A DNA stretch of 52,999 bases, from assembly GCA_945903305.1 (NCBI GenBank), contig CAMDOA010000014.1, positions 1 through 52,999 on the forward strand, read 5' to 3'. Below the pieces are notes generated by a model. It searched no databases and was not told where the DNA came from. It saw nothing but the letters and a program-made list of their open reading frames with translations. The position numbers and the translations under genes are program-made. Within the stretch, counting starts at the first letter, position 1. The number at the start of each line of letters is the position of its first letter. The DNA comes from Chitinophaga pinensis. GTDB taxonomy: Bacteria > Bacteroidota > Bacteroidia > Chitinophagales > UBA10324. This document shows, one piece after another, positions 1 to 52,999 of this stretch.

Positions 1-594
1 GAGCCCGACGAGCTTTCCTTTTTTATTTACGACTGGAAGTTTTTCTACTTTGTAATCCTGCAAAATCAGTTCTGCTTTCTTCATATCAGTTCCTTCAGGA
101 GCAGTAACTAGTTTATCCTTCGTCATCACATCGCGCACCAGTTGTGTCATGTTTTTTTCAAAACGCAAATCACGGTTGGTGAGAATTCCAACCAAATCAT
201 TCTTGCTGTTCACAATGGGAATGCCGCTGATTTTATTTTCCTTCATTATCTGAAGTGCCCGACCAATGGTGTCGTTTTCATTCAGTGTAATAGGGTCGGT
301 TATTAATCCGCTCTCACTTCGTTTTACTTTACGAACCTGCTCGGCCTGCTGTTCAATTGTCATGTTTTTATGAAGAATGCCGATGCCACCAACTTGAGCA
401 ATAGCTATGGCCAAGGCAGATTCAGTAACTGTATCCATGGCTGCTGAAATAATGGGCGCATGGAGTTGAATGCTGTTTGTGAGTCGTGTGGAAATATCAG
501 TGTCGCGCGGAAGCACCTCCGAATAAGCGGGAAGCATTAATACATCATCATAAGTTAATCCTTCGAGTGCAATCTTGGAGTTGCTCAGTGGCAT
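1..594 (-). CDS. guaB: Inosine-5'-monophosphate dehydrogenase, N-terminal part (runs off the left edge)
   Basis: Reading the minus strand from the ATG at 594 gives 198 uninterrupted codons to the window edge. The protein begins MPLSNSKIALEGLTYDDVLM, the usual IMPDH start, followed by the conserved stretch DTDISTRLT...PIISAAMDTVTES and GGIGILHKNM. After that come the paired CBS domains (roughly residues 90-198) inserted in the barrel. IMPDH oxidises IMP to XMP with NAD+, the committed step of GMP synthesis in the cytoplasm. The catalytic cysteine loop lies outside the window. A good Bacteroidota promoter sits just upstream (617-649). Confidence 0.95.
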   Translation of the reverse strand, partial: MPLSNSKIALEGLTYDDVLMLPAYSEVLPRDTDISTRLTNSIQLHAPIISAAMDTVTESALAIAIAQVGGIGILHKNMTIEQQAEQVRKVKRSESGLITDPITLNENDTIGRALQIMKENKISGIPIVNSKNDLVGILTNRDLRFEKNMTQLVRDVMTKDKLVTAPEGTDMKKAELILQDYKVEKLPVVNKKGKLVGL

Positions 595-616
595 AGATAA
601 AATTTTAGATTGCGTG

Positions 617-649
617 CAAAGGTAATTTTTAATAAGGATGAATGTTCAA
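617..649 (-). promoter_or_regulatory. Probable guaB promoter (TTG-N22-TACCTTTG)
   Basis: On the minus strand the -7 box TACCTTTG (617-624) matches the Bacteroidota consensus TAnnTTTG exactly. TTG lies 22 nt upstream (647-649) as the -33 element. The box sits about 23 nt ahead of the guaB ATG. The assignment rests on motif and position only. Confidence 0.5.
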
Positions 650-663
650 TGATATTTATTTCA

Positions 664-710
664 TCAAATTTTATTTTGACACTGCCTTTTCAATCATTCA
701 TTTCCGCTTC
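664..710 (+). repeat. Left copy of 47-bp imperfect direct repeat flanking fic
   Basis: This stretch matches 1871-1917 at 39 of 47 positions without gaps by hand alignment. It includes the shared cores TTTTATTTTGACAC and CAATCATTCATTT. The two copies lie either side of the Fic gene in the same orientation. No coding potential is supported here. Confidence 0.6.
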
Positions 711-823
711 AGTTCGTGTCTTCACTACAACCGTTTTACGGATGCCTCAAATAGTTTTTTTAGGAACAATCCACAACGGATGCAATCAGCATGAAAACAT
801 TCAGTAAATGCTGAATTTATTTT

Positions 824-1612
824 TTAAAGAATAATAGTCAACCCGATGTTTCGTTTTTTATATTTTTCAATTTCCTGACGAAGATATTTTACCTGTTGAT
901 CACACATGAATTTTCTGAATAGGTTAACATCATTTGCCGCTCTGCTATCAGTTAATGATTTTATGTAGGCGGCTTTGTCTTCAGTAAATACAATGGATAA
1001 TGGTTGGTGATGATGCGCTTGAATATAGTTCATCAGCAAGCGTGAAGTGCGCCCGTTTCCATCAAACCATGGATGAATGCTTACTAAATAAAAATGCGAA
1101 TCAAACGCCAATTCATAAATTTCCTGAATGGATGAAATAACAGAGAGTTTTGTTTGTATTTTATTGCAAAGTTCATTTACCAGTCCAACCACTTTATCAT
1201 AGTTTACAAAATAAGTTGTGCCGGCTGTTACATTTCCTAATCTGAAATCACCTTTAGTATCATCGCAAACGCCAAGGACTGTATTTCTGATTTGCCCTGT
1301 ATTGGTATTAACTATTCCATTTATGTGTTTTAATAATCCGGGAGTTACCGCTGTTTTTTTTTCTGCTTCAGCAATACAAAACAGCAATGCTTTATAATGA
1401 TCATTTACCATGTTGTGTTCATTCATGCTTTTTCCATTGGCAGTAATCCCTTCAGAAATAAGCAGGGTGGTTTCTTCCAGTGTTAGCGTGCTTCCTTCAA
1501 TGGCACTGCTATGATGAACAATGGCAATTCGATTGAACTCTTCAAAGTTCACGACTTTGTTTATTTCAAGGGATAAAAACTCCGAAGTATAATTTTCTAA
1601 TTCGCGCCACAT
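824..1612 (-). CDS. Fic family protein (AMP-transferase fold)
   Basis: A 262-aa protein with a complete Fic motif, HPWFDGNGRTSR (residues 180-191), carrying the catalytic His and the anion-binding/Arg positions. An N-terminal SSAIEG (35-40) matches the (S/T)xxxE(G/N) inhibitory helix motif, so this looks like a self-inhibited (class II, N-terminal inhibition) enzyme. Family members transfer AMP, or less often other nucleotides or phosphates, to Ser/Thr/Tyr of target proteins; the target cannot be read from sequence. No antitoxin partner is adjacent, which fits cis inhibition. The gene stands alone, convergent with nothing, and is bracketed by a 47-bp direct repeat, which hints at acquisition as a cassette. 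Confidence 0.9.
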   Translation of the reverse strand: MWRELENYTSEFLSLEINKVVNFEEFNRIAIVHHSSAIEGSTLTLEETTLLISEGITANGKSMNEHNMVNDHYKALLFCIAEAEKKTAVTPGLLKHINGIVNTNTGQIRNTVLGVCDDTKGDFRLGNVTAGTTYFVNYDKVVGLVNELCNKIQTKLSVISSIQEIYELAFDSHFYLVSIHPWFDGNGRTSRLLMNYIQAHHHQPLSIVFTEDKAAYIKSLTDSRAANDVNLFRKFMCDQQVKYLRQEIEKYKKRNIGLTIIL

Positions 1613-1958
1613 GATGATTGCAAATATAAAATTCTGATATGACTATCGTGACTCATTACAAAACCGCCATTAATAATTCCCGAATCTATAATAAATTCCT
1701 TCCGCTGAATTCCTTTTCGATTTCAAATAAGATGATTCAGAATATTGATTCATGTGAAATATTTTCCGCGTAATATCTTTTCGTCAATTTATGCAGCCAC
1801 CTTGTCTTCACCCTTACAAAGGTGATGGCTGCACATGGCGTGATATAAATGTTAAATGTTATTCATTCAATCAACTTTTATTTTGACACACCCATTACAA
1901 TCATTCATTTCTGTTCCAACTTTCTCTTTCTTATTTTCACTCTCGAAATAATTAATCA
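1613..1958. other. 346-bp intergenic region between divergent fic and BNR-protein genes
   Basis: It has no credible ORF. It holds a minus-strand TATATTTG (-7-like, 1621-1628) just ahead of fic, and an imperfect hairpin at 1793-1832 (GCAGCCA / TGGCTGC arms with inner CCTT/AAGG pairing). It also holds the right copy of the 47-bp direct repeat (1871-1917), which ends about 40 nt before the next gene's ATG. Confidence 0.5.
1871..1917 (+). repeat. Right copy of 47-bp imperfect direct repeat flanking fic
   Basis: It is collinear with 664-710, with eight mismatches and no indel over 47 nt. It sits between the hairpin at 1793-1832 and the ATG at 1959. Confidence 0.6.
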
Positions 1959-4538
1959 ATGAAAAATTTTTTCAACCCCACACGAATAATAATTACAGCT
2001 GCTTGTGTTTCGGCACTCTTTCTTTTTTCAAAACAAAATTCTTTTGATCAGAAATTTCAAGCAAAAAAAACTGCGGAAAAAGAAAATAATTTAAATGAAG
2101 TGAGCGAGCAGTTTTTTTTGCAGCGGAGTTTTCCGGATACTGTATTTGCTATAGCTGCTTATGATAAAGCCATGCAGCAGGCATTAAAAGACTCAAGACA
2201 CTCGCGCGCTTTAACCGGGTTTGATTTGCCTTGGTTACTGGAAGGGCCAGGCAATATTGGCGGGCGGTTTAATGTGCTCACCATTGATCCGAACAACAAT
2301 AACATAATGTATGCGGGTTGTGCAAGCGGTGGGATTTTTAAAACCACCAATGGCGGAACAACCTGGATTCCGGTGTTTGATGATCAGCCGTATCTTTCTA
2401 TCAGTTGCATTACTCTTGATCCTGTTAATTCAAGTATTGTGTATGTTGGCACAGGTGATTTAAACATCAGTGGTTTTCCGTTTATAGGCGATGGAGTTTA
2501 TAAATCAATTAATGGTGGTTCTACATGGACTCACCTTGGATTAAGCGATCAACGAATTATTTCTGAAATAAAAATTAACCCCACCAACACGCAAATAATT
2601 TATGCTGCTACAATGGGATTGCCAATGGTTCGCAATGCCGACCGTGGTTTGTATAAATCGGTAGATGGCGGTGCAAACTGGATTCAGGTTTTGTATGTGA
2701 ATGATTCAACTGGAGTAATTGCCATGCAAATGGATTACAACAATCCAAACACTTTGTATGCAGCCACATGGAACCGAATCAGAAATAATCACGAAGGAAT
2801 TATTTGGGGAGTGGATGCGCACATTTATAAAACAACTGATGGCGGCGCCAACTGGAATATTTTATCGAACGGTTTGCCTTCCGGAATTTATTCGCGCATC
2901 AGCATGACTATGTCGGGCACCAATCCGCAAATTCTTTACTGCACTTTTACCGATACCACTCTTGATTTGTATGGAATTTATAAAACCACAAATGGCGGTA
3001 TCATTTGGAATCAAATTACTACAACAGGATTAAACAATCCTTTAAACGGACAAGGCTGGTACAGCGGCGGAATTTTTGTGAACCCAACCAATAACGATGA
3101 ACTTTGGTTGTGTGGTGTTGATTTATGGCGAAGCGATGATGGCGGCGCCAACTGGAATCTTGGCGCGCCCGATTGGTGGACTTATGATGTGCATGCCGAT
3201 CATCATGATATCAGTTTCAGCAACACAAAAGTCTTCGCTTCAACAGATGGTGGCACTTATTCAAAAAACTTTGCATCAACAACATGGACTGATATTGAAA
3301 ACATTCCGAACAATCAGTTTTACAGAGTGGTTACACATCCATTTCAGTCCGGATTGTATGTGGGCGGTGTGCAGGATAACGGAACTTCGGGTGGCAATGC
3401 AACGGTATTAAATAATTGGGAAAGATATTATGGGGGCGATGGTTTTCAGGCGAGATACAACAATGTTGATCCGGATTATTTTTATTTCGAAACACAGAAC
3501 GGGGGAATTATTGAAACTATTGATGGCGGGTTTAATTTTTCAGATGTAGGTGATTTAACCGACCCGAATGACCGGCGAAATTGGGATATGCCTTACTTAT
3601 TAAGTCCGCAGGATCAATACACAATGTATCTTGCTACTGATAAAGTGTATAGTTATACCGCAGGCAGTGGTTTTGTTACACCTATCAGTAATGATTTAAC
3701 TGATGGAAATGTTTTTGGTGAGCGGTTTCATAATATTTCAACGCTCGATCAATCTGCAGTGAATGTAAATTTTATGTATGCAGGAACCAGTGATGGAAAT
3801 GTTTGGAGCTCAGTGAATCAGGGAGTAGCATGGAACAGCGTGACCGGAAATTTACCAGCCCGTTATGTAACAAGCATACATGCATCACCTGATATTGCCG
3901 CAACGGTTTATGTAACCCATTCCGGGTATCGCGACAATGAATTTATTCCGCATGTACATCGCTCCAATAACAATGGAACATCGTGGATAGATATTTCAGG
4001 CGATCTTCCACAAATTGCTGTGAACGATATTTTTATTTTACCCAATCATGATGATTCTGTTTTATTTGTTGCAACTGATGGCGGTGTGTATGCAACCATC
4101 AGCAGTGGAGTTCATTGGGAAAGATTGGGTGTTGGTATGCCTGTGTGTGCAGTGTATGAAGTAGAATATGATGAAGTGAACCATAAATTATTGGCCGGAA
4201 CTTTTGCACGGTCATTGATGAGTTATGAAGTTGACTCCATGTTATATGTTGCGCCTCAAGACACAACGGTTGATACCACATTTGTTAGCGAAATTGACGC
4301 ACAGATTTATAAAGTGTATCCGAATCCTGCTGGTGATTATGTAAATGTGATTTTGAAAAATACCAATGCAAATTCAACTGTTTCATTGTTAAATTCAGAA
4401 GGAAAATTGTTGCAAACTGTTTCGGTAAAAAATTTCTCTGCAAAAATTAATGTGAGTGAATATGCAAGTGGACTGTACTACATCGCCATAAAAAGAAATG
4501 AAAAACTAGGGATGAAAAAAATAATGGTGATGCATTAA
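1959..4538 (+). CDS. Secreted BNR/sortilin-like beta-propeller protein with T9SS type A sorting domain
   Basis: An 859-aa protein. The N-terminus is a signal-peptide-like hydrophobic stretch (IIITAACVSALFLF). The body contains many BNR/Asp-box-type blades of the form (K/R)(T/S)xxGGxxW, for example KTTNGGTTW, KSINGGSTW, KSVDGGANW, KTTDGGANW and RSNNNGTSW. They form one or two propellers of the VPS10/sialidase-like superfamily. The last 75 or so residues begin VYPNPAGDYVNV and contain YASGLYYIAI, a T9SS type A C-terminal domain. The protein should be exported by Sec, then carried across the outer membrane and processed by PorU. No hydrolase active site is recognisable, so a binding or adhesive role is as likely as an enzymatic one. 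It ends 3 bp from the convergent CHU_C gene. Confidence 0.85.
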   Translation: MKNFFNPTRIIITAACVSALFLFSKQNSFDQKFQAKKTAEKENNLNEVSEQFFLQRSFPDTVFAIAAYDKAMQQALKDSRHSRALTGFDLPWLLEGPGNIGGRFNVLTIDPNNNNIMYAGCASGGIFKTTNGGTTWIPVFDDQPYLSISCITLDPVNSSIVYVGTGDLNISGFPFIGDGVYKSINGGSTWTHLGLSDQRIISEIKINPTNTQIIYAATMGLPMVRNADRGLYKSVDGGANWIQVLYVNDSTGVIAMQMDYNNPNTLYAATWNRIRNNHEGIIWGVDAHIYKTTDGGANWNILSNGLPSGIYSRISMTMSGTNPQILYCTFTDTTLDLYGIYKTTNGGIIWNQITTTGLNNPLNGQGWYSGGIFVNPTNNDELWLCGVDLWRSDDGGANWNLGAPDWWTYDVHADHHDISFSNTKVFASTDGGTYSKNFASTTWTDIENIPNNQFYRVVTHPFQSGLYVGGVQDNGTSGGNATVLNNWERYYGGDGFQARYNNVDPDYFYFETQNGGIIETIDGGFNFSDVGDLTDPNDRRNWDMPYLLSPQDQYTMYLATDKVYSYTAGSGFVTPISNDLTDGNVFGERFHNISTLDQSAVNVNFMYAGTSDGNVWSSVNQGVAWNSVTGNLPARYVTSIHASPDIAATVYVTHSGYRDNEFIPHVHRSNNNGTSWIDISGDLPQIAVNDIFILPNHDDSVLFVATDGGVYATISSGVHWERLGVGMPVCAVYEVEYDEVNHKLLAGTFARSLMSYEVDSMLYVAPQDTTVDTTFVSEIDAQIYKVYPNPAGDYVNVILKNTNANSTVSLLNSEGKLLQTVSVKNFSAKINVSEYASGLYYIAIKRNEKLGMKKIMVMH

Positions 4539-4541
4539 TAA

Positions 4542-6296
4542 TCACCGCAACAACATCACCGTTCCTTTTCGCTCCGAATTGTACCCTTCATTATCCACTA
4601 CCTGAACAAGGTAAGCATATACGCCTTGTTCAACCAGTCTGCCCTGATAAAATCCATCCCAGCCTTCCTCTGAATTTTTTGTGGAGAACAACAATCCTCC
4701 CCATCGGTTATACACCTGAAACAGATATGTTTTGTTGTCAGCAAACCGGAGTACCGGTTTAAAAACAGTGTTCACGCCATTAGGTGCAAATGCATTTGGC
4801 ACTAAAATTTTTACTAATTGATCAATACACAATTCATTTGATGAACTTCGCACTGTATCAATTATTCCATTCGGAAAATTTAAAGTGTCGGTGGCAATAA
4901 CAAGGTAACATAAAGTTCCGTTTTTATCAATAAATGGGGCAGCAGATTCTTCGTAATCATTTTGCACAAATGAAACCGTGGTAACCGAATCAAAGGTGTT
5001 TAATACTTTTCTGAATACAGTATAATTAACGACTTCACCGTAATTAACAAAAAAAGTTTCCCATTCGAGGTGATTGACTAAACTGCTGTATGCGCCGCCA
5101 TCAAGCCAAATGCTTTTTCCAATTGTAGAATAGGTTTTAGCGCCGCAACTATCCTGTGCTTCAAAGCGGTAGTAATAACTCAACTCATTCGTTAGCGGTG
5201 TACTATCGGAATAATAATTTATAACAGATAAATCAGCAGGTACATCGATGACCGCAATGGCATTAAAATTAATTCCATCATTTCCCCTTTCTAATTTCAA
5301 AGTTCTTAAATCAGATTGCGCATCAAGGCTGTAAAAAATATCTATTACACCAGTGCCTGCCACGGTTACATTTCGAATGTAAAAATCCTGAACAGGGCTG
5401 CTTGGGTTTGGCGGAAGACAATAAATATTAGAAGCGGAAGTAAATAAACTGGTATCAGAATATGCAAGTACGCTAAAGCACATGCTATCGGCACTATAGT
5501 TAAAAACGGCAGTTGTATCGTTGGTGCTTAATAAAAACAAAGTTGGTTGATTATTATAGGAAACAAAAACCTCATAATGATCAACGCCGCCAACCCAGTT
5601 GTTGTATGCATTCCATACCAGACGGGCAGAGGAACTGCAGTTGGTTGTGATGGCATAATTAAAAAGGGTGTTGTGCGGAACTGTACTTATTAATCCTGTA
5701 TTGCCACAACTATCCATGGCGGCTATGAGGTAGGTTAAAGCGCCGACATTCGGGTTGTTAATTGAATCGATATACTGATTTGTGTTTGCAAAAATTGTAT
5801 CGAGAGGAAAATTGACACCGCCAATGACAATATAAATTATATAGGCAAATGCATCGGGTGATGCGCTGTGCTGAAATTGAATAAGTGTATTTGTTGATGA
5901 TACCACAGTTACATAGTCAATAACAGGCGGCAAAGGCTTTTGTGTATCAACGGTATCACTTGTTAAAGCTATATAACCGGGGCATGCATACAAACTTTCC
6001 ATAAAAAAAAACCAGGTGCCAACAGAATCAGCAATGATGTAAGTTGTTTGCAATTGGTTTACTACCGTATCAATTATGATATAAGGTCCGCTTTGATTTG
6101 TACTGCCATAAATAACATAACCAATAAATGGTCCGCAGGCATCAGGAGCCGGATTTGACCAGGTGAGAAAAATATCTCCGTTTGATAAAACATTCACGCA
6201 TTGCAAATCGGGTGCTTGCCAGGTTTGCGATCTGGCAATGCCAAATGAACCAAGCAGCAAAAGCAACACACAAACTGTTTTTTTATGAAACATCAT
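4542..6296 (-). CDS. Secreted protein with fibronectin-like repeats and gliding-motility-associated (CHU_C, T9SS type B) C-terminal domain
   Basis: A 584-aa protein. It has a signal peptide (VCVLLLLLGSFGIARSQ) and then several Fn3-like beta-sandwich segments with alternating WxN/YYxVxxS patterns. The terminal CHU_C domain starts at VPNAFAPNGVN and contains VYNRWGGLLF, GWDGFY and GVYAYLVQV, the hallmark of T9SS type B cargo. Such proteins stay cell-surface attached or are released, and are often adhesins. Tandem ATGs are present at 6296 and 6293. It is convergent with the other T9SS cargo gene, with only 3 bp between stops and no obvious terminator. No enzymatic domain is seen. Confidence 0.85.
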   Translation of the reverse strand: MMFHKKTVCVLLLLLGSFGIARSQTWQAPDLQCVNVLSNGDIFLTWSNPAPDACGPFIGYVIYGSTNQSGPYIIIDTVVNQLQTTYIIADSVGTWFFFMESLYACPGYIALTSDTVDTQKPLPPVIDYVTVVSSTNTLIQFQHSASPDAFAYIIYIVIGGVNFPLDTIFANTNQYIDSINNPNVGALTYLIAAMDSCGNTGLISTVPHNTLFNYAITTNCSSSARLVWNAYNNWVGGVDHYEVFVSYNNQPTLFLLSTNDTTAVFNYSADSMCFSVLAYSDTSLFTSASNIYCLPPNPSSPVQDFYIRNVTVAGTGVIDIFYSLDAQSDLRTLKLERGNDGINFNAIAVIDVPADLSVINYYSDSTPLTNELSYYYRFEAQDSCGAKTYSTIGKSIWLDGGAYSSLVNHLEWETFFVNYGEVVNYTVFRKVLNTFDSVTTVSFVQNDYEESAAPFIDKNGTLCYLVIATDTLNFPNGIIDTVRSSSNELCIDQLVKILVPNAFAPNGVNTVFKPVLRFADNKTYLFQVYNRWGGLLFSTKNSEEGWDGFYQGRLVEQGVYAYLVQVVDNEGYNSERKGTVMLLR

Positions 6297-6389
6297 GATC
6301 GGTTGTTTTGTAAAAATACATTGTGCAATAACGAAATCAATTCCATTATCTTATTAAATCTTACGGCTTTGTCTGATAAATAAAATGAT

Positions 6390-7670
6390 TTATTTCTTTC
6401 CGGCAATAACTTCTGTCATTGTTTCCGTATTAAAATATTTATTGGCAAGCAGAATAATATCATCTGATGTTACGGTCATCATTTCGGTCAGGCCCTTTTG
6501 AAATTCATGCATATCTAAATCGTAAATAACCAAATGTTTAACAATTTCTGAAACATTAAACGGGCCGTCGGTATCAGAAAGAATGGTGCCCATAATATAA
6601 TTCTTAACCAACTTTAATTCTTCATCAGCAACTTTTTCGGTGCAAAGTAAACTCAGTTCTTTTTTAATCTGGACAAGCGCATCATTTGTTGAATTGGCAT
6701 TTACCTCGGCAGCTATGCACAAATAAGCGTCATTTAAAAAGGAGGCAATGGAAGAATATACTCCGTAACAATATCCTTTGTCTTCACGCAAATTCGACAT
6801 CAGGCGGGAACCAAAGTATCCGCCAAAAATCATGTTCATTACTTTCACTTTGTGATAATCGGCATGCTTTCGATTAATAAATCTTTTACCGATTCTGATT
6901 GCTGATTGAACTGCATCTGTTTTGAATTCATAAAATTCATTTCCTTGCAATTGATTTATTTGCAATGGCAGTGTTTCAATACGATTATCTGACGAAACAA
7001 TATTTCCAAAATACGATTCAATGAGTTTCAAAGTTTGGTCAGTAACTTTTCCGGCGATAATAGCGGTGCAATTTTGAAACTGAAACCGGCTTGAATAAAA
7101 TGATTTTAATAAATCTACATTCAGATTATTCAAATCATTTTCATTGGTGGTATATCCAATCGGATGGTTTTCGCCAAACAAAGCGGAAGTGAATTTTCGG
7201 TGTGAAAGAAATTCTACTTTCTCTAAATTCACTAATAGTTTTTGTTTGTTGTTTTGAATGTAAGTGTCCAGTTCTTTCTGTGGAAAAACAGCATCTGTTA
7301 AAACTTCATGCAGAATCGGAAGCAGTTTTGATAAATGTTTGTTAAGTGTATAAAGCGAGACTGAAGAAGTATCAATAAATGCTTGTGTGCTTATTGATGC
7401 ACCACAAAAATCAAATGCCTCAGAAATTTCTTTTGATGTATGCTTGCTTGTTCCATCGCGTAATAACTGACTTACAGCTCCGGCCACTCCTTTTGCATTT
7501 TCGTGCATGCGACCGGCTTTAAAAACCAATTCTAATTTTATCACATCTTGCTCACCTGCATTTATTATATGCGCATTTAATCCGTTGGCAAATGAAATTT
7601 TATTTACAGGGAGCAAATCTATTTTCTCAATAGCTCTTAGCGGTGGTTCAAGGGTACGGTCTAAATTCAT
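6390..7670 (-). CDS. M16 family peptidase homologue lacking the zinc-binding motif (probably non-catalytic)
   Basis: A 426-aa protein from the ATG at 7670; the longer frame begins with a TTG at 7688. Both halves have the M16 fold: an N-terminal domain (LELVFKAGRMHE... near residues 45-60) and a C-terminal domain with GGYFGSRLMSNLREDKGYCY and the GYxYGVYS substrate-binding signature. Where active members carry HxxEH, this protein reads GAVSQLLRDGT, so the metal ligands are missing. In mitochondrial processing peptidase and bacterial M16 pairs, one active and one inactive subunit cooperate, and the inactive one keeps the R/Y motif as here. The usual active partner is not adjacent in this window. 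Function is therefore uncertain, perhaps a heterodimer subunit encoded elsewhere. Confidence 0.8.
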   Translation of the reverse strand: MNLDRTLEPPLRAIEKIDLLPVNKISFANGLNAHIINAGEQDVIKLELVFKAGRMHENAKGVAGAVSQLLRDGTSKHTSKEISEAFDFCGASISTQAFIDTSSVSLYTLNKHLSKLLPILHEVLTDAVFPQKELDTYIQNNKQKLLVNLEKVEFLSHRKFTSALFGENHPIGYTTNENDLNNLNVDLLKSFYSSRFQFQNCTAIIAGKVTDQTLKLIESYFGNIVSSDNRIETLPLQINQLQGNEFYEFKTDAVQSAIRIGKRFINRKHADYHKVKVMNMIFGGYFGSRLMSNLREDKGYCYGVYSSIASFLNDAYLCIAAEVNANSTNDALVQIKKELSLLCTEKVADEELKLVKNYIMGTILSDTDGPFNVSEIVKHLVIYDLDMHEFQKGLTEMMTVTSDDIILLANKYFNTETMTEVIAGKK

Positions 7671-7751
7671 GGGGTGCAAAGAAAGCAAAAGACGGAAGTG
7701 TTTATTGGGTAATTAATTAATGTTAAAAAATTGTCAACAATATCAATAGAA

Positions 7752-7768
7752 TAAAAACCCGGGGGGTT
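7752..7768 (-). terminator. Weak intrinsic terminator candidate after murF
   Basis: Read on the minus strand, AACCC-CCC-GGGTT (7756-7768) is followed by TTTTTATT. The stem is only 5 bp but is the only GC-rich hairpin in the 200-bp gap between murF and the M16 gene, and it is on the correct side to end murF transcription. Confidence 0.3.
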
Positions 7769-7895
7769 AAAATAAAAGTGCTTTTAAATGTGTGCTAACA
7801 GGTGTATGTATTAAAAAATGACAAGTTAAAACAGAATCAAAAAAACAAATTCGATTTTAATAAAAAATAATCATTTGCTTTTTGCATGATGTTTT

Positions 7896-9197
7896 TTATT
7901 CGAGTAGTTTTTCTAATTTGTGTATGCGCGAACCTTTTAATAAAAAGTAGTAGCCTGCAAGTTGCCGTTGCTGATAATGTTTTTTCAATTCATCAATTGA
8001 TGAAAATAATTTTATGGTTGATGTTTCAGATGAAATGTCTTTTACGGCTTCAGAAAATTCGGTTCCTACCAACCAGGTCTCTTTTAACTGAATGGTATCA
8101 AGTTGATTTAAAATTAAAGTATGCTCCTGCGCCGAATATTTTCCAAGTTCGGCCATACTGCCAAGCACAGCTATTTTATTCTCCACCGGAAATCCCGCAA
8201 AATTTTCGAGCGCTAATTTCATGCTGGTTGGATTGGCGTTATAAGCATCCATAATAAAATAATTGCCATCCTTTATTTGTTGTTGCGACCGGTTGTTTGC
8301 AGGTTTATAATTTTCTATTGCCAGTATTATGTTTTCTTTTTTTACTTTAAAATGAAACCCAATAGCAGCGGCGGCTAATATATTTTCGATATTATATTTT
8401 CCTACTAATTGTGTTTTCACAAAGAAACTTTCACCGTCAATAAAGGTGAGTTGTGCGTGCAGGTGTGGAAATAAATTCACAACTTCTGCCTTTACAACGG
8501 CATCATCATGCGCACCATAAATCAATCGTTTCATTTCAGTTGATTGCTCCATTAAATCTTGCTGGTTGGCCGAAACAAATGCAACCGCGTTATTTTCTTT
8601 AAGAAATTCATATACCTCTCCATTTCCTTTACGAACACCCTCTAAACTACCATATCCTTCTAAATGATCTTTACCATTGTTTGTGATTATTCCATAATCA
8701 GGGTGCGCTATTTCGCATAAAAATTTATTTTCAAGCAAATGATTTGCGCCCAATTCAATAACAACTATTTCGGCCAAATCAGGAATTGAAAGCAGTGTGA
8801 GTGGAACACCGATATGATTATTCAGATTGCCTTGAGTGCTGTATGTTTTAAATGTAGTTGACAATATTGCTGATAACAATTCCTTGGTGGTGGTTTTACC
8901 ATTGCTTCCGGTTATCGCAATCACCGGGCATTTTAATTGTCGTCGATGATGCAGTGCTAATTGCTGAAGCGTGTCAAGTACATTATTTACAAGAATGGTT
9001 TTACCTTCAATAAAAAATTCGTGTTCATCAATAATGACAGCGATAGCGCCATTTTCAACAGCCGTTTTTGCATATAAATTACCATTAAAACTGGGACCTT
9101 TTAAAGCAAAAAAAATACTTTCTTTAATCGTTTTCCGGGTGTCGGTGTTTATACCCTCTGACAATTTATATAATTGATAAATTTCTTCAATCGTCAT
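7896..9197 (-). CDS. murF: UDP-N-acetylmuramoyl-tripeptide--D-alanyl-D-alanine ligase
   Basis: A 433-aa protein, normal for MurF. It has the N-terminal substrate domain, then the Mur ligase P-loop ITGSNGKTTTKE (residues 95-106), IELGANH, and the central ITNNGKDHLEGYGS. The C-terminal domain includes DAYNANPTSM, the MurF signature DxYNANPxS. It adds D-Ala-D-Ala to UDP-MurNAc-tripeptide, the last cytoplasmic step of peptidoglycan precursor synthesis. It lies downstream of gldJ in the same direction, but a strong hairpin terminator (9220-9251) separates them, so independent transcription is likely. Confidence 0.96.
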   Translation of the reverse strand: MTIEEIYQLYKLSEGINTDTRKTIKESIFFALKGPSFNGNLYAKTAVENGAIAVIIDEHEFFIEGKTILVNNVLDTLQQLALHHRRQLKCPVIAITGSNGKTTTKELLSAILSTTFKTYSTQGNLNNHIGVPLTLLSIPDLAEIVVIELGANHLLENKFLCEIAHPDYGIITNNGKDHLEGYGSLEGVRKGNGEVYEFLKENNAVAFVSANQQDLMEQSTEMKRLIYGAHDDAVVKAEVVNLFPHLHAQLTFIDGESFFVKTQLVGKYNIENILAAAAIGFHFKVKKENIILAIENYKPANNRSQQQIKDGNYFIMDAYNANPTSMKLALENFAGFPVENKIAVLGSMAELGKYSAQEHTLILNQLDTIQLKETWLVGTEFSEAVKDISSETSTIKLFSSIDELKKHYQQRQLAGYYFLLKGSRIHKLEKLLE

Positions 9198-9219
9198 TAT
9201 TCAGATTTGGTCTAAAATT

Positions 9220-9251
9220 AAAAGTCCTCTGATTGTTATCAGAGGACTTTT
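9220..9251 (-). terminator. Strong rho-independent terminator after gldJ
   Basis: A perfect inverted repeat: GTCCTCTGAT (9224-9233), loop TGTT, ATCAGAGGAC (9238-9247). It is extended to 14 bp by flanking A and T runs on both sides. On the minus strand the stem is followed by TTTTAATTTT. It lies 22 nt past the gldJ stop and 23 nt before the murF start, so it probably ends the gldJ transcript. Its symmetry means it could also work in the other direction. Confidence 0.8.
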
Positions 9252-9273
9252 TAAAACATTTTTCTTCAATCGA

Positions 9274-10782
9274 TTATTTATTTGATTTTTTATATCCGCG
9301 GCTATCTAATTTTTTCTTGCCTTTTACTTTAAAATAGTTTCCGGCTTTTGATTCATTGCCCATCGGGCTTCCTAAACGAGCCATTGCACAACGAAACCCT
9401 AAAGTAGCCAAATCCTGATTTTCATCTAAATACCTGCGAGTTCCTGGTGACATCCAGTAAGCTCTATCAGACCATGAGCCACCTTTGTACACTCTTGCTT
9501 TGTTGTTAATTAATGAAGAAACTCCGTATTGATATTCATTCCAAGAGGAACTGTCTCCATCAAGATAATCAATCACATTCGACTTTTTATAGTTTAAGCG
9601 GTTTATGTTTTCCTGCTCTGTTACCGGAATATTTACTACACGACCCAACGAATCTTTGTCAACATGAGCAAAATCTTCATCTAAACTATCTTTATCAAAT
9701 ACATTACCGCGGAAAGAGTTAAAGTCTACATCATCATAAAAAGTATAAGGACGATAAACATCCATCACCCATTCGCTTACATTTCCTGCCATATTAAATA
9801 ATCCATAATCATTAGGCATGTATGAAAATACAGGAGCAGTAATATCGGCAGCATCATTTAATCCTCCGGCAATACCCATGTTATCACCACGATCGCGTTT
9901 GTAGTTGGCTAAAAAATCACCCTGCCATGATCCATGTTTCGAATCGCGTAAAACATCATTGTTCCAGGGATAAATTTTTCTGTCGGTAATAGTTTCTTCG
10001 CCGGCATATGGATTATTACCAATTAAAGCAAGAGATGCATACTCCCACTCAGCTTCAGTTGGCAATCGATATTCGGGAAGCAGAATTCCATCTTCAATTC
10101 TTACTTTTCTTCGACCAGTACCATTTGGGCTTAAATCTTTTAAATTTTTATTGACCATACCTTCATATTGACCAATAACATATGCACCGGTATTAAAATT
10201 ATCCTGACCAATTTGGTTGTTATTTCTTTCTAAAACACCTTTATCAATCATAATTCCTTCATTCACACGATCTGTTCTCCACTTACAAAATTCATTTGCC
10301 TGAACCCAGGTAACACCTACAACCGGATAAAAATCGTAAGCAGGATATCGGAAATAATATTCAACATAGGGCTCGTTATAAGCTAACTCTCTGCGCCAGG
10401 AAAGGCTATCAGGTAATGCGTTCCGATAAACTTCAGGAAAATCAGCTCCAAACACGCGATTTACCCAATATAAATATTCGCGATAATGAACATTGGCAAC
10501 TTCTGTTTCATCCATGTAAAATGAGGCCACAGAAACAGTACGAGGAATATTGTCATTACTATACAATACATTCTGTTCTGTCATTCCCATTGCAAAACGA
10601 CCGCCTTGAATCAATACTAAGTTAGGCCCGGTTTGCTGTCCTTTAAATTTCAATGAAACCTGAAAACCTCCCCACTTGGAGTCATTGTAATTCCAACCGG
10701 TTGAAGCCGATTTGTCTTTCTTGCAAGAGGTTAAAAACAAAACCCCGATGGCAGCAATAACTAATGGAATTCTTTTAAGCAT
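9274..10782 (-). CDS. gldJ: Gliding motility / type IX secretion lipoprotein GldJ
   Basis: A 502-aa protein. I chose the ATG at 10782, not 10821: it gives a clean lipoprotein signal, MLKRIPLVIAAIGVLFLTSC with lipobox Cys20, and the upstream ATG lies inside the promoter (10819-10847). After STGWNYNDSKWGGF comes a formylglycine-generating-enzyme-like (SUMF1) fold: VLIQGGRFAMG, FYMDETEVANVHYREY, GVTWVQANEFCKW, RLPTEAEWEYA, NVSEWVMDV and ARVYKGGSWSDRA...LGFRCAMA. GldJ and GldK share this fold. The TGWNYND...GGF start and the neighbouring porU/porV favour GldJ. It is an outer-membrane/periplasmic component needed for T9SS function and GldK stability in gliding bacteria. Formylglycine activity is not expected. 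Confidence 0.85.
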   Translation of the reverse strand: MLKRIPLVIAAIGVLFLTSCKKDKSASTGWNYNDSKWGGFQVSLKFKGQQTGPNLVLIQGGRFAMGMTEQNVLYSNDNIPRTVSVASFYMDETEVANVHYREYLYWVNRVFGADFPEVYRNALPDSLSWRRELAYNEPYVEYYFRYPAYDFYPVVGVTWVQANEFCKWRTDRVNEGIMIDKGVLERNNNQIGQDNFNTGAYVIGQYEGMVNKNLKDLSPNGTGRRKVRIEDGILLPEYRLPTEAEWEYASLALIGNNPYAGEETITDRKIYPWNNDVLRDSKHGSWQGDFLANYKRDRGDNMGIAGGLNDAADITAPVFSYMPNDYGLFNMAGNVSEWVMDVYRPYTFYDDVDFNSFRGNVFDKDSLDEDFAHVDKDSLGRVVNIPVTEQENINRLNYKKSNVIDYLDGDSSSWNEYQYGVSSLINNKARVYKGGSWSDRAYWMSPGTRRYLDENQDLATLGFRCAMARLGSPMGNESKAGNYFKVKGKKKLDSRGYKKSNK

Positions 10783-10818
10783 CTGATTGAATTTGGATGT
10801 ATTAAAAATGATTAAACG

Positions 10819-10847
10819 CAAATGTAGCTAAACTATTGTTTTGTCAA
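10819..10847 (-). promoter_or_regulatory. gldJ promoter (TTG-N18-TACATTTG)
   Basis: The minus-strand -7 box TACATTTG (10819-10826) is a perfect TAnnTTTG. TTG lies 18 nt upstream (10845-10847), overlapping the stop codon of the preceding porP-like gene. It places the start site near 10812 and supports translation from the ATG at 10782. Confidence 0.55.
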
Positions 10848-11833
10848 AGAATGTCAGGACACTCGGTATATCTTTTCAAGCGTCGTTTTTTTTGAGCGCT
10901 TTTTTGATCACCAAGATTAATTGCCAAAGAAATTTCGTGGGCTCCACCACTTTTACCACTAAGCCCCGAAGTGGTTATGTCGTAACTATAAGCCGATTTA
11001 AAAACGCCGTTCTTTATTCCAAAAATTAGGATAAATGCATCTGGGTTATTTACTGTATACCGATAATTTAATCCGGCAATTAATACCCCTGTTCCAGCCA
11101 TAACACCGCCATTTAATTGGCGGAATCTGCCTTGTTGAATTAAAAGAAAATTGGGGGCAAAAAATGATTTAGACCGCTTGTTTTTTTTAAATTCATATCC
11201 GAAATGCAATGCCACCCGTACCGGCAAGGTTGATTTTTCTCCGTCGTAAAACGAAATATTGGGTTGAGAAAGATGTTTTACACCCACACCAAAAAATAAT
11301 TTTTTACTATAAACCAAAAACCCGGCAGCAAAATCAACATAATTTTTTGATTGAAATGAAGGTGTGGATTCGTTCGTAGATTGTGTAACAGTTACTGAAT
11401 TCGGATCAATCATATCAGTAAAAATAAATTGATCGTAGTTAATATTTTTTTGCGCATACGAACTGCTAATTCCCAACTTCAAAGCATACAATTTATTCAT
11501 TTTAAATTGATACGAATAAAACCCGGTGAATTGTAAATGAGAATAAAGGCCACTTCCCTGTTTATCAGAAAAGGCCGATAAGCCAATTCCTCCATTTATT
11601 TTTTCAATATCCTGATCGTAAGAAATTGTATAAGTAGTGTATGCATTATTTATTGATGGCCATTGATTTCTGAAATTGGCAATAAATCTTGGGCCAATAC
11701 CCACTCCAGCAAAAGCAGGATTAAGATATAGCGGATTATTCAGAAATTGACTGAACTCTGCATCCTGAGTTTTTGCTGATTCGCAAAATGAGAGCATGAT
11801 TAACAAGATTAAGAGGAGTTTTTTTAAGTTCAA
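10844..11833 (-). CDS. PorP/SprF family type IX secretion outer-membrane protein
   Basis: A 329-aa protein starting with a TTG at 11833 that leads directly into a signal peptide (LLLILLIMLSFCESAKTQ); no better ATG exists in frame. The mature start DAEFSQFLNNPLYLNPAFAG is the characteristic PorP/SprF opening, followed by amphipathic beta-strands of a small outer-membrane barrel (FQFTGFYSYQF, VYSKKLFFGVGVKHLS). Family members anchor the PorK/PorN ring or act as partners for particular T9SS type B cargo such as SprB, and multiple paralogues per genome are usual. The position beside gldJ and porU suggests the core PorP role, but cargo-specific SprF cannot be excluded. It lies upstream of gldJ, with 61 bp between stop and ATG. 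Confidence 0.88.
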   Translation of the reverse strand: MNLKKLLLILLIMLSFCESAKTQDAEFSQFLNNPLYLNPAFAGVGIGPRFIANFRNQWPSINNAYTTYTISYDQDIEKINGGIGLSAFSDKQGSGLYSHLQFTGFYSYQFKMNKLYALKLGISSSYAQKNINYDQFIFTDMIDPNSVTVTQSTNESTPSFQSKNYVDFAAGFLVYSKKLFFGVGVKHLSQPNISFYDGEKSTLPVRVALHFGYEFKKNKRSKSFFAPNFLLIQQGRFRQLNGGVMAGTGVLIAGLNYRYTVNNPDAFILIFGIKNGVFKSAYSYDITTSGLSGKSGGAHEISLAINLGDQKSAQKKRRLKRYTECPDIL

Positions 11834-11949
11834 CCGAATGAATAATTTATTATTAGAAACAACGCAATATGATTCCTTTTATTCCGTTGTGCAACTAAAA
11901 TCTTAAATTCGGAAGACAGTTTATACATTTAAACCTCCAATTTTGTTTC
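11834..11949. promoter_or_regulatory. Divergent promoter region between porP-like and porU
   Basis: A 116-bp AT-rich spacer from which the two T9SS transcription units diverge. I found no convincing full TTG/TAnnTTTG pair for either direction, so the exact start sites are not assigned. Confidence 0.4.
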
Positions 11950-14900
11950 ATGAATAAGGGTATATTTTTTCTAAGCTCATTTTTTTTCTTGTTTTGTTCA
12001 ATCGAATCTATTTCGCAAAACAAGACTTCTCAGGTAATTTTTTTAAACTGGGCGGATACTACCAAACAATTAATTCTACCCGATTTTAAAAAGCATGACA
12101 CCTATTATTTTAGTGGGGCACAATATGATTTTATTGAAACCGGGTTGATTCCGCTTTACACAACTACCATTAAAATTCCGTCAAATTCATCGTTGGATAT
12201 AAAATTAACGAATGAAGTTTATGGACCAATTCCTGAAAATTTTTTACTTGATTTCCCAAAAAATATGAAATCAACTTTTTATAAAGTTGGATATGTTAAG
12301 GGATCTCCGGTTGCTGATATTTATGTTTCGGCATTGCGAAAAAACAGTGCAAACGGCAGCGTTGAGCGATTAATTTCATTTCAGATTGAATATATTTTTA
12401 ATGCTCAATTCAAAGAAAAAACTTTTGAAAAGGAAGCAAAATCATTTGCTGCAAATTCCGTTCTATCAACCGGTAGCTGGTATAAAATAGGAGTGAAGGA
12501 AGATGGAATTTATAAAATTGATAAGGCGTTTTTAAACTCACTCGGAGTTAATGTAAATCAGATTAATCCAAAACATTTGAAGATTTATTTTTCAGGAGCA
12601 GGAATGTTGCCCGAAAGTAACAGCGCTGTTAGAACCGACGATTTAAAAGAAATGGCAATTACAATAATTGGTGAGGGTGATTTATCATTTGATGAAAGCG
12701 ATTATATTTTATTTTATGGGCAAAGCCCAAACCGTTGGAATTTAGATACCAGTACAAATCAATTTAATCATGCACATCATTTGTATTCCGATTACACTTA
12801 TTATTTTTTAAATGTTGCGGCAAATAATGGAAAAAGAATATCTGCTTTAGAGAGCGAAAATTTAACACCTACTCAAACCTATAATTATTTCGACGATTAT
12901 TTATATCATGAAGCCGATACTGCTAATTTGCTTGATAGCGGCCGAGATTGGTATGGCGAATCGTTTAAATATATTTTATCTCAGAATTTCAGTTTCGTAT
13001 TCCCAAATCATTTGCCCGAAACTTCAGCCAAAATAAAAGCGGCGGTGGCTTCGCATACTATTGATGGACAGGGTAGCCGGACTTTTGATTTTGATTTTAA
13101 CAATTCCTTTCTTGGAAACATAAGCATACCCACAACTTGTGGTAGTTATACATGTCCAGTGGCGGTGGCAAAAACACAAAGTTTTGATTTTCTGCCTGCT
13201 TCTGATAACATAAATATAAATATTACATACAGCAGCAATGCCGATGATGCAAATGGTTGGTTAAATTATTTAGCATTAAATGTTAAACGATCTTTAATAA
13301 TGAGTGGTGATCAAATGCCATTCAGAGTTGCCGCCTCTGCCGGCAATGGAAATATTTCAAAGTTTGATATTAGCAATACTTCATCAATATCAGTATGGGA
13401 TGTTACAAATCCATGGCTTGTAAAATCAATTTCATTAATTGATAATGGAAATATAAAATCATTTGTAGTGAAAACAGATGAGCTGCATGAATTTATTTCA
13501 TTTACCGGAAATTCGTTTCTTATTCCATCCAGTTTCGGAAAACTAAAAAATCAAAACTTGCATGCAACACCTTCAGTTGATTATATAATTGTTACACCAT
13601 CTAATTTAAAATCCAGCGCCGACAAACTTGCTGATTTTCATAGAACAACAAACAATTTAAAAGTCAGAGTCATACAAACCGAACAAGTTTATAATGAATT
13701 TGGCGGAGGCATTGGTGATCCAACATCCATTCGTGATTTTATGAAAATGTTATATGACCGAGCCAATGGCGACACTATGCTTATGCCAAAATATTTATTG
13801 TTGTTTGGTGATGGTTCATTTGATTATAAAACCCGTGTGGACAATAATACTAACCTGGTACCTACTTTCGAAAGTTATGAATCGCTTAGCCCAATAAGCT
13901 CATTTAATTCTGATGATTACTTTGGTTTTCTGGATGATAGTGAAGGAGGAAATATGTTGTTAAATAATATTAAAATGGATGTGGCAATTGGTAGAATACC
14001 TGCAAAGGATGAAACAGAAGCGGCAGCAGTGGTAAATAAAATTATAGTATATAAATCTGCAGCTTCGCTTGGCCCGTGGCAAAATGTAATCACTTTTTGT
14101 GCCGATGATGAAGATGGTAATACCCATTTAAATGATGCGGATGAAATTGCAAATTATATCAATACAAATAACCCTGAATTTAATATCGATAAAATTTATT
14201 TGGATGCCTTTCCGCAAATTTCTACTCCCGGCGGCGCCAGAAGCCCTGATGTGAATACCGCCATTAACAATAGAATTTATTCCGGGACTTTGATTTTTAA
14301 TTATATGGGGCATGGCGGTTACACCGGCTTGGCGCATGAAAGAATATTAAGCAATACTGATTTTGATGGATGGACAAATCTTTGCAAACTGCCCTTGTTT
14401 ATTACAGCCACTTGCGACTTCAGTAATTTTGATAATGCAAAAATTGTATCGGCTGGTGAAAGATTATTATTAAACCCCAGTGGCGGTGCAATTGGTTTAG
14501 TTACAACTGTTCGCCTTGTATATTCTTATGCAAACAAGGATATGAACCTTAATTTTATGAAACAGATTTTTCGGGTAATAAATGGCGAACCGATTACAGT
14601 TGGTGAAGCTCTTCGCATAGGAAAGAATAATGTAACTACTGATGTTACTAACAACCGCAAGTTCACCCTCCTTGGTGATCCGGCTATTTCGTTAATCAAC
14701 TCATCCGATCAGGTATTAACTTCTACCATAAAATCACACCCAGTTTCATTAGTTCCAGACACCTTAAAGGCGCTTGAAAAAATTACCATAACCGGATTTA
14801 TTGCGGATAAAAACGGAGTAAAAAATTCATCATACAATGGAATTGTCAGCCCGGTTGTTTATGACAAATCGGTTAATTATGTAACCTTACAAAACGACCC

Positions 14901-15825
14901 AAGCAGCGCAAAAAAAACCTTTACCCTACAAAAAAATGCCATATTCAACGGAAAGGCAAGTGTAAAAAATGGTGAATTCAGTTTCACATTTATAGTTCCA
15001 AAAGACATTGCTTATCAATATGGTTTCGGGAAACTAAGCTACTATGCACAAAATGGAATTTCCAGTGCGAGCGGATATAAAAATGATGTAGTTGTAGGGG
15101 GTTCTGCTGATAGCTTTGATTTAGATAACATCGGACCGCAAATTGATATTTTTATGAACGATGAAAAATTTGTTTTCGGTGGAATGACTGATGAGAATCC
15201 AACTTTGTATCTGAAACTAAAAGATGAAAGCGGTATAAATACAGTTGGAAACGGAATTGGGCATGATTTAACCGGAGTACGAGATGAAGATTCAAAAAAC
15301 ACTTTTGTACTAAATGAATTTTATGAAGCCAATTTAGATGACTATCAATCCGGAACGGTGAATTACCCTTTTAAAAATTTAACTGAAGGATTACATACCA
15401 TTTCTGTAAAGGCCTGGGATGTTTACAATAATTCAAATGAAAGTTATACTGAATTTATAGTTGCTTCATCAGCTAAAGCAGCGCTGTCGCATGTGTTAAA
15501 CTATCCTAATCCATTTACTACACAAACTGAATTTATGTTTGAACATAACCTTGCCACAGAAAACATTCAATATAAAATTGAAATATTTTCTGTGAGCGGT
15601 AAACTGGTTAAAACAATAATGCAAACAATTCATAGCGGAAGATCAGAAAATGCATGTGAAGGAGAAACAATTACCGGTTCATATCGTGTAAATGGAATTA
15701 TATGGGATGGAACAGATGATTTTGGCGACCCAATTGGAAAAGGAGTTTATGTTTACAAGGTAAGTGTAAAATCTGATTCAGGATTAAATGCAAATACCTT
15801 TGAAAAATTAGTACTTTTAAAATAA
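11950..15825 (+). CDS. porU: Type IX secretion system sortase PorU (C25 gingipain-like peptidase)
   Basis: A 1291-aa protein with a signal peptide (FLSSFFFLFCSIESISQ) and a long N-terminal beta region. The C25 catalytic domain has YMGHGGYTGLAHERIL (His788) and FITATCDFSNFDN (Cys822), the His/Cys dyad. The C-terminus (LNYPNPFTTQTEFMFEH...GKGVYVYKVSV) is a FlgD-like/T9SS C-terminal domain that PorU retains. PorU removes the sorting domain of T9SS cargo at the cell surface and attaches cargo to anionic LPS in organisms that use it. Together with PorV it forms the attachment complex. porV follows after 25 bp in the same direction, an arrangement seen in gliding Bacteroidota. Confidence 0.95.
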   Translation: MNKGIFFLSSFFFLFCSIESISQNKTSQVIFLNWADTTKQLILPDFKKHDTYYFSGAQYDFIETGLIPLYTTTIKIPSNSSLDIKLTNEVYGPIPENFLLDFPKNMKSTFYKVGYVKGSPVADIYVSALRKNSANGSVERLISFQIEYIFNAQFKEKTFEKEAKSFAANSVLSTGSWYKIGVKEDGIYKIDKAFLNSLGVNVNQINPKHLKIYFSGAGMLPESNSAVRTDDLKEMAITIIGEGDLSFDESDYILFYGQSPNRWNLDTSTNQFNHAHHLYSDYTYYFLNVAANNGKRISALESENLTPTQTYNYFDDYLYHEADTANLLDSGRDWYGESFKYILSQNFSFVFPNHLPETSAKIKAAVASHTIDGQGSRTFDFDFNNSFLGNISIPTTCGSYTCPVAVAKTQSFDFLPASDNININITYSSNADDANGWLNYLALNVKRSLIMSGDQMPFRVAASAGNGNISKFDISNTSSISVWDVTNPWLVKSISLIDNGNIKSFVVKTDELHEFISFTGNSFLIPSSFGKLKNQNLHATPSVDYIIVTPSNLKSSADKLADFHRTTNNLKVRVIQTEQVYNEFGGGIGDPTSIRDFMKMLYDRANGDTMLMPKYLLLFGDGSFDYKTRVDNNTNLVPTFESYESLSPISSFNSDDYFGFLDDSEGGNMLLNNIKMDVAIGRIPAKDETEAAAVVNKIIVYKSAASLGPWQNVITFCADDEDGNTHLNDADEIANYINTNNPEFNIDKIYLDAFPQISTPGGARSPDVNTAINNRIYSGTLIFNYMGHGGYTGLAHERILSNTDFDGWTNLCKLPLFITATCDFSNFDNAKIVSAGERLLLNPSGGAIGLVTTVRLVYSYANKDMNLNFMKQIFRVINGEPITVGEALRIGKNNVTTDVTNNRKFTLLGDPAISLINSSDQVLTSTIKSHPVSLVPDTLKALEKITITGFIADKNGVKNSSYNGIVSPVVYDKSVNYVTLQNDPSSAKKTFTLQKNAIFNGKASVKNGEFSFTFIVPKDIAYQYGFGKLSYYAQNGISSASGYKNDVVVGGSADSFDLDNIGPQIDIFMNDEKFVFGGMTDENPTLYLKLKDESGINTVGNGIGHDLTGVRDEDSKNTFVLNEFYEANLDDYQSGTVNYPFKNLTEGLHTISVKAWDVYNNSNESYTEFIVASSAKAALSHVLNYPNPFTTQTEFMFEHNLATENIQYKIEIFSVSGKLVKTIMQTIHSGRSENACEGETITGSYRVNGIIWDGTDDFGDPIGKGVYVYKVSVKSDSGLNANTFEKLVLLK

Positions 15826-15850
15826 ATTTGACCTTTAGAAAACACCAATT

Positions 15851-17038
15851 ATGAAAATCAACTCAGTTAAATTTATACTATGTATAGCAACCTGTTTTGC
15901 TATCAGTAATCAAATGAACGGACAATCACAATCAATTTCTACCAATGAGTTAGATGGAAGAATAAATACAATTAACACCGCCGTTCCATTTTTGCGTATT
16001 GATCCCGATGCTCGTTCAGGAGCAATGGGTGATGTAGGCATAGCCATATCAGCCGATGCAAATGCCATTTATTGGAACACTGCTAAAATTGCTTTCGCAC
16101 AAAAAAATACTGCGCTATCTATTACTTATACCCCGTGGTTAAAAGAATTAGTGAACGATATTTTTCTTGCTAATATTTCAGCATATAAAAAAATTGACGA
16201 TAATCAGGCAGTAACTGCTTCTTTAAGATATTTCTCTTTAGGAAGTATCACTTTTACTAATATCCAGGGGGAAATAATCGGAAATTTTAATCCTCGTGAA
16301 TTTACTTTCACTGGAGGCTATTCAAGAAAAATTGCTGAAAATTTTTCAACCGGTATAAACCTATCTTATATTTATTCAAATTTAGCAGCTGGTCAAAGTG
16401 TAAGTGGGGTGCCTATAAAAGCCGGAACGGCGACAGCTGCCGATATCTCTTTCTTCTATCATAAAGACACAAAGTTTGGAAAAACAAAAGGCGATTATAA
16501 TATTGGGTTAACCATTTCAAATATCGGATCAAAGGTTACCTATACTCAATCGGCCGAAAACAAAGATTTTATACCCACCAACATGGGATTGGGGGCTGGT
16601 ATAAATTTTAAATTTGATGATTACAATTCATTAATGTTTGCCGGCGAAATAAATAAACTATTAGTGCCTACACCCGATAGCGCAGGATTATTCAGAACTA
16701 AAAGTGTTCCATCTGGAATTCTGGGCTCTTTCTCTGATGCACCCGGTGGTGGAAAAGAAGAATTTCGCGAACTCATGTTTTCTATTGGAAGTGAATATTG
16801 GTATAAGAATCAATTTGCAGTACGAGCTGGATATTTTAATGAACATTCAACAAAAGGAAACAGAAAATATTTAACTGCCGGCGTAGGAATCAAGTACAAT
16901 GTTTTTGGATTAAATTTTTCATATTTAATTCCAACAAGCAGTCAAAAAAATCCATTGGATAATACACTTCGGTTTAGCTTGCTGTTTGAATTTGATAAAA
17001 CAAAAACAACAAAACCGGCACCCACTACTACAGAATAA
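15851..17038 (+). CDS. porV: Type IX secretion outer-membrane protein PorV (LptO)
   Basis: A 395-aa protein with a signal peptide (FILCIATCFAISNQMNGQ) followed by AVPFLRIDPDARSGAMGDVGIAISADANAIYWN, the PorV/FadL-like N-terminal signature (about residues 45-78). A 14-strand type barrel follows. PorV collects T9SS cargo from the SprA/Sov translocon by binding its C-terminal domain and delivers it to PorU. It directly follows porU, and its stop codon abuts the ispF start codon with no gap, so the three genes are probably one transcript. Confidence 0.93.
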   Translation: MKINSVKFILCIATCFAISNQMNGQSQSISTNELDGRINTINTAVPFLRIDPDARSGAMGDVGIAISADANAIYWNTAKIAFAQKNTALSITYTPWLKELVNDIFLANISAYKKIDDNQAVTASLRYFSLGSITFTNIQGEIIGNFNPREFTFTGGYSRKIAENFSTGINLSYIYSNLAAGQSVSGVPIKAGTATAADISFFYHKDTKFGKTKGDYNIGLTISNIGSKVTYTQSAENKDFIPTNMGLGAGINFKFDDYNSLMFAGEINKLLVPTPDSAGLFRTKSVPSGILGSFSDAPGGGKEEFRELMFSIGSEYWYKNQFAVRAGYFNEHSTKGNRKYLTAGVGIKYNVFGLNFSYLIPTSSQKNPLDNTLRFSLLFEFDKTKTTKPAPTTTE

Positions 17039-17524
17039 ATGAATATAAGAGTAGGGTATGGATTTGATGTTCACCAATTAAAAGAAGGGCGCCCCTGCAT
17101 AATCGGGGGCATTTTAATTTCAAGTAACATTGGACCTGATGGACATTCAGATGCTGATGTGTTGATTCATGCAATATGCGATGCACTTTTAGGTGCCGCA
17201 AATCTTCGCGATATCGGGTTTCATTTTCCAAACACCGATAACCAATATAAAAATATTGACAGCAAAAAATTATTGTCGGAAGTTGTAAAACTTTTAACAG
17301 ACAAGAATTACAAAATAGGTAATGTGGATGCTACAGTTATACTTGAAAATCCTAAATTGAATCCGCACATTCCGGCCATGCAAAAAGTTCTTTCCTCTTT
17401 AATGAATATTGAAACGGATGCAGTATCAATTAAAGCAACTACCAGCGAACAACTCGGATATGTTGGTCGTGAGCAAGGTGTGAATGCCTCAGCAGTAGCG
17501 CTTATTTACAAATCCGAAAATTGA
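17039..17524 (+). CDS. ispF: 2-C-methyl-D-erythritol 2,4-cyclodiphosphate synthase
   Basis: A 161-aa protein, full family length. The N-terminus RVGYGFDVHQL gives the metal ligands Asp9 and His11. GPDGHSDADVLIHAICDALLGAA and DIGFHFPNTD are IspF signatures, and the C-terminal KATTSEQLGYVGREQGV loop is intact. It cyclises CDP-ME-2-phosphate in the MEP isoprenoid pathway, as a cytoplasmic trimer. It starts immediately after the porV stop codon, so it is likely translationally coupled to an unrelated secretion operon. Confidence 0.97.
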   Translation: MNIRVGYGFDVHQLKEGRPCIIGGILISSNIGPDGHSDADVLIHAICDALLGAANLRDIGFHFPNTDNQYKNIDSKKLLSEVVKLLTDKNYKIGNVDATVILENPKLNPHIPAMQKVLSSLMNIETDAVSIKATTSEQLGYVGREQGVNASAVALIYKSEN

Positions 17525-17540
17525 AATTATAATTTTTAGA

Positions 17541-18695
17541 ATGGCTGAGAAAAAAGTAATTGGAGTTATTGGTGGTGGGCAGTTAGGAAGAATGTTTATT
17601 GAAGAGGCAATACGATATAATATTGATTGTATTATACTGGATGCAGATAAAAATTGTCCGGCATCGGCTATTGCTCACGACCATATAATCGGAAGTATTA
17701 CAGAATCAGAACCTATACATCAATTAGCCAAGCGATGCGATGTGCTTACTTACGAAATTGAACATATATTAATTGAATCGCTCATTGAAATTGAAGCCCA
17801 GGAAAAAAAATTAATTCCGTCGGCAAGCATTCTGCAAATGATTCAGGATAAAGGGATGCAGAAAAAATTTTATGCTGATAAACAAATTCCAACGGCCGAT
17901 TTTGAAATAGTTAGTTCACCAGAAAATTGGTTACTAGTATTACAAAAGAAAAACTGGAAAAAATTTGTTGCCAAACTTTGCCGTGATGGTTATGATGGAA
18001 AAGGAGTTGAGATATTGGAAACAAAAAATATTTTGAACAACCCCGATTTAATTCCATTTAAAGGACAAACTGTTCTGGAGGAATTTATTGAGTCGGAAAT
18101 GGAAATTGCCATTATTGTTGCAAGAAATGAACAAGGCGATATAAATTGTTTTCCGGCAGTTGAAATGGAATTTGATGCCGATGCTAATTTAGTAACCATG
18201 CTCATTTGTCCGGCCCGAACAACACATGAAATACAGAATGAAGCTGAAAAAATTGCTTTGAAAGTGGTGAAAGAAATGAATGGCGTTGGATTGTTTGCAG
18301 TTGAACTTTTTTTAGGAATTGATGGAAAAATTTATGTGAATGAAACAGCTCCGCGGCCACACAACAGCGGGCATCATACTATTGAAGCCTGCTATACATC
18401 GCAGTATGAACAATTGCTGAGAATACTAATTGGATTGCCACTCGGAAGCACCCAAATTATTAAACCGTCAGTGATGCTAAATATTTTGGGGTCAAAAAAT
18501 TTTAAAGGAAAATATTTTTTGGATGGAATGAAGGAAGTCTTATCAATTGAAGGAGTTTATATACACATGTATGGAAAACATGAAAGCAAACCCATGCGCA
18601 AAATGGGGCATGTAACCATTCTGGGAAACACAATTGAACAAGCAATTGATAAAGCGAAAATGGTGCAATCAGTATTAAAGATCAGCCAACTTTAA
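17541..18695 (+). CDS. purK: 5-(Carboxyamino)imidazole ribonucleotide synthase (PurK)
   Basis: A 384-aa ATP-grasp protein. It starts with the Rossmann-like VIGVIGGGQLGRMFIEEA (residues 5-22). It contains KLCRDGYDGKGVEIL and VLEEFIESEMEIAIIVARN in the ATP-grasp core and NETAPRPHNSGHHTIEAC, the PurK signature. It carboxylates AIR with bicarbonate and ATP to N5-CAIR, feeding PurE. It follows ispF after 16 bp. purE lies 45 bp downstream and also has its own candidate promoter. Confidence 0.96.
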   Translation: MAEKKVIGVIGGGQLGRMFIEEAIRYNIDCIILDADKNCPASAIAHDHIIGSITESEPIHQLAKRCDVLTYEIEHILIESLIEIEAQEKKLIPSASILQMIQDKGMQKKFYADKQIPTADFEIVSSPENWLLVLQKKNWKKFVAKLCRDGYDGKGVEILETKNILNNPDLIPFKGQTVLEEFIESEMEIAIIVARNEQGDINCFPAVEMEFDADANLVTMLICPARTTHEIQNEAEKIALKVVKEMNGVGLFAVELFLGIDGKIYVNETAPRPHNSGHHTIEACYTSQYEQLLRILIGLPLGSTQIIKPSVMLNILGSKNFKGKYFLDGMKEVLSIEGVYIHMYGKHESKPMRKMGHVTILGNTIEQAIDKAKMVQSVLKISQL

Positions 18696-18696
18696 A

Positions 18697-18723
18697 TTGC
18701 ACAAGTTTCTATAATTACTTTTG
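18697..18723 (+). promoter_or_regulatory. Candidate purE promoter (TTG-N16-TACTTTTG)
   Basis: TACTTTTG (18716-18723) matches TAnnTTTG. TTG at 18697-18699 is 16 nt upstream, slightly short of the usual spacing. The box is 17 nt before the purE ATG. Confidence 0.35.
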
Positions 18724-18740
18724 CGCAAACCAATAGCAAC

Positions 18741-19259
18741 ATGAAGGCATCACAAGCAACAATTATTATGGGTTCTGATTCTGACCTTTCTGTAATGCAA
18801 GAAGCCGCAGCCATTTTTGATGAATTTGAAATAAAATATCAGCTCAATGTTTTATCGGCGCATCGCATGCCTGTGCAAATGTTTGAATTTGCAAAAAGCG
18901 CTCACCTCTCAGGCACTAAAATTATTATTGCCGGTGCAGGTGGCTCGGCGCATTTACCCGGAATGGTTGCATCACTAACACATTTACCGGTAATTGGGGT
19001 TCCTATTCAGTCAAAATCATTGGCCGGAGTTGATTCATTGTATTCTATTGTTCAAATGCCTCCCGGAATACCTGTGGCCACTGTAGCAATTAACGGTGCA
19101 CACAATGCAGGCCTGCTGGCTATTCAGATTTTAGCTTTAAATGATTCAGCGCTTACAAAAAAAATTATTTCGTATAAAAAAAAGTTGAATGAATCAGTTC
19201 AGGCCAAAGCGCGAAAGCTGGAAAAAATTGGATATAAAAAATATTTAGAAGGAAAATAA
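18741..19259 (+). CDS. purE: N5-carboxyaminoimidazole ribonucleotide mutase (PurE)
   Basis: A 172-aa protein, the normal size for class I PurE. It has IIMGSDSDLSVMQEAA (residues 8-23), the phosphate-binding SDSD motif, and LSAHRMPVQMFEFA with the catalytic His. It also has AGAGGSAHLPGMVASLTHLPVIGVP and GIPVATVAINGAHNAGLLA. It converts N5-CAIR from PurK to CAIR in de novo purine synthesis. It ends 4 bp from the convergent cardiolipin synthase gene, and no terminator hairpin is visible between them. Confidence 0.97.
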   Translation: MKASQATIIMGSDSDLSVMQEAAAIFDEFEIKYQLNVLSAHRMPVQMFEFAKSAHLSGTKIIIAGAGGSAHLPGMVASLTHLPVIGVPIQSKSLAGVDSLYSIVQMPPGIPVATVAINGAHNAGLLAIQILALNDSALTKKIISYKKKLNESVQAKARKLEKIGYKKYLEGK

Positions 19260-19263
19260 TTCG

Positions 19264-20439
19264 CTAATCAATTCGATTGTATTTGCTTTTACTTTGAAAA
19301 AAAAATAAGAGCGAAAAATTTATCCTGACAAACTGATAGCTGAACCAAGACCTAAATAAATGAAAATAGCTTTTATGTGCATACTCGCTCAGGGTAATTT
19401 CATGACAATCTTGTTCAATAATTTCCTCCATTTCACTTTGAAATTTACCAGCTAATTCTTTTGAAATAATATCAATATTCATTTCGATGCTGCTGTAATC
19501 ACTCAGGTAATTAACATTGTAAGAACCAATGGTCATCCATTCTGAATCTACAGCCATCACCTTTGCATGAACAACGGAGGGTTTGTATTCAAACAACCTG
19601 ATTTTATTTCGCAACATCCACCCATATAAATATTCTGTTGCTCCTTTAGCAAATGGCACATCCGCTTTTTCACTCAACACAATTTTTATTTCTACTCCAC
19701 GGCGAGTAGCCGACTTTATAATTTTTCTAAGTGAAATACCCGGCATGAAGTAAGCGGCAGCCAGCACAATATTTTTTTTTGAATTTTTTATTGCCTGCTT
19801 GTACGAAAACCTGATTTGATTTTTTCCGCGTACCCAATCATTTTGTCGAACACTGGCTAAAACCTGAATTTGTTTTTTTGAAACGGCATTAAAATTTACA
19901 ACCGATATTTTTTTTCGCGACAAAAATCTTTTTGTCTCAATCTTTCTGCAAATAGTTGATAACTGATTGCAAATGGGACCTTCTAACAAAAGAGCATAAT
20001 CCAGCCACGCTTTTTCATCCTGTGTTCCACAATACCGATTTGAAATATTTATTCCGCCAACCAGTGCTTGCGTCTGATCTATTACTATTACTTTATGATG
20101 CAATCTGCGACCAATATATATAGCCAAACCCTTTAACAATGGCTCGAATCGTCTGATTGTTATTCCAAATGATTTCAGATTTTCTATTGTGTTTTTATCA
20201 ATGCCACCCGATCCAAAAGCATCAATTAACACGGAAACATTTACTCCACGCTTAACCGCCTTTTTTAAACAATCCAGAACACGCTCACCTGTTTCATCTA
20301 ATTCGAAAATATAAACATGAATTAAAATTTCATGCGATGCATTGCTAATTAATTTAATAAGCGTCGAAAAATATTCTTCCCCACTGTGAATAATCTGTGC
20401 GTGAGCAGAATAAAATTTTTTCAGTGAACTGTTTTTCAC
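19264..20439 (-). CDS. Phospholipase D family protein, likely cardiolipin synthase
   Basis: A 391-aa protein with a GTG start at 20439. Two PLD (HKD) motifs are intact: HHKVIVIDQTQALVGGIN (His114, Lys116, Asp121) and VHAKVMAVDSEWMTIGSYN in the second half. The spacing and LIDAFGSGGI/RFEPL region resemble ClsB-type bacterial cardiolipin synthases that lack the N-terminal transmembrane helices. It probably condenses phosphatidylglycerol (or PG with PE) to cardiolipin at the inner membrane. The C-terminus is rich in Phe/Tyr and may be membrane-associated. It begins 9 bp after the exonuclease gene stop, so the two share a transcript. Confidence 0.85.
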   Translation of the reverse strand: MKNSSLKKFYSAHAQIIHSGEEYFSTLIKLISNASHEILIHVYIFELDETGERVLDCLKKAVKRGVNVSVLIDAFGSGGIDKNTIENLKSFGITIRRFEPLLKGLAIYIGRRLHHKVIVIDQTQALVGGINISNRYCGTQDEKAWLDYALLLEGPICNQLSTICRKIETKRFLSRKKISVVNFNAVSKKQIQVLASVRQNDWVRGKNQIRFSYKQAIKNSKKNIVLAAAYFMPGISLRKIIKSATRRGVEIKIVLSEKADVPFAKGATEYLYGWMLRNKIRLFEYKPSVVHAKVMAVDSEWMTIGSYNVNYLSDYSSIEMNIDIISKELAGKFQSEMEEIIEQDCHEITLSEYAHKSYFHLFRSWFSYQFVRINFSLLFFFQSKSKYNRID

Positions 20440-20448
20440 AATTATTTA

Positions 20449-21177
20449 TCAATCGGCAAATGTGATTTCATTATCGGCAAGCAACGGGAGATTTTTAAAA
20501 CGCAATATCATTTGAGCCACAGTTATTACATCGCGTCGATTGTACTCAACAATTCTGCTTAGCCCGTTTTCTTTCCAGTAAACCCGACCAACATCCCTTC
20601 CCTCCATATCGGTTTTTGGCGATGGCAAACCAAGCACCGCAGCAAGTAAACGAAGCGAAGTAAAATGCTTGTAGTCACCGAATCGCCAAAGTTGCATCGT
20701 ATCAACCCAATGAACTTCATAAGGTTTTTTACCACTCACATCCATCAATGATGGAATTTCAATTTGCAAAGCCAGCATTCGCCGGCACAAGTATGGAATA
20801 TCAAACTCGCGAACATTGTGGCCACAGAATAAATACTTATCAGTCGAATAATGCTTTTTTAATAATACTGAAAAATCTTCTAAAATTTTCCGCTCATCAT
20901 CTCCCGAAAATGTTTTTAATCTGAATTTCCAATTGCTCTTTTTATCCTTTCGAAAAAATATTCCAATAGTTATACAGAGCACTTTTCCAAACTCGGCATA
21001 AATTGCAGCATGATTAAAATAATGTGCGTCGGGTGTTTCTTTTTCATCGCGCAGCCTTGTTGATTTTATTTCCCATAAATCTTTCCACTCTGCATCTAAA
21101 TTTTTTATGGTAGGAAATGCAGGCGCCGTTTCAATATCAATACACAACAGGTTGGAGAGAACAATAGAATTCAACAT
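20449..21177 (-). CDS. Predicted 3'-5' exonuclease, PolB-like (DnaQ superfamily)
   Basis: A 242-aa protein with the DEDDy exonuclease motifs in order: LLCIDIETAPAF (Exo I, Asp-Glu, residues about 11-20), FCGHNVREFDIPYLCRR (Exo II) and VEYNRRDVITVAQM (Exo III, Tyr-x3-Asp). This matches the stand-alone PolB-like 3'-5' exonuclease family common in Bacteroidota. The polymerase domain is absent. A role in DNA or RNA end trimming is probable and the substrate is unknown. It sits upstream of the cardiolipin synthase in the same direction. Confidence 0.85.
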   Translation of the reverse strand: MLNSIVLSNLLCIDIETAPAFPTIKNLDAEWKDLWEIKSTRLRDEKETPDAHYFNHAAIYAEFGKVLCITIGIFFRKDKKSNWKFRLKTFSGDDERKILEDFSVLLKKHYSTDKYLFCGHNVREFDIPYLCRRMLALQIEIPSLMDVSGKKPYEVHWVDTMQLWRFGDYKHFTSLRLLAAVLGLPSPKTDMEGRDVGRVYWKENGLSRIVEYNRRDVITVAQMILRFKNLPLLADNEITFAD

Positions 21178-21283
21178 AATTTTTTATTCGGTTAGATGAA
21201 TAAAAATAACAGAGAATCTTTATTAAAAAATAAAGTTCCTGAAAATGTTCTAAATGAAATTTTGAATTCTTAAATGATTCCGA

Positions 21284-21445
21284 TTAGATGATATCCATAA
21301 AGCGAACACCAAATGTGAAAACAAATGGAAGCGCAATCCAAAACAACGAAGGCATAACCATTAACAAGACTCCTGTAGCAGCAACTGCCACCACAAATCC
21401 TACTCCGTATATTGTTTTTGATTTTTTATTTTCTGCTTCTCCCAT
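21284..21445 (-). CDS. Small two-helix membrane protein (53 aa), hypothetical
   Basis: A short minus-strand ORF from the ATG at 21445 to TAA. It starts MGEAENKKSKTIYGVGF and then has two hydrophobic stretches (about residues 12-32 and 33-47, the latter FWIALPFVFTFGVRF). The charged cytoplasmic-looking N-terminus followed by a helical hairpin is typical of small integral membrane proteins. It lies in the 107-bp gap before the exonuclease gene and in the same direction, so it may be the first gene of that transcript. I do not recognise a family. Confidence 0.55.
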   Translation of the reverse strand: MGEAENKKSKTIYGVGFVVAVAATGVLLMVMPSLFWIALPFVFTFGVRFMDII

Positions 21446-21466
21446 TGTGTTTATTTTTTGCGCGCG

Positions 21467-22534
21467 CTAACATAATTGCAAAGCAGCAGTTTTGCAAATA
21501 GCGATAATGAATTTAGCATGAATAAGGTAAATAACATTTGAAAAAGAGGCCGCAGCATCTAACCGAAGAACAGTGGTGTGATAATTTCCATTGGTTGGGA
21601 AACTTTGTGACCAGCCGCACATGATGTATCCGCCATCAAATGTTTGTTCAATGCCCATTGCATAATCATTGTTAACACCTGCATAAGTTTTTGCCCACTC
21701 AGTGTTTCCGATGCTGTCAGTTTTGCGCACATACATTTCCATGCCGGTGGCGCCATAACTGATGCCTGCCATTATAAATCCGCTGTCAGAAGTTTCCTGA
21801 ACCGTGTATGGATAATTCAAATGCGGAAGACCGGTGTAAGAAGTTCGGGTCCACAGTGTATCGCCATCTGAATTTGTTTTAAGCAAGCAAAGCCCGGTGG
21901 TACTTCCACTTCCGGCAATTACAAATCCACCATCGTAAGTTTCTATTACAGAACTGCCATAATCATCGCCGGTGTTTCCCCATGTTTTGGTCCAGAGCGT
22001 ATCGCCTGCATCATCAGTTTTAATTAACAACGCATCATGTATGCCACCGGAATTATTTTTTGTACCACCAATAATGTATCCGCCATCAGCAGTTTGCTTC
22101 ACTGAATAACCGGTGCCGCCTATATTTCCACTGTAAGTTTTTGACCACAAATGATTTCCGTTCGCATCAGTTTTAATCAGGTAAACATCTTCAATGTTTG
22201 CTGAAAAACTATTTGACATTCCTGCAATAATGTACCCGCCATCGGAGGTTTGTTCAACAGAATATCCTTTATCATAACTGGCACCACCAAAAGTTTTTGT
22301 CCAAACGGTATCGCCACCTGCATCTGTTTTTATGAGGTACACATCATCAATAGTATTCACTCCGAATGTTTGTGTCATGCCTACAATTATGTATCCGCCA
22401 TCTGAAGTTTGTTTCACATCGCTGCCTTCTTCAAAGCCGCCGCCACCATAATATTTTTCGAAAGTGATTTGTGCCTGCGATTGATTGATTATAAAAAAAC
22501 AGCAAGCAATTTTGAGTAGTAAATTTTTTTTCAT
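21467..22534 (-). CDS. Secreted six-repeat beta-propeller-like protein, C-terminus apparently lost
   Basis: A 355-aa protein from the ATG at 22534; the longer frame begins at a TTG. The signal peptide is LLLKIACCFFIINQSQAQ. Six repeats of about 50 residues follow, each with QT(S/A/F)DGGYI(I/M)xG and a downstream (L/V)(I/R)KTDxxGDTxWxKT, a repeat common in secreted Bacteroidota proteins. Those proteins normally end with a T9SS sorting domain. Here the last repeat runs into an unrelated tail (SNVIYLIHAKFIIAICKTAA) and stops. So the sorting domain is missing and secretion beyond the periplasm is doubtful. Function unknown. Confidence 0.75.
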   Translation of the reverse strand: MKKNLLLKIACCFFIINQSQAQITFEKYYGGGGFEEGSDVKQTSDGGYIIVGMTQTFGVNTIDDVYLIKTDAGGDTVWTKTFGGASYDKGYSVEQTSDGGYIIAGMSNSFSANIEDVYLIKTDANGNHLWSKTYSGNIGGTGYSVKQTADGGYIIGGTKNNSGGIHDALLIKTDDAGDTLWTKTWGNTGDDYGSSVIETYDGGFVIAGSGSTTGLCLLKTNSDGDTLWTRTSYTGLPHLNYPYTVQETSDSGFIMAGISYGATGMEMYVRKTDSIGNTEWAKTYAGVNNDYAMGIEQTFDGGYIMCGWSQSFPTNGNYHTTVLRLDAAASFSNVIYLIHAKFIIAICKTAALQLC

Positions 22535-22629
22535 GGCAATTGAATTTAATTTCAAAGAACGAAATATACTGTTCTTAAATCAATCGCATGAAAGTAAGTT
22601 TTTGAGAATGTAAAAACTGATTCGAAATA

Positions 22630-23409
22630 TTATTCCTGATCTCTGAATTTATTCAAATGCTTTTCGTGAGTTGAAATAAACGCAACCACTTTTTCTTCCA
22701 ACTCAGTGTGCGCTTTTGTATCACCTGCAAGAAGTGATGAATATCTCTCATTCAATAAATCAACATCGTGTTCTGTAAAACCACGCCGTGTTAATCCAAC
22801 TTTATTCATGCGCAGAATTCTGCAAGGCGAGCCTGCAACAATTACAAATGGCGGAATATGTTTATTCACTGCGGCATTCATTCCCACCATTACATTTTCT
22901 GCTACATCAGTCCACTGATGCACGGCCGCACCCATTCCAAAATTTGCATTGTCGCCGGCTGTTACACCACCACCGAATTTTGTGAGTGCGCTCATCATCA
23001 CACCATCACCAATCTGGCAATCGTGTGCGATGTATACTTTGTTCATGATGTAGCACTTGTTTCCAATCTGTGTTGTCTTGCGGCGCACCGGTGAGTGCAC
23101 ATTTACATATTCACGAAATGTATTTCCATCACCGATAATTATTTTTCCATCTTCAATAAACACATCACCTTTCGCACCCATTTCGCCGAGCGCACCAATA
23201 GCAACAAATGCTTCAAAGCGATTGTTGTTTCCGATTTCAATATTGCGTGTGAACAAACAATGCTCGCCGATATAATTATTAATTCCGAGCGTGATATTGC
23301 CACGAAGAATACTGTATGCTCCAATGGTGTTACCACTGCCGAGATTCACATTGCCTTCTACAATTGCAGTCGGGTGAATGTTGTTTGATGTATCGTTCGC
23401 GTTTTTCAT
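22630..23409 (-). CDS. LpxA-like left-handed beta-helix acyltransferase
   Basis: A 259-aa protein. The hexapeptide-repeat helix (IHPTAIVEGNVNLGSGNTIG, then repeated I/V-G-x-x-x-x) spans about residues 11-190. It resembles acyl-ACP:UDP-GlcNAc O-acyltransferase, with AHDCQIGDGVMM placing His129 at the catalytic position and a C-terminal helical domain. It deviates at the substrate loop: IGDGNTFREYVNVHSP replaces the usual IREx2TIHRG. The gene overlaps the oxidoreductase gene by 4 bp (ATGA), and no other lipid A genes are adjacent. It could be the lipid A enzyme, a paralogue acting on a modified UDP-sugar made by its partner, or a sugar N-acyltransferase. Confidence 0.75.
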   Translation of the reverse strand: MKNANDTSNNIHPTAIVEGNVNLGSGNTIGAYSILRGNITLGINNYIGEHCLFTRNIEIGNNNRFEAFVAIGALGEMGAKGDVFIEDGKIIIGDGNTFREYVNVHSPVRRKTTQIGNKCYIMNKVYIAHDCQIGDGVMMSALTKFGGGVTAGDNANFGMGAAVHQWTDVAENVMVGMNAAVNKHIPPFVIVAGSPCRILRMNKVGLTRRGFTEHDVDLLNERYSSLLAGDTKAHTELEEKVVAFISTHEKHLNKFRDQE

Positions 23410-24425
23410 GAAATCATTTTTGCAGTTGAATACATCCGTTCAATTATTTCCACCACTTTCATTCCTTCCACCGCATTGGTCATGATGGGTGCTTTGCCGA
23501 GCAGAGCATCCACCACATTCGAAATTATTTTGTCGTGGTTGCTCATGCTACCTTGGTAAAAACCGTAATCGTTCGCCGGTTTCGATTCAGGTAAATCGAA
23601 ATTATCGAACCCATTTGTTTTCTGATATTCGAGTGTGTTCAAATACTGTCCGCCAATTTTGATGGTTGCATTTTCTGCGAATACTGTTATAGATCCCTCC
23701 ATGTTTTGTTGGTAGCTCGCTGTGGTATAATTCAAACTGCCGAGCGCACCGGTTTTGAATTTGAAAGTGAATGCTCCTGTGTCTTCGAAGTCAATCAATT
23801 TATCATGACAAACATTTTTCATTACTCCGCTGATTGAGTCCAGCTCCACATCGCCGAATAAATAATAAGCGATGTCTACAAAGTGAGAGAACTGTGTGAA
23901 TAGTGTTCCGCCATCATCCACCCGCCTTCCTTTCCAGTCGCTGTTCTTGTAGTAGTCGTTATTACGGTTCCAGTAACAGTTCACCACCACAAAAAATATT
24001 TTTCCGAGCTTACCTGTTTCCATCAGCGAGCGCACATGCTGCACCGGTGGATTGAAACGATTCTGCTTCACCACAAAAATCTGCTTGTTCATTTTTAAAG
24101 AAGAGAAAATGAGTTTCTCCGCATCGTCTTTATGCAGTGTCATTGGTTTTTCAATCAATACATTTTTTCCGGCTTCCAATGCAGCGATCGCTGATGGAAA
24201 ATGATTTCCATTGGGCGTGCAAACGCAAATCACATCAATGTCTTTGTTGCTGAGCAATTCTTCGAGCGAAGATGTTGCAGGCAAATTGTATTGTTTTTCA
24301 AAAGCAGTTTTCTTTTCCGGCTTTATATCAAAAGCCGCAACCAATTTTGCTTCCGTGTTTTCAGTAATGTGTTTAGCGTGGCGGTTTCCGATATATCCGC
24401 ACCCAACGATTCCGAATTTTATCAT
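23406..24425 (-). CDS. Gfo/Idh/MocA family sugar-nucleotide oxidoreductase (WlbA/GnnA-like)
   Basis: A 339-aa protein with an N-terminal Rossmann fold (FGIVGCGYIGNRH, residues 4-16) and the conserved EKPMTL (Lys in the catalytic set). Then VVKQNRFNPPVQHVRSL and YWNRNNDYYKNSDWKGR...DGGTLFTQFSHFVDIAYYLFG follow, the pattern of UDP-sugar 3-dehydrogenases such as WlbA/WbpB and GnnA. It probably oxidises the 3-position of a UDP-HexNAc or its uronate. In known pathways a DegT aminotransferase then aminates the 3-keto sugar; none is encoded here. It overlaps the LpxA-like gene by 4 bp, which suggests coupled function. Confidence 0.82.
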   Translation of the reverse strand: MIKFGIVGCGYIGNRHAKHITENTEAKLVAAFDIKPEKKTAFEKQYNLPATSSLEELLSNKDIDVICVCTPNGNHFPSAIAALEAGKNVLIEKPMTLHKDDAEKLIFSSLKMNKQIFVVKQNRFNPPVQHVRSLMETGKLGKIFFVVVNCYWNRNNDYYKNSDWKGRRVDDGGTLFTQFSHFVDIAYYLFGDVELDSISGVMKNVCHDKLIDFEDTGAFTFKFKTGALGSLNYTTASYQQNMEGSITVFAENATIKIGGQYLNTLEYQKTNGFDNFDLPESKPANDYGFYQGSMSNHDKIISNVVDALLGKAPIMTNAVEGMKVVEIIERMYSTAKMIS

Positions 24426-24497
24426 AAAAAAAATTTGAGTTGCTAAAATAAAATGGATGTACGAGTATCCTAATGAAATATAAGAATGCGAAAGGGT

Positions 24498-24645
24498 AAC
24501 CGCCGACTTTAGTCGGCGGACAGTGACGGCTTAAGCTGATGGCTTTAGCCATGACTTTTTCTCAGTGATATTACTGTGCATGAAGTCAGGGCTAAAGCCG
24601 AGGGCTCATCACCACGGAAAATCCTCCGACTAAAGTCGGAGGTTA
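24498..24645 (+). repeat. Nested-palindrome unit 1 (REP-like)
   Basis: It contains three hairpins in a row. H1 is CCGCCGACTTTAGTCGGCGG (24500-24519, 9-bp stem). H2 has arms GGCTTTAGCCATGAC (24541-24555) and GTCAGGGCTAAAGCC (24585-24599), 14 of 15 pairing. H3 is CCTCCGACTAAAGTCGGAGG (24623-24642). The left end TAACC-H1 and right end H3-GGTTA are themselves inverted repeats, so the unit is a palindrome of palindromes. Confidence 0.85.
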
Positions 24646-24663
24646 TCATAGGAGCGAGGCATT

Positions 24664-24812
24664 AACCGCCGACTTTAGTCGGCGGACAGAGACAGCACCT
24701 GTAGCTGGGCTTTAGCCATGACATTTTCATTCGAGTATTTGTGTTTGTGAAGTCAGGGCTAAAGCCGAGTGCTCATCACCACGGAAAATCCTCCGACTGA
24801 ATTCGGAGGTTA
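24664..24812 (+). repeat. Nested-palindrome unit 2 (REP-like)
   Basis: Same order as unit 1: H1 at 24666-24685 (identical), H2 arms at 24708-24722 and 24752-24766 (identical arms, different loop), H3 at 24790-24809 with a decayed centre. The segment GCTCATCACCACGGAAAATC before H3 is identical in units 1 and 2. Confidence 0.85.
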
Positions 24813-24831
24813 TCGGAGACGGAAGCATTAA

Positions 24832-24851
24832 CCTCCGACTTTAGTCGGCGG
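24832..24851 (+). repeat. Solitary hairpin of the REP family just upstream of the transposase
   Basis: CCTCCGACTTTAGTCGGCGG is preceded by TTAA. It is a hybrid of the H1 and H3 arms. It ends 43 nt before the transposase ATG, so it may be the end recognised in mobilisation of the transposase gene. Confidence 0.75.
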
Positions 24852-24894
24852 ATTTCTGAGCGCGCTAATTATATTTCGAAAAAAAATTTCACTC

Positions 24895-25332
24895 ATGTCA
24901 TTTGTAAAAGTGATGATTCATGCAGTTTGGGGAACGAAAAACAGGAATAGAATTCTTGAAAAAGAAAAACGACAAATTCTTTTTGAGCATATAAAAACCA
25001 AATCGAGAGATAAAGAAATTTTTATCAAAACCATTAACGGGCACCTCGACCATATTCATATATTATTTGGGTTGAATGCTGAATTATCACTCTCAAAAAC
25101 TATTCAGCTTATTAAGGGCGAATCATCATTCTGGGCAAACAAGCAAAAATTAATACTGCCTAAACTTGAATGGGCGGAAGGTTATTATGCAGTATCAGTA
25201 AGCGAATCGATTGTTCCGAAAGTTGTGGCTTACATAAACAATCAGGAAGAGCATCATAAAAAGATTTCATTCAATGAAGAGTGCGATTTGTTTCCAAAGA
25301 AATATAATTTCACTCATGCCGGTAAAGAATGA
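24895..25332 (+). mobile_element. Y1/HUH transposase, IS200-like or REP-associated (RAYT-like)
   Basis: A 145-aa single-domain transposase CDS. It has LDHIHILFGL (the HUH pair His53/His55), LSKTIQLIKGESSFW, and AYINNQEEHHKK with the catalytic Tyr113 and a Gln four residues on, as in IS200/IS605 TnpA. Such enzymes cut single-stranded DNA at subterminal hairpins. The unusual part is the setting: two full palindromic units and one hairpin upstream and a further unit downstream of the next gene. That matches a REP-RAYT arrangement better than a plain IS200. The stop overlaps the hydrolase start by 4 bp. Confidence 0.88.
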
Positions 25333-26162
25333 GTCTCTCGCCTGAAAGTTTTTATCTCAACTACAACAATCACCGAATTCATTATCTGAAATTCGGTAGC
25401 GGTGAGAAACTGCTTTTTTGTTTTCACGGGTTTGGGGAGAGTGCGTATGTGTTTTCAGTTCTGCAATCTTCGATTGAAAAAAATTACACGGTTGTTTCCA
25501 TTGATTTACCCTTGCATGGTTTGACTCAGTGGAACGAAAAATATTTTGTGAAGAAGGATGTGAATGAAATCATTCTGCAGTTGATGCAAGATTTCGGAAA
25601 GGAAAAATGTTCGCTAATGGGTTTCAGCCTTGGAGGAAAAATTGTAATCGGTGCCATGAGTCTGATGCCCGAAAGTGTGGAAGAAATATTTCTGATTGCA
25701 CCGGATGGTTTGCGAAAAAACATCTGGTACAACCTTGCCATATATCCTTCGTGGGGACGGAAATTATTTCTCAATCTGGTGCAACATCCGGAGAAATATA
25801 TTGCGCTCGTGAAATTTCTTGCCGCTATAAAAATTGTTCCGAATGCAATGAAAAAATTTGTGGAGTCGCAGCTTGAAACAAAGGAGAAGCGCCAACAGGT
25901 TTTTGATGTGTGGCTGTGCATCCGCGATTTCGACACGAAAGTTTCTGAAGCAAGAATGCTGTTGAACAAGCACAACATTGCTTGCTATCTTTTCTTCGGA
26001 GAGTTTGATAAAGTGATTCGACCTGCATTCGGGAAAAACTTCGTGCGAGGTTTGAAGAATTATCAATTGAGCATTCTTCCGAAAGGACACAACCTGGTGA
26101 AAGATTATCTGAATTTAGAATTGCAAAAAATATTATTGGCAGTCAGAGATGGAAAGCACTAA
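25329..26162 (+). CDS. Alpha/beta hydrolase, possibly a passenger of the palindrome-bounded segment
   Basis: A 277-aa protein with HGFGESAYVF (oxyanion region, about residues 34-43), the nucleophile elbow MGFSLGGKIVIG (Ser near residue 98), LFFGEFDKVIRP (acid Asp) and LPKGHNLVKDY (catalytic His). The catalytic triad is complete and the substrate unknown. The start codon overlaps the transposase stop (ATGA). The TAA stop at 26160-26162 is the first part of the TAACC that opens palindromic unit 3. The gene therefore sits exactly between the transposase and a repeat unit. Confidence 0.85.
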   Translation: MSLSPESFYLNYNNHRIHYLKFGSGEKLLFCFHGFGESAYVFSVLQSSIEKNYTVVSIDLPLHGLTQWNEKYFVKKDVNEIILQLMQDFGKEKCSLMGFSLGGKIVIGAMSLMPESVEEIFLIAPDGLRKNIWYNLAIYPSWGRKLFLNLVQHPEKYIALVKFLAAIKIVPNAMKKFVESQLETKEKRQQVFDVWLCIRDFDTKVSEARMLLNKHNIACYLFFGEFDKVIRPAFGKNFVRGLKNYQLSILPKGHNLVKDYLNLELQKILLAVRDGKH

Positions 26163-26300
26163 CCGCCGACTTTAGTCGGCGGATGGTTCGTGCTTCTGGC
26201 TTTAGCCATGACCTTGCTGCCATGAAAAATTCTTTTGCAGGTCAGGGCTAAAGCCAAACTCACCGTTCCCACTTACATCCTCCAAATAAGGTCGGAGGTT
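26161..26300 (+). repeat. Nested-palindrome unit 3 (REP-like)
   Basis: H1 at 26163-26182 is identical to units 1 and 2. The H2 arms at 26198-26212 and 26241-26255 have identical sequence. H3 at 26279-26298 is decayed to CCTCC...GGAGG. Same orientation as units 1 and 2. Confidence 0.85.
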
Positions 26301-26343
26301 ACAAAGTTCTTCTTCAATAAATACAATTGCTAATATTGACTTC

Positions 26344-27477
26344 GTGACCGCATTTATAATTCTCTCAGCAATTTTCACCGGAGCATACCTCGTGCTCATG
26401 CTGCTGTATTACACGGGATGGATTGCCACGAAAGAATTTGTTGTAAAAGATTTTCAACCCAAAACAAAAGTTGCCGTCATCATTGCCGCGCGCAATGAGG
26501 AGAAAAATATTCTGAATGTAGTGCGCGATATTCTCGCTCAGAATTATCCGAAGGAGTTGATGGAAATTTTTGCGATGGATGATTTCTCTTCTGATAAAAC
26601 TTTTGAACTGTTGAATTCAATTTCTGATTCGAGATTGAAAATCATTCAGATGAAGAATGAAGTGAATGGTGAAAGAATTTCTTCAAAGAAAAAAGCAATT
26701 GAAATTGCCATCTCAAAAACACAAGCAGATTTAATTATCACCACTGATGCTGATTGCAGAATGAAATCGGAGTGGCTGAAAAATTTAGTTGCCGCTTATG
26801 AGTTGCACGGCAAGCAATTTATCATGGGACATGTGAAGTATCACGGCGAGAAAAATCTTTTTCAAAAAATGCAAGCGCTCGATTTTTTTGGTTACACCGG
26901 CATTGCCTGCGGAAGTTTATTCTGGCGAATGCCTGCGCTCTGCAATGGCGCGAACCTCGCTTACTCGCGAAAATTATTTTATGAGCTGAATGGTTTTGGT
27001 GGAAATGAAAACATTGCCAGCGGCGACGACATGTTCCTGATGACAAAAGCATTTCAGAAAAATCCTTCTTCGGTTTTCTATTTGAAATCTACCGAGTCAA
27101 CCGTGAGCACATTCGCATCTGCCACATGGAAAGAATTTCTTCAACAGCGAATTCGCTGGGGAAGCAAATCGAAACACTACACCGATTTCAAAATCACTGC
27201 ATCACTCTCAGTTGTATTTCTTTTTTACCTCCTAATGATTATCGCAGCAATTCTGTCAACTGCCTACTGCGTACTGCTTACTGTTTTCTTTTTCATGTTC
27301 CTCAGCAAGTGCCTCGTCGATGCAATTTTTCTCGGCAGTGTTGCCAACTTTTTCAACCGGAGAAAACTGATGCTGATATTTTTACCCGCACAAATTTTTC
27401 ACATCACTTATGTTTTAATTGCCGGAGTTTTAAGTCAGCTGAAAACTTACAACTGGAAAGGCAGAACAAATAAGTAG
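26344..27477 (+). CDS. Family 2 glycosyltransferase with C-terminal membrane helices
   Basis: A 377-aa protein with a GTG start at 26344, chosen because it opens directly into a transmembrane helix (FIILSAIFTGAYLVLMLLYY). The GT-A domain follows: VAVIIAARNEEKNI, AMDDFSSDKTFELL, TTDADCRM (DxD), ASGDDMFL (acid/base Asp pair) and the QQRIRWGSKSKHY (Q/RxxRW) processive-type motif. At least two more helices end the protein. It is probably an inner-membrane enzyme adding a sugar to a lipid carrier or glycolipid; donor and acceptor are unknown. The gene begins 44 bp after palindromic unit 3, so that unit is part of its 5' region. Confidence 0.88.
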   Translation: MTAFIILSAIFTGAYLVLMLLYYTGWIATKEFVVKDFQPKTKVAVIIAARNEEKNILNVVRDILAQNYPKELMEIFAMDDFSSDKTFELLNSISDSRLKIIQMKNEVNGERISSKKKAIEIAISKTQADLIITTDADCRMKSEWLKNLVAAYELHGKQFIMGHVKYHGEKNLFQKMQALDFFGYTGIACGSLFWRMPALCNGANLAYSRKLFYELNGFGGNENIASGDDMFLMTKAFQKNPSSVFYLKSTESTVSTFASATWKEFLQQRIRWGSKSKHYTDFKITASLSVVFLFYLLMIIAAILSTAYCVLLTVFFFMFLSKCLVDAIFLGSVANFFNRRKLMLIFLPAQIFHITYVLIAGVLSQLKTYNWKGRTNK

Positions 27478-27482
27478 CCGCA

Positions 27483-27743
27483 ATGAACGACCTCGAGTTT
27501 CAGATTATGGATGAAGTTTATTTCCTGTGCTCATTTCAGCAGTTGCATCAGGTCATAGGTTGCGATGAAGAAAAATTAAATGATTCGTTAATTGAATTAT
27601 TGAAGCAAGACTTTATTCAGCAATTGGTATTTGAGGATGAAGAAAAAGATTATCTGAAACTGGAGTTACCTGATTTCTCGCGCATAAAAACCGCGAGTTA
27701 TGTTGCCACCAAAAAAGGTTTGCTCGAACACAACAGCCGATGA
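27483..27743 (+). CDS. Small acidic helix-turn-helix-like protein, hypothetical
   Basis: An 86-aa protein. The helical pattern and KLNDSLIELLKQDFIQQL ... TKKGLLEH resemble a stripped-down winged-helix fold with a terminal wing, but no family is recognised and a DNA-binding role is not established. It lies 5 bp after the glycosyltransferase and overlaps the OppC-type permease start by 4 bp (ATGA), so the three genes are almost certainly co-translated. Confidence 0.6.
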   Translation: MNDLEFQIMDEVYFLCSFQQLHQVIGCDEEKLNDSLIELLKQDFIQQLVFEDEEKDYLKLELPDFSRIKTASYVATKKGLLEHNSR

Positions 27744-28960
27744 CCGAAAAAAAGAAATCGTCTGAAACACCCTCTGCACTCGCCTGGCGCAGATTAAAAA
27801 AAAGCACCCCGGCGATGATTGGTTTATTTCTGATTGTACTCGCCATTTTTATTTCAGCATTCGCATATATTTTTTCTACTGATAATTCACCGAATGCAAA
27901 CGAAATGATTCCCGAACTTGCCTTGCAGCAGCCCGGATTTTCCATTGAGTTTTTAAAAGTTAAAAAGGATAAGGAAGAAATTTCAGAATCGCTGATTGGA
28001 AAATATTTTTCAGGAACAGAAAATAATTATCGCATGATTCCGATTCTGGAACATCATATCGAAGGAAAATATGTAGTCATAAAATCTTTTCATGGCGAAG
28101 GTCTTGACCCCGAACTGATGACTTTCAATCTGGCTGATGTGGCATTCGCAAATTCATTAAGTGATACTTCTGCTCAAATTGAAAACGGACAAATTGTTTT
28201 TAAAAACTTCAATAACCAAACACAAAAAATTTCAATCGCTGAATTGCAGCAGCAAGTAGAAAAAGAAAATTTCATTCGACGCACTTACTGGTTGGGCACC
28301 GATACTTATGGTCGCGATATTCTCAGTCGCTTATTAATCGGAACACGAGTTTCATTGAGTGTTGGTGGCATTGCTGTTTTTATTTCGCTGTTCATTGGAA
28401 TTCTTCTCGGCTCGGTTGCCGGATATTTCAGAGGAGTAACAGATGAAATTATTTCGTGGCTCATTAATGTGATTTGGGCGATACCAACTTTGCTTTTAGT
28501 ATTTGCAATTACCATTGCATTAGGAAAAGGTTTCTGGCAAATATTTTTTGCTGTGGGGCTTACAATGTGGGTGGGCACCGCGCGCGTGATTCGCGGGCAA
28601 GTAATGAGCCTGCGCGAACTCGATTACATTGAAGCCGCACGCAGCATGGGTTACAGCCATGTTCGAATAATTCTTCGTCATATCATTCCGAATGTGATTG
28701 GTCCGGTGATGGTGATGGCGGCAAGTAATTTTGCTACCGCCATTCTGATTGAAGCAGGTTTAAGTTTTCTCGGCATTGGTGTGCAGGCACCCACGCCTAG
28801 CTGGGGCAGCATGATTCGCGATAACTATGGATTTATTGTTTCCGGCAATCCGTCAATGGCAATAATTCCCGGAGTTGCAATCATGTTTCTTGTTCTGGCA
28901 TTTAATCTTTTAGGAAATGGATTGCGCGATGCGCTGGATGTTAGGACGCAGATGAAATAG
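27740..28960 (+). CDS. ABC transporter permease, OppC/DppC type
   Basis: A 406-aa protein. An N-terminal helix (MIGLFLIVLAIFISAFAYIF) is followed by a long extracytoplasmic segment (about residues 50-185), longer than in Proteobacteria but usual in Bacteroidota. Then LGTDTYGRDILSRLLIGTRVS and a five-helix BPD_transp_1 core follow, with the EAA loop EAARSMGYSHVRIILRHIIPN contacting the ATPase. The C-terminus is GLRDALDVRTQMK. It is probably the second permease of a peptide/nickel-type importer, or of an exporter-like orphan permease. No binding protein, ATPase or OppB partner is in the window. Part of the 3' end is repeated at 30314-30454. Confidence 0.9.
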   Translation: MTEKKKSSETPSALAWRRLKKSTPAMIGLFLIVLAIFISAFAYIFSTDNSPNANEMIPELALQQPGFSIEFLKVKKDKEEISESLIGKYFSGTENNYRMIPILEHHIEGKYVVIKSFHGEGLDPELMTFNLADVAFANSLSDTSAQIENGQIVFKNFNNQTQKISIAELQQQVEKENFIRRTYWLGTDTYGRDILSRLLIGTRVSLSVGGIAVFISLFIGILLGSVAGYFRGVTDEIISWLINVIWAIPTLLLVFAITIALGKGFWQIFFAVGLTMWVGTARVIRGQVMSLRELDYIEAARSMGYSHVRIILRHIIPNVIGPVMVMAASNFATAILIEAGLSFLGIGVQAPTPSWGSMIRDNYGFIVSGNPSMAIIPGVAIMFLVLAFNLLGNGLRDALDVRTQMK

Positions 28961-29082
28961 AAGTTGATTGGTTATTTGAAGATTAGTTATTGGTAATACA
29001 CTGAAAATATTTTCTTGAATAGAATTTTTTAACTTGAATTTAAACTAACATCTGTTTTTTTTATCGAACCCAAAACTTTTTT

Positions 29083-30318
29083 ATGAAAAAATATTTTACT
29101 GTTTTCTTTTTGCTCGCTTCAGTTTTTTCGAGGGCGCAACTTTCTCCAGCCATTACTTCGTGGATTATCAATAACAACTGCGCAACCGGTTTTGCAGGAA
29201 TAGAAACCAATGTGCAACTCGTTCAGTATTCAGCAAACAATGTATATGTGAGTTGCAGTGACATTGCCTCGTGGATTCCCATTGGTTATGACTGGCCAAA
29301 CAATCCGTGGTTTCCACAAGACATGGCTTTCACTTTTAAAATTACATTGAATCCGCAACACAATACCGGAGCGCCGGTGGTTCCATGGTTTGGGCACATC
29401 GGCATCTGGACCAATGGTGTTTCCATTTACAATCCGATGGATGCAAAAACTTATTTGGATTCAGGTGTGTGGTATCAGAATGCCGTGTTCTTTGAGCACC
29501 TCGACATGGAAACAATGGATTCGTGTCTCGGTCACCCGAACGGCATGCACGAATATCACCTGCATGTGCATCCAAAATGTTTGTGGGATGAAACCGACAG
29601 CAGTGCGCACTCTCCATTGCTTGGTTTTGCGTTTGATGGATTTCCGGTTTATGGTTCTTACACTTTTGCAAACACAAACGGAACAGGCGCCATCACCAGA
29701 ATGACATCAAGTTATCGCCTGCGAAATATTTCTGACCGTACCACTTTAACCAACGGAACAATTCTTCAGCCGCAATACTATGGACCTTCATTCGCCACTT
29801 ATTCGCTTGGTGCTTATGTGCAGGATTATGAATTTGTTTCGGGACTTGGAACACTTGATTCACTGAACGGACGGTTTTGTGTAACTCCGGAATATCCCGT
29901 GGGCACTTATGCTTACTTCGTTACACTCGATATTAATTATGAGCCCGTGTATCCATATGTGTTGGGCGCTGCATATTATGGAATGGTGCAGCCCGGAAAT
30001 ACCGGACCGGGTTCAGGATACAACACGGTGAGCGAAAGCACGACCATTTATAATTCGGTGAGTGAGGTGGATGCACAAATAAATTTTTCACTTTATCCGA
30101 ATCCGGTGAGTGATGTTTTGAATTTTAAATTGTCGAGTTCAAAAACTTTTCTGACTGGAAACATTTATAATTCACTTGGTGAGCTGATAAAAACCGGAAC
30201 GGTGTATTCAGGAATTGATTACCGATACAATGTGAGTTCGCTGCCGTCGGGAATTTATTTCTTCAAGCTTTTTGATTCAGCACAAACGCAGACAGAGCGA
30301 TTTGTGATTGCGAGATAA
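29083..30318 (+). CDS. Secreted YHYH-domain protein with T9SS type A sorting domain
   Basis: A 411-aa protein with a signal peptide (YFTVFFLLASVFSRAQ). The central domain carries HPNGMHEYHLHVHPKCLWD and LLGFAFDGFPVYGSYTF, the YHYH-domain signature: a His-rich motif often thought to bind metal, function unproven. The C-terminus has SLYPNPVSDVLNFKL and LPSGIYFFKLF, a T9SS sorting domain. It is preceded by 122 bp without a gene. A decayed copy of the upstream permease's 3' end begins at or within its last codons. Confidence 0.87.
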   Translation: MKKYFTVFFLLASVFSRAQLSPAITSWIINNNCATGFAGIETNVQLVQYSANNVYVSCSDIASWIPIGYDWPNNPWFPQDMAFTFKITLNPQHNTGAPVVPWFGHIGIWTNGVSIYNPMDAKTYLDSGVWYQNAVFFEHLDMETMDSCLGHPNGMHEYHLHVHPKCLWDETDSSAHSPLLGFAFDGFPVYGSYTFANTNGTGAITRMTSSYRLRNISDRTTLTNGTILQPQYYGPSFATYSLGAYVQDYEFVSGLGTLDSLNGRFCVTPEYPVGTYAYFVTLDINYEPVYPYVLGAAYYGMVQPGNTGPGSGYNTVSESTTIYNSVSEVDAQINFSLYPNPVSDVLNFKLSSSKTFLTGNIYNSLGELIKTGTVYSGIDYRYNVSSLPSGIYFFKLFDSAQTQTERFVIAR

Positions 30319-30454
30319 CTAAGGATTCATTGCCTCAAACAAACCTTCATTGGTAATTATTTCAGGAGTTGTTATCCTGTTTCTTGTTCTTGCATTTAAT
30401 TCTTTTGGAAATGGATTGCATGATGCGCTGGATGTAATGACGCAGATGAAATAA
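30314..30454 (+). pseudogene. Decayed in-frame duplicate of the OppC-type permease 3' end
   Basis: Forty-six codons plus TAA align without any indel to codons 361-406 of the permease (28823-28960): 33 of 46 residues are identical by hand count. The shared core is FLVLAFN..GNGL.DALDV.TQMK. The third codon is a stop (TAA for Tyr) and there is no start, so it is a remnant. It overlaps the end of the YHYH gene by a few bases and lies on the opposite side of that gene from the intact permease. Confidence 0.85.
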
Positions 30455-30495
30455 AATATGTAATGCAATAAAACTTTGAATTATGAAAGTGCTAA

Positions 30496-31647
30496 TTACA
30501 ACTGTTCTACTTTGCTGCGCTCAATCACAAGGCGATAAAAATCTTCATACTCCGGAAGAATTTTATGTACATCAAATTCATTGGCTTGCTTCAACGCATT
30601 TAGTTTGAACAGATTTAATTTGTTTTCGTCCAATAATAAGTTGATTGAATTTTCAGCCATGCTATCCACATCGCCTATTGCACTCATATAACCTGTTACA
30701 CCATCAATATTTACTTCCGGAATTCCGCCTGCGTTAGTACTGATAACCGGGACCTGGCAAGCCATTGCTTCCAATGCAGCCAATCCGAAACTTTCGGTTT
30801 CAGATGGAAATAAAAACAAATCGCTCACCGCTAATAATTCTTCAACCGCTTCCTGCTTTCCAAGGAATCGAACATGTTCCATCACTTCCAATTCGCGGCA
30901 GAGTTGTTCCATTGTTTGCCGTTCAGGGCCATCTCCCACCAGCAATAATTTTGAAGGGATTTTATCCAGCACTTTTCTGAAAATTTTCACTACATCATCT
31001 GTTCGTTTTACCTGCCGGAAATTGGAAGTATGAATCAGAATTTTTTCGCCAAGTGGTGCAATTGCTTTTTTAAAATGCTCCTTCTTGGCTTTATGAAAAC
31101 GATCGAGGTCAATAAAATTGGTGATGACTTTTATTTCCTGCTCAATCGGGAAACTCTTGTAAGTTTCTTCTTTCAGAAATTCTGAAACTGATGTAACACC
31201 ATCTGATTTGTTTATTGAAAAAGTAACCACCGGTTCGTAAGTGGCATCCTTACCAACGAGAGTAATATCAGTTCCGTGCAATGTGGTGATGTAGGGAAGA
31301 TAAATATTTTTTGTCTTCAGAATTTCGCGTGCGAAGTAAGCAGTTGCCGCATGTGGAATGGCATAATGCACATGAAGAATATCCAACTTGGCGTGCAAAA
31401 CCGTGTCAACAATTTTACTGGTGAGCGCCGATTCGTAGGGTGCGCGTTCGAACAACGGATAGTCGGCAAAATTTACTTCATGAAAAAAAATATTCTCAAC
31501 AAACGAATCCAATCGTGCAGGCACACGATACGAAATGAAATGCACTTCGTGACCTTTCTGTGCCAGCGCTTTTCCCAGTTCAGTTGCCACTACACCACTT
31601 CCGCCATAAGTCGGATAACAAACAATTCCTATTCTCATTTTTTCCAT
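30496..31647 (-). CDS. bshA: N-acetyl-alpha-D-glucosaminyl L-malate synthase (bacillithiol pathway)
   Basis: A 383-aa protein from the ATG at 31647; another ATG lies 9 nt on, and the longer frame is not needed. It starts MRIGIVCYPTYGGSGVVATE, the BshA opening, with HFISYRVPARLD, LHVHYAIPHA, TTLHGTDITLVG and SDGVTSVSEFLK. The GT4 C-terminal half carries ETESFGLAALEAMACQVPVI. It couples UDP-GlcNAc to L-malate, the first step of bacillithiol, the low-molecular-weight thiol of Firmicutes and many Bacteroidota. bshB/bshC are not in the window. Confidence 0.93.
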   Translation of the reverse strand: MEKMRIGIVCYPTYGGSGVVATELGKALAQKGHEVHFISYRVPARLDSFVENIFFHEVNFADYPLFERAPYESALTSKIVDTVLHAKLDILHVHYAIPHAATAYFAREILKTKNIYLPYITTLHGTDITLVGKDATYEPVVTFSINKSDGVTSVSEFLKEETYKSFPIEQEIKVITNFIDLDRFHKAKKEHFKKAIAPLGEKILIHTSNFRQVKRTDDVVKIFRKVLDKIPSKLLLVGDGPERQTMEQLCRELEVMEHVRFLGKQEAVEELLAVSDLFLFPSETESFGLAALEAMACQVPVISTNAGGIPEVNIDGVTGYMSAIGDVDSMAENSINLLLDENKLNLFKLNALKQANEFDVHKILPEYEDFYRLVIERSKVEQL

Positions 31648-31770
31648 TTTCAATTGATGTGTTTGACGAACACGCGATTTGAATATTGCGTTCAAATTTA
31701 TTTACATAAAACTTCTTTTCCCTGTTATTGAATTTTTCTTTCAACTTTGAAGGCAATTAATAAACAAATT

Positions 31771-32391
31771 ATGAAATTCGGTTCCACCACTATTACTACT
31801 GCCATGCTTGCACTTGTGCTGATTTGCTTCTTTCTGCCGTTTGCAGAAATCAGTTGCAACAATATTCCTTTCTATTCACTAAATGGAAAAGACTTGCTGA
31901 GAGGAAAGGAAATTACGCGCGATTTGTTTTTAGAATACGCTAAACGAAGCGGTCAGGAAGAAGCATTTTTAAAAGCCGAAGAAAATCCGGATACACTTTT
32001 TGATACAAAAGCTATGAATGAAAAAATGCCGGCAAATCCATGGGCAGTGGCCGCTTTTGTTATGGCTGCAATCGGTGTGCTAGCAGGAGTTGTGTTGCGC
32101 CGGTTCGGAACAGTACTACATCTTGTAACATCAGTGGCTACTGTTATTGCATTAATGGGTTTACAAATTTCAATGAACAACGAATTTTCAAAAACAAATT
32201 CGTTTGTCAAGATGATTGTTGAAGTTAAATTTTTAGCCGGTTACTGGATGAGTTTAATTATAAGCGGATTGGTGGCAGGCATCAGTGTGATTGCTTTTTT
32301 GATTGAAAGAAAAAAAGAAAAACATCAACAGAATTTTCCTGATGAAAAAGTAAATGAAGCGCCACCTCCAATGGATACCCCTGTTGAATGA
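31771..32391 (+). CDS. Hypothetical inner-membrane protein with four predicted helices
   Basis: A 206-aa protein from the ATG at 31771; the longer frame starts at a TTG. Hydrophobic segments lie at about residues 8-28, 94-112, 116-135 and 155-178. A charged loop (GKDLLRGKEITRDLFLEYAK...) lies between the first two, and the C-terminal tail is Lys/Glu/Pro-rich. No family is recognised. It is divergent from bshA and upstream of glyA, with 62 bp between. Confidence 0.7.
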   Translation: MKFGSTTITTAMLALVLICFFLPFAEISCNNIPFYSLNGKDLLRGKEITRDLFLEYAKRSGQEEAFLKAEENPDTLFDTKAMNEKMPANPWAVAAFVMAAIGVLAGVVLRRFGTVLHLVTSVATVIALMGLQISMNNEFSKTNSFVKMIVEVKFLAGYWMSLIISGLVAGISVIAFLIERKKEKHQQNFPDEKVNEAPPPMDTPVE

Positions 32392-32453
32392 AAATTTGAA
32401 ATTCTCTTACTGCATTAATTGCGGTGGTTATTTTAGCGCGCTAATAAAAAATC

Positions 32454-33725
32454 ATGCAAAGAGATAATTTACTTTTTGGTCTTATAGGCGAAGAATTAGA
32501 ACGACAGCGCCACGGAATAGAATTAATTGCTTCAGAAAATTTTGTAAGTCAGCAAGTGCTCGAAGCAATGGGTTCGTGCCTCACCAATAAATATGCTGAA
32601 GGTTATCCCGGTCGCAGGTATTACGGCGGGTGCGAAGTGGTTGACAAAGTTGAGCAATTGGCCATTGACAGAATCAAGCAGCTCTTCGGTGCTGAGTATG
32701 CGAATGTGCAACCGCACTCGGGTGCGCAGGCAAATGCTGCAGTAATGCTTGCAGTATTACAAGCGGGAGATAAAATTTTAGGATTGGATTTGGCGCACGG
32801 TGGTCACCTGACTCATGGTTCTGCTGCAAATTTTTCGGGCAAAACATACAAGCCATCTTTTTACAGAGTGGAAAAAGAAACTGGTCGCATTAACATGGAT
32901 GAAGTGGAGCGAATTGCGATTGAAGAAAAACCGAAGTTGATTATTTGTGGTGCATCAGCTTACTCACGCGATTATGATTATCCGCGCTTCCGTGCAATAG
33001 CTGATAAAGTTGGTGCATTGCTGATGGCGGACATTGCGCATCCCGCAGGTTTGATTGCCACAAAATTTTTGAGCGACCCGTTACCGCATTGTCATTTCGT
33101 TACTTCCACTACTCATAAAACTTTGCGTGGGCCGCGTGGCGGAATTATTTTAATCGGAAAAGATTTTCCAAATCCGTTTGGCTTAACCAATCCGAAAGGC
33201 GAAGTGCGAATGATGAGTTCCATTATTGATGGCGCTGTTTTTCCGGGCACACAAGGTGGCCCACTTGAACATGTGATTGCATCAAAGGCAGTTGCATTTG
33301 GCGAAGCACTCACACCTGAATACAAAGAATATTGCGGACAAATAATTAAGAATGCGCAAGCTTTGGCTAAAGCAATGACGGCTCGCGGATTTGAAATTGT
33401 GAGTGGCGGAACCGATAATCATTTAATGCTGATTGACCTTCACAACAAAAATATTTCAGGTAAGAAAGCGGAGAACACATTGGTGCGTGCAGAAATTACT
33501 TTGAATAAAAACATGGTTCCGTATGATGATAAATCTCCGTTTGTTACATCGGGAATTCGTATTGGTACAGCAGCAATCACATCAAGAGGAATGAAGGAAC
33601 AGCACATGGACCAGATCGCTGAATGGATAAATATTGTTTTGATGGATGCTGATAATGAAGCAACAATTACAACTGTAAAAAGTGAAGTGAACAAATTCAT
33701 GAAGCAATTTCCATTGTATGCTTAA
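32454..33725 (+). CDS. glyA: Serine hydroxymethyltransferase
   Basis: A 423-aa PLP enzyme, full length. It has [50 protein letters not shown] and [15 protein letters not shown] with the PLP lysine at residue 222. The C-terminal [10 protein letters not shown] is intact. It interconverts serine and glycine with transfer of a one-carbon unit to tetrahydrofolate. The stop is followed within 25 bp by a palindromic repeat (33748-33822) that may act as transcript end. Confidence 0.97.
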
Positions 33726-33747
33726 TAGAAATCAAAAATTCTGTCCT

Positions 33748-33822
33748 GGCAGGGTTACTGTAATCAGAACCCTGCGCAGTTTTAACGCAGGGTTCACTTC
33801 GTGTAACCCTGCTGAAACAAAA
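33748..33822 (+). repeat. 75-bp palindromic dispersed repeat, copy 1
   Basis: Outer arms CAGGGTTAC (33750-33758) and GTAACCCTG (33803-33811), and inner arms AACCCTGCG (33769-33777) and CGCAGGGTT (33786-33794), give a cruciform-like double palindrome. It matches the reverse complement of 46047-46124 over its whole length, including the GAAACAAAA / GAGACAAAA flank. Confidence 0.85.
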
Positions 33823-33840
33823 ATTAAAAATCAAATATAC

Positions 33841-34245
33841 TTGTCCGCAAAATTTGCCGCAACAGTTTTTACTCTTTTATTTTTAATTTTTAATCTCACT
33901 TCATGTACGCAATTCTGGTTTGGGGGAATTCAGCAGCAAGCTGATGAACTGGTGATTCAGTTTTATTCGCACGATAAAAACAAACCCGACCCAGTACCAA
34001 TTGCTATCACAGATAAATCCACTATCGATAAAATTTCAGCATACATTGAAAAAACAGAACCCGAAAAAAAAGATTGCGGCTACGATGGAGTTTTAAAATA
34101 TAAATCGAAGGGCAAGGATTTATTAGATGTTGAATTTTCTATTGCCGACACCTGCAATTATGTGGCATTTGTACTTGACAGTAAAGTGAATTACCGGAAA
34201 CTTAGTGCAGAAGGTGTCAGGTATTTGAAAGAGTTGAATCAATAA
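33841..34245 (+). CDS. Small hypothetical lipoprotein
   Basis: The open frame extends back to an ATG at 33718, but that part reads through the dispersed palindrome and overlaps glyA. The TTG at 33841 gives a clean 22-residue lipoprotein signal (AKFAATVFTLLFLIFNLTSC), so I prefer it: about 134 aa. The mature part is hydrophilic (ADELVIQFYSHDKNK...GYDGVLKYKSKGKDLLDVEF) with two cysteines, one before GYDG and one in ADTCNY, that could form a disulfide. No family is recognised. The insertion of the repeat just upstream may have removed an original ATG. Confidence 0.6.
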   Translation: MSAKFAATVFTLLFLIFNLTSCTQFWFGGIQQQADELVIQFYSHDKNKPDPVPIAITDKSTIDKISAYIEKTEPEKKDCGYDGVLKYKSKGKDLLDVEFSIADTCNYVAFVLDSKVNYRKLSAEGVRYLKELNQ

Positions 34246-34253
34246 ATTTCTTG

Positions 34254-35357
34254 CTAATTATTAATCAGAATTTTTTTTCTGATTATTTCATTCGCCGTTT
34301 TTAACATAAGAAAATAAATTCCACTGGAAGCTGATGAAAAATCAATTTGCACTTTGTCATGTTGAGCTTGTCGAAGCATAGAAGCGAAAACTTTTTCTCC
34401 AATCAGATTTACAATTTCGATATTTTCAATTTGCAATAAATTCGAAATTTCAAGCGTGAAAATTCCATTATTCGGATTGGGAATAACCTGGATTAATTCA
34501 TTTACATCAACTGCTATTATTCCATCAGCTAAACCCACTGTTGCAGTATCACAAACCGAACATCCATTTGCATCAGTTACACAAACCACATAATTGCCGG
34601 GGTCAAGATTGATAATTGGATTATTAGTGCTTCCGATATTCCATTGAATGGTGTAAGGTGGAGTTCCACCCCCGGTTATAAAAACAGTTGCTGAACCATC
34701 GTGACAATTCGCACAACTCGCATCAACATGGCTGACTGTTATTGTTGGTTGAATGGTAATGCAAACTGCATTTGCAACGGTGGTATCATCAGAGCAGCCA
34801 TGATTATTTGTAAGTAATAATGTAGCACAGAAACATCCTGAATCTTCAGGATAGGTATATACCGGATTTGGGCCAACAATACCCGGAGTTCCATTACAAA
34901 CATCCCATTGATAACTTAAGGAGGATGAACCTGCACCAATTGAAGAACAGCTACTGTTAAAACTAATGGGTGTTCCGGCACAGGCAGTAGATGGATTCAC
35001 TGTAAAACACGCCGTCGGATTACAGTAGATAGGAATTGTTTGAGTTGCGGTAAACGATGGTGGCCCTCCGCCATTAATTACTAAGGTTACCTGTTGTAAT
35101 GGATTACAGATTGGGAAATTTACAATACCAGGATGCTGTTGTGCAGATGTTGAAGGAATAGCACCGGGTCCAAAATTCCATGCCCAACTGGTGGGAGGAG
35201 TTCCGGTTGTGGCATCATTGAATATTAATGTTACCCCCTCGCATTGCGGAGCACCGACCGGAAATACTGAATAGGTGAAATTGGCATTTTGTGCATAAAG
35301 ATTATTTGCAACAAATAGCAGCGCAATAATTTTAATTGACATGTAAAATTTTTTCAT
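34254..35357 (-). CDS. Secreted PKD-domain protein with T9SS type A sorting domain
   Basis: About 367 aa from the ATG at 35357; the longer frame starts at TTG. After a signal peptide (IKIIALLFVANNLYAQ) comes a PKD domain with PPTSWAWNFGPG, then a second immunoglobulin-like region (SLSYQWDVCNG). A SprB-like repeat follows (CHDGSATVFITGGGTPPYTI...LDPGNYVVCVTDANGCS). The T9SS domain begins VIPNPNNGIFTLEI. Within it a 28-bp dispersed repeat (34352-34379) encodes MLRQAQHDKV (about residues 327-336) in frame, splitting a strand pair. It is probably an adhesin or matrix protein. Ten or more cysteines are present, unusual for the class. Confidence 0.85.
   Translation of the reverse strand: MKKFYMSIKIIALLFVANNLYAQNANFTYSVFPVGAPQCEGVTLIFNDATTGTPPTSWAWNFGPGAIPSTSAQQHPGIVNFPICNPLQQVTLVINGGGPPSFTATQTIPIYCNPTACFTVNPSTACAGTPISFNSSCSSIGAGSSSLSYQWDVCNGTPGIVGPNPVYTYPEDSGCFCATLLLTNNHGCSDDTTVANAVCITIQPTITVSHVDASCANCHDGSATVFITGGGTPPYTIQWNIGSTNNPIINLDPGNYVVCVTDANGCSVCDTATVGLADGIIAVDVNELIQVIPNPNNGIFTLEISNLLQIENIEIVNLIGEKVFASMLRQAQHDKVQIDFSSASSGIYFLMLKTANEIIRKKILINN
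34352..34379 (-). repeat. Dispersed repeat (CTTCGACAAGCTCAACATGAC type) inside a coding sequence
   Basis: Minus-strand ATGCTTCGACAAGCTCAACA followed by TGACAAAG. It belongs to the CTTCGACAAGCT family, of which a fuller palindromic member is at 43224-43272. It is read in frame as part of the T9SS sorting domain. Confidence 0.65.
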
Positions 35358-35590
35358 GAGCAACAATTTATATGAAGAATGAAAATTCGTCCTCCTAAAG
35401 ATAGGTTTTTAATTTATCGGCAAAGTTTTTATTTCATAAACTTGTTTAGTACAGTCTCCGCATCTTTTAAATTTAAGTAAAGTGAGTAAGTGCAACAATT
35501 TAAAGCAGGTGCGCGGTTAATAAATTTCCAACTTCAACAACACAAACAGTAAACCGAACAATAAAAAGAGTATCGAAACAGTTATTGCCT

Positions 35591-35617
35591 TTGTGATGCA
35601 AAAAATAATTAATCTTG
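35591..35617 (+). promoter_or_regulatory. Candidate deoC promoter (TTG-N16-TAATCTTG)
   Basis: TTG (35591-35593) and TAATCTTG (35610-35617, one mismatch to TAnnTTTG) are separated by 16 nt, the same spacing as the candidate purE promoter. It lies 29 nt ahead of the deoC ATG. Confidence 0.35.
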
Positions 35618-35646
35618 TGCCTTGTAAAAGCAGTTATTAATTTATT

Positions 35647-36327
35647 ATGGAAAAAATACAATCAGAGATTATTACAGATATGGATATCGCATCGAAAATT
35701 GATCACACGATTTTGAAACCGGAAGTAACGGTAAATGAAATTCAGCAGTTATGTAACGAAGCAATAGAATTTGGTTTTGCAGCTGTGTGTGTTCCACCCA
35801 TGTATGTGAACGAAGCGAAACAGTTTTTATCAAAATCAAAAGTTAAAGTGGCAACAGTAGTTGGCTTTCCGCTTGGGTACACCAATACATTGATAAAAGT
35901 ATCGGAAGCAAAAAAAGCGATTGACGATGGCGCCAATGAAATAGACATGGTGATGAATATTTCAGAAATGAAAAACAAACAGTACAAACAAGTACTGGAT
36001 GATATTCAAAGTGTGACCTTGCTCGCTCATTTTCATAAAGCCATTGTGAAAGTAATTTTAGAAACCTGCCTGCTTACCAATGAAGAAATTGTTCGTGCGT
36101 GCGAGTTGTGCGAAGAAGCCGGAGTTGATTTTGTAAAAACATCTACTGGATTTTCTAAAGCAGGAGCAACCGTTGAAGCCGTGAGACTGATTCGTGAATC
36201 TTTGCCGAAAAAAATAAAAGTGAAAGCATCAGGCGGAATTCGCACGAAGGAATTTGCTTTGCAATTAATTGAAGCAGGTGCCGACCGGCTGGGAACATCC
36301 TCTGGAATTTCAATAATTAAAGAATGA
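35647..36327 (+). CDS. deoC: Deoxyribose-phosphate aldolase
   Basis: A 226-aa class I aldolase. It has IDHTILKPEVT (residues 18-28), AVCVPPMYV and VVGFPLGYTNT. EIDMVMNI carries Asp100. VDFVKTSTGFSKAGAT carries the Schiff-base Lys164, and KVKASGGIRT carries the second active-site Lys193. It cleaves 2-deoxyribose-5-phosphate to acetaldehyde and glyceraldehyde-3-phosphate in deoxynucleoside breakdown. The stop overlaps the next start by 4 bp. Confidence 0.96.
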   Translation: MEKIQSEIITDMDIASKIDHTILKPEVTVNEIQQLCNEAIEFGFAAVCVPPMYVNEAKQFLSKSKVKVATVVGFPLGYTNTLIKVSEAKKAIDDGANEIDMVMNISEMKNKQYKQVLDDIQSVTLLAHFHKAIVKVILETCLLTNEEIVRACELCEEAGVDFVKTSTGFSKAGATVEAVRLIRESLPKKIKVKASGGIRTKEFALQLIEAGADRLGTSSGISIIKE

Positions 36328-36731
36328 AAGCAGTGCTGCTGATTGCCTTGATTTTTTCGTCCTTCACACTGAAGGCCCAAAATATTTCTTTAATGTTTCC
36401 CAACGGAAATGTAACTATCACCGAAGATACATTGATAAAAGTGTTGCTGGATTACAGCGATACAATTGCAGTTCATAAACAAAGTATTCAGGGATATCGA
36501 ATTCAACTGGCAAGCAACAACAACCGGAAAAGCGTGCTTGATATGAAGGCCCAATTCTCCAATCTGTATCCTGATACAAAAGCTTACATTGAATATCAGC
36601 AGCCGTCATTCAAATTGCGTGTCGGCGATTTTGAATCACGCATTAGTGCTTATGCTTTTCAACGGGAAATTCTAAATGCTTTTCCTAATGCATTTATTGT
36701 GCAGGATAATATCAGTCTGGATGAAGAATAA
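36324..36731 (+). CDS. Small exported SPOR-like domain protein
   Basis: A 135-aa protein with a signal peptide (MKAVLLIALIFSSFTLKAQ). The C-terminal ~75 residues (IQGYRIQLASNNNRKSVLDM ... AYIEYQQPSFKLRVGDFESR...AYAFQREI) follow the SPOR pattern: G-Y-RIQLAS in the first strand and F-K-LRVGDF in the second. SPOR domains bind denuded glycan strands of peptidoglycan. It is probably periplasmic and translationally coupled to deoC through the ATGA overlap, though a functional link is not obvious. Confidence 0.8.
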   Translation: MKAVLLIALIFSSFTLKAQNISLMFPNGNVTITEDTLIKVLLDYSDTIAVHKQSIQGYRIQLASNNNRKSVLDMKAQFSNLYPDTKAYIEYQQPSFKLRVGDFESRISAYAFQREILNAFPNAFIVQDNISLDEE

Positions 36732-36748
36732 ATAATGGATAGCAATTT

Positions 36749-37129
36749 TTATTCGGTTACATAAACTGTAACAGTTGCTTCACCCGCTTTTTCTTTAATT
36801 ACCAATGGAATTCCACCTTTTACAGTTTCTGAAATGGTGCTGTCGTATCCGATTGAGTACAAATAATAATTTCCCTTTTTTAATCCTTCAAAATGTACAT
36901 GCGAATCGGTGCCAGGATGGGTAACTGCAATTTTTGAATCATCATAAACAGATACATCTTCTCCAGGAAAATCTTTTGCATTGTATTTTATATATACAGT
37001 AGCTCCGGATATTTGTGTATCGTGGTGATAGGTTAGTACCTCAATTGTATATGCACCACCTGTGCCGGCCTTCTCGCAAGCTGAAAGCAAGCAGACAACA
37101 GTAACTAAAATTAAGGTTAATTTTTTCAT
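36749..37129 (-). CDS. Hypothetical small lipoprotein
   Basis: A 126-aa protein whose start MKKLTLILVTVVCLLSAC is a textbook lipobox (Cys18). The rest (about residues 26-126) alternates short beta-strands with VYIKYNAKDFPG, HFEGLKKGNYYLYSIGYD and VTVYVTE. This suits a single immunoglobulin-like/carboxypeptidase-regulatory-like sandwich. It is convergent with the SPOR gene (17-bp gap). No enzymatic motif is seen and the function is unknown. Confidence 0.75.
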   Translation of the reverse strand: MKKLTLILVTVVCLLSACEKAGTGGAYTIEVLTYHHDTQISGATVYIKYNAKDFPGEDVSVYDDSKIAVTHPGTDSHVHFEGLKKGNYYLYSIGYDSTISETVKGGIPLVIKEKAGEATVTVYVTE

Positions 37130-37236
37130 CGGAATTATTTTTCTAATTATAAAAAAGCTAAGGAAGTTGAATGTTTGATTTTTTTGAAATAATTTTTCTA
37201 AACTATTTGCCGACTTGTTTTTTTAGCTTTTTAAAA

Positions 37237-38115
37237 TCAATTCCTGCTATCACTTCCCCAATGTAATTTCTTGGTAAGCGTATTAAGAAAATTGTGGTCG
37301 GCGAGGCGCACGAGATCAATATTGAAGGCGCATTTTTTTACAGCAATGTGAAATGAATTATCAATGGTTTCGTAACGCGAATCCAGAGTGCAGAGATAAT
37401 TATCGCCGCGACCTTCTATCTCGAATGAAATAACTGAATCGTCAGGAACAACAATTGGTCGCACATTTAAATTGTGTGGTGCAATGGGTGTAACAACAAA
37501 ACTCGCAGATTGCGGAGTGAGAATAGGACCACCGCAACTCAAACTATAACCTGTGGAACCGGTAGGAGTACTCACGATTAATCCATCCGCCCAGTATGAA
37601 TTCAGAAATTCGCCATTGATATAAGCATGAATGGTAATCATGGCGGAAGTATCTTTTTTGTGAATCGCAAATTCGTTGAGCGCATAATTCACATTTCCGA
37701 AAAGTGGTTTGTTGCTGTCGAGTTCAATGAGCGAGCGACGGTCGTGCACATAACTTCCTTTCTGCAGTGCTTCAAGTGCCGAGTCAACTTCTTCTTTTCC
37801 AATGTTTGCTAAAAATCCAAGACGACCGATGTTGATGCCGAGCACCGGAATTTTATAATCGCGCACAAAGCTGAGTGTATCAAGCAAAGTGCCATCACCT
37901 CCCAATGAAAACATGCACTCAATGTGCTGGTGCAAATCTTTATGGTTATTGAAAGTGCGGAATGAATCCGGTACTTCAAGATGCTCGCGCAGCTGCTGGT
38001 AATATGGTGCATGCACAAGGGTTTGAAATCCGCGGTTGTGCAAAGTGTGTAATAACTTCTGAATAAAAACAGCATGTCGCACATTTAATTGCCTGCTGTA
38101 AAGCGCTACGGTCAA
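37237..38115 (-). CDS. nadK: NAD kinase
   Basis: A 292-aa protein with a TTG start at 38115 giving TVALYSRQL, the usual first strand. It has MFSLGGDGTLLDTL (GGDGT, residues 72-76), VLGINIGRLGFLANI, the ALNEFAIHK region, and DGLIVSTPTGSTGYSLSCGGPI with the catalytic/NAD-binding motifs, then APHNLNVRPIV. It phosphorylates NAD+ to NADP+ in the cytoplasm. No ATG is available in frame near the start, so the TTG is probably genuine. Confidence 0.94.
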   Translation of the reverse strand: MTVALYSRQLNVRHAVFIQKLLHTLHNRGFQTLVHAPYYQQLREHLEVPDSFRTFNNHKDLHQHIECMFSLGGDGTLLDTLSFVRDYKIPVLGINIGRLGFLANIGKEEVDSALEALQKGSYVHDRRSLIELDSNKPLFGNVNYALNEFAIHKKDTSAMITIHAYINGEFLNSYWADGLIVSTPTGSTGYSLSCGGPILTPQSASFVVTPIAPHNLNVRPIVVPDDSVISFEIEGRGDNYLCTLDSRYETIDNSFHIAVKKCAFNIDLVRLADHNFLNTLTKKLHWGSDSRN

Positions 38116-38206
38116 GAGATTAAAAATTAAAGATTAAAAATGAAAAATTTTTTGCTTCCATTGAACTTGTTTCTGTTTTTTCTATGATAAATCTTTCATC
38201 TCTAAA

Positions 38207-38242
38207 ACCTCACCCCTAACCCATCTCTCAAGGAGAGGGGAA
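38207..38242 (+). repeat. Dispersed CTCACCCCTAACCC...CAAGGAGAGGGG element
   Basis: CCTCACCCCTAACCC is followed by ATCTCTCAAGGAGAGGGG, with a short CTCTC/GAGAG hairpin. It resembles a widely scattered intergenic element of Bacteroidota genomes; only one copy is in this window. It lies between nadK and the outer-membrane protein gene. Confidence 0.4.
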
Positions 38243-38265
38243 TAGTCGCGAAAAAAATTAATCTG

Positions 38266-38288
38266 AGTCTCTGCGCATCTGCGGTAAA
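38266..38288 (+). repeat. Degenerate copy of the CGCAGAGACGCAGAGGCGC repeat
   Basis: GTCTCTGCGCATCTGCGGTA is followed by AAG. Compared with 39733-39760 it lacks the middle repeat of the motif but keeps both ends and orientation. Confidence 0.5.
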
Positions 38289-38292
38289 GAAA

Positions 38293-39786
38293 TCAGAAGA
38301 AGGAACTGAAGTGTAAAAATAACCCATTTTCTCCCCGATGGTTGAAAGAATACTGTAATTGAAAACTTACATCGTAAAACATCACTATATCAATTCCGGG
38401 TCCGCCACCAATGAGCAGTGAATTATTGAGCGGATTTCCTTTATAGTAATAATCATCCTTCACATAACCTGCATCAATCTGACCAATCAGAAAAACATTG
38501 AATGGAAACTTGCTTGCCTTCACCACATTGTTTCGAAAATTATTTCGAAGGTTGAATTTTAAGATGCGATAACGGGAAACCAGTTTCCCCAACCAGAAAC
38601 TTTGTCCGTCCACCACATAATATTCGTAGCCGCTTACATAATCGAGTTTGTAACCAAATCCTTTTTGTGTGTAGTACGGTTGTTTTACAGGCGAAGAAAA
38701 TTTTAGTTTGTTGCGAATGGCAAAGTATAAATTTTTTCCTGCCTGAACATATTTCGCATGATTGATTTGCAGCGAATAAAGTTGCGTGTTATCAGTTGGC
38801 AGAATTCCGAAAGCCGAAACACCAACATCAAAATAACTGCCGTGCAACGGAAAGCCAACAATATCGCGGCGATCGTGAATGAAAGTATAACCGAGCGCAA
38901 AATATTCCTGTAACACTTTTCCGTTCAGATAAAAATCAGGATTGCGATGTGCAACGGTATCATCCACTTCCGAATGTAAAAATCCGACGGAGAAAATATG
39001 TTTGTCTTCGTAGCCGGGTTTCAATGTGAAATCCAGTTGTGATAGAAAGGTTCTTCTTACAAATGCATCGGGATTAAAATAATATTGTTCATGATTGTCA
39101 ACGGTTTCAGTAGTGGCAAACTTGCTTCGTGTGTAGGATGATTTGAATTGCAATCCCACTTTTTGTTGCTGATTGATGTATGGAACCGTGTACGACAATT
39201 CAAATTTTTGCGCGAATCCAAACAGGGCATTGATGCGCAAACTTTCATTTCGGCCCCGCATATTCATTTGCAGAAACCGAACTCCGTACTGCAATCTTTT
39301 TCCATCGTGATGATGCTCGACAAACCAGGCATTAAAGTTCCTATCGAAAATATCTACGGTCGGAATTGGGTAAGTATATAACCGTTCTTCCAGCGAAATA
39401 ATTATATCCATGTTGCTTCCTTCCCAGTTGCGGATGTTGAGTGTTACATTATAAAACAAACCGGTGTTGATGATGTACTGCTTGCTTTCATTCAGAATAG
39501 ATTGTAAACTATAAAACGGAATCGAGTCGCCTTTTTTAAAAGTAAGCTGACGGAAAATAATCTGCTCCTTCGTTTTTTTATTTCCTTCGATCACAATATC
39601 GTGAATGAATATTTTAAAATCTTTTTTATAAATCGAATCAATTAAAACCTGCCCTTGCGATTTTTGAGATGAGAAGATAATGAGAAATAGAAAAAAAATA
39701 TTTTTTATTGAAAAAATTTTAGTTCTTAGAAACTCTGCGCCTCTGCGTCTCTGCGGTAAAAAAATTACAGAACAAAAATTAAACAT
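38293..39786 (-). CDS. BamA/TamA-like outer-membrane protein with one POTRA-type domain
   Basis: About 497 aa if started at the ATG at 39786; the frame also has an ATG at 39810 inside the CBS gene. The real start is uncertain. The first ~25 codons pass through the CGCAGAGACGC repeat (LPQRRRGAEF), and the signal peptide (NIFFLFLIIFSSQKSQG) begins only after it, where an ATA codon at 39706-39708 stands where MKNIFF would be expected. After it, FIHDIVIEGNKKTKEQIIFRQL is POTRA-like. Beta-barrel strands follow, including YTFIHDRRDIVGFPLHGSYFDVG (bacterial surface antigen pattern), and the protein ends HFSSFF with a terminal aromatic. It is probably an Omp85-family assembly factor or relative. Confidence 0.82.
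   Translation of the reverse strand: MFNFCSVIFLPQRRRGAEFLRTKIFSIKNIFFLFLIIFSSQKSQGQVLIDSIYKKDFKIFIHDIVIEGNKKTKEQIIFRQLTFKKGDSIPFYSLQSILNESKQYIINTGLFYNVTLNIRNWEGSNMDIIISLEERLYTYPIPTVDIFDRNFNAWFVEHHHDGKRLQYGVRFLQMNMRGRNESLRINALFGFAQKFELSYTVPYINQQQKVGLQFKSSYTRSKFATTETVDNHEQYYFNPDAFVRRTFLSQLDFTLKPGYEDKHIFSVGFLHSEVDDTVAHRNPDFYLNGKVLQEYFALGYTFIHDRRDIVGFPLHGSYFDVGVSAFGILPTDNTQLYSLQINHAKYVQAGKNLYFAIRNKLKFSSPVKQPYYTQKGFGYKLDYVSGYEYYVVDGQSFWLGKLVSRYRILKFNLRNNFRNNVVKASKFPFNVFLIGQIDAGYVKDDYYYKGNPLNNSLLIGGGPGIDIVMFYDVSFQLQYSFNHRGENGLFLHFSSFF
39733..39760 (-). repeat. CGCAGAGACGCAGAGGCGC dispersed repeat, copy at the start of the BamA-like gene
   Basis: Minus strand TTTACCGCAGAGACGCAGAG then GCGCAGAG. It is nearly identical to 41906-41933 in the opposite orientation. 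It contains three tandem GCAGAG-type units. Confidence 0.8.
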
Positions 39787-40441
39787 CCAGATAATCCATG
39801 AGTGAATCATAGCGGTCTTTCAGGTCTTCGAAATATTCCGGTTCCTGGTACGAATCTTTAACAACATAACTGTGTCGCTGCAGCGATTGAATAATTCCCT
39901 GAATGTCTGATACATTCAGTTTCAATGTCAGTTCAATTTTTGTTTTCTCTTTATCAGTGCCCGCAAACACACATAAAATTTTTGCGCTTTCCTGTTCAAT
40001 GATTCGTGCAATATCAGCGAGTGAATAATCAGCCACCGCAATTTCCAGAACTACAATGGCACCCGGCTCCAATATATCTGTATCGCGCACGAAATAATTC
40101 ATCAGGTCTTCGAGTGTAATGGCGCCCAGATATTTTTCTTCCTTATCTACCACTGGAATCACTTTCAGTTTCAACTCGCTCGAAACTTTCAGCACTTCAA
40201 AAATATGTTCGTAGTCGTGAATGAATGGCTTCAGCAATTTCAGTTTCATCTCCTGCAACTTTGCCTCGTTGTTGTGATGATTCAGAATATCTTCTTCGCG
40301 CACCAGCCCCAACAATTTTTCACTCTGCACAATGGGTAATTGCGAAAGATGATGGTCGGCCATGGTTTGTAAAGCGAAGGAACCGGTGTCAGTTTTTTTC
40401 AGAACAGGCACCGAGTGCGTAATTAAATCAGCAGCTCTCAT
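39779..40441 (-). CDS. CBS-domain protein (AcuB-like)
   Basis: A 220-aa protein with a pair of CBS motifs: residues 1-60 (MRAADLITHSVPVLKKTD...HHLSQLPIVQSEKLLGLV) and about 65-125 (LKVIPVVDKEEKYLGAITLEDL). They are followed by an ACT-like C-terminal region (EIAVADYSLADIARIIEQESAKILCVFAG). CBS pairs bind adenosyl nucleotides and usually regulate a partner. Which partner is not evident. It lies 8 bp downstream of the hydrolase gene, in the same direction. Confidence 0.82.
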   Translation of the reverse strand: MRAADLITHSVPVLKKTDTGSFALQTMADHHLSQLPIVQSEKLLGLVREEDILNHHNNEAKLQEMKLKLLKPFIHDYEHIFEVLKVSSELKLKVIPVVDKEEKYLGAITLEDLMNYFVRDTDILEPGAIVVLEIAVADYSLADIARIIEQESAKILCVFAGTDKEKTKIELTLKLNVSDIQGIIQSLQRHSYVVKDSYQEPEYFEDLKDRYDSLMDYLDV

Positions 40442-40449
40442 GTATGTGT

Positions 40450-41217
40450 TTAGGCCGTAACGGAAATTTTATCAAGAAATTGGTGCAAGAGCTTATTAAA
40501 TTCTTCGGGCTTTTCCATCATCGGCGCGTGACCGCATTTATCCATCCAGAATAAATCGGCGTGTATAATCAGGTGCTTGAATTCTTCAGCCACAAATGGC
40601 GGAGTAATGGTATCGTTCATTCCCCAGATTAAACAAACAGGACACTTGATATTGTGTAAGTCCGACGCCAGGTTTTCGCGCATCGCAGATTTCGCAACAG
40701 AAATAATGCGGAATGCTTTGCCGCGGTTGTTCACCATTTCAAAAACTTCATCCACTAATTCTTTCGTCGCAGTCTTCGGGTCATAGAAAGTATATTCAGT
40801 TCGCTGCTTCATGTATTCATAATCGCCGCGCTTCGGAAAAGTGCTGCCCATCGAGCTTTCAAACAAACCACTTGCACCTGTTAAAATCATGGCCTTCACT
40901 TTTTCAGGATGAGCCAGACAATACAATTGCGCAATGTGTCCGCCGAGCGAATTACCCAGTAGAATAAAAGTATCGTACTTGCGCGCCTGCACAAACTGAT
41001 GAACATATCGCTCCAGTCCTTTTACAGTCGCACTGAAAATTTCTATCTCCGTGATAGGAATAATTGGAATCACCACCTTGTACTTCCCCTTAAATTCATT
41101 GAGTATAAATTGAAAATTGCTGAGCGCGCCAAACAGTCCGTGCAGCAGCATCAGCGTTTCGCCTTCGCCCTCTTCAATGTATTTAAAATCGCCTTCTTCC
41201 TTAATCTGGTATTCCAT
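40450..41217 (-). CDS. Alpha/beta hydrolase
   Basis: A 255-aa protein with MLLHGLFGALSNF (oxyanion, about residues 23-35), LLGNSLGGHIAQLY (Ser nucleophile near residue 88), CLIWGMNDTITPP (acid) and DKCGHAPMMEKPEEF (His). The triad and the cap resemble esterases and C-C hydrolases of the MhpC/PNPLA-free type. Substrate unknown. It precedes the CBS gene with an 8-bp gap, so they probably form one transcript. Confidence 0.87.
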   Translation of the reverse strand: MEYQIKEEGDFKYIEEGEGETLMLLHGLFGALSNFQFILNEFKGKYKVVIPIIPITEIEIFSATVKGLERYVHQFVQARKYDTFILLGNSLGGHIAQLYCLAHPEKVKAMILTGASGLFESSMGSTFPKRGDYEYMKQRTEYTFYDPKTATKELVDEVFEMVNNRGKAFRIISVAKSAMRENLASDLHNIKCPVCLIWGMNDTITPPFVAEEFKHLIIHADLFWMDKCGHAPMMEKPEEFNKLLHQFLDKISVTA

Positions 41218-41314
41218 AGCTTGAAACTTAGAGGTGCTAAAATATATTTTTTAAGATAGCAAAGGAGGAAATTGAAAATTCTGGTATTAAGAAAATGTAA
41301 TCACATGTAATATT

Positions 41315-41881
41315 CTATTTTTTCTTTGCTCTTATCCTGCTCAAAGTCTCCGGAGTCATACCAAGATAAGATGCGATGTATTGCAGCGGAATAAATTGAA
41401 AATAGTCGGCGTGTTTTTCCATTAAAGAAGTGTAACGCTCCTCGGTAGTCTGACGCACAAACGAAATCACTCTTTCTTCTTTTAATAAAACATGATGCTG
41501 CATAATTAATCTTCCTAACCGCTCGAGCTTCGGATGTTGCGAATACAGATTTTCAACCGACTGATAGGGAATCACCAGCAACTCGCAATCAGTAACCGCC
41601 TGCAGATTTTCATGCGAAGGTTGCTGCGAAAAAAAACTGTAAAACGGAATGATGAATTCGCCCGGCGGCGAAAGGTGAATGGTCTCTTCGCCTTCAGGGC
41701 CATTAATATACTTGCGCATATATCCGTCTTGAATGAACGCGAGTTGCCTCCCAACTTTTCCTTCCTTCACAAAGTATTCGCCGTGTTTTAATTCAAGCGG
41801 TGAAAAAAATTTGTAAACCTCATTGAGCTCATCGGGCGTGAGTGTTACAAATTGCGAAATAAATTTTTTCAGTTTTTCCAT
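41315..41881 (-). CDS. Crp/Fnr-family transcriptional regulator
   Basis: About 188 aa from the ATG at 41881. The frame is open to 41983, but that extension runs through a dispersed repeat. The cyclic-nucleotide-binding fold spans residues 1-110 (VYKFFSPLELKHGEYFVKEGKVGRQLAFI...GEFIIPFYSFF). The C-terminal helix-turn-helix ends with FIPLQYIASYLGMTPETLSRIRA (recognition helix TPETLSR). Key cAMP-binding residues of E. coli Crp are not conserved, so the ligand is unknown. It is a typical Bacteroidota short Crp regulator. Confidence 0.87.
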   Translation of the reverse strand: MEKLKKFISQFVTLTPDELNEVYKFFSPLELKHGEYFVKEGKVGRQLAFIQDGYMRKYINGPEGEETIHLSPPGEFIIPFYSFFSQQPSHENLQAVTDCELLVIPYQSVENLYSQHPKLERLGRLIMQHHVLLKEERVISFVRQTTEERYTSLMEKHADYFQFIPLQYIASYLGMTPETLSRIRAKKK

Positions 41882-41905
41882 TGGCAATAAAATTACAGAT
41901 AATAA

Positions 41906-41933
41906 TTTACCGCAGAGACGCAGAGGCGCAAAG
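41906..41933 (+). repeat. CGCAGAGACGCAGAGGCGC dispersed repeat, second copy
   Basis: TTTACCGCAGAGACGCAGAG then GCGCAAAG, inverted relative to 39733-39760. It lies 25 nt upstream of the Crp/Fnr ATG. Translation through it creates the artefactual extension of that frame. Confidence 0.8.
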
Positions 41934-42077
41934 ATTTTTATTCTTAAATATTTCGCACTGAGAGAATTTGAGAAATACAACACGGAGAAGCTGGAGAATA
42001 AATTTTCTCAATGAGCTTTTAATTTGAATTATCAAAAGTTGCTGCTAATAAAAAATCAACAAACAACTAATCAACCT

Positions 42078-42638
42078 TCAGCCAAACCACCAATTCCGCA
42101 ACATCGTCATTCCATCCGGAGTTAAAATGCTTTCCGGATGAAATTGCAATCCTATAATTTTATAATCAGGATGTTCGATTGCCATTATCTCCTGCTCATT
42201 TGTTGTTGCAATAATTTTCAGAGGTGTGTTCTCCACTTCTTTCAGAAATAAAGAATGATAGCGCATCACCATCAGCGGTGATGAAATATTTTGAAACAGA
42301 AAATGATTTTGAAATAGGAGTTCTGATGTTTTTCCATGCATCGGTTTATCGGCGTGTAACAATTTCGCTCCGAAAAATTCACCAATTGCCTGGTGCCCCA
42401 AACAAATTCCCAGCAACGGAATTGTTTTATAAAAATGTTTTATCACCTCATTCATCACTCCTGAATCGGCAGGTCTGCCCGGTCCTGGTGAAAGCACAAT
42501 TGCTTTTGGATTTAACTTTTTAATTTCTTTAATGGTGATTTCGTCGTTGCGTTTTACAATGCACTCTTCATTCAATTGCAACAAGTAGTGCCACAAATTG
42601 TAGGTGAACGAATCGTAATTATCTATAAGAAGAATCAC
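42078..42638 (-). CDS. Glutamine amidotransferase, anthranilate/aminodeoxychorismate synthase component II
   Basis: A 186-aa class I amidotransferase with a GTG start (ILLIDNYDSFTYNLWHYL). It has VLSPGPGRPADSG, the nucleophile loop LLGICLGHQAIGEFFGAKL (Cys near residue 79) and IIGLQFHPESILTPDG (His/Glu). It releases ammonia from glutamine for TrpE or PabB. Neither partner is in the window, so trpG cannot be told from pabA. It follows the CvpA gene by 3 bp. Confidence 0.9.
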   Translation of the reverse strand: MILLIDNYDSFTYNLWHYLLQLNEECIVKRNDEITIKEIKKLNPKAIVLSPGPGRPADSGVMNEVIKHFYKTIPLLGICLGHQAIGEFFGAKLLHADKPMHGKTSELLFQNHFLFQNISSPLMVMRYHSLFLKEVENTPLKIIATTNEQEIMAIEHPDYKIIGLQFHPESILTPDGMTMLRNWWFG

Positions 42639-42641
42639 TGC

Positions 42642-43184
42642 TCAACGGAAAATATCAGGAAAACGAATCTGATCATAATAACGGTTGATGTCTTGCAACA
42701 ATCCTTGCAAGGCAGGAACATTTCTTCCCAACCAATCGAACACCGCAGGCGCCACGGGATTGATGTAATCAAATAATTTACTCTGCGCTTTTGTTTCAGG
42801 ACTTATAGCACCGGCTTTATTGAATAACCAGATGATGACACAAAACATCAGAAAATAAATGGATGCTTTAAGTAATCCACCGAGAGTCTTATTCAACCAA
42901 CCCATCTGCACGACCTGAATCATTTTCTCTAAAACTTTTCCCATGAAATAAATGATGAGGGAAATAATAATCATGATTAATACGAAACTGATGATGGGAT
43001 TATAATCGGTTTTGATTCCTAAATTATCGCGAAGAAAAAATGCACCCCATGAAGAAAATTTCAACGCACCCAACAAACCAATTGACCAGGCGAGGAAGCC
43101 GAAAATGGCCACAATGATTCCGCGCGTGAAACCGCGCCAGAAACCGAAGGCAATAAACAAAAGAAAGGCGATGTCGATTAACAC
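42642..43184 (-). CDS. CvpA family membrane protein
   Basis: A 180-aa protein with a GTG start. Four hydrophobic segments are visible (IAFLLFIAFGFWRGFTRGII, FLAWSIGLLGALKF, ISFVLIMIIISLIIYFMGKV, LLKASIYFLMFCVIIWLF). The first-helix signature FGFWRGFTRG matches the CvpA/colicin V production family. The function is not well defined: biofilm, stress and purine links are reported in other phyla. It is adjacent to the amidotransferase gene. Confidence 0.85.
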   Translation of the reverse strand: MLIDIAFLLFIAFGFWRGFTRGIIVAIFGFLAWSIGLLGALKFSSWGAFFLRDNLGIKTDYNPIISFVLIMIIISLIIYFMGKVLEKMIQVVQMGWLNKTLGGLLKASIYFLMFCVIIWLFNKAGAISPETKAQSKLFDYINPVAPAVFDWLGRNVPALQGLLQDINRYYDQIRFPDIFR

Positions 43185-43223
43185 AAATAAAATTTTAGAA
43201 TTTAGATTTTAGAATATTTGACA

Positions 43224-43272
43224 CTTCAATAAACTCAGTGGGACAAATGCTTTCACTATAAGCTTGTCGAAG
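43224..43272. repeat. Palindromic member of the CTTCGACAAGCT repeat family
   Basis: The left arm CTTCAATAAACTCAGTG (43224-43240) pairs imperfectly with the right arm CACTATAAGCTTGTCGAAG (43254-43272). It lies just past the YqeY stop, in the gap before the CvpA gene. Confidence 0.55.
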
Positions 43273-43274
43273 AA

Positions 43275-43730
43275 TTATCCGCCGGCTAAAAGTTGTTTCA
43301 CCATTTCGCTGATGGATTTGCCATCTGATTTTCCGGCGAGTTGCTTGTTTGCAGCACCAATTACTTTTCCCATTTCAGCAGGAGATGTTACACCCATTTG
43401 AGAAATTATTCCTTTAATAATCTCTCTCAACTCATCCGCGCTCATTTGTTGCGGAAGAAATTTTTCTATCACTGCTAATTCTTCCAGTTCTTTTTTTACT
43501 AAGTCGTCACGATTTTCTTTCTGAAAAATTTCTATAGACTCCTTTCGCTGCTTAGCCAATTTTTGTAAAATTTTAATTTCAATTTCTTCATTTACCGTTC
43601 CATCAGAACCCTTTTCGGTTTTTGCTAATATGATGGCTCCCTTGATAGCGCGCAATCCACGAAGTGCACCTTCGTTTTTAGCGAGCATGGCAGGTTTCAT
43701 TTCACTCATTATTTTTTCTTCGAGAGTCAT
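43275..43730 (-). CDS. GatB/YqeY domain-containing protein
   Basis: About 151 aa from the ATG at 43730 (MTLEEKIMSEMKPAMLAKNE). It has the tRNA-interacting YqeY helix bundle: LRGLRAIKGAI, KRKESIEIFQKENRDDLVKKE, FLPQQMSADELREII and GVTSPAEMGKVIGAANKQLAGKSDG. It resembles the tail of GatB, the tRNA-dependent amidotransferase subunit, but is a free-standing protein. Its precise role is unknown. Confidence 0.92.
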   Translation of the reverse strand: MTLEEKIMSEMKPAMLAKNEGALRGLRAIKGAIILAKTEKGSDGTVNEEIEIKILQKLAKQRKESIEIFQKENRDDLVKKELEELAVIEKFLPQQMSADELREIIKGIISQMGVTSPAEMGKVIGAANKQLAGKSDGKSISEMVKQLLAGG

Positions 43731-43766
43731 TAGAAATATTTTTAACAAATGTAATGATGCACTCAA

Positions 43767-43981
43767 ACCATAAAAGCAATTTGCGTTTTACATACTCACG
43801 CAATTATTAACAGGCATGCTTCAATCAAAAACGGAAATTGTATAGATCAATTATTTTTAAATATAACTTCAATTTCCCCCCCCCTGCTATTTACTATAGA
43901 AAAACGATCAATTTGTTTTCTACTTTATTTTTTATTTTTTAAAATCCAATTGACTTTTAATTTCAATATTATTTTCGTTGC
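43767..43981. other. 215-bp intergenic region with a nine-C homopolymer
   Basis: No ORF is supported. It has an AT-rich sequence with C9 at 43876-43884, about 100 bp ahead of the carbonic anhydrase-like gene. No hairpin terminator or full promoter pair was found. Confidence 0.5.
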
Positions 43982-44521
43982 ATGAGCAATTTAATTGCAA
44001 TTAATTCAGCAGAAGATATATATGAACAGTATCGGAATACACCAATAGGTTTATTGCTTGAATACCACAATTTGAAAAAGGAGTTTATTAAGTATTCAAA
44101 AGCAGAGATGCTAGTGGGAATATGCATGGATAACCGAAAGCACCTGCACATGCCCGATAATTTTGCATTCATTATTCGTTCTGGTGGTGCCAACATGCGT
44201 TACAGCGAATTTAAAGTTTCGTTTGCCATATCCATCGGGGGCATCAGGCGCATTGCACTTATTGGTCATACCAATTGCGGCATGGTGAATTTGATTGCAC
44301 GCAAACAACAATTTATTGAGGGGCTTGTGAATGAAGCTGGTTTGGACAGGAGTGGCGCCGAAGATCATTTTATGCATTTCGCTCCGATGTATGAAATTGG
44401 AAATGAAATTGATTTTATATCGAGCGAGGCCAAAAGATTACGGATGCGATACCCTAAAATTATGGTTGCGCCCATGCTTTATAAAGTGGAAGACAATAAA
44501 CTTTATCTGATTGAAGAGTAA
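43982..44521 (+). CDS. Beta-carbonic anhydrase-like protein
   Basis: A 179-aa protein. The zinc ligand set of beta-carbonic anhydrases is in place: Cys48 with Asp50/Arg52 (GICMDNR, the CxDxR dyad), His96 and Cys99 (LIGHTNCGM). FIIRSGGANMRYSEFKVSFAI matches the conserved (R)(N/S)AGA...S(L)xYA(V) region. It is shorter than the usual ~200-220 aa and ends soon after the fold. It is probably a CO2 hydratase; a carbonyl or sulfide-hydrolysing relative cannot be excluded. Confidence 0.8.
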   Translation: MSNLIAINSAEDIYEQYRNTPIGLLLEYHNLKKEFIKYSKAEMLVGICMDNRKHLHMPDNFAFIIRSGGANMRYSEFKVSFAISIGGIRRIALIGHTNCGMVNLIARKQQFIEGLVNEAGLDRSGAEDHFMHFAPMYEIGNEIDFISSEAKRLRMRYPKIMVAPMLYKVEDNKLYLIEE

Positions 44522-44530
44522 AAAAATAAC

Positions 44531-46015
44531 TCAACTTTTCCCCCAACTCGTTCCATCTTTTCCATCCTTCAGTTGAATTCCTGCTTTCAGTAATTCATCA
44601 CGGATAATATCGGAGGTGGCAAAATCTTTTTTCTCCCGAGCTTGTTTGCGCAGGGCAAGAACGAGTTGCATCACATCATCCATGTTTGAATTATCGGCGG
44701 CGCTTTCATCTTTCAAACCCAAAATCACTTCGGTGAAATTGTAAAAATTCTTTTTCAGCAGTTGAAAAGTTTCCGATGTTATACTCATTGGCTGCTGACT
44801 ATTCTTCCAGGCATTTATTTTTCCGCTCAGTTCAAATAGGGTTGCCATCACCATTGCCGTATTCAAATCATCGTTCATCTGATCGTGCAGATCAGCAATT
44901 AATTTATTCACGATTTCATCTTCACTGTTAACGTTGGTTTTAACTCCGGCATATTCAAGCGATTTTAAAATAGTGCTTGTATTCATCAGCCTCTGCAAAC
45001 CCTTTTCCGCTGCCTGCAATCCTGTGTTTGTAAAATCAAGTGTGCTGCGATAATGGGTTTGCAAAATGAAAAAGCGTACAGTCATTGGCGAATACGCTTG
45101 CTCAAGCAATTTATGAGTGCCCGTAAATAGTTCGTTCAGCGTAATGGTGTTGCCATAACTCTTTCCCATTTTTTTTCCCATAACTGTAATCATGTTGTTG
45201 TGCATCCAGTACTTCACTGGCGGTTTTCCGTTCGAAATATTCGACTGCGCAATTTCACTTTCGTGATGCGGAAATTGTAAATCCATTCCACCACCATGAA
45301 TATCGAAAGTGGTTCCGAGATACTTAGTCGCCATGGCCGAGCACTCAATGTGCCATCCGGGAAATCCCATTCCCCACGGCGAATTCCATTGCATGATGTG
45401 TTCAGGCGCGGCCTTTTTCCAGAGCGCAAAGTCAGCGGCATTTCTTTTCTCCTCCTGATTTTCCAACTCGCGCGAACCTGCAATCATATCATCTAGTATG
45501 CGTCCGCTCAGTTTTCCGTAATCATTATTCTTCGCATACTTCAATACATCAAAATAAACCGAGCCGTTTGCTTCATACGCAAAACCTTTCGCCATTAAAT
45601 CTTTTATCATTTCAATCTGCTCCACAATGTGTCCGGTGGCAGTGGGCTCAATGGATGGTCGCTCGGTGTTGAGCAGCGCCATCATGTCGTGATAAATATT
45701 GGTGTACTTGGTTACGAGTTCCATTGGCTCCAGCATTTCGAGCTTCGCTTTGTTCGCCACTTTATCTTCTGCTTCACGACCTTCTTCTTCAAAGTGACCG
45801 GCATCAGTAATGTTGCGCACATAGCGCACTTTGTATCCGAGATATTTCAGATAACGAAACACCACATCGAAAGTGATGTAAGGTCGCGCATGACCCAGAT
45901 GTGTTTCGCCGCTCACGGTGGGGCCGCACACATACATGCCTACATGCGGTGCGTGCAACGGTTCAAAAATTTCTTTCGCTCTTGTTAAGCTGTTGGTGAT
46001 AGTAAGTTGGCTCAT
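44531..46015 (-). CDS. cysS: Cysteinyl-tRNA synthetase
   Basis: A 494-aa class I synthetase. The zinc/HIGH region [20 protein letters not shown] (Cys30, HLGH 39-42) and the KMSKS loop [11 protein letters not shown] are intact. [15 protein letters not shown] and [13 protein letters not shown] supply further Zn ligands. The C-terminal region is short and ends [13 protein letters not shown]. It charges tRNA-Cys. It is convergent with the carbonic anhydrase-like gene (9-bp gap). Confidence 0.97.
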
Positions 46016-46046
46016 ATCGGTTGCGAAAATAATCTGTTTTTAAATT

Positions 46047-46124
46047 TTTGTCTCAGCAGGGTTACACAAAGTGAGCCCTGCGTTTAAAGTACGCAGGGGT
46101 TTGATTACAGTAACCCTGCTGGAA
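46047..46124 (-). repeat. 75-bp palindromic dispersed repeat, copy 2 (inverted)
   Basis: Reverse complement of the element at 33748-33822, with outer arms CAGGGTTAC (46057-46065) and GTAACCCTG (46110-46118). It lies in the 262-bp gap between cysS and the divergent metalloprotease gene. Confidence 0.85.
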
Positions 46125-46277
46125 CAAATATTTTCATTGCTCACATTTAGACACAGCTGTAATTGTTCCGTTAATACAAAACATTATTGTTGCACTGATT
46201 GTTATGCTAACCTTGGAAAAGTAATAATCAAAAATCATTGCTGCCTTCAATAAGATTTTTAAATCTAAATTTGTTCC

Positions 46278-48662
46278 ATGATAAAAAATACAAAGTTCGT
46301 CGCTGTTGCTTTCATGATGGTGATAATGGCCATTAATTTTTCATTCGCACAAAACACCACCAACATTTCGAAGTGGATACAGCAGGTTGCTACCACTCCG
46401 CGCGAAGATGTTTTCCCTTCATATAAAATTTTTAATTCTGATTTGCGTGAAAAACAAATTGACCCGATGTTCGGCGAAATGGTGAAAGTTTCATTGTTAC
46501 CCGATGCACTTAATTCAGTGGCAAGTGATAAACCTGCAACTATGGAACTGGAAATTCCCTCCACCAATAATTCAATAGTGATTCTTCAATTAGCCGAAGT
46601 AAATATTCTGACTTCTGATTTTAATGTGGCAACTAAAACAGCAACCGGAACTAAGAGTTATAATTATTCTCCCGGAGTTTTTTATCGTGGAATAATTAAG
46701 GGCGATGAATATTCAACCGCTACTATCAGTATTTTTCAGAATGAAATGATTGGCTTATTTACAAACAGCGAAGGAACATTCACCATTGGAAAATTGACTG
46801 ATGAATCGGAGGATTATGTGATATACAATTCCACCAAATCAAATTATCAGCCCGCCATGAATTGCGGAACCGATGATTCCAATTATCAGATTGAAACAAA
46901 TACCATTGACCGCGGCGTTGGTTGCAAAGAAGTTTCTATTTACTTCGAATGTGATTATCAGCTGTACTTGGATAAAGGAAGCAATGTGACCAATGTGGTG
47001 AATTATGTAACCGGGTTATTCAGTCAGGTTGCAACAATGTATATCAATGAAAATATTGTAATAACTCTTCAATCAGTTTATGTGTGGACTGTTGCCGATC
47101 CTTATGTTGCGCTTTCAACTGCAAGTTCAATTCTCTCACCGTTCGCAACCGATAATTCTCCCCTCACCACTCCTAATCTCGGGCATTTTTTAAGTACACG
47201 AAGTATTGGTGGCGGAGTCGCCTGGCTTAATGTTTTATGTTCGCAATATTCCAATTTCGCAGTAAGTGGAATTTATAATTCCTATTCCAATGTTCCGACA
47301 TACTCGTGGAGCGTGATGGTTATATCGCATGAGTTAGGTCATAATTTCGGTTCGCCTCATACACATAGTTGTTCATGGACAGGTGGAGCAATAGATAATT
47401 GCGGACCAACAGCCGGTTACCCCACTGAAGGTGGTTGCGCAAACGGTCCAACACCAGTTGGAGGGGGAACAGTGATGAGTTACTGTCACTTGGTTGGTGG
47501 TGTCGGAATAAATTTTAACAATGGTTTCGGAACACAACCAGGAGATTTAATTCGAGCAAGAACCATTGCAGCTAATTGTGTGAATGCAACAGGCACATTA
47601 CCGGCCGGATTATCTGTTTCAGGTTTGAGTGCCAGCACAGCAACACTGAGTTGGAATTCGGTTGTTGGCGCAACCAATTATACTGTTGAATATAAAACAG
47701 CAGCTTCCACTTCATGGATTTCTGCAGGGTCAACTTCCTCAACTTCTGTTGCTTTAACAAATCTTACAGTGAATACTGCTTACAACTGGCATGTTAAAAC
47801 TGATTGCTCAAATTTTACTGCCAATGGAAATTTTACTACTACCAATTATACCTGTGTTAAGCCAACCAATTTGACAGTAACAAGTATCACAACAACAAGC
47901 GCACAATTAAACTGGACTGCTGTTGCAGCAGCTACAAGTTATGTTGTTCAATTCAGACTCTCAATTACAACTACATGGACAACCGCCGGAATTACTACCA
48001 GCACCAATTATCCATTAACCGGGTTGTTTGGTTCAGCCACATACAAGTGGCGGGTGAAAGCAAATTGTTCGCAATACACGACTGTATCAACTTTTTCAAC
48101 GCCGGTAATTTCATGCATTAAACCAACCGGTTTAGCCACTCAATACATTGGAGGCACTTGGGCTTATTTAACATGGACAGCGGTTTCGGGAGCGGCTTAT
48201 TATTCAGTTTATTATCGTGTTACAGGAACTCCGACTTACACTTTAGCCGGAACTTCGTTTTATAACAACTTTTATCTTTCAGGTTTAACAACAAGTACTT
48301 CCTATGACTGGCGGGTGAAAGCAAATTGTTCAGTGAACAGCATTAAATCTGTTTTCACAACTACTGCGGATACCGGACAAGGTGGATCAGGGGGAAATAT
48401 TTATTCCCAGGATTTTAATTTTTATCCGAATCCTGTTGCTCAGCATTTGATAATTAAACAAAAAGAAAAAACTGATTTGCAGGTGGTAATTGAAGTTTCA
48501 GATTTGTTGGGAAGAATATTAATTAAGCAAGCAGCAACAAACCTTGAATTGCTTACTACGAATTACAAATTGGATGTGAGCTTACTTACTTCAGGCGTTT
48601 ATTTTATTTCGTTGCGCGATGAAAACGGAAACAAGCAAGTGAAAAGTTTTATTAAGGAATAG
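46278..48662 (+). CDS. Secreted reprolysin-like (M12B-type) metalloprotease with Fn3 repeats and T9SS type A sorting domain
   Basis: A 794-aa protein with a signal peptide (FVAVAFMMVIMAINFSFAQ) and a propeptide of about 200 residues. The zinc site HELGHNFGSPH (His351, Glu352, His355, His361) is followed by MSYCHLVGG, the Met-turn: the elongated HExxHxxGxxH metzincin pattern. Three Fn3 domains follow (about residues 440-690), each with conserved LxWxxVxGAxxYxVxYRxxxxxxW. The C-terminal T9SS domain begins FYPNPVAQHL with LLTSGVYFISL. It is probably an exported protease released or anchored at the surface by PorU. Confidence 0.92.
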   Translation: MIKNTKFVAVAFMMVIMAINFSFAQNTTNISKWIQQVATTPREDVFPSYKIFNSDLREKQIDPMFGEMVKVSLLPDALNSVASDKPATMELEIPSTNNSIVILQLAEVNILTSDFNVATKTATGTKSYNYSPGVFYRGIIKGDEYSTATISIFQNEMIGLFTNSEGTFTIGKLTDESEDYVIYNSTKSNYQPAMNCGTDDSNYQIETNTIDRGVGCKEVSIYFECDYQLYLDKGSNVTNVVNYVTGLFSQVATMYINENIVITLQSVYVWTVADPYVALSTASSILSPFATDNSPLTTPNLGHFLSTRSIGGGVAWLNVLCSQYSNFAVSGIYNSYSNVPTYSWSVMVISHELGHNFGSPHTHSCSWTGGAIDNCGPTAGYPTEGGCANGPTPVGGGTVMSYCHLVGGVGINFNNGFGTQPGDLIRARTIAANCVNATGTLPAGLSVSGLSASTATLSWNSVVGATNYTVEYKTAASTSWISAGSTSSTSVALTNLTVNTAYNWHVKTDCSNFTANGNFTTTNYTCVKPTNLTVTSITTTSAQLNWTAVAAATSYVVQFRLSITTTWTTAGITTSTNYPLTGLFGSATYKWRVKANCSQYTTVSTFSTPVISCIKPTGLATQYIGGTWAYLTWTAVSGAAYYSVYYRVTGTPTYTLAGTSFYNNFYLSGLTTSTSYDWRVKANCSVNSIKSVFTTTADTGQGGSGGNIYSQDFNFYPNPVAQHLIIKQKEKTDLQVVIEVSDLLGRILIKQAATNLELLTTNYKLDVSLLTSGVYFISLRDENGNKQVKSFIKE

Positions 48663-48699
48663 TTTTTTTTAGTCCTAAGTCTTTAAGGCTATTTGAATA

Positions 48700-51600
48700 T
48701 CATGCTTCTTTTCCATGGCATGATTTATATTTTTTTCCGCTACCACATGGGCAGGGATCATTACGCCCCACTTTTGGTCCAACACGAATGGGTTCATGTT
48801 TTACATTTTCGGATTGTCCATCTCTGCCAGCTTCATTTTGCATTTGCCGTCCCTGATTAGTGTTTGGATTAGTGATGGCGCTTGTATCATCTCTTCCGGT
48901 TTTCATTCGGCTGTAATCAGTGCGCTGTGGCGCTTGCGCCTGATTCATTTGAGTTTGTTGTTGCTGCGGTAAATTTCCTTTGAACAGAAATGATAATAAT
49001 TCACGATTCACTTCTGATACCATTGTTTTAAATAAATCAAAAGCTTCGAGTTTGTAAATAAGTAGTGGATCTTTTTGTTCGTAAACTGCTGATTGAACGG
49101 ATTGTTTTAATTCATCCATCTGACGAAGGTGTTCTTTCCAGGCATCATCAATCATCATCAAGGTCAACCCTTTTTCAATTGCATGAACAACTTCCCTTCC
49201 CCTGCTTTCAATTGCTTTTTTCAGGTTGAAAATTATCTGTGTAGCTTTAATTCCATCGGTGATTGGTATAACAATGTTTTCAATTGTTGAACCGCGTGTA
49301 TCGAATAAATTTTTAATGTTCGGAAAAACAGTTTCAACAAGGTGGTGTGATTTACGTTGGTAAAATTCTGTTGCTTCAGCATATAATTTTTCGGCCAGCA
49401 CATTTGCTTTTGTTGTTTCAAATTCTTTTTCATCGATGTGTGTGTCGGTTGAAAGAATGCGAATACAATCGAGTTTGAAATTTGTAAAGTCTTTATTGCC
49501 CTGATGTATTGCAATTAACTCTTCGCATAAATCATACAACATATTGTTCAGGTCAAACTGCAATCGTTCACCGAACAATGCGTGACGGCGGCGCTTGTAA
49601 ATAACTTCGCGTTGCGCATTCATCACATCATCGTATTCCAATAATCTTTTTCGGGTACCGAAATTATTTTCCTCCACTTTTTTCTGTGCCCGCTCAATGG
49701 ATTTGGTAATCATACTGTGTTGAATCACCTCACCTTCTTTGTAACCCATTCGATCCATCAATCCCGCAATTCTATCGGACCCGAAAATCCGCATCAGGTC
49801 ATCTTCCAACGAACAATAAAACTGTGTAGAACCCGGATCTCCCTGCCGACCGGCACGACCGCGCAACTGACGATCCACTCTTCGTGCTTCGTGTCGTTCT
49901 GTTCCTATAATGGCGAGACCACCCACTTCTTTTACTCCTGAACCAAGTTTTATATCTGTTCCGCGACCAGCCATATTTGTTGCAATAGTCACAGCGCTTT
50001 TCAGTCCTGCTTCCGCAACAATTTCTGCTTCGCGCTGATGTTGTTTTGCGTTCAGAACATTGTGTTTTATATTTTTAAGTTTTAACATTCGCGCAAGCAA
50101 TTCACTAACTTCCACTGATGTTGTTCCAACAAGTACAGGTCTTCCCTCCTTTGTTAATTTTTCTATTTCATCAATAACAGCTTTGTATTTCTCACGCTTG
50201 GTTTTGAAAACAAAATCTTCCATGTCTTTTCTAACAATAGCGCGATTGGTCGGAACAACAATAACATCCAGTTTATAAATGCTCCAGAACTCACCTGCTT
50301 CAGTTTCAGCTGTACCGGTCATACCCGCGAGTTTGTGATACATACGGAAATAATTTTGAAGTGTAACTGTTGCAAAAGTTTGTGTCGCTGCTTCCACTTT
50401 CACATTTTCTTTTGCTTCAATGGCCTGGTGCAATCCATCACTGTATCTTCTACCTTCGAGTATGCGACCCGTTTGTTCATCCACAATTTTCACCTTTCCA
50501 TCCATCACCACATACTCCACATCCTTTTCAAACAAGGCATAGGCTTTTAATAATTGCTGTACAGAATGCAAACGCTCACTCTTGATACTGAAATCCTGCA
50601 GCAACAAATCTTTCTTCGCGAGCTTTTCATCAGCGTTCATTTCTGATCTTTCTATCTCGGCAATCTCAGCGCCCACATCGGGCATCACGAAAAAGTTTTT
50701 GTCTTCGCCGTCAGCAGTAATCAGTTCAATTCCTTTATCAGTTAATTCAACGCTGTTGTTTTTCTCATCTATGTGAAAAAACAATTCAGCATCCACTTTC
50801 GGCATTTCGCGGCTCTGATCCTGCATATAATATTTCTCTGTCTTCAGCATCACTGCACGATTACCTTCTTCACTTAAATATTTTATGAGTGTTCCGTTCT
50901 TTGGTAATCCTCGAGCTGCACGCAGGAGTGCTAACCCTCCTTCGCCTTCTTTTGGTCCGTCTTTTTTCGCTTCAATACTTTTTTTCGCTTCATTCAAAAA
51001 GGCATTCACTACTTTTTTCTGCGCTTCATAAATTTTTGTGATGCGCGGTTTCAGATTATGAAATTCCTGGTCTTCGCCTTTCGGAACCGGCCCTGAAATA
51101 ATGAGTGGAGTTCGTGCATCATCAATCAACACACTATCCACTTCATCCACCATGGCATAATGCAATTTGCGCTGCACCAATTCTTCGCGTGTGCGACTCA
51201 TATTATCACGCAGGTAATCGAAACCAAATTCATTGTTGGTTCCATAAGTTATATCTGCATTGTAAGCTTTGATTCGCTCGGGTGAATGCGGCTGATGATA
51301 ATCAATGCAATCAGTAGTTATTCCAAGAAAATTAAATATCGGACCATTCCATTCACAATCACGACGCGCGAGGTAATCGTTCACGGTTACCAAGTGAACA
51401 CCGAGTGCTGGCAATGCATTGAGGTATGCAGGAAGTGTAGACACCAAAGTTTTTCCTTCTCCGGTTCCCATCTCCGAAATTTTTCCCTGATGCAGCACCA
51501 TTCCTCCGATGAGCTGAACATCGTAATGAACCATGTTCCATCTGGTTGGAATTCCGGCAACATTCCATTCATTTTTATAAGTTGCAATATCTGCGTTGAT

Positions 51601-52038
51601 GGTTACGAAATCTTTTTTGGCTGCAAACTCTCTGTCCAGTTCAGTTGCATTTACTGTAAGCGTTTCGTTTTGTGAGAAGCGTCGGGCAGTTTCTTTTACC
51701 ACTGCAAATGCTTCGGGCAAAATCTGCATGAGTACTTCTTCAATTTTTTTGTCGCGCTCTTTTTCTAGTTTATCTATCTCATTGTATAGCTCATCTTTTT
51801 TATCGAAAGGAGTTTCGTCTTTTTCCGCTTCTTCTTTTATGGAATCAATTTCATCATCCAATTCTTTCACGAATTCGGTAATGCGGGTGCGGAATTCTTT
51901 TGTTTTATTCCGAAGCTCATCGTGACTGATGGACGCATATTGATTGAAGAACTCATTGACCTGGGCAACGAGTGGTTGTAATTCTTTAATGTCTTTATCG
52001 GATTTGGAACCGAATAATTTAGAGAGAAATCCTAACAT
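48700..52038 (-). CDS. secA: Preprotein translocase ATPase SecA
   Basis: A 1112-aa protein, long for SecA because of the N-terminal coiled-coil-like insertion (about residues 30-105) and a flexible Gln-rich tail, as in other Bacteroidota. Walker [13 protein letters not shown] (GTGEGKT, 191-197), the [20 protein letters not shown] region, and the second RecA half with [14 protein letters not shown] and [15 protein letters not shown] are present. The SEC-C zinc motif [17 protein letters not shown] (Cys1096, 1098, 1107, His1108) closes the protein. It drives preproteins, including all T9SS cargo here, through SecYEG. It is convergent with the metalloprotease gene (37-bp gap). Confidence 0.97.
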
Positions 52039-52072
52039 GTAGTATGGCGCTTATCACTTTTTAAAAGGGGAA

Positions 52073-52080
52073 CAAATGTA
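52073..52080 (-). promoter_or_regulatory. Possible secA -7 box (TACATTTG)
   Basis: A perfect minus-strand TAnnTTTG, 34 nt before the secA ATG. No TTG at suitable distance was found, so this is a half-match only. Confidence 0.3.
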
Positions 52081-52221
52081 ATTAACTGCAATTGTTATTG
52101 GTTGCCTGTTGGTTGATAGTGGAAAAATTGTTGGTTAGACAATGATGATGCCTTGGGATGTTTAAGTGAAATAATGGCGTACGGTTTCTTTAATTGACAT
52201 GATTTTAATGAAGAAATTTTT

Positions 52222-52253
52222 TTGAACGGAATTCTTTGAGATTTTTACATTCG
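52222..52253 (+). promoter_or_regulatory. Candidate promoter for the TMEM175-like gene
   Basis: TTG (52222-52224), a 21-nt spacer and TACATTCG (52246-52253, one mismatch to TAnnTTTG) lie 22 nt before the ATG at 52276. Confidence 0.45.
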
Positions 52254-52275
52254 TGAAACTTCAATTAATTAAAGT

Positions 52276-52853
52276 ATGAACAAAACACGATTAGAAGCTT
52301 TCAGCGACGGAGTACTCGCTATCATAATCACCATCATGGTGTTGGAATTAAAAACACCGGAGTCAACCGATTGGGAGTCGGTGAAACACATTTTTCCTGA
52401 ACTTGGAAGTTATTTACTCAGTTTTGTTTTTGTCGGCATCTATTGGGGAAACCATCATCACTTGCTTCATACAGTTAAAAAAGTGAATAGCCGGATAATC
52501 TGGTCGAATATGAATTTACTCTTCTGGCTATCGTTAATGCCTTTTGCTACAAAATGGGTAGGAGAAAATAATTTCGATAAAATTTCAGTTGTGGTTTATG
52601 CTACTTTGCTATTAGTAAGCGGACTGTCATATTACATTTTACAACAAGCAATTGTAGCTCATGATCACTTTCATGACAAAATGATGGACGCACTGAACAA
52701 GCAATCGAAAAAGGAATTATTTCGATGTTCGCCTATCTGACAACTATTGCCACCGCCTTTGTTTATCCTGTAATTTCAGTAATAATATTTCTTGGAGTTG
52801 CCATTATGTGGTTGATTCCGGATAAAAACATTGAGAAGGCGATGGAGGAATGA
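52276..52853 (+). pseudogene. TMEM175-like (DUF1211) potassium-channel-family protein with an apparent -1 frameshift
   Basis: The N-terminal frame (52276-52740) starts TRLEAFSDGVLAIIITIMVLELKTPE, the family signature FSDGVxAI (residues 9-16), and has about four helices. It then ends in KELFRCSPI and a TGA. The -1 frame continues from the A5 run at 52708-52712 with KGIISMFAYLTTIATAFVYP, VISVIIFLGVAIMWLIPDKN and the stop at 52851-52853. This is the missing last two helices and the usual WxIPD tail. Joined, the protein is about 190 aa, near the normal length. The cause could be mutation, sequencing error in the A run, or rare recoding. Confidence 0.75.
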
Positions 52854-52867
52854 AAACTAAATTTTAA

Positions 52868-52899
52868 TTTAGTGACTTGCTTTTAAAGAAGTCACTAAA
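52868..52899. terminator. Perfect 11-bp inverted repeat, possible bidirectional terminator
   Basis: TTTAGTGACTT (52868-52878) and AAGTCACTAAA (52889-52899) pair perfectly around a 10-nt loop. It lies 15 nt after the TMEM175-like stop. The T run after the stem is weak, so an attenuator or protein site is also possible. Confidence 0.55.
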
Positions 52900-52957
52900 A
52901 TTGTAATTAATTGATGCCCTTTGTAACTCGTTTACCTTTTAAATAACAACTCTCCGA

Positions 52958-52999
52958 ATGAACAATGCCGATATTATCAGTGGTGCAGGTGTATTATTA
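52958..52999 (+). CDS. Possible start of a further gene (14 codons, truncated by the window edge)
   Basis: An ATG at 52958 opens MNNADIISGAGVLL, which has the look of a short hydrophilic start leading into a transmembrane helix. It is much too short to assign, and no promoter pair is seen. Confidence 0.25.
   Translation, partial: MNNADIISGAGVLL

Follow-up and report, generated by a model that had tools for sequence, protein, structure and literature searches.

The palindromic units described here are probably short non-autonomous mobile elements, REP doublets of the REPIN type that depend on a transposase of TnpAY1 subclass 1.2, and we infer that this enzyme moves them. They were found in the window, by which we mean the whole stretch of 52,999 nucleotides that was analysed, where three of them, of 142-150 bp, lie around a Y1/HUH transposase gene. 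Compared with the known REP/REPIN kind, both the transposase subclass and the palindrome class are different. The features of the locus are the following:

24497..24645, + strand: unit 1, with H1 at 24500-24519, H2 at 24541-24550, H2' at 24590-24599 and H3 (inverted H1) at 24623-24642
24663..24812, + strand: unit 2, 166 nt downstream of unit 1, with H1 at 24666-24685, H2 at 24708-24717, H2' at 24757-24766 and H3 at 24790-24809
24829..24855, + strand: half unit, made of a single H1 (24832-24851), with tnpA starting about 40 nt downstream
24895..25332, + strand: tnpA, 145 aa, TnpAY1 subclass 1.2 by motif
25329..26162, + strand: alpha/beta hydrolase gene of the host, context only, between both insertions
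26160..26301, + strand: unit 3, with H1 at 26163-26182, H2 at 26198-26207, H2' at 26246-26255 and a degenerate H3 at 26279-26298

Each unit follows the order H1-H2-H2'-H1' and the layout TAACC-H1 ... GGCTTTAGCC-ATGAC ... GTCA-GGGCTAAAGCC ... H3-GGTTA, H3 being the reverse complement of a variant of H1. The original prediction, made from the letters of the window, had named three units with identical H1, identical H2 arms and an H3 that decays from the first unit to the third, and this description was borne out. H1 (CCGCCGACTTTAGTCGGCGG) does not differ among units 1, 2 and 3, nor do the H2 cores (GGCTTTAGCC/GGCTAAAGCC), and H3 is perfect in unit 1, has one stem mismatch in unit 2, and two stem mismatches plus an altered centre in unit 3. 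A fourth copy had been missed, namely the half unit, a hybrid with an H3-like left arm and an H1-like right arm, which shares a 166-nt repeat period with units 1 and 2. By comparison, a half-unit is one H1 palindrome of fixed form, and two inverted half-units make one unit.

Folded as single-stranded DNA, the units reached z scores of -8.2 (unit 1), -7.2 (unit 2) and -6.6 (unit 3), and for each of the three none of 200 shuffles was as stable as the native unit. The idea that the whole unit folds on itself holds for unit 1, whose best fold runs end to end, but not for units 2 and 3, where the best fold leaves H1 and H3 as two hairpins of their own and pairs H2 with H2' in a stem. An Rfam scan of the window returned no family at gathering score.

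The enzyme amid the units, as foreseen, is a Y1/HUH transposase (Y1_Tnp, PF01797, 87.2 bits), with the HUH motif at H53/H55 (DHIH) and Tyr113 within YINNQEEHH. It passes the IS200/IS605 model NF033573 with 63.9 bits (cut-off 55), and its AlphaFold model (pLDDT 88.4) has ISDra2 and IS608 TnpA as top PDB matches, the REP-bound RAYT 4er8 following at rank 30 (E 9e-6). It does not pass the NCBIfam model REP_Tyr_transpos (NF047646; 20.5 bits vs a cut-off of 80), and the RAYT motif Y---NP is not present at its catalytic tyrosine. Judged by its residues, the window enzyme is not a RAYT and bears the signature of TnpAY1 subclass 1.2 (Y---Q--HH). Further traits of this subclass in the window are DH[IV]H, the short protein and the single full copy; the WQ of the published motif reads WA in the window TnpA, and residue 94 is Ala, where nearly all aligned relatives have Gln. 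Many named relatives are Bacteroidota. In the available text of Quentin et al. 2018 (PMC6006769), subclass 1.2 is given no REPs and is generally without IS200 terminal structures.

The surroundings of the locus can be compared with those in five congeners, in all of which the oxidoreductase, hydrolase and glycosyltransferase genes lie side by side, with neither tnpA nor any unit among them. In the window, the hydrolase gene has the tnpA block ahead of it and unit 3 behind it; unit 3 has no transposase gene of its own and is placed between this gene and the glycosyltransferase gene. The hydrolase stop codon forms the first three bases of unit 3, and about 40 further bases separate this unit from the glycosyltransferase start; in the congeners the glycosyltransferase gene starts where the hydrolase gene ends. 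Since both insertions are missing from the same places in 5/5 congeners, unit 3 is an insertion in its own right, without a transposase. The hydrolase gene was also considered as a passenger of the element, and this was ruled out, as all five congeners have the gene at the same place without the insert.

On its downstream side, the window tnpA is followed by no palindrome before the next gene. Because its stop overlaps the start of that gene, the usual downstream palindrome is missing, and this absence suggests that the copy in the window is probably either worn or a recent arrival. The lack of a right-hand palindrome, together with Ala94, leaves the activity of the window TnpA uncertain.

Our survey of relatives comprised 92 subclass-1.2 loci, namely 11 from the 16 family genomes searched, the best 80 of at least 566 confirmed contig-scan stretches, and the window. 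The contig scan used two peptide patterns, one of them the Y..Q..HH motif itself; this motif is present in 89 of the 92 proteins, the remaining three being broken ORFs, and the count is motif-independent for the 11 family proteins only. The protein tree (89 rows, midpoint root, broken-ORF loci L046, L079 and L087 left out) splits into clade B, with 53 rows including the window, and clade A, with 36.

Palindromes of one class stand beside these genes. Their form is a T[A/T][A/G] (TWR) tag followed by a 20-mer, usually CC...GG, with an 8-bp stem that varies by locus and a TTYA centre. Hairpin density within 150 bp of the gene is 2.5 per kb upstream and 3.9 per kb downstream, and falls to 0.06-0.11 per kb beyond 1 kb. 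Among the 92 loci, we counted 151 perfect 20-nt palindromes at up to 700 bp from tnpA (1.23 per kb), vs 55 at more than 2 kb (0.060 per kb). Nearly all of the near ones (149/151) have TTCA, TGAA, TAAA, TTTA or TTAA at the centre, and 128/151 start with CC; a TTYA-type centre was found in 22 of the 55 far palindromes. They are mostly inverted about the gene, the nearest upstream palindrome being TTYA in 31 of the 36 loci having one and the nearest downstream palindrome being reversed in 35 of 42. The tag, in 151 CC...GG instances, has T at -3 (89%), A/T at -2 and G/A at -1; G stands at -4 in 7% of these instances, too few for a GTAG/GTRG head.

The two clades differ in these palindromes. Of the 53 clade-B genes, 44 have a perfect 20-mer with one of the centres named above at a distance of up to 700 bp, vs 3 of 139 control positions placed at least 3.3 kb away on the same clade-B contigs (tag and CC were waived in the clade counts). 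Nine of the 53 clade-B loci are without a perfect copy, and 19 have perfect copies of both orientations within 700 bp of the gene. Such a palindrome accompanies 5 of the 36 clade-A genes within this distance and is lacking in the other 31; clade A seems to use something other than this palindrome class, and the hairpins of its genes look shorter. In the subclade of the window, a second palindrome is found after H1. With one mismatch allowed, GGCTTTAGCC occurs within 70 nt on the 3' side of 48 of 150 H1 palindromes, at 20 loci, and on the 5' side of 8 of 150, at a distance after H1 of 13-31 nt, mostly 19-25. Of its 20 loci, 19 are in the tree, and all 19 fall into a supported 29-row clade together with the window. 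Furthermore, stem difference rises with TnpA difference (Mantel r 0.33, p 2e-4, 46 loci, shared ancestry not removed; r 0.18 among pairs below 60% identity).

From these palindromes we built a covariance model, R1, out of 71 sequences from 46 loci, with the window excluded, at most two sequences per locus, one stem mismatch allowed and repeated 20-mers dropped; palindromes with a TTAA centre or without CC...GG were left out. Since the training set was selected for palindromes, the pairing within it carries no evidential weight. In the window, R1 matches four palindromes at E 2e-4 to 2e-3: both ends of unit 1 (C14:24491+, E 8.1e-4; 24618-, E 2.1e-4), H1 of unit 2 (E 4.5e-4) and H1 of unit 3 (E 0.0018). 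H3 of unit 2 reaches only E 0.19 and the half unit E 0.051, and H3 of unit 3 is not among the listed matches.

The abundance of R1 matches follows the presence of the gene. Our class sample drew on the class to which the window belongs and took in 149 genomes with a completeness of 90% or more; its filters were stricter, and 47 candidates were scored in each genome. It includes the window's own genome and may include other contributors to R1. An R1 match (E 0.01) was present in 55 of the 149 genomes and the gene (E 1e-10) in 93. Three or more matches were found in 34 of the 93 genomes with tnpA and in none of the 56 without (Fisher p 8e-9, shared ancestry not removed), and at least one match in 49/93 vs 6/56, these six having one or two each. 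The 44 genomes with tnpA and no R1 match are partly explained by clade A, with its apparent use of something else. Among the family genomes, those without a tnpA match gave R1 counts of 0, 0, 0, 0 and 4 (the last in G005, at E 0.05), and the eight with one, own genome aside, had 1-18 R1 matches. Twenty genomes reached through chosen tnpA loci have 7-69 matches each (E 0.05, up to 150 candidates scored); these counts speak of dispersal and not of association, because the loci were picked for their palindromes and nearly all of them fed R1.

The matches lie outside genes and often in pairs. In three named genomes, 106 of 144 matches (144 of the 145 listed were used) lie no more than 300 nt from a neighbouring match, and of 69 pairs of neighbours 55 show opposite orientations. 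None of 30 matches in these genomes lies inside an ORF of at least 120 aa, such ORFs covering 77% of that DNA, and in G046, where they cover 85%, 1 of 35 does. Mucilaginibacter sp. MD40 has alternating palindrome arrays. Among the best-scoring matches, to which the stem comparison refers, all eight dispersed matches examined in this genome, at 5 sites, fit its own tnpA-flanking stems with at most one mismatch, as do 4 of 9 in Flavobacterium denitrificans and 0 of 8 in Salinimicrobium xinjiangense; in the same comparison, none fits the stems of the other two genomes. The class palindromes are thus dispersed, extragenic and linked to a Y1 transposase, which is the working definition of a REP, and by pair orientation, the units of G046 and the folds they form inverted doublets that make dispersed hairpins, which is the definition of a REPIN. 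Of the REP-RAYT likeness that had been proposed, the dispersed, extragenic palindromes, the inverted doublets in relatives and the abundance that tracks the gene are supported, but not the RAYT nature of the enzyme.

In the window's own genome, the exact stem has five mismatch-free matches, all at the window locus, and five more with one mismatch, vs 13 for the reversed control pattern; two of these five, C38 and C64, are class palindromes with other stems. Besides, R1 finds six other sites at E <0.01, with stems other than the window's, and a GGCTTTAGCC- or GGCTTCAGCC-type partner is near four of the six. Further copies, which the original prediction had expected in this genome, therefore exist as class palindromes with other stems, but the exact stem is confined to the locus. 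The C3 palindrome has a 20-mer identical to one beside the tnpA of congener G014, and near-identical stretches occur elsewhere in congeners G011 and G014. There is one full tnpA; a second match is partial and below cut-off. When the sequence next to this genome's other palindromes was searched for remains of tnpA, it gave short weak matches only (best E 0.012); the C56 locus, a partial match, is separate from these. The six other palindromes appear to be relics of families that have no gene in this genome.

Repeats with a CGTC tag, which have to be considered for G046, are known from a study by Di Nocera and colleagues, 2013. They are reported without a dedicated transposase in the available part of this study (PMC3733652). 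G046, a genome of the window's class, has the combination that had been foreseen, scattered transposase-free units with few transposases: it has 40 R1 matches and one tnpA match, and 14 of 20 stretches examined contained complete H1-H2-H2'-H1' units, whole nested units being near-identical at dispersed places. One alternative is that another repeat system, for example of this CGTC-like kind, carries the units along, with TnpA only regulating nearby copies or being regulated by them. The head of the CGTC-like repeat lies within about 300 bp of 9 of the 14 units, and several units occupy the loop of a CGTC-like dimer. Dimers without a unit are present in G046 and its congener G123, and a 3-kb G046 query that contains the dimer arms had 132 matches in G123, where nearly all of those listed fall on the arms, yet R1 itself finds nothing in G123. 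The CGTC-like repeat may carry the units of G046, which limits what this genome says about TnpA. Outside G046, however, the head was found near 1 of the 30 best matches of the three named genomes, near 0 of 18 matches with enough flank in congeners and family genomes, near 0 of 6 other palindromes of the own genome, and nowhere in the window; moreover, palindromes stand close to tnpA in loci from several phyla. We regard the passenger explanation as very unlikely.

Likewise, the locus could be an ordinary IS200/IS605-type insertion sequence with terminal hairpins, the dispersed units being MITEs derived from its ends. The match to the IS200/IS605 model, the predicted fold nearest ISDra2 and IS608 TnpA, and the inverted hairpins that flank most of the genes would all fit. 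Such an element would hardly explain the numbers, however, as there is one full tnpA here and 1-9 copies per gene-bearing genome of the class sample vs up to 40 palindrome matches; in the accessible text of PMC6006769, subclass 1.2 has a mean copy number of 1.7, with 36% identity between copies. It is also at odds with the missing palindrome between the window tnpA and the next gene, and we find this explanation improbable. A still simpler view, that host regulatory or terminator hairpins cluster near the gene by chance and nothing moves, agrees with the intergenic position and the stability of the hairpins. It is scarcely credible in light of a form that is orientation-coded (TWR tag, TTYA) while its stem varies, of an abundance that tracks gene presence, of near-identical whole nested units at dispersed places, and of insertions that are missing in congeners.

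For mobile doublets dependent on TnpA, a potential mechanism can be outlined. A TnpA dimer may bind H1 hairpins in single-stranded DNA, for example on the lagging-strand template, with the TWR tag as a possible guide to the cleavage point. Its homology to IS608/ISDra2 and TnpAREP leads us to expect that TnpA cuts single-stranded DNA at hairpins; in these systems, cleavage is guided by bases 5' of the foot, according to the accessible part of PMC8266576. Tyr113 would nick the DNA, rejoining would follow, and units would be copied or moved in trans, the doublet likely being the mobile unit. The variable stem could set specificity and co-evolve with the enzyme, and H2 may serve as a second, shared element for recognition or folding. 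In the window genome, such activity would have left only a local cluster, in which a single unit 0.8 kb past tnpA accompanies the tandem array of 166-nt period.

In the literature searched, which had most subscription journals outside it, we found no report of palindromes for subclass 1.2. This subclass was described in 2018 without REPs or a clear role, and the palindrome class now provides a candidate substrate for in vitro tests. We lean towards a broader reading, in which a class 1, IS200-like lineage apart from the RAYTs produced REPs and REPINs of its own in Bacteroidota and further phyla, by recognising a signal in two parts: one is a lineage-specific H1 stem that carries the TWR tag and the TTYA loop, the other an H2 that is invariant in one subclade. 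REP systems would then have arisen at least twice, and subclass 1.2 would be REP-mobilising and not an orphan. This would extend the biology of REPs and REPINs to enzymes of a class so far regarded as lacking REPs, and add a second, possibly independent case of a transposase becoming a genome-resident mobiliser of palindromes. In addition, R1 can be used to annotate intergenic repeats in such genomes.

Several known systems invite comparison. Subclass 1.2 as published (Quentin 2018, PMC6006769) has the same signature, short protein and low copy number; unlike in the available description, with no REP and generally no IS200 ends, palindromes are present near our genes. With IS608 and ISDra2 of the IS200/IS605 group, the window TnpA has in common the predicted fold, the catalytic residues and the hairpins beside the gene, but it is not a multi-copy insertion sequence in its own genome, and the palindromes behave like REPs. 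The GTAG- and CGTC-tagged repeats, as far as the accessible text goes (PMC3733652), are also short tagged palindromes that form dimers and are in some cases nested in other palindromes; the tag of the present class is different.

The organisation resembles that of the REP/TnpAREP (RAYT) systems, with their REPtrons and BIMEs, in which a Y1/HUH gene is flanked by inverted palindromes, as the genes of the relatives mostly are, while the window gene has none between it and the next gene (Nunvar 2010, PMC2817692; Quentin 2018, PMC6006769; both in the parts available); a RayT of Chryseobacterium is described in the accessible portion of PMC11194056. RAYT systems and subclass 1.2 have in common extragenic dispersed copies, whose number goes with the presence of the gene, stem differences that track protein differences, and alternating arrays such as those of Mucilaginibacter sp. 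MD40. They differ in the enzyme, which is of class 1 without Y---NP in subclass 1.2 and of class 2 in RAYTs, and in the tag, T-W-R here vs GTAG/GTRG in RAYT systems, according to the same partial sources. In contrast to RAYT REPs, the present palindromes have a fixed 20-nt form with a TTYA centre, and in one subclade the second palindrome GGCTTTAGCC. REPINs, in the available text of Bertels and Rainey 2011 (PMC3116915), likewise consist of two inverted REPs in one long, dispersed hairpin; compared with them, the present units have inner nested palindromes, another REP class and another transposase subclass.

In the window, tnpA, the Y1/HUH transposase gene, has a stop codon that shares bases with the hydrolase start codon (25329-25332), and therefore no right-hand palindrome lies between the inserted tnpA block and this host gene. 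The same genome carries a second, partial Y1_Tnp match, which is under the Pfam cut-off:

C56:407-619 (locus L012), partial Y1_Tnp match, 20.7 and 22 bits

Genes of the other subclass 1.2 clade are accompanied by different hairpins (L017, L018, L023, L024, L083), for example TCCC-GTA-GGGA and CTCTGCATTTCATGCAGAG, which suggests that this clade has a different substrate. At five loci (L089, L099, L101, L106, L110), the tagged palindrome is often preceded, at a spacing of about 10-12 nt, by a short hairpin of the TCCC..AGGGA type, possibly a second element that replaces H2.

In G046, a genome with the palindrome class of the window, CGTC-like palindromic repeats enclose several units in their loops (L160-L179), for example:

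L165:1372-1640, unit within the loop of a CGTC-like repeat, G046

Similar CGTC-like dimers are also present without a unit in G046, and are abundant in the congener G123, where a search with R1, the covariance model of the palindrome class, returned no matches.

Two loci of Mucilaginibacter sp. MD40 (L052, L150) hold BIME-like arrays, in which two stem types alternate, mostly in opposite orientation. In Escherichia coli, Y and Z REPs alternate likewise, and the MD40 arrays resemble them in this alternation.
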